A stretch of 35,286 bases of DNA from assembly GCA_020720455.1 (NCBI GenBank), contig DYOQ01000026.1, positions 1-35,286 of the forward strand, read 5' to 3'. This DNA comes from Bdellovibrio sp. Its GTDB lineage: Bacteria > Bdellovibrionota > Bacteriovoracia > Bacteriovoracales > Bacteriovoracaceae. Shown here in pieces: positions 1-35,286 of the stretch. The notes below the pieces were generated by a model, which was not told the DNA's origin, ran no database searches, and saw only the letters and a list, made by a program, of their open reading frames with translations. Both the position numbers and the translations under genes were made by a program. Every line of letters begins with the position of its first letter. The stretch's first letter is position 1.

Positions 1-1
1 C

Positions 2-2038
2 TACGATAAAATTGCAAAGAACTCAAACGGTATTGAAATATTTTTCAATACTTCAGAACTAGAAGTCGTTCAGAGTAAGGTAACTAAAAACAGCGAAGTG
101 TTTAAGATGGCAGAGACTTTTGATAAAGAAAAGATCAGGAGTTTTCTAGGAAGGCTTGCTTTGCAAAACAGAAGTAAACTGCTGGATCGTATTTTAAAAA
201 TAGATCAAGTTAAAGAAATAGTTTCGATGGAAGGTGTACAGAAGCTAAAAAACGTTGCCACCATTTTTAATGGTGACTCCGCAGTTAAGGCCTTTAGCGA
301 GATTAAGGATTATAATAAATTTTTTGGACTTAGTTTCGACGATTGGGATTTAAGCAAAGGAGATAGAAAAAACCTTTTTGCAATGAAAGATCTTGCCGAA
401 GAATCAATCGGCGATGATCTGCTTGAGCTTGTTAATACTACAATAAAAAAAAGCAAGGATGCCAACTGGAGCATTGAGCACATTTTATCTAAGCCAGCAA
501 TTATGAATAACCCTAAATTTACTGATAGATGGTTTGAGCTGTTTGAAATATATGCTAAAAGTGGAACGTACGTAGATAATATCATCCACTATATTTTATC
601 TAATCCAGAGATTATGAACCACCCTAAATTTACTGATAGATGGTTTGAGCTGTTTGAAATATATGTTAAAAGTGGCAAGAACGATCATAATATCATCCAC
701 TATATTTTATCTAATCCAGAGATTATGAACCACCCTAATTTTACTGATAGATGGTTTGAGCTGTTTGAAATATATGCTAAAAGTGAAACGTGCGAACATA
801 ATATCCGCTACCATATTTTACCTAAACCAGAGATCATGAATCACCCAAGATTTACCGACAGATGGCTCGAGTTGGTTGAAAAATATGTTAAAAGTGGCAA
901 TGGCGACGAGAGCAACGAGTATATTTTTAAGTACCTTTTATCTAATCCAAAGATTATGAACCATCCTAAATTTACCGACAAATGGCTCAAGTTGGTTGAA
1001 AAATATGTTAAAAGTGGCAAGTACGACTGGCAAATTACCGAGTACATTTTATCTAAGCCAGAGATTATGAACCACCCCCGATTTACCGATAGATGGCTTG
1101 AGTTGGTTGAAACATATGTTAAAAGTGGCAAGTACGACGACCTTATTATCAACCATATTTTATCTAATCCAGAAATTAGAAATCACCTACGCATTACCCA
1201 ACTCTTAAATGGAAAAAGAGCAACGCTTGAAAACCTTCGCGAAGCATTTAGGTTAAAGGGTTTAGCAAAAACAACAAGAAAACCAACCGTAGCAAATGCT
1301 AAAGCTCCACAGATAAAAACTCCAAACATAGAAAAACCAAAAGCCGATCAAGCTAAAAATATTCAGGGGCCAGATACGCAGCAACCATCAGCGCAAAGCG
1401 AAGTTGTTGTTAAACAAAACAGTATAACAACACTATCAATCGAAGAGCTTCTTAAAAAACAAGACTTAAATGCTATCGCTGATCTTATTAATCAAAAATA
1501 CGACACTAGGCAACTGTCATCTTTAATAACTAAATTAACAAAAGAGTATAGCGACTTTGATCGTCAGGTGTTAGAGCTTATTATCAAAAAAGCAGCTGAA
1601 CAAAAAGATTTTGAATTTTTAGCTGACCTCGCTAAAAATGTTTTTGCCAACGAAAAATCTGCAAAATGGAAGGATTTAGTTTCTAATATTCTAGATCATG
1701 CAAAAGAGCTAAAGAATTGGGACATCCTCGGAAATTTTAGTGAGCATGTCTTTTCCAAATCTCACGCTAAAGATTGGGAAGACCTTGTTTGGAAAACTAT
1801 GAACATTGCTACAGAAATCAATGAGCCAGAGGTATTTGATGACTTAAAGAAGTTTGTCTTTAATAAAGAATTTGCAAAAGGAAAGAAGTGGGATCTTCTT
1901 CGTAAAACGCTTAAGCTAAAAGAAAACAAGAGAGCGGAATATCTAGAGTCGATACGAGATAAAATTATTCAAGTAGACGCGAGAACCGGAGACGGTGTCG
2001 ATGGACTCTTCGAAGCGCTCTGCCCGAGACTACACTAA
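2..2038 (+). CDS. Large helical-repeat protein, 5' end outside window (partial)
   Basis: The reading frame is open from base 2, so the true start lies upstream; the GTG at 98 and ATG at 107 are probably internal. Residues encoded from about 482 to 1180 form roughly seven tandem copies of a 37-residue unit with the consensus PEIMNHPKFTDRW.EL.E.Y, followed by KSG. Each unit is amphipathic and probably folds as a helical hairpin in a solenoid. A low-complexity Lys/Pro/Gln linker follows (about 1260-1430), then a charged helical C-terminal region. I see no catalytic motif, and no signal peptide is visible because the N terminus is missing. I do not recognise the family. A scaffold or protein-binding role is a guess from the solenoid architecture. 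The gene stands alone: the next gene begins 130 bp downstream with its own promoter-like region. Confidence 0.8.
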   Translation, partial: YDKIAKNSNGIEIFFNTSELEVVQSKVTKNSEVFKMAETFDKEKIRSFLGRLALQNRSKLLDRILKIDQVKEIVSMEGVQKLKNVATIFNGDSAVKAFSEIKDYNKFFGLSFDDWDLSKGDRKNLFAMKDLAEESIGDDLLELVNTTIKKSKDANWSIEHILSKPAIMNNPKFTDRWFELFEIYAKSGTYVDNIIHYILSNPEIMNHPKFTDRWFELFEIYVKSGKNDHNIIHYILSNPEIMNHPNFTDRWFELFEIYAKSETCEHNIRYHILPKPEIMNHPRFTDRWLELVEKYVKSGNGDESNEYIFKYLLSNPKIMNHPKFTDKWLKLVEKYVKSGKYDWQITEYILSKPEIMNHPRFTDRWLELVETYVKSGKYDDLIINHILSNPEIRNHLRITQLLNGKRATLENLREAFRLKGLAKTTRKPTVANAKAPQIKTPNIEKPKADQAKNIQGPDTQQPSAQSEVVVKQNSITTLSIEELLKKQDLNAIADLINQKYDTRQLSSLITKLTKEYSDFDRQVLELIIKKAAEQKDFEFLADLAKNVFANEKSAKWKDLVSNILDHAKELKNWDILGNFSEHVFSKSHAKDWEDLVWKTMNIATEINEPEVFDDLKKFVFNKEFAKGKKWDLLRKTLKLKENKRAEYLESIRDKIIQVDARTGDGVDGLFEALCPRLH
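482..1180 (+). repeat. Tandem ~111-bp coding repeats (about 7 copies)
   Basis: Units start near 482, 593, 704 and 815, then at about 930, 1043 and 1154. The spacing is 111 bp, except for one slightly longer unit (copy 4-5). Copies 1-3 are nearly identical at the DNA level across the stretch encoding FTDRWFELFEIY, and copies 4-7 form a second subgroup encoding FTDRWLELVE.YVKSG. This pattern indicates duplication in at least two recent steps. Confidence 0.85.
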
Positions 2039-2068
2039 TCATTATCCCTCCAGCGCAAATCAATCAAA

Positions 2069-2132
2069 TGACCATTTTCCAGTACACCATAAAACAGTCT
2101 TGACTATTTTCCAGTATGGTATAAAATGGTCA
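2069..2132 (+). promoter_or_regulatory. Tandem dyad operator-like repeats overlapping the promoter of the first AAA+ gene
   Basis: Two 32-bp units lie head to tail (2069-2100 and 2101-2132) with 24/32 identical bases. Both begin TGACYATTTTCCAGTA and both contain ATAAAA and GTC. Each unit is itself an imperfect dyad (GACYATTTT against AAAAYRGTC), and the outer ends form a perfect 10-bp inverted repeat (TGACCATTTT 2069-2078, AAAATGGTCA 2123-2132). A plausible sigma-70 promoter is embedded in it: TTGACT at 2100-2105, a 16-bp spacer, and TAAAAT at 2122-2127. The arrangement suggests a repressor binding as paired dimers, possibly autoregulatory. The regulator is not identified. Confidence 0.6.
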
Positions 2133-2168
2133 TAGCTAAAGCATGCGCAAATATAACGAGAACAACAC

Positions 2169-3305
2169 ATGACAACACGCTATTTGCATAATTTCCTAAT
2201 AAAAGACCTTAAGAAAAAAATGGTCTTTATCGGTGGCCCTCGACAAGTAGGCAAAACTACCATGGCCCAGAACATTCTAAAACACTACTCAAAAAATGGG
2301 ATGTACCTAAATTGGGACAGTATTCATGATCAAAAAAAAATTTTGAAACAGGAATGGTTTGATGAACAAACCCTCATCATTTTTGATGAAATCCACAAAT
2401 ATCCTAAATGGAAAAATCTCATTAAAGGGATATATGACACTCAAAAGGATAATCACAATTTTCTAGTAACAGGAAGTGCAAGACTTGATGTATATAGACG
2501 CGGTGGCGACTCTTTGCTTGGAAGATATCACCACTGGCGCCTACACCCATTTACATTAAATGAATTTATATCAAAGTCATTAACTCCAAAAGAAAAATTT
2601 TCTAGACTAATGAAAGTTGGAGGATTCCCTGAAGTTTTTTTAGATAACGACCAACGAGAAGCAAGGAGATGGAGAGAGGAACGATACGAGAAAATAATTA
2701 AAGATGATATCAGGGATTTGGAAAACATAAAAAACATCCAAATGATGTCACTACTACTACAACTATTAAGAGAGCGGGCCGGAAGTGAAATCTCATTATC
2801 AAACATTGCACAAGATATTCAAGTAAGTGTTACCACAATATCAAACTGGATCTCTATTTTTGAAAAAATGTATCTCTTATTTATTGTTAAGCCCTATACA
2901 AAAAATGTAGCTAGATCAATACAAAAACCATTTAAAGTTTATTTTTTTGATAATGGAGATGTGATTGGCGATGAAGGCGCGATTTTTGAAAATTTAGTAG
3001 CAAACCATCTGCTGAAACATTATAACTTTTTACAAGATTACACTGGTGAAAAACATGAACTATGCTTTATTCGGGATAAAGAAAAACGAGAAGTTGACTT
3101 CGCCCATATTAAAGATGGTAATTTAGAAGAATTAATTGAAGTTAAATTTTCAGATAATGTTACATCGAAATCATTAGTTCACATGTCCGAAAAACTAAAA
3201 CCATCTAAAGCAACTCAGATAATCGGCCCAAATTTCAAAAAATCAACAACTAACAATTTACAAAAAATTGGAGCAATAGAATATTTTTTACAAACACCAC
3301 CATAA
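2169..3305 (+). CDS. AAA+ ATPase with C-terminal DUF4143 (nuclease-like) domain
   Basis: The Walker A motif GGPRQVGKT lies at residues 22-30 and Walker B TLIIFDE at about 68-74, followed by sensor sequence VTGSARLD. The middle part has a winged-helix-like stretch (SNIAQDIQVSVTTISNW). The C-terminal DUF4143 region contains EVDF and IEVK near residues 310-330, which resembles a PD-(D/E)xK core. At 378 aa it is a normal length for the family. These ATPases are widespread and often mobile or accessory, and their cellular role is largely unknown. No strong Shine-Dalgarno sequence precedes the ATG. It is transcribed alone, downstream of the operator-like repeats at 2069-2132. Family assignment is firm; any function beyond ATP binding is unsupported. 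Confidence 0.88.
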   Translation: MTTRYLHNFLIKDLKKKMVFIGGPRQVGKTTMAQNILKHYSKNGMYLNWDSIHDQKKILKQEWFDEQTLIIFDEIHKYPKWKNLIKGIYDTQKDNHNFLVTGSARLDVYRRGGDSLLGRYHHWRLHPFTLNEFISKSLTPKEKFSRLMKVGGFPEVFLDNDQREARRWREERYEKIIKDDIRDLENIKNIQMMSLLLQLLRERAGSEISLSNIAQDIQVSVTTISNWISIFEKMYLLFIVKPYTKNVARSIQKPFKVYFFDNGDVIGDEGAIFENLVANHLLKHYNFLQDYTGEKHELCFIRDKEKREVDFAHIKDGNLEELIEVKFSDNVTSKSLVHMSEKLKPSKATQIIGPNFKKSTTNNLQKIGAIEYFLQTPP

Positions 3306-3346
3306 TGCTGGCAAACGCCAACAACATACTGATTATACGTTTTAAT

Positions 3347-3372
3347 GCTTAAAATAACATGTTGTTTTAAGC
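3347..3372 (+). promoter_or_regulatory. 26-bp palindrome overlapping the -35 of the second AAA+ gene
   Basis: The sequence is a near-perfect palindrome built on arms GCTTAAAA / TTTTAAGC around the core AACATGTT, with a single mismatched pair. It covers the -35 hexamer TTGTTT at 3362-3367, so a bound dimer would block the promoter. It is not followed by a T-tract, so a terminator for the upstream gene is less likely. Confidence 0.6.
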
Positions 3373-3390
3373 TCACTTGCTTGTTATAAT
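3362..3390 (+). promoter_or_regulatory. Sigma-70-type promoter of the second AAA+ gene
   Basis: TTGTTT (3362-3367), a 17-bp spacer, and TATAAT (3385-3390) preceded by TG in the extended -10 position. A good ribosome site, AAGGAG, follows at 3398-3403, 7 bp before the ATG at 3411. Confidence 0.65.
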
Positions 3391-3410
3391 ACCCTAGAAG
3401 GAGCTTTAAA

Positions 3411-4823
3411 ATGAAAAGACTCATCGAAAAAGAGATCCTCTCTTGGTATAATGAAACTGATAGGCCACCACTAATTTTACGGGGACCTAGACAAATTGGA
3501 AAGACAACGACAGTTAAAATAGTCGCCAAAGAGAACAACATCGACCTCTTTGAAATTAATCTCGAAAGAGAGGGGTATCATTCGTTAACAAAAGAAAAAA
3601 TCGATATCTACGAACTACTTGCTGAAATTGAATCAAAATTTAAAAGAAAACCAACGAAAGAGAGTATGCTTTTTTTTGATGAAATACAGGAATCTCCCGC
3701 ATTAATAGAATCATTGCGATATTTCTACGAAGATAATATTGGGCCAGCAATAATAGCGGCAGGTTCACTGTTAGAGCTAGTAATCAAAAAAAAAGAAATC
3801 AGCTTTCCAGTGGGAAGAGTTCGTTTTTTATATATGGTACCAATGACTTTCTGTGAATTCTTGCTTGCAATAAAAGAAGAACAATTTGCTCAGTCCATTT
3901 TAGAAAACAACGTACGTAAATTTATGCATAATGATTTAGTGAAACTTTTAAAAAAATATTTCTATATCGGAGGAATGCCAAAAGCAATTCTTACTTTTAT
4001 CGAAACTCAATCACTATCGAAGGTAAGAGGTGTTCATCTAGACATAGTTGAAACTTACGCTGCCGACTTTCCAAAATATGCCAAAAGGATTGATTACAAG
4101 AGAATTGAAAAAATTTTCAAACAGGCAGCATACCAAGTTGGCAAAAAGGTGAAGTACCAAAATTTTGATTCAGAAAGTGGATCAAGAGAGGTTAAAAATG
4201 CCATCGAACTGCTAATTGATGCCATGGTAGTGGTGCCAGCAATACATAGCGAGTGTTCTGGCCTGCCCCTTGATGCCACCCTAACACCGTCTATATATAA
4301 ACTATATTTTTTAGATATCGGTCTAATGAATGCAATTCAAAAATTAGATTATCATTTTATTGATGAGCACCTAGATGCGATCCTTGTCAACAAAGGAGTA
4401 ATTGCCGAACAGTTTATAGCGCAACACCTACAGCAGTTTTACAATAATCGGCAACCTCCTGAGTTACGTTACTGGGTACGCGATAAAGGGACAAGTAAAG
4501 CTGAAGTAGATTTTGTTATACAAAAAGATTCGAAAATTATCCCCATAGAGGTCAAGGCCGAAAAAGGCGGAAAGTTAAAATCTCTCTTCATTTTCGCTCT
4601 TGAAAAAAACTGGAAAGAGGTAATTCTTTTTAATAATAACTTTATTAAAAAATACAAAACATCTCATAAGTCTAATCATCTAATTAATGATGCTCCGGCC
4701 ACAGAGATAACCATAACGAATCTTCCTCTTTACATGATTGAATCTATACTGCCAAATATAGTTATATTAGGGTATGCTGGGTTAAACTTTCTATATATTA
4801 CCGCGAACGTCTTTGCACAATAA
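3411..4823 (+). CDS. AAA+ ATPase with C-terminal DUF4143 domain (second, divergent copy)
   Basis: Walker A GPRQIGKTT lies at residues 25-33, Walker B SMLFFDE at 85-91, and the sensor sequence AAGSLLEL follows. The C-terminal half carries the family's SPSIYKLYFLDIGL-type segment and a nuclease-like core with AEVDF and PIEVK at about residues 363-385. It belongs to the same broad family as the preceding gene but differs in length (470 against 378 aa) and sequence, so it is not a recent duplicate. ATG with AAGGAG is a confident start. The last ~25 residues after LPLYMIESI look like an extra tail, and the final 26 bp overlap the 3' end of the convergent lgt gene. No partner gene is present, so a role cannot be assigned. 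Confidence 0.88.
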   Translation: MKRLIEKEILSWYNETDRPPLILRGPRQIGKTTTVKIVAKENNIDLFEINLEREGYHSLTKEKIDIYELLAEIESKFKRKPTKESMLFFDEIQESPALIESLRYFYEDNIGPAIIAAGSLLELVIKKKEISFPVGRVRFLYMVPMTFCEFLLAIKEEQFAQSILENNVRKFMHNDLVKLLKKYFYIGGMPKAILTFIETQSLSKVRGVHLDIVETYAADFPKYAKRIDYKRIEKIFKQAAYQVGKKVKYQNFDSESGSREVKNAIELLIDAMVVVPAIHSECSGLPLDATLTPSIYKLYFLDIGLMNAIQKLDYHFIDEHLDAILVNKGVIAEQFIAQHLQQFYNNRQPPELRYWVRDKGTSKAEVDFVIQKDSKIIPIEVKAEKGGKLKSLFIFALEKNWKEVILFNNNFIKKYKTSHKSNHLINDAPATEITITNLPLYMIESILPNIVILGYAGLNFLYITANVFAQ

Positions 4824-5538
4824 AGATAAAACAAGTAGATAAAAAAATAATCACAATTGAAACTATTTGCGAAGTTGAGAAAAGATTAAAAAACACTCCC
4901 CTAATTTCATCACCTCTTAAAAACTCTAGTGCAAATCTAACCAAACTATATCCGTACAAATATGTAATTATAATTTTGCTTCTCGAAACACTTGCCTTCA
5001 CCATTTTGTAAGTGACAAATCCAAGAATAAACAAAAGCAAAGACTCGTAAAGCTGAACAGGATGCCTTGAAGCGTGATGTAGATAAATTGAAAAAAATGA
5101 ACTTGTTTCACTTCCGTAACAACAACCAGCTAGCAAACAACCAAGGCGGCCAACTCCGTGTCCAAATGCCAAAGCAGGAACTAAGAGTGCAACGTCTTGC
5201 AAGTTAAATCTTTTTAAGATAAAAACATAAAGGGCCAAGATAGCAAGAGCAAAAATAAATCCTCCATAAAAAACAAATCCTCCACCGAGCCAAAATGAAC
5301 TGTACCTAACATATTGGAAAGAATTTTCATCTGTATTTACCACAAGGAATAAAAGCTTTGCGCCGATCCATGTTCCAAGAAATATAGAAATAATAAAATC
5401 TGCTTTTAGCTTTGGTTCTACACCATATTTTTCGACTAGTGATATCGCAACTCGAAGGCCGATTCCAAAAGCAAAACCTAAAAATAGTGGGTAGGAGTAA
5501 AGAGTAAACCAAGATAAATTAAATAAAACCGGTAACAA
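4798..5538 (-). CDS. lgt: Prolipoprotein diacylglyceryl transferase
   Basis: Inner-membrane enzyme that moves diacylglycerol from phosphatidylglycerol to the lipobox Cys of prolipoproteins. The signature region HGVGRLGCLLAGCCYG is present, as are HPVQLYESL and GYSLVRFALEFLRGD, with about six to seven hydrophobic segments. The protein is 246 aa, somewhat shorter than the ~290 aa E. coli enzyme. The start is TTG at 5538, directly after the lspA stop codon, with GAGGAAG about 8 bp upstream inside lspA. This indicates translational coupling. It is the last gene of the operon, and its 3' end overlaps the convergent ATPase gene by 26 bp. Confidence 0.93.
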   Translation of the reverse strand: MLPVLFNLSWFTLYSYPLFLGFAFGIGLRVAISLVEKYGVEPKLKADFIISIFLGTWIGAKLLFLVVNTDENSFQYVRYSSFWLGGGFVFYGGFIFALAILALYVFILKRFNLQDVALLVPALAFGHGVGRLGCLLAGCCYGSETSSFFSIYLHHASRHPVQLYESLLLFILGFVTYKMVKASVSRSKIIITYLYGYSLVRFALEFLRGDEIRGVFFNLFSTSQIVSIVIIFLSTCFIFIVQRRSR

Positions 5539-6060
5539 TTATGCTTCCTCTTGTTTAACTTTTAGCTCTTTTGACTGAATAAAAATTAGCTCATACGCAA
5601 GGAGAAATCCACCGATTGTAATACTACTATCTGCAACGTTAAATGCTGGATAGTGATAAAACCCAAAATTAAAATCTAAAAAGTCGACAACAAACCCAAA
5701 ATAAAATCGATCAATCAAATTGCCGATAGCTCCGGCCAAAATAAGAACATACGCAGTTCTAAGTAAATTTTTACCTTTTGGCGTAGTATAGATTAACCAA
5801 GCAAGCCACAAACAAGCAAGAACAGGCAGAACTTTAAAAAGCATAATTCGTGGTACCTCTCCAAACTTTGAACCAAATCCAAATGCGGCACCAGTATTTC
5901 TTATATAGGTTATACTAAAAAAATCAGTGATGACTTTTGTTGATTCATGAACGAGGTAATTTGCTCTGATTACCCATTTTGTTATTTGATCAAAAACTAT
6001 TATCAAACTTATTATAACAGCAACCAATACAACACTAAAATTTGCTTTAATATTTTTCAT
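5539..6060 (-). CDS. lspA: Lipoprotein signal peptidase (signal peptidase II)
   Basis: Inner-membrane aspartyl protease that cuts the signal peptide from diacylated prolipoproteins. The two catalytic-Asp boxes are visible as GNLIDR and FNVADSSIT, and the conserved N-terminal segment RNTGAAFG is present. Four membrane segments and 173 aa fit the family. It ends immediately before the lgt start and begins 13 bp after the stop of the sigma-54 response regulator, so it is probably co-transcribed with the sensor/regulator pair. The juxtaposed lspA-lgt order puts two consecutive steps of lipoprotein maturation together. Confidence 0.95.
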   Translation of the reverse strand: MKNIKANFSVVLVAVIISLIIVFDQITKWVIRANYLVHESTKVITDFFSITYIRNTGAAFGFGSKFGEVPRIMLFKVLPVLACLWLAWLIYTTPKGKNLLRTAYVLILAGAIGNLIDRFYFGFVVDFLDFNFGFYHYPAFNVADSSITIGGFLLAYELIFIQSKELKVKQEEA

Positions 6061-6073
6061 TCAATCCACTTTT

Positions 6074-7579
6074 TTAGTTGTGATAATCTTTTGGCTTAAT
6101 CTCATACTTATCAATTTTCCTAAGCAAAGTTTTCTTAGGAATATTTGACTTAAGGGCTGTTTGATTAATTTTACCATTGTTTAATTTCAACGCTTCAATG
6201 ATAAACATTTTTTCAAAAGTATCTTTTGCGACTTGAAAATCCATTAACTCTTTCGCTCCACCATTTTGTGTCGTAAACGTAAACTTATACTGTCCACCTT
6301 CACTGTCTGTAGTAGCTTTATCTTTATCCAAAACAGAATCTTCAATGTCCTGAAAATTAATTAGACCGCCCGCTTCGTCAGCGGTAATCCTATTTTTTGA
6401 CACCTCACCTTTTCGAACACTTTCAGGAAGTGACGAGACGTCGATCCAGTCGCTAGATTCAATAATGAAAGCGTGTTCGATAACATTTCTCAACTCTCTT
6501 ATATTTCCTGGCCAATCATAACTAGTTAATGCTTTGAGAGCTCCTTCACTAACTCCTTTTATATCAAGGTTGTGTAAGTGGTTAAAATACGAGACATAAT
6601 AATCTACGAGATGTGGAATATCAGAAACCCTCTTGCGCAATGCTGGTAAATAGACTGGAAGTACATTCAATCTATAAAACAGGTCTTCTCTAAACGTCCC
6701 ATCTTTAATCATATTCTCAAACGATTTATGTGAAGCTGCAATTATTCTAACATCGACCTTAACAACTCTATTTGAACCAACAGGAGTAAAGCTCTGCTCT
6801 TGGATGACCCTTAGAAGTTTAACCTGCATCGCTGCCGAGACATCTCCAATTTCATCAAGAAAAATTGTTCCGCCATCTGCAAACTGGAACTTACCAATTT
6901 TTCTCTCAACCGCTCCAGTAAAAGCCCCTTTCTCGTGGCCAAAAAGTTCTGACTCGATCAATGTTTCAGGAATCGCCGCACAGTTAATTGTAACAAAGCG
7001 CTCATCCTTCCTAACCCCGTTATAGTGAATCGCCTTTGCTACAAGCTCTTTTCCCGTTCCACTCTCACCTCTTATTAAAACTGGTGTCTTAACTTGAGCG
7101 AGCTTACCGATAATATCAAAAACTTTGATCATAACATCAGACTCACCGACAAATTTATCCGATGTACCTCCGCCAAGAGAAAGTTTCGGAGCAGAAAATG
7201 CCATTGTCTGAATTAACGATCTAGCTTTTAACGCTCTTTTAATTAGCGCTACTAAATTTTCACTCGTGATCGGTTTTTCAAGATAGTTATATGCTCCCTC
7301 TTTGACCGCCCTTACAGCGTCTCCGACATCTGAAAATGCAGTCATAATAAGTACGATTAACGACGAATCGTGACGCTTCATCTCTATCAATGCATCAATG
7401 CCGTTCATCTCTGGCATGTTAACATCCATAACAACCAGATCATATTTTTGTTTGTAAACCGCCTCTACCGCGGCCTTTCCGTTATCGGCGACATCAACAC
7501 TAAAGTGATGAAACTCAAGCGCAGTCTTGACAGAATCTTGCAAAACTTTATCATCATCTACAACTAAAACCTTATTCAT
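6074..7579 (-). CDS. Sigma-54-dependent NtrC-family response regulator
   Basis: A three-domain activator of 501 aa. The receiver domain (residues 1-120) has acidic residues D8-D10, phospho-acceptor D52, T80 and K102. The AAA+ domain has Walker A GESGTGKE (171-178), the sigma-54 contact loop GAFTGA (218-223), Walker B TIFLDE (238-243) and the FREDLFYRLNV region. A Fis-type helix-turn-helix lies at about 453-495. The linker between AAA+ and DNA-binding domains (about 390-450) is unusually long. The start chosen is the ATG at 7579, because GGGAGGGG lies just upstream; an earlier in-frame ATG at 7609 would add ten residues. It sits 37 bp behind a histidine kinase gene, its likely cognate partner. 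Its targets are not shown by the sequence. Confidence 0.93.
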   Translation of the reverse strand: MNKVLVVDDDKVLQDSVKTALEFHHFSVDVADNGKAAVEAVYKQKYDLVVMDVNMPEMNGIDALIEMKRHDSSLIVLIMTAFSDVGDAVRAVKEGAYNYLEKPITSENLVALIKRALKARSLIQTMAFSAPKLSLGGGTSDKFVGESDVMIKVFDIIGKLAQVKTPVLIRGESGTGKELVAKAIHYNGVRKDERFVTINCAAIPETLIESELFGHEKGAFTGAVERKIGKFQFADGGTIFLDEIGDVSAAMQVKLLRVIQEQSFTPVGSNRVVKVDVRIIAASHKSFENMIKDGTFREDLFYRLNVLPVYLPALRKRVSDIPHLVDYYVSYFNHLHNLDIKGVSEGALKALTSYDWPGNIRELRNVIEHAFIIESSDWIDVSSLPESVRKGEVSKNRITADEAGGLINFQDIEDSVLDKDKATTDSEGGQYKFTFTTQNGGAKELMDFQVAKDTFEKMFIIEALKLNNGKINQTALKSNIPKKTLLRKIDKYEIKPKDYHN

Positions 7580-7616
7580 CAGCCCCTCCCCGGAACCATT
7601 CTTGTGCAATTATATA

Positions 7617-9533
7617 TCACATATTTTTCAACTTGATTAAAAAAAGTGCGCCTTCACCTAATGTTGACTTAACTTCAATAGTACCACCATGAAGTTCAAC
7701 AAAATATCTCACTAAATATAGCCCAAGCCCAGTACCTTTTATAGAGTGACTCGCATCGTTCTTTACTCTGTAAAATTTTTCAAAGACATGATCAATATCT
7801 TCAGGCGGTATTCCAACACCATTATCTTTAATAGAGATATAGATCCATTCTGCGTCGTCCCAGCTCTTGACCTCGACTATTGAGTTTGCCCCAGAATATT
7901 TTATAGCGTTTTCCACAAGGTTAGAAATAACTCTCTTCATTAGGTCAACATCAATTTCAATTGGATAAAGCGGGGATAAATCTGTCGTAATCTCTACTTT
8001 CCTATCATCTTTTTCAAACTTAAATTTTTCAAGGACACTCTCAATAATTTGATTAATATCTTTCGAAACTTTTTGCAGTGTCAAATTTCTTGATTCAATT
8101 TTTGTCACATCTAGAATAGTGGTTATAAAATTATTAAGTTCCTTCGTTGCTTCGATAATTCCAAATAACCCCTTTCTAACAAATTCATTGGCCCCACTTT
8201 GATTTAACATATTATCGGCCATACCCGCTATCTTTGCCACAGGTGTTTTAAGATCATGTGACATAAGTGAAATAAAGTTGTGCTTTAAATTTTCAACTTT
8301 CTTTAACATCTTTGTCTCTTCTTGAATCGTGTAACGACGTTGATACTCAGCAATTGCAATAAAAGGAACATATACGTAGTACACAACAAAGACAGAGAAT
8401 ATTAAATGAGTTAAATAGATCCATATTCCAAAAATTATAAATGCCAAATAACCAACAAGTAGTATCCCTAGCAGAACTCCACCTGAAATCAACAATCCAT
8501 TTGTTGGTCTAATCCTAGCAACAATAAAAGATAACACCGTAGTGATTATTAAAGCTAAGGCATATGAGACCATCTGAGGAACTTGGTAAACCGTTTTTTT
8601 ATTAATTATCGCTTGAATAATTTCAGCATAAACCATCAGCTTTGATGAACTTAATGTCTCTCTACTGTACGGAGTGCGCACAAAATCAGAACTATTAGAG
8701 ACATACTCAGGGCCTACCAAAACTATTTTGTTGGTAAAAAAACCCTTCGGAAAATTACCAACCAGTGCTCGGTGAAAAGGAATTTTGGATACCTTGCCAT
8801 TAGTTTCAAGAGGAGAAGTATAATATCTATACAGTGCAAACGTCGCATCTGCTTCTCTGTAATAATAACTTCCAAACAGATCATCAACACCTACACTTCT
8901 TAGCCCGATTTTTTCTCGATATTTATTTGCCGTCCACATATAAAGAGTATCTTCTCCCGAGATATTTAACAAGGCCCTCCTCGAAACCCCATCTCTTGCA
9001 AAGACAATACTATCTTCATTTATAATAGCTGATGAAAAACCAAGAGTCTTTAAAGTGAAAATCGGAAGTCTCTCTCCCCACTCATCAATACCAGTACCAA
9101 TTCTAAACGCTCCTCCATTTTTTTGAAAATACTCAACATGATCCTTAAACTCTTTTGCATCATCTTCATCTCGAGAACTTCCAGGCTCATTAAAGTGAAC
9201 AAAATAGTTAATAACCAGAGGACTATCATTTAAAATTTTTTTTAAAAATCTCGTATGTCCCGCAAACGTGTAAGGATACTGCTCTCCAAGAAACTCATCA
9301 CTCTCTTCGTCTAGTGTGACAATTACAACGTTGTCTTCGAAATTAAAACCCAGATCAAGTCTTGCACGAAGATCATAAAGAACTGACTCTATATTAGAAA
9401 ATGAATATTGAAAAAGAATTAACATCGACACAAGCGCAAATATGAATGGATAAAACCTGGTGAAATCTTTCGATTTTAAAAGTTCAAATATTCTGTTCAC
9501 GTTTTTTTCCAAATTGACTAAATACCGTTTCAT
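7617..9533 (-). CDS. CHASE2-domain sensor histidine kinase
   Basis: Membrane sensor kinase, about 638 aa. One membrane segment lies near residues 27-45. A periplasmic CHASE2 domain follows, with YDLRARL and VVIVTLDEESDEFLG near its start. Three more membrane segments then lead to a HisKA domain (SHDLKTP, His426) and an HATPase domain (NLVENAIKYS, DNGVGIPPEDI, GTGLGLYLVRYF). All kinase boxes are intact. The start is uncertain: the ATG at 9533 overlaps the upstream gene by 50 bp, a GTG at 9500 with a weak GGA site would overlap by only 17 bp, and the open frame reaches 9575. It lies directly before an NtrC-type regulator, so the two form a likely two-component pair. Confidence 0.9.
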   Translation of the reverse strand: MKRYLVNLEKNVNRIFELLKSKDFTRFYPFIFALVSMLILFQYSFSNIESVLYDLRARLDLGFNFEDNVVIVTLDEESDEFLGEQYPYTFAGHTRFLKKILNDSPLVINYFVHFNEPGSSRDEDDAKEFKDHVEYFQKNGGAFRIGTGIDEWGERLPIFTLKTLGFSSAIINEDSIVFARDGVSRRALLNISGEDTLYMWTANKYREKIGLRSVGVDDLFGSYYYREADATFALYRYYTSPLETNGKVSKIPFHRALVGNFPKGFFTNKIVLVGPEYVSNSSDFVRTPYSRETLSSSKLMVYAEIIQAIINKKTVYQVPQMVSYALALIITTVLSFIVARIRPTNGLLISGGVLLGILLVGYLAFIIFGIWIYLTHLIFSVFVVYYVYVPFIAIAEYQRRYTIQEETKMLKKVENLKHNFISLMSHDLKTPVAKIAGMADNMLNQSGANEFVRKGLFGIIEATKELNNFITTILDVTKIESRNLTLQKVSKDINQIIESVLEKFKFEKDDRKVEITTDLSPLYPIEIDVDLMKRVISNLVENAIKYSGANSIVEVKSWDDAEWIYISIKDNGVGIPPEDIDHVFEKFYRVKNDASHSIKGTGLGLYLVRYFVELHGGTIEVKSTLGEGALFLIKLKNM

Positions 9534-10299
9534 TCGTAAACAGCTCAATAGATAGTCGATTATTTGCTGGCGCAATCAAACTTAGCTGTGCTCTTGCAAA
9601 ACCAGATGCAGTCGTCGTGTCCACGTGTTGCTCTACTCGCAACTTAGATACTGCAACAGATAACTCAGAAGATTCCTTTTCTTCGAGATAGCAAGATCTT
9701 GTTCCTAAAAAAGACATTATACTCATTTCAAGTAGAACAATTGGGTATATAAGAAATAAAACTGTGCAACGAACCGCTTCAGAAATCCACCCAACATATT
9801 TTATCTGATTACTCTTTCTCAAAATTGTCAGCGGAAATTTTATGACCAGCATAAATGCTGTAAACGTAACTAAGAATGAAACTTTTCTGTTTTTAATTGT
9901 TTCAAGTCCCATTTGGATAACAGCATCTAGCTCTGAAACTGACAATTTTTTTTCTAGTCCATCACCGACAATAAGAGTCTTAGGGCCTGGCCTAAAACAA
10001 CTTATTGGCACTATTTCTAAAGAGTTATTCTCTATAAAATATACAACGACTGGTAGTATTCCAAGTTTCGCACTAATATTTTTAACTTTATTAACAATCA
10101 ATCGATTTTTTTTGGTTGGCCTTCTTACATTATATATGTTGATGACGACATAATCCGAAAATAAGACTATCAGCATACAAACCATCATCCCAACAAACAA
10201 TATTGACCAATTGCCCAGTAAAAGAGAAAGGATTATAAAAGGAGCAAGAAAAAGAAAGGCGAGCAAAATAACAATTGTCATTCCTTTAATATTTCCCAC
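9484..10299 (-). CDS. HtpX/M48-like membrane protein lacking the HExxH active site
   Basis: Two N-terminal membrane segments, then a soluble part, then two more hydrophobic stretches, in the order of HtpX (M48B) proteases. The segment LIVGDGLEKKLSVSELDAVI matches the region just before the HtpX zinc motif, and IKNRK follows it as IKNRD does in HtpX. In between, the HELSH position reads MGLET (about residues 130-134 from this start). Both zinc histidines and the catalytic Glu alignment are lost, so it is predicted proteolytically inactive. The start is uncertain: GTG 10299 has GGGGG 4 bp upstream; ATG 10281 is adjacent to AAAGGA; the open frame begins at 10326. It is the first gene of the kinase-regulator-lspA-lgt run and overlaps the kinase, so a sensor-accessory role is a reasonable inference. 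Confidence 0.72.
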   Translation of the reverse strand: MGNIKGMTIVILLAFLFLAPFIILSLLLGNWSILFVGMMVCMLIVLFSDYVVINIYNVRRPTKKNRLIVNKVKNISAKLGILPVVVYFIENNSLEIVPISCFRPGPKTLIVGDGLEKKLSVSELDAVIQMGLETIKNRKVSFLVTFTAFMLVIKFPLTILRKSNQIKYVGWISEAVRCTVLFLIYPIVLLEMSIMSFLGTRSCYLEEKESSELSVAVSKLRVEQHVDTTTASGFARAQLSLIAPANNRLSIELFTNETVFSQFGKKREQNI

Positions 10300-10439
10300 A
10301 TGGCCCCCAAAAAATGTGCAGCGCACAAATACCTGTTATTATTACAATCTGCTCGTTAATGATAGACAATTTCCCAGATAAACGCTATTAGTAATCTGCT
10401 TCGCATGTTACGCGTGTAACTATTTTGGGGGATTGAAAT

Positions 10440-11276
10440 ATGGCCTTTAATCGTCTTTTATTCGGTACTGCCGGTGTTCCAAATTCTACTCATAGAAAAA
10501 GTAACCCTGTTGAGGGTGTTAAGCAGATTCATGCATTAGGTTTAGACTGTATGCAACTAGAATTTGCGCACGGAGTAAGAATGAAAGAAGAGGTCTCCTC
10601 AGGACTTCGAAAAATTTCTTACGAGCTTGGAATTCCTCTAACTTCTCATGGCCCATATTACATTAACTTAAACGCTAGAGAACAAGATAAAATCGACTCT
10701 TCTGTTGAACGAATTATTCAAACCGCAAAAATTTCAGATCTGTGTGGAGCAGAGTCTATGACTTTTCACGCAGCGTTTTACATGAAAGACTCTCCATACG
10801 ACGTTTTTGATCTAGTTGAAAAAAGTATGAACGTTATTCAGGAGCGCCTTGGTAGACTAGATATCGAAATTGAACTGAGACCAGAACTAACTGGTAAAAC
10901 GAGCCAGTTTGGTTCTCTTGAAGAACTTATCACTCTTACAAAGAGTGTCGGTTCGTGCCATCCATGTATGGATTTTTCCCACCTGTTTGCCAGAACTGGA
11001 AAATATAATAGCTATCAAGAATTCACTGAAGTTTTGAATGTACTTAAAACAGAGCTAGGTGACGTCGCACTTCAAAATATGCACTTACATCTTTCTGGTA
11101 TCAGCGCAAACTCTAAAGGTGACCTAAAGCACCTCAATCTTAAAGACTCAAGTTTCAACTGGAAAGATCTTCTTAGAAGTTTGAAGGATTATGATTGTAG
11201 AGGATACGTTATCAGCGGAAGTCCAAATCTTGAAAAAGATGCTCTTATGATGAAAGAATACTACATGGCCCTTTAA
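10440..11276 (+). CDS. Endonuclease IV-like TIM-barrel protein (AP endonuclease family 2), one metal ligand missing
   Basis: A 278-aa TIM barrel of the short, archaeal-like endonuclease IV type. By alignment from memory to E. coli Nfo, the metal ligands are H70 (SHGPYY), H110 (FHAAFY), E149 (LRPELTGK), D178 and H181 (MDFSH), H215 or H217 (HLHLSG), D228 and H231. The last ligand, Glu261 in Nfo, falls at the motif usually read ESP.LE.DA; here it is GSPNLEKDA, with Gly260 encoded by GGA. The rest of the site is intact. GGGGGA 8 bp before the ATG is a good ribosome site. It is divergent from the kinase operon and single. It is either a base-excision-repair nuclease with altered metal binding or a relative with another role. 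Confidence 0.82.
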   Translation: MAFNRLLFGTAGVPNSTHRKSNPVEGVKQIHALGLDCMQLEFAHGVRMKEEVSSGLRKISYELGIPLTSHGPYYINLNAREQDKIDSSVERIIQTAKISDLCGAESMTFHAAFYMKDSPYDVFDLVEKSMNVIQERLGRLDIEIELRPELTGKTSQFGSLEELITLTKSVGSCHPCMDFSHLFARTGKYNSYQEFTEVLNVLKTELGDVALQNMHLHLSGISANSKGDLKHLNLKDSSFNWKDLLRSLKDYDCRGYVISGSPNLEKDALMMKEYYMAL

Positions 11277-11293
11277 GGTTTCTTTAATCCTGC

Positions 11294-11812
11294 CTACGCA
11301 GCAATTGGAGTATTATCACTGATCAATGATAATATAGAATTATACATTGTGGTATCGCCACGTGGGATAAACACCAACTTAAACATTTGACCTTCAAAAA
11401 GAAATAACAAACTAGTGTCATAGCTAACAAATGGACAAAGCACATCTAGTAATGATTGCTTATCACTATTTTCATCTAACAGATATCTTTGCAACTCGGC
11501 AGTAGCTGGAGAGATCTCAGAAAAAATTTCCCAGTTCTCTGGAAAATCTAAAACTCCTCCAGGGATAGCTAATCTGAAACATCTACTCTCTCGTAAATAC
11601 CGGCCATGGAAAACCGTGACTCCAACCTGAACAATTTTTTCAATCTTCTCATTCAGAATAGATTTTTCTTTATCCGACAAAACTAAATTTGACCTTTTAA
11701 CAAAATAGTCATGAAGTGCGTGATGATCCATTTCAAGCTCAGTATAGCCAGTGCTCACAAGTGTTTCATCAATAAGTTTTTTATAAAAATTTCCAATATC
11801 ATTATTATCCAT
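11294..11812 (-). CDS. Hypothetical protein, 172 aa
   Basis: Not recognised. It is a soluble, mixed alpha/beta protein with an acidic N terminus, a central RCFRLAIPGGVLDFPENW segment and a hydrophobic stretch SLLFLFEGQMFKLVFIPRG near the C terminus. There is no signal peptide, Cys motif or membrane segment. The ATG at 11812 has no clear Shine-Dalgarno sequence. It follows a lipoprotein gene by 31 bp and may be co-transcribed with it and with the PilZ-like gene. It ends 17 bp from the convergent endonuclease IV-like gene. Confidence 0.72.
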   Translation of the reverse strand: MDNNDIGNFYKKLIDETLVSTGYTELEMDHHALHDYFVKRSNLVLSDKEKSILNEKIEKIVQVGVTVFHGRYLRESRCFRLAIPGGVLDFPENWEIFSEISPATAELQRYLLDENSDKQSLLDVLCPFVSYDTSLLFLFEGQMFKLVFIPRGDTTMYNSILSLISDNTPIAA

Positions 11813-11843
11813 GACAGACTATCGGCAATTCTTGCTCGATTCG

Positions 11844-12290
11844 TTAGGGAAAAATTGGTTTTTTTGAATCATAAAAGGTTTTGATATTGCTAATATCTGC
11901 TATTTTCCAACTACCACTTTCCATTCTCATATCAGCAATTTTTTTAATCTCAGCATTGAACGATAACTCGTTAGACTTAGATATAGAGTACTTGACAATA
12001 TAGGTAAGATAACATTGGTCGACTTCACATTTTTTGATATTAATATTAAAGCTAATCAACTTATACCCTTCCATATTACTAAAATTTTTAAACTCTTCAT
12101 CTGTCATCTCAGCAATATTTATATTTAAAACACCTGTTGTCATTGAAAGCATGTCATCTCTCGTCTGCCCAGGAACAAAGCGGTAATCAACAAACCTCTT
12201 AAGCACAGACTCTGGACCTCGCTTGTCCTCACACGAGTAAAGACTCAGCAATGCGCACACAATAAACAAACATTTAATTAATTTCGTCAT
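11844..12290 (-). CDS. Putative lipoprotein, unknown function
   Basis: Short basic N terminus, hydrophobic core and a lipobox ending LYSC (Cys20) predict a lipoprotein, a substrate for the Lgt/LspA pair encoded nearby. The mature part is ~129 aa with alternating polar/hydrophobic strands (for example YLTYIVKYSIS and SWKIADISNIKTFY), which resembles a small alpha+beta fold such as NTF2-like domains; that likeness is only an impression. GAGGG precedes the start, which lies 1 bp after the stop codon of the upstream gene (TGATATG), so translation is coupled to it. Confidence 0.75.
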   Translation of the reverse strand: MTKLIKCLFIVCALLSLYSCEDKRGPESVLKRFVDYRFVPGQTRDDMLSMTTGVLNINIAEMTDEEFKNFSNMEGYKLISFNINIKKCEVDQCYLTYIVKYSISKSNELSFNAEIKKIADMRMESGSWKIADISNIKTFYDSKKPIFP

Positions 12291-12291
12291 A

Positions 12292-13038
12292 TCAAACCCT
12301 CACACTTCTTGGATTATATCCCCTATGGCTTATAATTGTAAAAAAATCTCTCCACCTATTTGTTCCCCGTTCAAAACTTTTACCGTCATCGATAAATCTT
12401 ATTCCTACCCCGCCATCATAACTTGTCGTAATTTGACCGTACTCTTTAAACTTATGGTTAACAAAATCGATGGTAAGTATAATATTACCCTTAATAGAAC
12501 TGAAGTCTCTCTCGTTTTTATATCTTAAAAAACACTCACACTCACCCCAGTTTGTCAGGTGGCACTCGGCAGATTTCGACTCATCATTTATTTGAGAGAT
12601 TGTAGCATAAATTGTGTAACTGCTTTTTTGCCCAATATCTTGTTTTGCATATCCTGGCCAGTAGACAACAATCTCCAACTCTTGCTGCCATAAAGCAAAA
12701 AAATATATTGCTGACAGCACATAGATAAAGCAAAAAACTAAAACCACTTTGTCAAAACTTTCAAAATAGACAATAAGATTATTAAAAACTGCCAATGCCA
12801 AAAAAAGAGCAAATACTATTTTTGAAAACCGAGCAGCATAGTAGACTAAAACATTTGATGCAATAGCTAGCGCAACTAATAGCTTGTTATCAAACAAATA
12901 GTTTTTAAAAGAGAAAAGATTGAATGCTGTGACACCTCTACCAAGTGACAATATGATGTGGTAAAAAAAAATTGAAATTATAATAAAAAATATCGTGTTG
13001 ATTGTGGCCGATCCACGCTTATGAACTTTAACTCCCAT
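12292..13038 (-). CDS. Membrane protein with C-terminal PilZ-like domain
   Basis: About four hydrophobic segments in residues 15-120 are followed by a ~125-residue cytoplasmic domain. That domain has strands reading CHLTNWGECECFLRY and ITTSYDGGVGIRFID, spaced as in PilZ domains where an N.S..G turn is expected. The usual RxxxR arginine motif is not obvious, so c-di-GMP binding is doubtful. The ATG at 13038 has AGGAATAG upstream. It heads a three-gene cluster with a lipoprotein and a 172-aa protein. The membrane part is certain; the PilZ reading is tentative. Confidence 0.65.
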   Translation of the reverse strand: MGVKVHKRGSATINTIFFIIISIFFYHIILSLGRGVTAFNLFSFKNYLFDNKLLVALAIASNVLVYYAARFSKIVFALFLALAVFNNLIVYFESFDKVVLVFCFIYVLSAIYFFALWQQELEIVVYWPGYAKQDIGQKSSYTIYATISQINDESKSAECHLTNWGECECFLRYKNERDFSSIKGNIILTIDFVNHKFKEYGQITTSYDGGVGIRFIDDGKSFERGTNRWRDFFTIISHRGYNPRSVRV

Positions 13039-13055
13039 TTCTATTCCTATTCCTA

Positions 13056-13084
13056 TTTATAAATAACCAAATAAGTAATATAAT
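13056..13084 (+). promoter_or_regulatory. Promoter of the ferredoxin gene, predicting a leaderless mRNA
   Basis: TTTATA (13056-13061), a 17-bp spacer, and a perfect TATAAT (13079-13084). The ATG begins only 6 bp after the -10 box, at about the expected transcription start, and no Shine-Dalgarno sequence can fit. Confidence 0.55.
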
Positions 13085-13092
13085 AACCAAAT
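13063..13092 (+). repeat. Two ATAACCAAAT direct repeats, 20 bp apart
   Basis: Identical decamers at 13063-13072 and 13083-13092 flank and overlap the -10 box and start codon of the ferredoxin gene. The 20-bp period is two helical turns, which fits a regulator binding on one face, but chance is possible in such AT-rich DNA. Confidence 0.45.
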
Positions 13093-13285
13093 GTTGCCCT
13101 ATCTCCAAATTAATTTAAAATGTATCGACTGTGATAATTGCAGAATTATTTGCCCAGATAACGCAATCTTAAGGATAAATGGCACCTACCACCTAAATAC
13201 GTGGAGTTGTTCTGTGTGCGCCATTTGTTTAGAAATATGTCCCGTAGATGCAATCGTTATGATTGAACCAAAAGAGCTTGATTAA
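13091..13285 (+). CDS. 2[4Fe-4S] ferredoxin-like protein
   Basis: A 64-aa protein with two complete C-x2-C-x2-C-x3-C-P motifs (CIDCDNCRIICP and CSVCAICLEICP), so two 4Fe-4S clusters are expected, for low-potential electron transfer. It has the length and spacing of small bacterial ferredoxins. The only possible start is the ATG at 13091, since an in-frame stop lies 15 bp upstream. No ribosome site is present (see the promoter entry). Its stop shares the bases TTAA with the stop of the convergent nucleotidyltransferase gene. No obvious redox partner is adjacent; etfBA lies about 5.6 kb away. Confidence 0.9.
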   Translation: MLPYLQINLKCIDCDNCRIICPDNAILRINGTYHLNTWSCSVCAICLEICPVDAIVMIEPKELD

Positions 13286-14235
13286 TACTTAGTGAAAAAC
13301 TCTTTAAAATATACACCTGGTCCGAAATCTTTTAATGGTTCGCCATCAATTATAACAGCTGGGCCAGTCACTTTTACTTTCTCCGCACAACCAAAATTAC
13401 ATACATCCTTAATTAGTGATCCATATGAATTGCCAAATGTAGAAATTTTATCCATCTGTATAACACTGTTTTTTCTGCAAAAATTTATCATGGGATCTGA
13501 TTCATTTTCTTTATTTTTCACATAACGCTTAAGCAAGTGCAAAATTGAGGTAGTATAGCGTTCGATTGTTCCAAAGTCCCACTCATCAAAAATTTCTGGG
13601 CAATACACTCCAACGCCGTATTGATCATAATTCGCAACTGATTCAAAAAAACGAGAAGGGCCTTTGACTAAATTTAGTGAGTCTAATTTTATTATCGAAA
13701 CCCCAGCATAAGTATAAAAATTCTCTGGGGCTTCAAGATTTTTAACAACCCCACCAAATGAAGAATCTTCATGAATCACAATCTGGTTATAACCTTCATC
13801 TTTTGTGACTGGAATTCCCATGATTGTCACACTTTTCTTAGCAGCAATTTGTTTAAATGCTTCCCATATTTTTTTTTGAAGAAAAATAAAGTGGTCAGCA
13901 TTAAGAGTCAATAGGTACTCGTTTCTAATATCGCCCATGTATGAAGCTACGTTGTGAATTGGCCCACCTGAATCAAGTAAAACTTCTTCATGCAAAACTG
14001 TGATGCTTTCGTCATTAAGAGAATTAATGTGATTGGCCACTTGATCTGAAAGGTGATGGGTATTTATAAAAATACGCTCACAGCCAAAATCTTTAGCATG
14101 ACTAATTTGTAATTCCAAAAGGGTTTTTTCAAATACTGGCCAGAGCACCTTTGGAAGGATCTGTCCAATCTCCCCCATTCTAGTTCCTTTTCCTGCTGCA
14201 AAAATAAGACAGTTTTTAACTTTCATAATATGCAA
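13282..14235 (-). CDS. Sugar-1-phosphate nucleotidyltransferase, MurU-like
   Basis: The N-terminal half is an NTP-transferase fold: the nucleotide-binding motif FAAGKGTRM, then LPKVLWPV (with the catalytic Lys expected in the PK position), LLDSGGPIHN and LTLNADHF. At 317 aa it is longer than MurU of Pseudomonas (~220 aa) owing to a C-terminal extension of ~90 residues. It follows an AmgK-like kinase with overlapping ends. That is the known amgK-murU arrangement for making UDP-MurNAc from recycled MurNAc, and context is the main reason for this name. ATG 14235 or ATG 14226 could be the start; neither has a good ribosome site, so coupling to the upstream gene is likely. Mannose-1-phosphate guanylyltransferase-type activity is the main alternative. 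Confidence 0.8.
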   Translation of the reverse strand: MHIMKVKNCLIFAAGKGTRMGEIGQILPKVLWPVFEKTLLELQISHAKDFGCERIFINTHHLSDQVANHINSLNDESITVLHEEVLLDSGGPIHNVASYMGDIRNEYLLTLNADHFIFLQKKIWEAFKQIAAKKSVTIMGIPVTKDEGYNQIVIHEDSSFGGVVKNLEAPENFYTYAGVSIIKLDSLNLVKGPSRFFESVANYDQYGVGVYCPEIFDEWDFGTIERYTTSILHLLKRYVKNKENESDPMINFCRKNSVIQMDKISTFGNSYGSLIKDVCNFGCAEKVKVTGPAVIIDGEPLKDFGPGVYFKEFFTKY

Positions 14236-15268
14236 GAGATAGAGTCTGTCTGACTGGTTTAAATTCAGGATATTTAAGAAGTATTGTTCTTAATTTTTCA
14301 AATCCAAAACCTATATACTTCAAATACCTTCTATCTGCTCGTAAAGAATAAATATACGAGAAACTTCCAATCGCTTTTAGCACTCTTTGCATTGCCATTA
14401 AGTCGTAATATTCCTCGAACTCAGCATAGCTAGACTGATCGAATTTTCCCTTAACAAAATTTTCCCAATACATTATTTTTAATAGCTCAAGATTGTGTGG
14501 AGTTATTTGGTAATAACAATCTTCAAGTAACGACACCAAATCGTACTGAGGGATACCCATTCTAGCATCTTGAAAATCAATTACTACTAACTCATCACCT
14601 TTTGCCATGATATTTCTCGAGTGGTAATCTCGGTGGGTCAGCACCATTTTTTTTGATGATAGACGCTTACAGATTGTTTCATACGAGCTGAGTAAAATTT
14701 TTCTCTCGTTATCATTAATTTCGTATTCTAAAAATTTGCCAATAAAGTATTTTATTGAAAATTCAATCTCACCCATTAGCTTAGCTTCATCAAATGCCAT
14801 CTTAGTAAAATTTTTTGTCGGATACTTGTTCACATCTATTGTCTGAATTTTTATTAGAAGTTCTAAGCACCGTTCATAAATTGACAACTCTTCACCGGCC
14901 GACTGCCCTCTTGCCACTAGCGATAACATCGTTCGGTCACCAAGATCCTCTTCTAAGATATACCCTTTTGTAAGATCGTAATCCAAAACGGCAGGAACAC
15001 GAACCCCGTTCTCTTCCAGCACACGCTGAACCACAATGAACGGAAACTCTTCTACTATTACATCCTTTACATTTGAAGAAGCAGGAGGCGTGTCTAAACA
15101 AACCACATAGGACTTTTCTTTGGTATCTACTCTATAATACCTTCTAGTCGACGCATCTCCGGTTAACCTCTCAACATGTTTAATACCGCCACTAATAGCT
15201 TTTTTTGAATGAACGGAATCTTCAAATAAACTCTCAACAAACAACCGCTCAGTCTGTTCCAATTTCAC
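14216..15268 (-). CDS. amgK: AmgK-like amino-sugar (MurNAc/GlcNAc) anomeric kinase
   Basis: An aminoglycoside phosphotransferase-fold kinase of 350 aa. The N-terminal LTGDASTRRYYRV loop and ILEEDLGDR match AmgK proteins. The catalytic loop is HRDYHSRNIM and the metal-binding segment VIDFQDARMG, followed by the AmgK-typical YDLVSLLEDCYY. AmgK phosphorylates C1 of MurNAc or GlcNAc released by peptidoglycan turnover, bypassing fosfomycin-sensitive synthesis. The start is a GTG at 15268 with GAGGT 6 bp upstream, overlapping the preceding gene by 20 bp. It overlaps the nucleotidyltransferase downstream. If the organism is predatory, prey wall sugars could be the substrate; that is speculation. Confidence 0.85.
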   Translation of the reverse strand: MKLEQTERLFVESLFEDSVHSKKAISGGIKHVERLTGDASTRRYYRVDTKEKSYVVCLDTPPASSNVKDVIVEEFPFIVVQRVLEENGVRVPAVLDYDLTKGYILEEDLGDRTMLSLVARGQSAGEELSIYERCLELLIKIQTIDVNKYPTKNFTKMAFDEAKLMGEIEFSIKYFIGKFLEYEINDNERKILLSSYETICKRLSSKKMVLTHRDYHSRNIMAKGDELVVIDFQDARMGIPQYDLVSLLEDCYYQITPHNLELLKIMYWENFVKGKFDQSSYAEFEEYYDLMAMQRVLKAIGSFSYIYSLRADRRYLKYIGFGFEKLRTILLKYPEFKPVRQTLSLAYYES

Positions 15269-16058
15269 TTTTTACCTCTTTCTTCAGGTGTCCCAAAAAA
15301 CTATAAAATCTTGGTGACGAATTAACATCATATCTCAAATCTTTTGCGATTAACCCTCTTTTTATTATAAACTGCTTAAAATGAAACTCTTCCATTGCAA
15401 CGCCCTGAGAATCACCAACAAGTAATTTAAAATCTAAAATATTTTTATTTTGCAACTGAAGCCACATTAAATACCCGACCGCATCGTATCCCGCGCGAAT
15501 CATCGAATAATATGTAAGCTGCCCAACTGAGTTTTTAAGCTCGGTTGGAATTCTTGTAAGCGATAACATTCTTTCTAGCGAAATATGTCCAGTCGGAACA
15601 ATAATGTTTTTCAGATAAATATTTCTATGCATTTTGATAATTTCAAAAGTTAAAACTGCAACAAACACAAGTTCGTGACCGAGATATCTACTTATTAGAC
15701 CAGAAGATAAAAATAGATGTCCCCCTGGTACAGAGAAGCAAAATGGAATTGGCTCTTTAATTATGTGAAACTGAGGTGAAATATCTTTGTTCAGTAAAAC
15801 ATTATTATTAACGACTATCCCATCATATAGAGCATACAAATACTCTTGCTGAGCAGCTGGCAACGTAATCTCTTTTATTGCTTGAGTTTTTAAATAGACA
15901 TCGGCTAACGTAGTTAGTTGGTTGGCATATTCTGAATTATCTCTATGCTCGAGATCTTTTATTATTTTTCTACCAGTCTCGTTCTCTCCTATTTCAACGA
16001 CAGGGGTTGCGCAAGAACTACAAAAAAAAATCATTATACATATTCTATAAAAATTCAT
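15249..16058 (-). CDS. M48-like lipoprotein with degenerate zinc site
   Basis: An N-terminal hydrophobic segment ends in FCSSC (Cys16), a somewhat unusual lipobox, suggesting a lipoprotein. The core SVPGGHLFLSSGLI (residues 109-122) is the hallmark strand-turn of M48 peptidases such as BepA/LoiP. The following VLAHEIGH-type helix reads VLTFEIIK: the zinc histidines are replaced by Phe138 and Lys142 while the Glu (139) remains. The later helix IRAGYDAVGYLMWLQLQ matches the family's ..AGYDP.A...LL region, but the third ligand Glu is not seen. It is predicted inactive as a protease, perhaps a chaperone-like envelope factor. It overlaps amgK and is probably co-transcribed with it. Confidence 0.72.
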   Translation of the reverse strand: MNFYRICIMIFFCSSCATPVVEIGENETGRKIIKDLEHRDNSEYANQLTTLADVYLKTQAIKEITLPAAQQEYLYALYDGIVVNNNVLLNKDISPQFHIIKEPIPFCFSVPGGHLFLSSGLISRYLGHELVFVAVLTFEIIKMHRNIYLKNIIVPTGHISLERMLSLTRIPTELKNSVGQLTYYSMIRAGYDAVGYLMWLQLQNKNILDFKLLVGDSQGVAMEEFHFKQFIIKRGLIAKDLRYDVNSSPRFYSFLGHLKKEVKSEIGTD

Positions 16059-16076
16059 ACCTATCTACAAAAACGA

Positions 16077-16110
16077 CAAAGAACTCTTCACGTGAATGAA
16101 GAGTTCTTTG
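16077..16110 (-). terminator. Rho-independent terminator of the LysM gene
   Basis: A perfect 13-bp inverted repeat, CAAAGAACTCTTC / GAAGAGTTCTTTG, with an 8-nt loop, 24 bp after the LysM gene stop. Read on the - strand it is followed by TCGTTTTTG. The stem is AT-rich but long and uninterrupted. It separates the LysM gene from the M48-like gene. Confidence 0.8.
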
Positions 16111-16133
16111 CCTATATTAAAAAACTATTGGCG

Positions 16134-16943
16134 TTATTGTTCTGAAGCTACGTCTCTATCTTCATTCGATATGTAGTATAGAGTAAATCCTGCAAAAATT
16201 AAATTCGGATTTTTAATAAGTGGACGGTTATTATCCCAAAGACTCTTCCATTTTGAAGGTGTACCATACTTATCATTTGAGATTGTACCTAAAGTGTCCC
16301 CTCTTTGAATTAAATAAGGTAATCCTTCTGGATTCCAAACAAACTTCTTAACTGGTTGTTGATATTTCAGCGCCTGTCCAGAAGAAATAGACATTCCTGA
16401 AAGTGAATTATACTGTTGTAATTTTCTCCACATTGTATAATCACCATACAGTTTAAAGGCAACCATCATAAGTGTTTCATTACTTTTAACTTGATATGAT
16501 CCCGCCTCGTCTCCAACTTCAACATTGCTAGATCCGCCATCAGCAACGATAGGCACTTCCTCTTTGCTCGGAGTCTCTTCATCAAGAGCGATCTCTTCTG
16601 TTTTGGTTGCAGACTCTTCTGGCGCAGCGGCGAGTTCATCACTAGCAACAGCGTCATCTCCAGACTGTTCATCGCCAGCATCTGCGACTTCCTCGTCCCC
16701 TGCATCTTCTTCGTCATCTACATAATACTCTTCTCCGTCCCCATCTCCGCCATCTGCCACTTCAGCACCATCTGACATCGACTTGTCATCGCCTTTTTCA
16801 TCATCGAGAATATACTCAACATAATCCTCATCTTTATCTGCAGCTGCAACCTCATCGCCTCCACCTTCACCTTGCTTCTTATTATTAGAGCAAGCTGTAC
16901 TAAACAGTAGCCCTAGCACCAATAAAAAATTCAATAGCTTCAT
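16134..16943 (-). CDS. LysM-domain lipoprotein with long acidic linker
   Basis: The signal peptide ends at FSTAC, so the protein is probably lipid-anchored. Residues ~30-145 form a strongly acidic, low-complexity linker rich in Asp, Glu, Ala and Gly. The C-terminal part has two LysM-like modules: SYQVKSNETLMMVAFKLYG and onward, and YLIQRGDTLGTISNDKYG and onward. LysM binds peptidoglycan, so the protein may tether membrane to wall across a flexible linker. The ATG at 16943 is chosen because AAGGGG lies 8 bp upstream and the signal peptide begins there; the open frame extends to 16997 without one. It is a single gene with its own terminator. Confidence 0.85.
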   Translation of the reverse strand: MKLLNFLLVLGLLFSTACSNNKKQGEGGGDEVAAADKDEDYVEYILDDEKGDDKSMSDGAEVADGGDGDGEEYYVDDEEDAGDEEVADAGDEQSGDDAVASDELAAAPEESATKTEEIALDEETPSKEEVPIVADGGSSNVEVGDEAGSYQVKSNETLMMVAFKLYGDYTMWRKLQQYNSLSGMSISSGQALKYQQPVKKFVWNPEGLPYLIQRGDTLGTISNDKYGTPSKWKSLWDNNRPLIKNPNLIFAGFTLYYISNEDRDVASEQ

Positions 16944-17020
16944 AACATAACCCCTTCGTGTTGTTTGCCAATAGCGCTCACAAAGCGCGTCTAACAACTA
17001 CTCGGATATCTATAGTTTTT

Positions 17021-17040
17021 TTTTAGTTATTTTTAGTTAT
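17021..17040 (+). repeat. Two tandem TTTTAGTTAT decamers in a divergent promoter region
   Basis: Perfect direct copies at 17021-17030 and 17031-17040, followed by a degenerate third (TTTTAATAAA). They lie between the divergent LysM and outer-membrane protein genes. This may be an AT-rich upstream element; no regulator site can be named. Confidence 0.4.
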
Positions 17041-17097
17041 TTTTAATAAAATTACACTTTCAATTATTTTTTTTGGAAAAACAGCGATTTATATGAG

Positions 17098-17103
17098 TAT
17101 AAT
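17098..17103 (+). promoter_or_regulatory. Possible -10 box upstream of the outer-membrane protein gene
   Basis: A perfect TATAAT lies 46 bp before the ATG at 17150. A possible -35, TTGGAA (17073-17078), sits at a long 19-bp spacing, so this is a moderate call. Downstream, AGGAA..TTCCT (17113-17127) forms a small hairpin that includes the only SD-like sequence. Confidence 0.4.
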
Positions 17104-17149
17104 ATAGCTACAAGGAAGAGTTTTCCTAACAATAGCTGACTAAATTTGT

Positions 17150-18145
17150 ATGAGATTACTATTTTTATTTTTTCTTTTAACATTAACAACCAACCACTCA
17201 CAGTTGGCCTTAGCATCTGTTGTTGATGATGTCTCTATCACCCACGATATGCCAATCCCTGAAAATGTAATGAAAAATATTGTCACTGAGAAAATTGATA
17301 AAGTTTCACTTACAAAAAGAGTGATGGTTCTAACAAATATCAATAAGACTTTCAGCAAAGGAGATTTTATCTCTCTTATTCTTGGTAGACAGTTAGTCGC
17401 AAGATGTATCGTTGCTAAAGATGTTGCTGAAAAAGAGCTAGGTGGCGTTAAAATGGTAAAAATTTATAACGTCGCTCTTTCAAACACACTTAGACCCGGA
17501 ATGGAAATTTTAGTTTTACGTGGAGATGATAGCTATTTTATACATCAATTAGAAAATAAAGATGCCCCTGAAGAAGAAAAAATCAAAGAAGAAGAAGATC
17601 TCTATAATGACACAAACCTTAGTGAAACAGATGCTGACATCACTTTAGATGAAAACAAAAATAGAGCGATTAAAACAGATAACGTAATCGGAATGAGTTA
17701 CGGACAAATGGATTATGCTGTTAGTGATGGAGCTGGAAACGAGGCCCATTACATGGCCTACTGGGGTTATCAAATTGCCGACAACATCTGGATTGAAGGA
17801 AATATTGGTCAAACAGTAATTAATGATTATCCGGCAGGAGGTCTTGACACTAAACTAACAAACCTAACATTTAGAGGCAAATATACAATCTCTGCTCCTT
17901 TTTATTCTTACATCATGCCATATGCTGGGTATCAGATAATTACACCAGATAGTCCAGGCGCTGGAAAAGATGACGGTGTAGCATCAGAGGCCGAAAGAGC
18001 AAATGAAATGGATATGGTCGAAGAACTAAAAGAGACACACCTAATTTTTGGAGTTACCGTTTTAAAGAGACTAGTTCCTGGATGGTTTGCTAGGGCCGAT
18101 CTTGGAACAGATATTTTGGCCATTGGATTTGCACTTGAATTTTAA
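17150..18145 (+). CDS. Outer-membrane beta-barrel protein with N-terminal periplasmic domain
   Basis: A cleavable signal peptide (residues 1-~22, ending LALAS) leads to a ~110-residue beta-rich domain (VMVLTNINKTFSKGDFISL and onward) that may be SH3-like. An acidic linker (EEEKIKEEEDLYND) follows, then a ~170-residue region of alternating strands ending in Phe (IGFALEF), the usual outer-membrane barrel signature. I do not recognise the family; an eight-stranded barrel is a guess from length. The in-frame TAA at 17141 fixes the start near 17150, yet no ribosome site is close. It overlaps the LptM-like gene by 11 bp. Confidence 0.78.
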   Translation: MRLLFLFFLLTLTTNHSQLALASVVDDVSITHDMPIPENVMKNIVTEKIDKVSLTKRVMVLTNINKTFSKGDFISLILGRQLVARCIVAKDVAEKELGGVKMVKIYNVALSNTLRPGMEILVLRGDDSYFIHQLENKDAPEEEKIKEEEDLYNDTNLSETDADITLDENKNRAIKTDNVIGMSYGQMDYAVSDGAGNEAHYMAYWGYQIADNIWIEGNIGQTVINDYPAGGLDTKLTNLTFRGKYTISAPFYSYIMPYAGYQIITPDSPGAGKDDGVASEAERANEMDMVEELKETHLIFGVTVLKRLVPGWFARADLGTDILAIGFALEF

Positions 18146-18344
18146 ATCTTCACTTTACATCATCACAATCCTTACCATTTTTAATGGATGTGGCGTTAAA
18201 GGTCCTCCTGCGATTCCAAACAGTGAAAACATCCCAAGCTATATTGAGGAGCACTTGCCTACCCCACAAACTACAAAAGAGTGTACAGAGGAACAAAAAG
18301 AAAATGTCACTAATAATTGCAAGCGGAACGAATCTAGGAAATAG
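18135..18344 (+). CDS. lptM: Small LptM-like lipoprotein
   Basis: A 69-aa protein: a short signal peptide ends at FNGC (Cys19), then comes GVKGPPAIP. The CG.KGP..P motif directly after the lipidated Cys is the signature of LptM (YifL), which helps LptD mature for lipopolysaccharide transport. The remainder is a polar tail. It is overlapped at both ends, by the barrel gene (11 bp) and by folK (41 bp). The start taken is TTG at 18135, with GGA 8 bp upstream; further upstream TTG codons would spoil the signal peptide. The lipobox is slightly atypical (Phe at -3). The symbol is by motif only. Confidence 0.7.
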   Translation: MNFKSSLYIITILTIFNGCGVKGPPAIPNSENIPSYIEEHLPTPQTTKECTEEQKENVTNNCKRNESRK

Positions 18345-18768
18345 ACACTCCAATCTCGCTTTAGCACAAAAAAAACTCTCATCTATTTTTGATTTTATAG
18401 CTTACAGTAAAATTTACGAATCAGATCCTGTCGATTATTTAGATCAGCCAAGATTTCTAAATCAAGTCCTAGAATTTAAGCTCCCTCTTCAAAAACCAGA
18501 AGAGGTGTTGGCAATTTTAAAAGATATTGAGCTAGAAATTGGAAGAGTTAAAAACATACCAAAAGGACCCAGAATTATTGACCTCGACATAATATTCTGG
18601 GGTAAAACCAATTATAAAAGTGACACCTTGATAATTCCCCACCCTCGCGCATTAGAGAGAAGCTTTGTAGTGATACCTCTTCGCGAACTCCCATTTTTTA
18701 ATGAAATTATAAATGACTTTGCGTTTCAAGAAAATTTTCCAACAAACATCGCAATATACCACTGTTAA
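18304..18768 (+). CDS. folK: 2-amino-4-hydroxy-6-hydroxymethyldihydropteridine diphosphokinase
   Basis: Transfers pyrophosphate from ATP to 6-hydroxymethyl-dihydropterin in folate synthesis. At 154 aa it has a normal HPPK length. It has the N-terminal SGTNLGNR, the segment IYESDPVDY, the ATP/Mg-binding RVKNIPKGPRIIDLDII and IPHPRALERSFVV. The ATG at 18304 begins the conserved sequence MSLIIASGTNLG and has AGAGGAAC ~10 bp upstream; longer versions would start inside the lipoprotein frame. It lies between an LptM-like gene and etfBA with no functional link visible. The etf genes have their own promoter. Confidence 0.95.
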   Translation: MSLIIASGTNLGNRHSNLALAQKKLSSIFDFIAYSKIYESDPVDYLDQPRFLNQVLEFKLPLQKPEEVLAILKDIELEIGRVKNIPKGPRIIDLDIIFWGKTNYKSDTLIIPHPRALERSFVVIPLRELPFFNEIINDFAFQENFPTNIAIYHC

Positions 18769-18770
18769 AC

Positions 18771-18799
18771 TTTACTGCGTTTAAATCAGGGATTATAAT
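18771..18799 (+). promoter_or_regulatory. Sigma-70-type promoter of etfBA
   Basis: TTTACT (18771-18776), a 17-bp spacer and a perfect TATAAT (18794-18799). The predicted 5' leader is ~50 nt and contains AAAGGAG before the etfB ATG. Confidence 0.6.
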
Positions 18800-18857
18800 T
18801 TTTAGACATACAATTTATTTATCGACCTCATTGGTCTCACTGTTTAAAGGAGTAAAT

Positions 18858-19646
18858 ATGAACATTTTTGTTTGTGTCAAACAAGTTCCAGACACAGAGA
18901 CGAAGGTAATTCCTTCAGGAGATGGCAAGTACATCGAAACAAGTTCCATAAAATGGATTATGAACCCATACGATGAACTTGCTGTCGAACAAGCGTTACT
19001 GCTTAAAGGTAGCGATGCTACTATAAATGTTACTGTCGTTAGGGTTGGTAGCGTAAAGGATACCGAAGCACTGCGAACTGCAATGGCAATGGGTGCTGAT
19101 GATGCAATCATTGTTGAAACTGATGAAATACTAGACTCATACATGACAGCAAAAGCACTTAAGGCAGCAATTGAAAAATCAGGCAAATCCCCAGATCTTA
19201 TTTTTAGCGGTAAACAGGCCATCGACGATGACTGTTTGCAAGTTCCGCAGTTGTTGGCCCAAATGATGAACTTTCCTTCCGTTTCTGTCGTTACAGCATT
19301 TGCAATAGATGGTGGAACTGTAAAACTTAGCAGAGAAATTGAAGGTGGTGCTGTTGAAAAATACGAAGTAACCAAGCCGGTCATGGTTGCATGTAACAAA
19401 GGATTAAACACGCCAAGGTATGCCTCTCTTCCTGGAATCATGAAAGCAAAGAAAAAGCCTATGACAAAATATTCTCTTGCTGATGTAGGAGTAAGCGAAA
19501 ACGACAGAAAAATTAAATACAGTGGCTTTCATCTTCCACCAGAAAAACCACCAGGGAAGAAATTTGATGCCATGGACGAAGCGAACCAGGCGAAAATTGT
19601 AAAAGAGGTTGTTGGCCTATTAAGAAACGAAGCAAAGGTAATCTAG
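18858..19646 (+). CDS. etfB: Electron transfer flavoprotein, beta subunit
   Basis: EtfB pairs with EtfA and binds AMP; the dimer carries electrons from acyl-CoA and other dehydrogenases to the quinone pool. The 262-aa protein begins MNIFVCVKQVPDTE and has NPYDELAVEQAL, GADDAIIV, GKQAIDDD and the late segment EGGAVEKYEV. ATG 18858 with AAAGGAG fits both the family start and the ribosome site. etfA follows after 9 bp, as is usual. Confidence 0.96.
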   Translation: MNIFVCVKQVPDTETKVIPSGDGKYIETSSIKWIMNPYDELAVEQALLLKGSDATINVTVVRVGSVKDTEALRTAMAMGADDAIIVETDEILDSYMTAKALKAAIEKSGKSPDLIFSGKQAIDDDCLQVPQLLAQMMNFPSVSVVTAFAIDGGTVKLSREIEGGAVEKYEVTKPVMVACNKGLNTPRYASLPGIMKAKKKPMTKYSLADVGVSENDRKIKYSGFHLPPEKPPGKKFDAMDEANQAKIVKEVVGLLRNEAKVI

Positions 19647-19655
19647 GAGGACGTT

Positions 19656-20615
19656 ATGGCAAAGATATTAGTATTTAGCGAAATAAATGGTGACAGAGTT
19701 AAGAATGTCACACTTGAAATATTGGGAAGACTTTCTGGCCACGCTATCGATGTTGCAGCGTTTGGAAATTTATCAAGCAGCGTAATTTCTGATCTTGCGA
19801 AATATGGTGCAAACAATATTCACAATCTCAAGGGAGCAAATCTTGATAAATACTCTCCAGAAGGGTGGGCAAATGCTTTGCAAGATTTCCTTAGCAAAAA
19901 TTCTTATGACTACTTTATTGCCGGCTCAACATCGTTAGGAAAAGATCTTATTCCAAGAGTCGCTGGCATGATGAATTCTGGAATGGCAACAGAGCTTACA
20001 AATTTTGTTTTTGAAGGTGAAACACTCAAGGGAACAAGACCAATGTTTGCTGGAAAATGTTTAACAAAAGTGGAAGTAACTGGAAGCAAACCTCACTTTG
20101 TTACTATTAGGCCAAACGCCTTAGGCCTTGTTGAATCACCAAAAGCAGGAACAGGAACTAAAACTGATGCTAATGTAAATGCAGGAAACATCCGGGCAAT
20201 AATAAAAGATATTGTTAAGGGTGCTTCAGAAAAACTTGACCTAACAGAGGCCAATATAATTGTTAGTGGTGGAAGAGCAATGAAAGATAGATCTAATTTT
20301 AAAATTCTTCACGAGCTGGCCGATGTAATTGGTGCAACAGTTGGGGCCTCAAGAGCTGCTGTTGACTCTGGCCATGCTGACCACTCAATGCAAGTTGGTC
20401 AAACTGGGAAAACAGTTTCTCCAAGCTTATATATTGCGTGTGGTATTTCAGGTGCAATTCAGCACTTGGCCGGAATGAGAACATCAAAGGTAATTGTAGC
20501 AATCAATACTGACCCTGATGCTCCAATTTTTACAAAAGCAGATTACGGAATAGTTGGCGATCTATTTAAGATTGTCCCAATTCTAAAAGAGGAACTTGCA
20601 GCTATTTTAAAATAG
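19656..20615 (+). CDS. etfA: Electron transfer flavoprotein, alpha subunit
   Basis: The FAD-binding subunit of ETF, 319 aa. The C-terminal domain has the signature GGRAMKDRSNFKILHELAD, then GASRAAVDSGHADHSMQVGQTGKTVSP, and the segment ACGISGAIQHLAGM, with VAINTDPDAPIF. An AGGAGG site precedes the ATG. It is translated with etfB as one operon. The partner dehydrogenase is not in the window, so the electron donor cannot be named. No clear terminator follows. Confidence 0.96.
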   Translation: MAKILVFSEINGDRVKNVTLEILGRLSGHAIDVAAFGNLSSSVISDLAKYGANNIHNLKGANLDKYSPEGWANALQDFLSKNSYDYFIAGSTSLGKDLIPRVAGMMNSGMATELTNFVFEGETLKGTRPMFAGKCLTKVEVTGSKPHFVTIRPNALGLVESPKAGTGTKTDANVNAGNIRAIIKDIVKGASEKLDLTEANIIVSGGRAMKDRSNFKILHELADVIGATVGASRAAVDSGHADHSMQVGQTGKTVSPSLYIACGISGAIQHLAGMRTSKVIVAINTDPDAPIFTKADYGIVGDLFKIVPILKEELAAILK

Positions 20616-20756
20616 AAAAAAACAATAGAATAAAAGCGTAACACTCTTTTCCCACAGGCCATCTCCCAAGAAGGTATGACCCACGAATCGTCAGAACACT
20701 TTTTAACAAAGCAACTGCCAGACTATTTTAGTCAACAATTCTTCTTCTTTGATTTT

Positions 20757-21578
20757 TTAAAAAATCCATGGAAATGTATGGAACCAATCATCTCTATTTG
20801 GAATTTTATAGCAAGTGACATGGGTTCCACTGTAGTTATAAAAAGTCTGATCAAAATGTCTATCCCCTAACACGCTTATTTGTTGAGCAACAAACTTACC
20901 ATCTTGAGAATAAAGAGAAATTGAAATCTTTGGGTGAGTACTATTATCTAACCTTTTAATAACAACAACCCGATGGCCTCGCTCTATTACCAAGATATCA
21001 TTACTTAGCACCTGAGAAGTTGCCTCTGTCGGGTGACATGTGAAATTTTCATCATCGAAATAGCTATGTGCCCCGTACATAAAACCATATCTATTATAAC
21101 CGATATTCACCTCATACTGTGTTTTAAAATGTAAGCCTCTATCTAGATGTATCTGCCTAGATGACACCGAACACGCAATCAAATTTTCATGTGAGTAAAA
21201 CTCATCTCGAACTCTTTCTGGGCCCCATGGTCTATCACCACAATTACTATCAAAAAAATCTTTTCTATCCCTTACATCGTAAAAATTATTCTGAAAACCA
21301 ATTTGTAAATTACGACAGAGCTGATCTTGATTAATTGCTACTCTTTGTCCAATACATCTAGTTTTATTTTTAGGATATCTCACCAATCTATTTCTATGTG
21401 TATCATTTGAATAATCAAAATCAATATAGTTATATCCAACTATATTTTCTTGGTTTGTATTAGCTGTGCTTACTGGCGCTGGAGGATCATTAACAACCTT
21501 ATTGTCCCCATCACCACTGCATGCCATTAAAAACGAAATAGAAGCAAATCCTAAAAAAAACAATCCTCTAACTTTCAT
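20757..21578 (-). CDS. Putative lipoprotein, unknown function
   Basis: The signal peptide ends in the lipobox FLMAC (Cys20), followed by a disordered Asp/Pro/Asn stretch. The mature ~220-residue domain is rich in Tyr, His, Arg and Asn, with several Cys (for example KTRCIGQ, LCRNLQ, DSNCGDR, IACSV, FTCHP, THVTCYK) that could form periplasmic disulfides. I do not recognise the fold. AAGGTG 7 bp before the ATG supports the start. It begins 9 bp after the stop of the upstream membrane-anchored protein, so the pair is probably co-expressed. Confidence 0.78.
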   Translation of the reverse strand: MKVRGLFFLGFASISFLMACSGDGDNKVVNDPPAPVSTANTNQENIVGYNYIDFDYSNDTHRNRLVRYPKNKTRCIGQRVAINQDQLCRNLQIGFQNNFYDVRDRKDFFDSNCGDRPWGPERVRDEFYSHENLIACSVSSRQIHLDRGLHFKTQYEVNIGYNRYGFMYGAHSYFDDENFTCHPTEATSQVLSNDILVIERGHRVVVIKRLDNSTHPKISISLYSQDGKFVAQQISVLGDRHFDQTFYNYSGTHVTCYKIPNRDDWFHTFPWIF

Positions 21579-21587
21579 AACTTCACC

Positions 21588-22877
21588 TTATATCGCTTCA
21601 CCAACATGCTCGGCCATCTCTTCAAATGAAACATTTTTTCTAGATTTAATCTCTAAACTCTTTACAACTTGTGGAGCTTTTTCGCTCTCATTAGCAAGCT
21701 CTTCTGCATCAGCATGATCGGCCAAATCTTCTTCAACTACTTGCTCTCTGCTTTCTTGAACTTTATCGAAATCAAATCCTGATTGTTCAAACTCTTCTTT
21801 CTCACTTACCTGATCACTTACCAGAGCCTTTTGATTAACATCATTGGCCAAAGTAGCGAATCGAAGAGCTGCACCTTGATATGGCCCTGTTGATATTAAA
21901 AGTGAATACTCACTCTCACTACCATCTTGTTTTCCATTCTCAACTACAAGCCCATGTGACTCTGCCTGTTCACCAGAAACACAATCACGTAATGGAACAT
22001 CTCTAAACGTATTACCATTAAATACGTTCATGCTACTGATCTCTATCGAGCAATTATCGCGACCATAATTAATTGTTACATTTAGATCTTCAACTCTTAC
22101 AATGTTTTTACTAACAACATTCCCTTCTGCATCAGTTGCAATCTCCCTAACTATCGTTACCGTTCCTGAAATATCATCACCCTCTATAAGCTTTGAGCTT
22201 TTTTGTGGGTGATACACGTTTTTAATAACCAGTTCAACACTCTCTTCTTCAATATAGTTTCCACTCTCCACGCCACTTATAACTTTTGAATCAACCGCTT
22301 CAACATCCTTTGATGCTAGTTGTGAATTAACAACTATTGGCTTCATCAGCTTTTTCTTTTGTGCGTCGACAACGATTTTTCTTGCCTTAATCTCTCGTAA
22401 GCCATTATCTCTAACACTCTTTACTAAGACAATCTCTGTCTCTGATGACATTATTTGCAAATAGTAATTAACAGAAGTGCTCTTCTCAAAGATATCTCTA
22501 TCTTCAAAACCTTTAGTTTGAGAAACTTTAATTTGGCTTGTGCCAAAAAGTTCTAAGTTTACTCTAATCTGCTTCTCTATCAACTCTTCACTCTCATTTA
22601 TAAAGCTATAAACTTCCCACACACCATTAATCATCGACTCATTTATCCCTGCTTCATCCATTGGCAAATACTCATGTCCAAGGTTACCTCTATTTTCTGA
22701 AGCTACGAAACGATCACGGCCATTATCTAATCTACTTACGCTTTTAATCTCGCTATCATCCATGAATTTATCTGAGTATAAAGTTACATCTGTAATAAAA
22801 CCTGACAGGACGGTAACTGTGGCGACTCCAATCAGAAAGTAGCTCAAATAGTTTAATATTCCTGTCCCAAATCTCAT
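21588..22877 (-). CDS. Membrane-anchored exported protein, unknown function
   Basis: One N-terminal hydrophobic segment (about residues 10-32) acts as anchor or uncleaved signal. The ~400-residue remainder is beta-rich and acidic, with two similar-looking stretches of alternating strands, and ends in a charged low-complexity tail (QEQ/EEE/Ala-rich, about 360-410). No catalytic motif is recognised. ATG 22877 is preferred over 22919 because GAGG lies ~6 bp upstream and the anchor begins there. It is followed closely by a lipoprotein gene. The 241 bp upstream (22878-23118) hold no convincing gene, only a weak CGCCT/AGGCG stem at 23005-23020. Confidence 0.75.
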   Translation of the reverse strand: MRFGTGILNYLSYFLIGVATVTVLSGFITDVTLYSDKFMDDSEIKSVSRLDNGRDRFVASENRGNLGHEYLPMDEAGINESMINGVWEVYSFINESEELIEKQIRVNLELFGTSQIKVSQTKGFEDRDIFEKSTSVNYYLQIMSSETEIVLVKSVRDNGLREIKARKIVVDAQKKKLMKPIVVNSQLASKDVEAVDSKVISGVESGNYIEEESVELVIKNVYHPQKSSKLIEGDDISGTVTIVREIATDAEGNVVSKNIVRVEDLNVTINYGRDNCSIEISSMNVFNGNTFRDVPLRDCVSGEQAESHGLVVENGKQDGSESEYSLLISTGPYQGAALRFATLANDVNQKALVSDQVSEKEEFEQSGFDFDKVQESREQVVEEDLADHADAEELANESEKAPQVVKSLEIKSRKNVSFEEMAEHVGEAI

Positions 22878-23118
22878 ATTATCCTCTAAAATGAGTAATG
22901 TTTGAGATATTACTTGCAACTTGCGTGCCGCAGAGCAGCCAGGTTAGCGACTGAGAAAAATCTTATAATATCAGCATATTATCTCTATGGTAGACAATGT
23001 GTGTCGCCTAAATACAGGCGGCTATTTTAGTGAAGACTCTACACCTGTACAATTTCTAAACACTCAAGCGAAGCTGCAGAACGGGTTCAGCGTTTAAAAA
23101 TTGCATAGCATACAATTA

Positions 23119-23670
23119 CTACTCAGTAGGCAACTCACCCTTTAAAACAGTAAGTGCCCCTTTTTTTCTAAGAGATACTAGTGCCGCTGTAACCTCATAC
23201 TCATGAATCGAAGCTTTTGAATAAAGCTCCACAACATCACTGGTTTGGGTAATCAAAGTTAAAACTTTAAACTCATTTAACGTTACCGGATCTCCAGATT
23301 CAATAAATGAATCCTTTACTAGCAACCTTAAATCTTTGGGCGGAATAAATTTTTTTGAATTATCGTACTGTCTTTTAAACTCTAACCACTCTATTTGTAG
23401 TTCTTTAAACCCGAGTGAGAAACTAAACAGACCGCTATCAATCACCTCAGGCTCAACGACAAAAGTAAAATCATCTTCGTTATTGTTTGCATCATAGATG
23501 ATTTGATAGAGCGCCCTTTTTCCTAATAACTCATTAAAGTTAGCACCAACAATAGCTCCAGAGTCTAAATAGATGACCCCAAGATAACGATGAGTCTCTC
23601 TACTCAAAACATTCACTCTTCCTGTAAATGCAATAAATATCTGTTCTTCAATAATATCAAAAAATGCCAT
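23119..23670 (-). CDS. DUF4388 (PATAN-type) domain protein with C-terminal winged-helix-like region
   Basis: The N-terminal ~100 residues (FTGRVNVLSRETHRYLGVIYLDSGAIVGA) match DUF4388, a small domain often found in signalling proteins of delta-proteobacteria and relatives. The C-terminal ~70 residues (TLNEFKVLTLITQTSDVVELYSK and onward) look like a winged helix. It lacks Cys motifs and membrane segments, so it is cytoplasmic. It lies 18 bp after mrp on the same strand and is probably co-transcribed. Its role is unknown. Confidence 0.78.
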   Translation of the reverse strand: MAFFDIIEEQIFIAFTGRVNVLSRETHRYLGVIYLDSGAIVGANFNELLGKRALYQIIYDANNNEDDFTFVVEPEVIDSGLFSFSLGFKELQIEWLEFKRQYDNSKKFIPPKDLRLLVKDSFIESGDPVTLNEFKVLTLITQTSDVVELYSKASIHEYEVTAALVSLRKKGALTVLKGELPTE

Positions 23671-23688
23671 ACATGAACACCAGCCTAG

Positions 23689-24795
23689 TTACTTCACCTT
23701 TTTAGCAATCTCCATATATGCGTTCCAGACGTCACTTCCTTCATTGCCAAGATCGGCCATGTAAGGTGTTCCCTTGTCAGAACCAACTCGAAGATCTTTA
23801 TTAAATGGTACTCCACCTAAGAAGCTAACTCCAAGCTCTTTTGCAGCAATTTCTACTCCGCCATCACCAAAAATATAGTGTTTTTTATCACACTGATCGC
23901 AGATAAAATAACTCATATTTTCAACCATTCCGACTACTGGAACGTTAACCTTTCTGAACATGTATAACCCTTTTTTTGCATCAAGAAGCGCAACGTCTTG
24001 TGGTGTTGAGATGACAATTGCTCCGTCTACTTCGCTATTTTGAACCATTGAAAGCTGAACATCTCCCGTGCCTGGAGGTAAATCCAAAATTAAAAAATCT
24101 AAATCACCCCAATCAACATCAAACAGAAACTGGTTTATTACTCCGCCAAGCATTGGACCACGCCAAATAACAGGATCATTCTCCCCAGAAAAAAGTCCAA
24201 AGCTAATAAACTTTAGGCCATAAGAACTTACTGGTAATATTTTTTTATTGGCACCAGCAAGCGGCTTCTCCTCTCTTTTATTAAGCAACATAGGGATACT
24301 TGGGCCATAAATATCTGCATCCAAAATTCCAACTTTATATCCCAACTGTTTTAACGCTAATGAAAAGTTGACTGAAAAAGTAGACTTTCCAACGCCACCT
24401 TTCCCTGAAGCCACTGCTAGTAACTTTTTTACACCAGCAACCCTGACCTTATTCCCAATACTTCCATGTCCAACCTTAATATTTGCTTGTGGTTTCGGCC
24501 CATTTGATTCTTTAGCATTTCTTGATTTCTCTGCCGCTAAATGAATCTCTTCTTGCTCTGAAGATACCGAGACTATTATTAGTTTATCAGGCGAACAAAT
24601 TGCAGAAAGCACTTTGCACATTGAATCTTCAAGTTCTCTCTTAACCAGCGTTGGAATATTATCCCTATTATACTTGACTTCAACACTCCCATTCTCAAGT
24701 TCTTTAATCCCGACCAAACGATTTTCTTTCACTATTGATTTTTGAGTAGCAGGATTTAGAACAGATTCTAACAGTTTTGTAATAACAGTGTTCAT
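23689..24795 (-). CDS. mrp: Mrp/ApbC-family iron-sulfur cluster carrier ATPase
   Basis: A cytosolic P-loop ATPase that binds and hands over Fe-S clusters. The N-terminal ~80 residues form a MIP18/DUF59-type domain. The deviant Walker A GKGGVGKST lies at residues 131-139, LDADIYGPSIP at 158-168, the Walker B-like LILDLPPGTGD at 235-245, and the cluster-binding pair C299-x2-C302 (YFICDQC) follows. Length (368 aa) and domain order are standard. GAGGT 5 bp before the ATG supports the start. It is divergent from the HAMP-like gene and leads a DUF4388 gene. Confidence 0.94.
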   Translation of the reverse strand: MNTVITKLLESVLNPATQKSIVKENRLVGIKELENGSVEVKYNRDNIPTLVKRELEDSMCKVLSAICSPDKLIIVSVSSEQEEIHLAAEKSRNAKESNGPKPQANIKVGHGSIGNKVRVAGVKKLLAVASGKGGVGKSTFSVNFSLALKQLGYKVGILDADIYGPSIPMLLNKREEKPLAGANKKILPVSSYGLKFISFGLFSGENDPVIWRGPMLGGVINQFLFDVDWGDLDFLILDLPPGTGDVQLSMVQNSEVDGAIVISTPQDVALLDAKKGLYMFRKVNVPVVGMVENMSYFICDQCDKKHYIFGDGGVEIAAKELGVSFLGGVPFNKDLRVGSDKGTPYMADLGNEGSDVWNAYMEIAKKVK

Positions 24796-24932
24796 ACAAC
24801 CTCACTAGAAAAATACCACGTTATGAATGAGACTTTTATAGCTATATTTATTTCAATTGGGAAGAAATTTACCACATAGGCCAATGCTTTCATCTGTGCT
24901 AATATTATATTGTTACTAAATAAGGAGTTAAC

Positions 24933-25529
24933 GTGGCAGGCTATCACCGAAAAATTTTTTTAATCAACCCAAGGTTTCAATTAAAATTTAGTTTTTATCT
25001 ATCTTTAATAATTTTTATTTCGAGCCTTATGTACCCATGGGCAATCTACGACCTCATTGGCCAAGTTATTGCTAATTTAGCTATTAAAAGTCCACAGGAT
25101 GCAAGCGCGCTAGAAACAAACAAACAAACACTCATTATTCTTTTGGCAGTCTGGCAAACTGGATACATACTTTTAGTTTTTATTCTTAGCATATTCTTCA
25201 GCCATAGAATTGCCGGGCCAATTTTTAAACTAACTAAATTTTTAAAAAATAGTCGCAAAGGTGGAAAGCCCGAAGTTTTATATTTTAGAAAAAATGATTA
25301 CTTCAAAGAAGTAGCAGATGAGTATAACGCAACAATGGATAGCATTTTCCAAAACGTCTCAACAGATTTTAAATATTTAAATGATGTCGATATGTACATT
25401 AGCAATTTGGCCAACGTTCTCCCTGAAGATAAAAAACCGCTCATAGAAGAAATCCATAAAAACTTAAACGAAATGAAAAAGAGATATGAACGTCATTTGA
25501 CCAGCATAGATAATGGTCAAAAATCTTAA
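24933..25529 (+). CDS. Membrane protein with two transmembrane segments and a HAMP-like domain
   Basis: A short basic N terminus and membrane segments at about residues 17-37 and 66-89 flank a ~28-residue periplasmic loop. A HAMP-like region follows: HRIAGPIFKLTKFL, then RKNDYFKEVADEYNATMD. A helical tail follows, but there is no kinase, methyl-accepting or GGDEF domain. At 198 aa it is a stand-alone HAMP protein, which may relay a signal through a partner. The start is GTG at 24933 with AAGGAG 6 bp upstream. It overlaps the lytic transglycosylase by 17 bp, so the two are translationally linked. Confidence 0.82.
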   Translation: MAGYHRKIFLINPRFQLKFSFYLSLIIFISSLMYPWAIYDLIGQVIANLAIKSPQDASALETNKQTLIILLAVWQTGYILLVFILSIFFSHRIAGPIFKLTKFLKNSRKGGKPEVLYFRKNDYFKEVADEYNATMDSIFQNVSTDFKYLNDVDMYISNLANVLPEDKKPLIEEIHKNLNEMKKRYERHLTSIDNGQKS

Positions 25530-27360
25530 CAACGCATTTATTTTAAAATTTATCGCCTTTATTTTTGTTTCAGCAAATAGTTTAGTTGCTTATGGAACAA
25601 TTCAAAAACCGCAACTCTTTGATCAGCAAAAAAAAGATCCTGTTATATTAAAAATTGACACTGTTCGGAGCGACCTCTACATTGCTGAAAGTTTTACAAA
25701 CATCTACAATGCTATCTCTAACAATAAACCTATACCCCAAGCTGCTACTGCACGACTAATGTTGTTACTAAGAAACGGCCCAAACTCTTTTTCAGAATTA
25801 CTACCTATTGCAAAATGGATTCATACATTTGCTTTCAACAATAGCAATGATATCTTACAAAAAAACTGCATACAACAACCCGAATTAAATAACGACGACT
25901 ATGCTGTGCAAAAGCTAATAACAATTTCCATTGCAAACTACTGTCGCTACCAAACAAAGCAAGACTTTAAAAATATCAATACTCAAAAAAAAGCTACTTT
26001 AGAATTTAAAAAGATCAGTAGAGCAATATCCGAGAGCATTGCTAGCGGCAACATAAACAATGCAAAAAAAATAACAGAGGTTTTAAAAAAATTTTATAAC
26101 AACAACAACCAGTTCATTGACAACAGTACTGCTTGGGCGCACTTCATCGACATTGGGAAAACATTAATTAAACACAACCGGCCAGCTTCTGATAGTATTC
26201 TACATTATGCCAACACGATCTCCTCTAGCGAAAACGAACCAGACTCTATCTTTTACATGCTTTGGGCATACGTCTACACTAATCGACTTTCGCAAGCGCA
26301 AACATTTGTAAACCGCTTCAACCTCTCCTCAAACCCAGAGAAAAAAAGTGCCAGACTAGCATTCTTGGTTGCTTATATGTACGAAAAATCCAAAAATCAA
26401 TTTTTGGCAAACAAGATTTACAAGCAGATAATGAATAGCTCACCTATGAGCTATTACTCAGCAATGGCGATATCAAAACTCACAAAAAAGGGTGTTCTTT
26501 CTAAACAAGACGTAACCACACATTTAATCACAGAACATAATGCCATTCCAATATCAATAACTGAAAACGATTTCTCTCCAAACTTCAAAAGCGCCATCCG
26601 ACGCCTTTCTGCTTGGATTCGAATTGGAAACCAAAAAATATTAAATGCTGAGCTAGAATTTGTTCTAGCACTAAGTAAAAATGAAGTGTTTAGCAATCCA
26701 GACATCATAAACAATATAAATGACAAACAATTCACCAACTATCTTTCATTACAACTTTCCGAACTATTTATTAAACATGAAGATGGTTACCTAAACGCCT
26801 TCAAGATAATTTCAAGAGGGATTGACCAAGATTTTTTCTCGCTTAGCAGACCTACCCTTGAGCAACTTTTCCCAACCAAATATCTGTCCAAAATTAAAAA
26901 AATCACGTCAGACCTAGATCCAACAATAGTACTTGCGCTTATAAGACAAGAGTCTGCATTCAACAATGAGGCCCGTTCACATGTAGGAGCAAGAGGCTTA
27001 ATGCAGCTTATGCCGTCAACAGCAAAGAGATTCAAGCGGTCTATCCAAGGCAATCACCTCAAAGATCCAAATGTTAATTTAAAAATCGGAATCACTTACT
27101 TAAAAAAACTAATGAAAATGTATGACGGCAACATTGTATATGCTCTTGCAGCTTACAATGCCGGAGAAAACAGAGTCGACAAATGGGCCACTGAACTTTT
27201 CTCCGATGATACAGACCCTCTGCTAACAATTGAAGCTATTCCATATCTAGAGACAAGAAACTATGTGAAGCTTATTTTAAGAAATATCTTTTTTTACAAT
27301 CTTGTTTCTGCCGATCACAATCCAGAAAAACTAAACTTAGAGCGCTACTATATCAGATAA
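25513..27360 (+). CDS. Soluble lytic murein transglycosylase (Slt family)
   Basis: Cleaves the glycan MurNAc-GlcNAc bond to give 1,6-anhydro ends. The protein has a signal peptide (about 1-28), a ~440-residue alpha-helical superhelix and a C-terminal SLT domain with IRQESAFN (catalytic Glu480), GARGLMQLMPSTA, PNVNLKIGITYLKKL and ALAAYNAGENRVDKW. The length (615 aa) is typical of Slt70-type enzymes. The start codon lies inside the end of the preceding HAMP-like gene. Products of its activity would feed the amgK/murU salvage route encoded nearby; that link is inference. Confidence 0.92.
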   Translation: MVKNLNNAFILKFIAFIFVSANSLVAYGTIQKPQLFDQQKKDPVILKIDTVRSDLYIAESFTNIYNAISNNKPIPQAATARLMLLLRNGPNSFSELLPIAKWIHTFAFNNSNDILQKNCIQQPELNNDDYAVQKLITISIANYCRYQTKQDFKNINTQKKATLEFKKISRAISESIASGNINNAKKITEVLKKFYNNNNQFIDNSTAWAHFIDIGKTLIKHNRPASDSILHYANTISSSENEPDSIFYMLWAYVYTNRLSQAQTFVNRFNLSSNPEKKSARLAFLVAYMYEKSKNQFLANKIYKQIMNSSPMSYYSAMAISKLTKKGVLSKQDVTTHLITEHNAIPISITENDFSPNFKSAIRRLSAWIRIGNQKILNAELEFVLALSKNEVFSNPDIINNINDKQFTNYLSLQLSELFIKHEDGYLNAFKIISRGIDQDFFSLSRPTLEQLFPTKYLSKIKKITSDLDPTIVLALIRQESAFNNEARSHVGARGLMQLMPSTAKRFKRSIQGNHLKDPNVNLKIGITYLKKLMKMYDGNIVYALAAYNAGENRVDKWATELFSDDTDPLLTIEAIPYLETRNYVKLILRNIFFYNLVSADHNPEKLNLERYYIR

Positions 27361-27527
27361 AACGAGATGCTTCTCGCACTTAAGTTAATATACACACTGT
27401 ATATATTGTCCCCTCAAAATTGTAAAAAATACATCATTGTTTTTTTGTGGATCACTATCCCTAACTGTCATCATTTGCTAATTTTTCTGGAGCGCATATG
27501 TTCATTATTCTGACAACATAACAAAGA

Positions 27528-28655
27528 TCATTTTTTAGTTTTCCTCTTAATCACTTTTTTCTTAGTGGTAGTGGTAGTGGCACTAGGACTTAAGTGCTCA
27601 ATATCTTCTCTAATAAAATTTTCTAATTGTTTTTCAGAAGGAAGCTCGACCATATATCTTGAGACAAAAAGCTTATTATCCATTCCGCCTGTAGCATATT
27701 TTACTTTTACAGAATCCTTAGAGGTACAAAGAATAATTCCTATTGGTGGATTGTCACCTTTGCTCATTTCATTATCTTTAAAATAATTAAGATAGAAATT
27801 CATCTGTCCAGCATCGGCGTGAGAAAAAGACCTATTCTTTAGATCAATAAGAATATGGCATTTGAGGATTCTATGATAAAAAACTAGGTCGATACGATCA
27901 TGTTCATTATCGAGAGTAATTCTTTTTTGTCTGCTCTCAAAACAAAATCCTTTACCTAATTCGAGGAGAAAATCTTGAATGTGATTAAGTATAGCTGTTT
28001 CTAAATCATTTTCATTATATTCTGGACGCTCCTTTAATCCAGTAAACTCCAATAAGTATGGATCACGAATAGAATCTTCAACAGTGACAATATCATGTTT
28101 TATTTTAGCAAGAAGACTTTTCTTGTTTTTGGATAGACCTGTTCTTTCGTAAAGTAAGGAACCTATTTGCCTTGAAAGCTCTCTTACCGACCATCTTCCC
28201 TTGATGGCCTGAATCTCATAGAATGCCCGTGGTAGCGGTTTAGCGACTTTTATTAATTCAGCAAAATGAGAAAAAGAGAAATGCTTTAACATTTTATGTA
28301 TATCTGGAGAGTATTTAGAAGATTGTTCAGACGGTGCCTGAACAATTCTAGTAACTAGCAATTGGCCAGACAGTGTCTGGCCAATTTGGGGGTATGCAAG
28401 ATAAAATTGTCGAAAAGTTTTAAGATTGGAAAACGACATCCCTTTTATACCTTTAGAAGTTAATTCCTTAGTGAGAACTCTTATTAAATTTTCACCATAT
28501 TTGGCCCTGTCCTGGCCTTCCTGCTCATATTCATAAATATGATGGCCGATCAACCAGTTTCTAATGGTAAGGGCTTGATTAACGCTCTGAATGGCCCTTA
28601 GTTGAAGATCGCTATTTATCTTTTCTATTTGTAATATTAATTTATCAAATTTCAC
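27528..28655 (-). CDS. YhcG-type PDDEXK nuclease family protein (DUF1016)
   Basis: The N-terminal DUF1016 domain has IRNWLIGHHIYEYEQEG and YGENLIRVLTKEL. The C-terminal nuclease-like domain has LETAILNHIQ (Glu), RIDLVFYH (Asp) and LIDLKNRSF (Asp-x-Lys), followed by GQMNFYLNYF, a complete PD-(D/E)xK-like set. The protein ends in a Lys/Thr-rich tail. Between the halves sits a variable linker made of the peptides IGQTLSGQL and IVQAPSEQS, each encoded by a palindromic DNA unit (see the repeat entry). These genes are usually accessory and mobile. It sits 49 bp downstream of ychF on the same strand. Biological role uncertain; proposed roles include defence or DNA recombination. Confidence 0.88.
   Translation of the reverse strand: MKFDKLILQIEKINSDLQLRAIQSVNQALTIRNWLIGHHIYEYEQEGQDRAKYGENLIRVLTKELTSKGIKGMSFSNLKTFRQFYLAYPQIGQTLSGQLLVTRIVQAPSEQSSKYSPDIHKMLKHFSFSHFAELIKVAKPLPRAFYEIQAIKGRWSVRELSRQIGSLLYERTGLSKNKKSLLAKIKHDIVTVEDSIRDPYLLEFTGLKERPEYNENDLETAILNHIQDFLLELGKGFCFESRQKRITLDNEHDRIDLVFYHRILKCHILIDLKNRSFSHADAGQMNFYLNYFKDNEMSKGDNPPIGIILCTSKDSVKVKYATGGMDNKLFVSRYMVELPSEKQLENFIREDIEHLSPSATTTTTKKKVIKRKTKK
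28322..28386 (-). repeat. Paired in-frame palindromic units within the DUF1016 gene
   Basis: Unit B is 28322-28346 and unit A is 28361-28385. They are 25 bp each, 39 bp apart (13 codons), in the same reading phase, and agree at 19 of 25 bases. Both are inverted repeats: unit A has 13-bp perfect arms (28360-28372 and 28374-28386) around one central base, while unit B has arms ATTGTTCAG / CTGAACAAT. Positions 5-6 read GC in A and TT in B, and the pairing positions read GC and AA, so the changes keep the stem. A small CTAGTAACTAG palindrome (28348-28358) sits between them. Confidence 0.85.
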
Positions 28656-28704
28656 GATACTAATTCCTTAATCTTCATATTACAAAATCAATTTAAACAG
28701 AAAA

Positions 28705-29811
28705 TCAAACATTGAACCTAAAGTGCATTACATCGCCATCCATAACTTCATAATCTTTTCCCTCAACCCTTAACCGCCCATTCTCTTTAATTTTGGCTTC
28801 GGACTTAAGTTCGAATAGATCATTACAGTGATATACCTCTGCTCGAATAAACCCTCGCTCGAAGTCTGTATGAATGACACCTGCGGCCTGAGGTGCTTTG
28901 TCTCCAGAATTAATTGTCCAAGCGCGAACCTCTTTTTCACCAGCAGTAAAATAAGTTCTATACCCGAGCATGTTGTATGCTTTGTTAACTAACTTATCAA
29001 GGCCAGTCTCATCCATACCAGCATCACGCAAAAACTCTTTTCTCTCTTCTACTGTTTCAAGCGCAGCAATATCTGCTTCGAGCTGACCACAAATTGAGAT
29101 TACTTCCGCACCATCACGCTTTGCGATCTCTTCGACTTTTTTAACATACTCATTGCCATTAACTCCACTCTCGTCGACATTACAAACATACATTACTTTT
29201 TTTAATGTTATTAAGTGAAGATCTTGAACTAACTCTTTCTCTTCTGCTGTTAAGCCAGCCGAACTTGCCAATATACCTTCAGACAGGCCCTTTCGAAGCT
29301 TTTCTAAAAGCGGAACGGTCGCCTTTGCTTTGTCAGAGACTTTTTTATCATGTGATTTTAGAAATTTCCCTATTCCTTCAATTCTTTTTTCAACAGTCTC
29401 TAGATCTGCAAGTGCCAACTCAAGATTGATAATTTCAATATCATCGACAGGATCAATCCTGCCGCTAACATGAACAATGTCTTCATTCTTAAAACAACGG
29501 ACGACGTGCAAAATTGCATTAACCTGTCTTATATGTCCAAGAAATTGGTTCCCAAGTCCTTCTCCTTTAGAAGCACCTTTAACAAGACCAGCAATATCTA
29601 CCAACTCAACAACAGCAGGAATTATTTTTTTTGGTTTAATAAGTTCTGTGATTTTTGTAAGCCTAATATCACTAACACTAACTATTCCAACATTAGGCTC
29701 TATTGTACAAAAAGGATAGTTTGCAGCTTCAGCAGGGGCCGAGGTTACTGCCGAAAATATTGTCGACTTTCCAACATTAGGTAATCCAACTATTCCACAA
29801 TTAAGTCCCAT
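28705..29811 (-). CDS. ychF: Redox-regulated ATPase YchF (Obg-related)
   Basis: A universally conserved P-loop protein that binds ATP in preference to GTP and associates with ribosomes. G1 is GLPNVGKST, with NYPFCTIEPNVG, DIAGLVKGASKGEGLGNQFL (G3) and the C-terminal TGS-like domain containing YRTYFTAGEKEVRAWT, AAGVIHTDFERGFIRAEV and VMDGDVMHFRFNV. The length of 368 aa is normal. GGAGAGGGG lies upstream of the ATG. It follows pth by 15 bp, the common pth-ychF pairing. Confidence 0.97.
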   Translation of the reverse strand: MGLNCGIVGLPNVGKSTIFSAVTSAPAEAANYPFCTIEPNVGIVSVSDIRLTKITELIKPKKIIPAVVELVDIAGLVKGASKGEGLGNQFLGHIRQVNAILHVVRCFKNEDIVHVSGRIDPVDDIEIINLELALADLETVEKRIEGIGKFLKSHDKKVSDKAKATVPLLEKLRKGLSEGILASSAGLTAEEKELVQDLHLITLKKVMYVCNVDESGVNGNEYVKKVEEIAKRDGAEVISICGQLEADIAALETVEERKEFLRDAGMDETGLDKLVNKAYNMLGYRTYFTAGEKEVRAWTINSGDKAPQAAGVIHTDFERGFIRAEVYHCNDLFELKSEAKIKENGRLRVEGKDYEVMDGDVMHFRFNV

Positions 29812-29826
29812 CGCAACACCCCTCTC

Positions 29827-30399
29827 CTATTCAAAAAATTTTTTCTTACTATACTCTTTCAACGATTTCGTTGTTCCATTCTTCATATAAAAAAGCAACG
29901 CTTTTTGAATCTCGGCCAACAAATCATTAAGTTGCAACTCTTGCTGTTCACTAAAACCTGAAAGTACCCACGAGCTAACGCTTCCTCTTTCTGGCCTACC
30001 AATACCAAGCCTTAACCTTAAAAAGTCATTCGTTCCAAGCAGAGCTGCAATAGACTTTAATCCATTATGGCCCGCAAGGCCTCCACCTTTTTTCAGCGCA
30101 ATTGTTCCAAAGGGAAGATCTAATTCATCATGAATGACTAGAACATCTTCAGGGGGAACTTTGTAAAAAGTTACTGCCGGAGTAACACTCTCTCCGCTTA
30201 AGTTCATATATGTTTTGGGCTTTAGTATGATGAATTTTTCTGAGTCAACGTCTATATCTGCGACCTGGCCTTTAAACTTTTCTTTCCAATTTAACCTAAA
30301 CTCATTTTCGAGTGAATCGACCGCAAGCCAGCCAAAATTATGTTTGGTAAGTTCATAACGAAGTTCTGGGTTTCCCAGTCCAACAATTAGCTTCGTCAT
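29827..30399 (-). CDS. pth: Peptidyl-tRNA hydrolase
   Basis: Releases tRNA from peptidyl-tRNA dropped by ribosomes. The 190-aa protein has GLGNPELRYELTKHNFGW (with the catalytic His in KHN), KPKTYMNLSGESV, VIHDELDLPFG and KGGGLAGHNGLKSI, the full Pth signature. The ATG begins 4 bp after the prs stop, with no strong ribosome site of its own, so translation is probably coupled. Gene order prs-pth-ychF is widespread. Confidence 0.97.
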   Translation of the reverse strand: MTKLIVGLGNPELRYELTKHNFGWLAVDSLENEFRLNWKEKFKGQVADIDVDSEKFIILKPKTYMNLSGESVTPAVTFYKVPPEDVLVIHDELDLPFGTIALKKGGGLAGHNGLKSIAALLGTNDFLRLRLGIGRPERGSVSSWVLSGFSEQQELQLNDLLAEIQKALLFYMKNGTTKSLKEYSKKKFFE

Positions 30400-30403
30400 A
30401 ACT

Positions 30404-31348
30404 CTAAATAAACAACGAGTTTAAAGAATCATAGTTATAAGTTCTTTTAATCGCCTCTGCTAAAATGTTCTCAATCGTTAAGACTTTAATTTTTGAAAGC
30501 TTACTTGCTTCATCACTTAATGGGATTGTATCTGTTACCACTAGTAGATCTAAATCAGGACTGCTGGCAATCCTTTCTACTGCAGGGTTTGAAAGCACAG
30601 GGTGTGTCGCAAATGCCACAACTTTCGTTGCACCATTATCTTTCAATGCCTTGCAGGCTTCAATCAACGTTCCTGCAGTATCAACCATATCATCGATTAT
30701 AATTGCTTCTCGGCCAATAACATTACCAACAATGTTCATCGCTTTTGCAATATTCTTACCAGTACGCCTCTTATCGATCATCGCAATTTCAGTTTTTAAT
30801 TTTTTTGCATAAAACCGAACTCTCTCAACACCTCCCGCATCAGGAGAAACTAGTATTGTCTTTTCAGTTACAAGCTCTTTTGTCATATAATCGACAAACA
30901 AAGGAGCGGCATAAATATTATCAAAGGGAATATCGAAAAAACCTTGAGTCTGACCACTATGAATATCCATTGTTGTAACTCTTGTTGCTCCGGCAATAGT
31001 AATCAAATTTGCAACAAGCTTAGCAGTAATCGGCATTCTTGGGCCTGCCTTACGATCCTGTCTTGCATAACCATAATGAGGAATTATCACATTAATAGCA
31101 TTTGCCGATGCTCTTCTGAGAGCATCTATCATAATTAAAAGTTCCATCAAATTATCATTTACTGGTGCACATGTAGATTGAATTAAAAAAACGTCAGCTC
31201 CTCTAATGCTCTCTTTAATCTCACAACAAAACTCACCATTAGCAAACTTAACAAGCTGTGGGTCAACGGTCGGTGCATCTAATCTTTTAGCAATTTTTTC
31301 AGAGAGTCCAGGATTAGAAGATCCCGACATTAAAATCATACGTCTCAT
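30404..31348 (-). CDS. prs: Ribose-phosphate pyrophosphokinase
   Basis: Makes PRPP from ribose 5-phosphate and ATP for nucleotide, His and Trp synthesis. The 314-aa protein has FANGEFCCEI, the ATP-binding VIIPHYGYARQDRK, TMDIHSGQTQGFFD, SPDAGGVERVRFYAK and the PRPP-binding loop IIDDMVDTAGTL. AGGA 8 bp before the ATG at 31348 fits the start. It lies 25 bp downstream of a tRNA-Gln gene on the same strand, and both probably start from the promoter at 31464-31492. Confidence 0.97.
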   Translation of the reverse strand: MRRMILMSGSSNPGLSEKIAKRLDAPTVDPQLVKFANGEFCCEIKESIRGADVFLIQSTCAPVNDNLMELLIMIDALRRASANAINVIIPHYGYARQDRKAGPRMPITAKLVANLITIAGATRVTTMDIHSGQTQGFFDIPFDNIYAAPLFVDYMTKELVTEKTILVSPDAGGVERVRFYAKKLKTEIAMIDKRRTGKNIAKAMNIVGNVIGREAIIIDDMVDTAGTLIEACKALKDNGATKVVAFATHPVLSNPAVERIASSPDLDLLVVTDTIPLSDEASKLSKIKVLTIENILAEAIKRTYNYDSLNSLFI

Positions 31349-31373
31349 ATTGCTATCCTACTGCGAGAGTTAA

Positions 31374-31449
31374 TGGTTGGGGCAGTAGGACTCGAACCTA
31401 CGAATGGCAGAATCAAAATCTGCTGACTTACCAACTTGTCGATGCCCCA
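31374..31449 (-). tRNA. tRNA-Gln (anticodon TTG)
   Basis: On the - strand: acceptor stem TGGGGCA / TGCCCCA, D-arm GAC..GTC with AAGTTGGTAA loop, anticodon stem GCAGA/TCTGC around loop TTTTGAT (anticodon TTG, reads CAA/CAG), and T-arm GTAGG TTCGAGT CCTAC. The discriminator is A, and CCA is encoded directly after it (31376-31374). All stems pair fully, and the length is 76 nt with CCA. Confidence 0.96.
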
Positions 31450-31463
31450 ATGAAATAACATTC

Positions 31464-31492
31464 AATATACTATTCTATAGATTATTTTGCAA
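31464..31492 (-). promoter_or_regulatory. Promoter of the tRNA-Gln/prs/pth/ychF unit
   Basis: On the - strand, TTGCAA (31492-31487), a 17-bp spacer and TATATT (31469-31464). The tRNA begins 14 bp after the -10 box, consistent with a short 5' leader. Confidence 0.6.
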
Positions 31493-31523
31493 CAGGGGAG
31501 CGCTTAGTTTCCCCAAAAAACAA

Positions 31524-33449
31524 TCACTGCGGCATTGCAACAACTTCTAAATCAGTACTCGGACAGATCAATTCATTAAATCTTCGTCCTCTATTGAGAG
31601 AAAAATATTGAAAAATTCTAAAGGCCGCCCAACTTCCAGAGATCTCTAAACTTTTTCCATCTCTAACACCATCAAGTCCCGTCCAGATCGTTCCAATCGT
31701 TGTTCCATCAAAGAAAACATACCAGTTATCAAATGAATTATTTGTAGTTCCGGTCTTTCCAAAAAAACGCATTTCCTGAAGTTCTTTGCTTACTACGCCA
31801 CTAATTGTAGTTTCACTTGGATTGGAAAGTAGATTAATAATAGAAGCATCCCAAGAAACTTTGCACTCTCGATCAATAAAAGAAACATATAACTCTTCGA
31901 CCCTATTAAGAGACAGCTCTATAGCTCCTAAAAGTTGTGCTGGAAACTCTGAGATTGGAGTTTTAAATTCTGGAATGATTGGCATTAACTTTTTCTCTAA
32001 CTCACCAAAGCCAAGTTCTCTAGCAATCCGAATGACAGGCTTGTTATAAGATTTTTTTAAAGCCTCAAGCAACGTTATCTCTTTAATATCTCCTTTGTCG
32101 TGATCACGAGGAGTCCAATCACCAGACTTAAGCTGCAAAGTGAGCTCATCCATTGAAACCATATCGCTAAAATTTTTCCCAAGGGACACAAACTCACGAT
32201 ATAGTATCGGCTTAAGCACACTGCCCACCTGATGTTTCTCTTCGTTGATAGCGCCTATCGCATCTCTTTCAAATTTCGAGTAGTAATTATAAACTGAATC
32301 ATTCTTAAGATAGTTCCTGAGTGTGGCCTTTACTGAAACATCCCTATCCCCAACCTTACTACTAATTTGTTCAAGAACTCTTTCAGCAGCACCATGAAAA
32401 ACATAACTTTCAAAACGGCTCAAATAACCAGGATCTTGTTTCATCGCGCACCAAATGTTGCGCGGAAATTTATATCTATTTTTAATTTTTAACAAGGAAA
32501 CCCAGTTGTTCCACTCTTTATCATTCCAAACATCAGACTTCCTATTTGGAAACATTTTCAGCTCAACCAACTTTTGATAAACCGTGGCCACTCTTGTTTT
32601 TAATCGATCAGTATGGTTAACAGGATGGTAATATGATGGCCCCTTTAAGAGCGATACTAAAATGGCCACCTCATAGGGGTCTAAGTCGTGAAGTTTTTTA
32701 TCAAAATAACTTGCTGAAGCAGCAAAAACACCTTTAACCCTAACTCCGCCAACTACTCCCCACCATACTTCATTGAAATATGCTTCAAGAATCTCCTCTT
32801 TGCTAAACCTTGCCTCTAAGTAAACAGAATAAACCAGCTCTACAAACTTACGAGTGAAATCTTTTCGATTAGTTAAAAATAGATTCTTTACAAGCTGCTG
32901 TGTAAGAGTAGAGCCACCTTGAACCATACTCATCGCTTTTATATCTGCGACCAGAGCTCGAAAAAGAGAGATCGCATCCAATCCAAAATGGTCTAAATAA
33001 CGATAGTCTTCTATTCCAATCAAACCCTTCCAGAGTGACGGGTTCATGTTATCAAACGGAATTCTGTGCTGGTAACAGTAAAGGTCTTGACACTCATTTA
33101 CCCGTAGCGAATCAAGCTTTATATTTTCTTTGATTAAAATTCGGTCCTCTCCCCATTTAGAAACGAACCCTTTTTCACTATTTGTGCTAAGCCATCTATT
33201 AACTGCAAAATCATATCCTGAAAAAGCCAAGTAGGTTTTTAGCTCATTCATATCAACGGCCGATCCAGCTTCAAGCATTTCTATACGCTCCGGATTTTCT
33301 TTAATGACGGTTTCAGGTCTGCTAACATCAACCATTCTTCCAACTGGCAACTGCACGATCAATACAACAATAACTATGGCCATAATAGCAGTGACCGACA
33401 GCAAAAAAACAACGCTGAGCTTTAGAAATAGTTTCAAATTTTTAGACAT
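31524..33449 (-). CDS. Bifunctional class A penicillin-binding protein (PBP1-type)
   Basis: Polymerises and cross-links peptidoglycan. A cytoplasmic tip and one membrane segment (about residues 9-34) precede a GT51 glycosyltransferase domain (GIEDYRY with Glu147; GGSTLTQQLVKN at 178-189; FNEVWWG). A reduced linker leads to the transpeptidase with SVLK (Ser410), SYN and KTGTT, so the three active-site motifs are all present. At 641 aa it is shorter than typical PBP1A/1B, mainly from a compact transpeptidase and linker. It is divergent from the porin-like gene. No Lpo-type activator is adjacent. Confidence 0.93.
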   Translation of the reverse strand: MSKNLKLFLKLSVVFLLSVTAIMAIVIVVLIVQLPVGRMVDVSRPETVIKENPERIEMLEAGSAVDMNELKTYLAFSGYDFAVNRWLSTNSEKGFVSKWGEDRILIKENIKLDSLRVNECQDLYCYQHRIPFDNMNPSLWKGLIGIEDYRYLDHFGLDAISLFRALVADIKAMSMVQGGSTLTQQLVKNLFLTNRKDFTRKFVELVYSVYLEARFSKEEILEAYFNEVWWGVVGGVRVKGVFAASASYFDKKLHDLDPYEVAILVSLLKGPSYYHPVNHTDRLKTRVATVYQKLVELKMFPNRKSDVWNDKEWNNWVSLLKIKNRYKFPRNIWCAMKQDPGYLSRFESYVFHGAAERVLEQISSKVGDRDVSVKATLRNYLKNDSVYNYYSKFERDAIGAINEEKHQVGSVLKPILYREFVSLGKNFSDMVSMDELTLQLKSGDWTPRDHDKGDIKEITLLEALKKSYNKPVIRIARELGFGELEKKLMPIIPEFKTPISEFPAQLLGAIELSLNRVEELYVSFIDRECKVSWDASIINLLSNPSETTISGVVSKELQEMRFFGKTGTTNNSFDNWYVFFDGTTIGTIWTGLDGVRDGKSLEISGSWAAFRIFQYFSLNRGRRFNELICPSTDLEVVAMPQ

Positions 33450-33465
33450 GGGTTAATAACTCGAT

Positions 33466-33494
33466 TTGCCAGTTTAATAATCAAATTATATCAT
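33466..33494 (+). promoter_or_regulatory. Promoter of the porin-like gene
   Basis: TTGCCA (33466-33471), a 17-bp spacer and TATCAT (33489-33494). The ribosome site AAGGAG is at 33527-33532, 6 bp before the GTG start at 33539. Confidence 0.6.
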
Positions 33495-33538
33495 CAATGC
33501 TTATCTAAGGAAATAACCGTTTTGTGAAGGAGTTTTTT

Positions 33539-34999
33539 GTGGCCAAGTTTTTTAAATCAATCGCTTTAATCATGATCATCACTCCGCTAACTTCATTCTC
33601 CATGCCTATAGACTGGCACGGAAAGTTTGGCGTAGACACAACCTTGATTGATACATTTGCAAAAAGTGATTATGCTACCAGCTTTAGCAACGCAGGAACT
33701 CAACAAATCCCTCTTGCAAGTGGTGGCCATGCGAACGCCTCCTTTCAAAGTTATATTTTAAGACTCGCTCCTGATATCATTATCAATGACTCTGCTTCAA
33801 TTAAAGGTGAAATTACCACCGGATACGGAAGAGGAGGAAGACTTGGTGATGCTACTAAACAGAACAAGAGTAATGACATGGGCCACGCCCTTTATATGCA
33901 AAACAATGCTTCAAGTGATGACAGCACTCAACTTCACCTGACAAAAATCTACATGGAACTATACTCTGATACTGCAACCTACGTAATCGGAAGGCACGAT
34001 GCCAATTATGGTTTAGGAGCAGTTATCAACAGTGGAAAAAATCTTTGGGATCGCCACACTTTCGTTAGAGATGGAATCACAGCAAAAATTAAGCTCGGGA
34101 ACTTTCAACTTGATCCATACATGGGAAAAGTCTCTTCTGATGATAGTTTAACAAGGGCAACAAACTCAAAAGAGTATGGAACAAGCATTGTTTATGAGAA
34201 CCACCAAAAAGGTACTGGCTTCGGGCTACTCTATGGAAAAAAAATTAACAACCATGCAAACAACAATATCGTTGGTGAGGCAGATGGAACGTCAAGGCCA
34301 CTAGGAGAGACTAACGTCAAAATTACCGATCTCTACTTTAAACAAACATTTGGTGATTTCACTTTTCAAGTTGAAGTTCCAATCATGAGTGGAGAGATTG
34401 GATACGTTTATAACAATACAGACATTGCAAAATATAAAGCTAAAGCAGTCGTCTTTGAATCAAAATACAATATGAGCAAAACATTAACCCTTGGAATTAA
34501 TGCTGGTAGTGCTAGTGGTAGTGCAGGATCTGGATCAAGCTTTGAGGCGATGTATTTGAATCCAAATTATCAAATTGCCCACCTAATGTTCAGATACAAC
34601 ATGCTGGCCGTTAGTGACCCCAACACCTACAGCGTTTATGATTCATATATCGTCAACGCAAAATATGCCAAACTTTACGTAAAATATCTCTCTGAAAACT
34701 GGGATTTTGGTGGTGCTCTTGTTCATGCTATTGCTAATGAAGTAGCTGCTGGTGGCAACAGTACTGCATTTAATCATCTAACCGGAGAGGCATATACCTC
34801 AACAATTGCTCAAGACGATGATATGGGTTACGAATTAGATTTTGATCTAAACTATAAATGGAACAGTTCAATCACGATTGGTACTCTGCTTGGATATCAC
34901 TTCGTAGGCGATTACTACACCTTTACTAACGATTCTGCGCACACGCTGAAGAAACATAACTCTTTCGTTGGACAACTAAACACGATTATTAACTTTTAA
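33539..34999 (+). CDS. Outer-membrane porin-like beta-barrel protein
   Basis: A signal peptide of ~22 residues ends at SFSMP. The ~460-residue mature part is a long series of amphipathic strands with loops rich in Asn, Ser, Gly and Asp, and ends in Phe (IINF), the usual outer-membrane assembly signal. Length suggests a barrel of 16 or more strands. One loop is a simple Gly/Ser/Ala repeat (GSASGSAGSGSS). The family is not recognised, and substrate or pore function is unknown. GTG 33539 is the start because AAGGAG lies 6 bp upstream; the earlier GTG at 33524 would place that site inside the gene. Confidence 0.85.
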   Translation: MAKFFKSIALIMIITPLTSFSMPIDWHGKFGVDTTLIDTFAKSDYATSFSNAGTQQIPLASGGHANASFQSYILRLAPDIIINDSASIKGEITTGYGRGGRLGDATKQNKSNDMGHALYMQNNASSDDSTQLHLTKIYMELYSDTATYVIGRHDANYGLGAVINSGKNLWDRHTFVRDGITAKIKLGNFQLDPYMGKVSSDDSLTRATNSKEYGTSIVYENHQKGTGFGLLYGKKINNHANNNIVGEADGTSRPLGETNVKITDLYFKQTFGDFTFQVEVPIMSGEIGYVYNNTDIAKYKAKAVVFESKYNMSKTLTLGINAGSASGSAGSGSSFEAMYLNPNYQIAHLMFRYNMLAVSDPNTYSVYDSYIVNAKYAKLYVKYLSENWDFGGALVHAIANEVAAGGNSTAFNHLTGEAYTSTIAQDDDMGYELDFDLNYKWNSSITIGTLLGYHFVGDYYTFTNDSAHTLKKHNSFVGQLNTIINF

Positions 35000-35032
35000 T
35001 CTAGCTTTAGATCTAACTTATTTCGTTCAAGT

Positions 35033-35284
35033 TTAATAGCGAAGGACAGTACCGCTGCCCATTTCACCATTCATTCTTCCGTTCATTCCGTTCGTTCCAT
35101 TCATTCCATTCCATTCATTCATTCCATTCATTCTTCCATTCATTCCGTTCGTTCCATACGTTCCATTCCATTCATTCATTCCATTCATTCTTCCGTTCAT
35201 TCCGTTCATTCCGTTCATTCCATTCATTCCGTTCATTCCATTCATTCCATTCATTTCAACCATAGACAAATCTGACTCTAGCAC
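35033..35284 (-). CDS. Possible partial CDS encoding Met-Asn-Gly repeats
   Basis: An open frame reaches the window edge, so its true start may be outside (GTG at 35284; ATG codons at 35263 and 35254). It encodes MNG repeats for most of its length with interspersed NEW, NGT and NGR, then ends GSGTVLRY. The frame is kept across all repeat variants, which supports but does not prove translation. Repeats of 9-bp units give an open frame easily. No homologue recognised. Confidence 0.35.
   Translation of the reverse strand: MLESDLSMVEMNGMNGMNGMNGMNGMNGMNGRMNGMNEWNGTYGTNGMNGRMNGMNEWNGMNGTNGMNGRMNGEMGSGTVLRY
35068..35257. repeat. 9-bp minisatellite with 57-bp higher-order period
   Basis: On the + strand, units CATTCCGTT and CATTCCATT are repeated, interrupted by CATTC duplications and CTTCC variants. 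On the - strand this reads as Asn-Gly-Met. A 57-bp period (19 codons starting at each Arg in GRMNG) occurs twice. Such arrays change length by slippage. The array continues close to the window end. Confidence 0.88.
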
Positions 35285-35286
35285 AT

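Follow-up and report, generated by a model that had tools for sequence, protein, structure and literature searches.

The DUF1016 gene of the window and its two palindromes

The window, a 35,286-bp stretch of a Bdellovibrio sp. contig, carries a DUF1016/YhcG gene in which an earlier note had described two palindromes. Both Pfam domains of the product, DUF1016_N (PF17761) and YhcG_C (PF06250), score above the curated cut-offs, and PADLOC places the gene in PDC-S02 (3.1e-129), a candidate phage-defence family. In the list below, k counts bases outward from a palindrome axis and columns are those of the protein alignment.

27528 to 28655, minus strand: DUF1016/YhcG gene, 375 amino acids (Pfam DUF1016_N 1.4e-30, YhcG_C 2.6e-56)
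28143 to 28628, minus strand: DUF1016_N, residues 10-171, predicted ParB/Noc-like helix-turn-helix DNA-binding domain (Pfam and models)
28395 to 28433, minus strand: predicted recognition helix, residues 75-87, with Ser76 (k7), Lys79 (k9) and Thr80 (k5) (model; co-varying columns 77, 80 and 81)
28360 to 28386, given on the plus strand: site 1, perfect 27-bp palindrome AATTGGCCAGACA-G-TGTCTGGCCAATT, axis at 28373, the first base of codon Leu95
28322 to 28346: site 2, imperfect copy ATTGTTCAGACG-G-TGCCTGAACAAT, axis at 28334, the first base of codon 108
28260 to 28262, minus strand: Ala132 (column 108, k4), equivalent of ParB R204 by motif alignment (co-variation; ParB contacts from PMC7383237)
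28182 to 28187, minus strand: Val157 (k3) and Arg158 (k2), second predicted DNA-reading element (co-varying columns 133 and 134)
27624 to 28076, minus strand: YhcG_C PD-(D/E)XK nuclease domain, D256 and K273 present (Pfam; closest folds EndoMS/NucS, Can2 and Card1)

The nuclease residues E215, D256 and K273 are invariant across 93 family sequences. Among the nearest relatives of the window protein are one from a Bdellovibrionales bacterium (77% protein identity) and one from an Oligoflexia bacterium (89% over residues 139-360); judging by them, the draft genome of the host is Bdellovibrionales-like. The host genome has two DUF1016 genes, the second of which (L001 874-2058, contig 78) contains a different perfect palindrome, AATTTCGCCACCACTGGTGGCGAAATT, and its own insert.

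Inspection of the two palindromes confirmed their presence. Site 1 is built as 13+1+13 with all pairs matched, and 28373 is the sole odd-axis centre in the window with 8 of 8 pairs at k = 2-9; site 2 retains 10 of 12 pairs, with mismatches at k1 and k3. A distance of 39 bp between the axes and a shared reading phase had been claimed and are right; in the minus-strand gene, each axis is the first base of a codon. The identity of 19/25 between the copies, the double change of GC to TT matched by GC to AA, and the encoded peptides IGQTLSGQL and IVQAPSEQS were also correct. Folding z-scores of the palindromes were -5.2 and -5.7, and no shuffle was equally good. The earlier note had placed them in the linker between the DUF1016 and nuclease domains, but they lie inside DUF1016_N, right behind the predicted recognition helix. 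Its impression that other DUF1016 proteins have QT.SGQ-like peptides at the same place turned out to be right.

Conservation of the palindrome across the family

Palindromes of differing sequence are found at the same place in homologues from Bacteroidota, Planctomycetota, Pseudomonadota and other groups, insert-free genes included. To guard against selection bias, symmetry was scored without any palindrome search, around one anchor only, base 1 of the codon that precedes a conserved Trp by six. With this anchor, mirror complementarity in 97 insert-free genes was 71, 91, 89, 94, 99, 90, 97, 95, 74, 71, 71, 72 and 82% for k = 1 to 13 and fell to the codon-shuffled expectation at k = 14, indicating that the dyad spans exactly 27 bp. 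The profile was unchanged with 137 insert-free genes or with 65 representatives under 60% identity. Over these sets the values at k = 2-8 were 88-99%, compared with 30-38% for the codon-shuffled null at codon positions 2 and 3 (z up to 19), and the best other centre reached 37%. Codon shuffles keep the protein and lose the symmetry in this fixed-codon profile, which bears out the proposal that the nucleic acid itself, over and above its codons, is under selection.

A clear palindrome, by the threshold of the script, was present in 176 of 218 genes, about a fifth being without one, and 92 of the 97 strong palindromes in these 218 genes lay inside the segment, which makes up 10% of gene length. 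In insert-bearing genes, the axis of palindromic sites was at codon position 1 in 115 cases versus 2 and 4 at the other positions. The site was also present in all 14 further named genes from eight phyla (Actinomycetota, Deinococcota, Cyanobacteriota, Acidobacteriota, Fusobacteriota, Campylobacterota, Bacillota and Pseudomonadota), one of them from phage WO, and it was found at 60% G+C as well. The number of sites varies from 1 to 5 per gene, and copies within one gene agree at k2-6 (90-98%) and differ at k7-9 (71-77%).

Two further observations concern copy number. One DUF1016 gene (L060) has a linker of about 150 residues with at least 4 tandem palindromic units, and two Bacteroidota genomes (G144 and G634) have 15-16 DUF1016 genes and fragments each; these are divergent, and some are neighbours.

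Duplex site versus hairpin

The arms of the palindrome change jointly and stay complementary, and the single strands fold well; both facts would suit selection for a hairpin structure in RNA or DNA, through translation pausing, processing or a cruciform. A transcribed hairpin would tolerate G-U pairs. In the core (k2-8) of the sense strand of the 97 genes, 634 of 679 cells were Watson-Crick, 2 were G-U and 15 were A-C, where shuffling predicts about 70 G-U and 75 A-C. The near absence of G-U argues for a DNA site and against an RNA hairpin as the selected form, and that part of the original proposal was not upheld. A structured RNA hairpin, considered as a class for this element, was rejected because G-U tolerance on the transcribed strand was not observed. 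In addition, k1, the innermost pair, could not form within a hairpin loop, yet it was complementary in 71-80% against 34-36% expected, as a duplex dyad would be. Moreover, the bases of the site are predictable from residues encoded outside it (see below), which a sequence-blind structure does not explain. We consider the hairpin explanation very improbable, although a structure-specific role of the DNA on top of protein binding is possible.

Co-variation of DUF1016_N residues with half-site bases

Mutual information with average-product correction was calculated between half-site bases (for the training genes, those of the left arm) and alignment columns outside the palindrome-encoded segment (3757 pairs). 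The sequences are related, a weakness that was countered by clustering on identity, by shuffling codons and shuffling within clusters, and by held-out sets rather than by a full phylogenetic model. The strongest of the 3757 pairs fall in DUF1016_N and read as a recognition code, in which six residues co-vary one-to-one with six half-site positions, as follows.

Column 77 and k7: Arg with G (44/45), Ala with C (15/15), Ser with T or C
Column 81 and k5: Tyr with A (51/51), Asn with A (17/17), Arg with C (24/31)
Column 133 and k3: Arg with C (39/45), Lys with C (13/13), Val with A, Thr with G
Column 108 and k4: Arg with C (29/31), Leu with A, Val with G
Column 80 and k9: Lys with G (25/29), Trp with C (27/28), Met with G
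Column 134 and k2, eighth in rank: Arg with C (68/69), Asn with A

Columns 77, 80 and 81 form one face of the predicted recognition helix. Because C on the strand read here is G on the other, arginines and lysines would face guanines.

Insert-free genes served to train the six-pair code, which was then tried on 52 held-out genes of the insert class, all under 70% identical to any training gene. Their LLR was +122 versus -161 +/- 24 after shuffling, and none of 5000 shuffles came close. Leaving out whole 50%-identity clusters and shuffling within clusters gave a similar picture (511 versus -94 +/- 34), and a hand count over the 14 extra genes found the predicted base in about 63 of 73 pairings. 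Between close relatives, the co-varying residues differed in 47% of cases when the site had changed versus 19.5% when it had not, and the corresponding values for other residues were 22% and 19%.

The palindrome is translated in every gene, so it might be supposed that the peptide it encodes and the helix-turn-helix residues co-evolve as amino acids and that the DNA symmetry arose by chance. Such a protein-only origin is extremely unlikely, considering that codon-shuffled genes keep the protein without the symmetry, that the code holds for sites displaced into inserts, and that a few genes are flanked by own-core sites in non-coding DNA. By contrast, the co-variation and the held-out tests support the suggestion, made when the palindromes were first noticed, that they are recognition sites for the nuclease itself. 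Judged from these sequence comparisons, the palindrome is very probably where the product of the surrounding gene binds DNA.

The window gene can be read with the same code. With Ser76 in column 77, T or C is expected at k7; copy 1 carries C there and copy 2 carries T. The G at k9 predicted by Lys79 and the C at k2 predicted by Arg158 are present in both copies, and the A at k3 predicted by Val157 is present in copy 1 and in one half of copy 2. The double difference that had been taken for structural compensation is located at k7/k8, where Ser76 accepts C or T at k7 and no co-varying residue was found for k8. Since a homodimer needs two matching half-sites, the double difference needs no such explanation. 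From this fit of the window copies, together with the agreement at k2-6 and difference at k7-9 across multi-copy genes, site 2 looks like a duplicated, partly decayed second site.

Predicted fold of DUF1016_N

The AlphaFold2 model of the isolated domain of a homologue (L115) had a pLDDT of 94. In a structure search with it, ParB/Noc proteins were the 12 top matches, with Z of 9.6-7.8, and the next unrelated fold was at 5.7, although with helical domains a Z under about 13 may lack specificity. In the full model of the window protein, residues 28-174 were ParB/Noc-like and the C-terminus was a nuclease of the EndoMS/Can2 type. ParB was absent from the PDB matches of the DUF1016_N sequence profile, the ParB motif alignment being made by eye, and Foldseek E-values for the ParB likeness were weak (0.13); the fold link thus rests on the predicted structure and the motif alignment. 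ParB/Noc proteins bind palindromes as dimers. The motif alignment pairs column 81 with ParB N178, column 105 with G201 (Arg in Noc) and column 108 with R204, residues reported by the ParB/Noc crystal study to contact the site or to determine it (PMC7383237). For reading of the ParB type through equivalent contact residues, the evidence is that of co-variation (columns 81, 105 and 108). According to these models, DUF1016_N is predicted to resemble the ParB/Noc DNA-binding domain.

The N-terminal domain of this family was called unknown by Kosinski (2005), and a 2025 survey of ParB fusions has no mention of DUF1016 or YhcG. In the open-access literature we found no description of the fold of DUF1016_N and no paper on DUF1016 palindromes or DNA binding.

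Genomic distribution of the sites

Exact matches to the core CAGACASTGTCTG in three genomes were all within DUF1016 genes; the planctomycete genome also had some one-mismatch core matches outside them, at about the control rate. Among 299 Pseudomonadota, CCAACAGGCTGTTGG occurred 27 times versus once for the control. Fifteen of these were in DUF1016 genes and one was directly upstream of its own DUF1016 gene, the others being without outer arms or terminator-like (L255). Among 198 Bacteroidota, all four places with GCAGACASTGTCTGC were DUF1016 genes or remnants. One locus (L279) was considered as an orphan full-length site and rejected, as it is located in a DUF1016 remnant. Full-length sites were thus found only in or beside DUF1016 genes in the genomes searched.

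This distribution bears on the suggestion that the palindrome is itself mobile and entered the coding sequence with a mobile element, in the manner of Rickettsia palindromic elements. The sites are in frame, some genes have several and a class of inserts exists. Nevertheless, insert-free genes have the site too, at one fixed codon and in one phase across at least 10 phyla, and full-length sites are not scattered in genomes. The suggestion was therefore abandoned, its probability being close to nil.

A few genes have extra sites outside the frame (E. coli yhcG, L022, L112, L135 and L197). Apart from a few real cases, there was no general excess of upstream operator copies, own and other-gene cores matching at 10.5 and 10.3 of 18 positions. 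In L022, own-core palindromes around positions 1945, 2327 and 3175 lie on both sides of the DUF1016 frame and inside it. On viral contigs, three single-protein scans gave no DUF1016 match, and a query with the alignment gave 26 loci.

Among 104 ORFs neighbouring DUF1016 genes, type I/III restriction-modification genes (HsdM, HsdR and HsdS) and PADLOC 'mad2' matches were frequent. This neighbourhood fits a cargo gene in defence loci. It is also in line with a sequestration switch, in which the nuclease would be held inactive on its gene's own site and set free once that site is lost, for instance through degradation of the chromosome by a phage. That the site is private to the gene, and that the family is a candidate for anti-phage defence, agree with such a switch. 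With one site or a few per gene, however, not many dimers could be kept bound, and we regard the switch as quite unlikely.

Alleles of E. coli yhcG

The E. coli K-12 yhcG gene (L157 4828-5955) has three in-frame internal sites. In E. coli a further, non-coding site follows 27 bp after the yhcG stop codon and exists in two allelic versions whose arm changes are matched. Compared with other E. coli, K-12 YhcG has R for the W of the LPWSTY motif and Q for the W of TYWEIG. In the O26 and O157 genes (L164 and L166), two sites were lost in a deletion that shifts the reading frame. In two strains (L160 at about 5234 and L163 at about 4153), the region of a small transposase gene replaces the C-terminal half of yhcG, and the junction is exactly at the edge of the third palindrome.

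Another role for the site would be that of a cleavage target, at which the PD-(D/E)XK domain would cut its own gene or a sister allele, so that repair would drive duplication, loss and conversion. The conserved nuclease residues and the variable copy number (1 to 5 per gene) are in keeping with it, as are the E. coli alleles with deletions and transposase-fragment fusions whose breakpoints are at or beside sites. These alleles fit ordinary repeat recombination as well, because site-rich regions, being repeats, recombine anyway. In addition, unlike a homing endonuclease gene, the DUF1016 gene does not interrupt its site, and the host gene would be cut. Cleavage as the explanation is accordingly unlikely, though it deserves to be kept in mind.

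Proposed mechanism

The site follows the gene between phyla, so its reader must travel too, and the encoded protein is the obvious reader. We propose that two DUF1016 proteins would bind, one per half-site, each through one recognition helix. Binding at about 280 bp into the frame, a distance that depends on the gene, might then repress the gene as an internal operator or roadblock; this step is less certain than the first. With its operator within the coding sequence, the gene would keep control when moving between hosts, plasmids and restriction-modification loci, and a potentially harmful nuclease gene could be restrained wherever it lands, independent of the local promoter. Extra in-frame copies, such as those in the window gene and E. 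coli yhcG, may add binding strength. Classical operators would often come with a second copy close to the promoter, and most of the genes have none there. The explanation as a whole, a nuclease that binds the palindrome of its own gene as an internal operator, appears likely, and that autoregulation is the main purpose of self-binding has a little less than an even chance.

A bolder and rather doubtful possibility is that these proteins are self-addressed nucleases, in which a ParB-like reader and a 27-bp address found only in its own gene co-diversify and the nuclease acts on, or is checked by, that gene through self-cleavage, gene conversion between alleles or release upon destruction of the gene. 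To our knowledge, a nuclease acting on or checked by its own gene through a private address is a control principle without a counterpart.

The DUF1016/YhcG family, a candidate anti-phage system, is widespread: bacteria and plasmids commonly carry it, as do some phages. For it the analysis offers a predicted fold, a predicted binding site, an amino-acid-to-base code and a mechanism testable in E. coli. The more than 200 protein-site pairs amount to a natural library for the evolution of DNA specificity, in which the site is constrained by the protein sequence it encodes. A codon choice set by the gene's own product would be relevant to the fields of gene regulation and phage defence.

Comparison with known systems

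Rickettsia palindromic elements are described as selfish elements of about 100-150 nt inserted in many genes (Ogata et al. 2000, as cited in PMC4316617). DUF1016 sites are likewise palindromic DNA translated in frame, but they are 27 bp long and keep a fixed place in one gene family. Membership in this class was rejected, since dispersal in unrelated genes, variable position and a length of 100-150 nt were all lacking.

Homing endonucleases, like the DUF1016 family, are nucleases with mobile genes and long, near-palindromic recognition sequences; I-SspI is a PD-(D/E)XK homing endonuclease with a pseudo-palindromic site. A homing gene, however, interrupts its own site, whereas the DUF1016 gene contains the site intact.

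Internal operators in coding sequences include lac O2 in lacZ, the PurR site in purB and the gal internal operator. As in these cases, the DUF1016 site is a protein-binding palindrome, here a predicted one, within a reading frame, and such sites can lower transcription. The lac, PurR and gal operators are nevertheless read by the regulator of another gene, and they are not a trait of a whole family that diversifies along with the encoded protein.

Close parallels are ParB-parS, Noc-NBS and KorB-OB, which have the helix-turn-helix fold predicted for DUF1016_N, a perfect palindrome and a dimeric reader. The specificity residues of ParB and Noc are in the recognition helix and the following helices, as in the code described here. 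The KorB OB oligonucleotide contains the odd-axis palindrome TTTTAGC-G-GCTAAAA, like the DUF1016 sites (PMC11790492). parS and NBS are fixed sites (PMC7383237), whereas the DUF1016 site varies strongly from gene to gene and is located within the gene of its proposed reader. Unlike ParB, DUF1016 proteins have no N-terminal CTPase domain (Pfam finds DUF1016_N and YhcG_C only) and have a PD-(D/E)XK nuclease instead. As far as sequence can tell, DUF1016 is a system that works like ParB/KorB site recognition and, by its domain make-up, is not a member of the ParB family.
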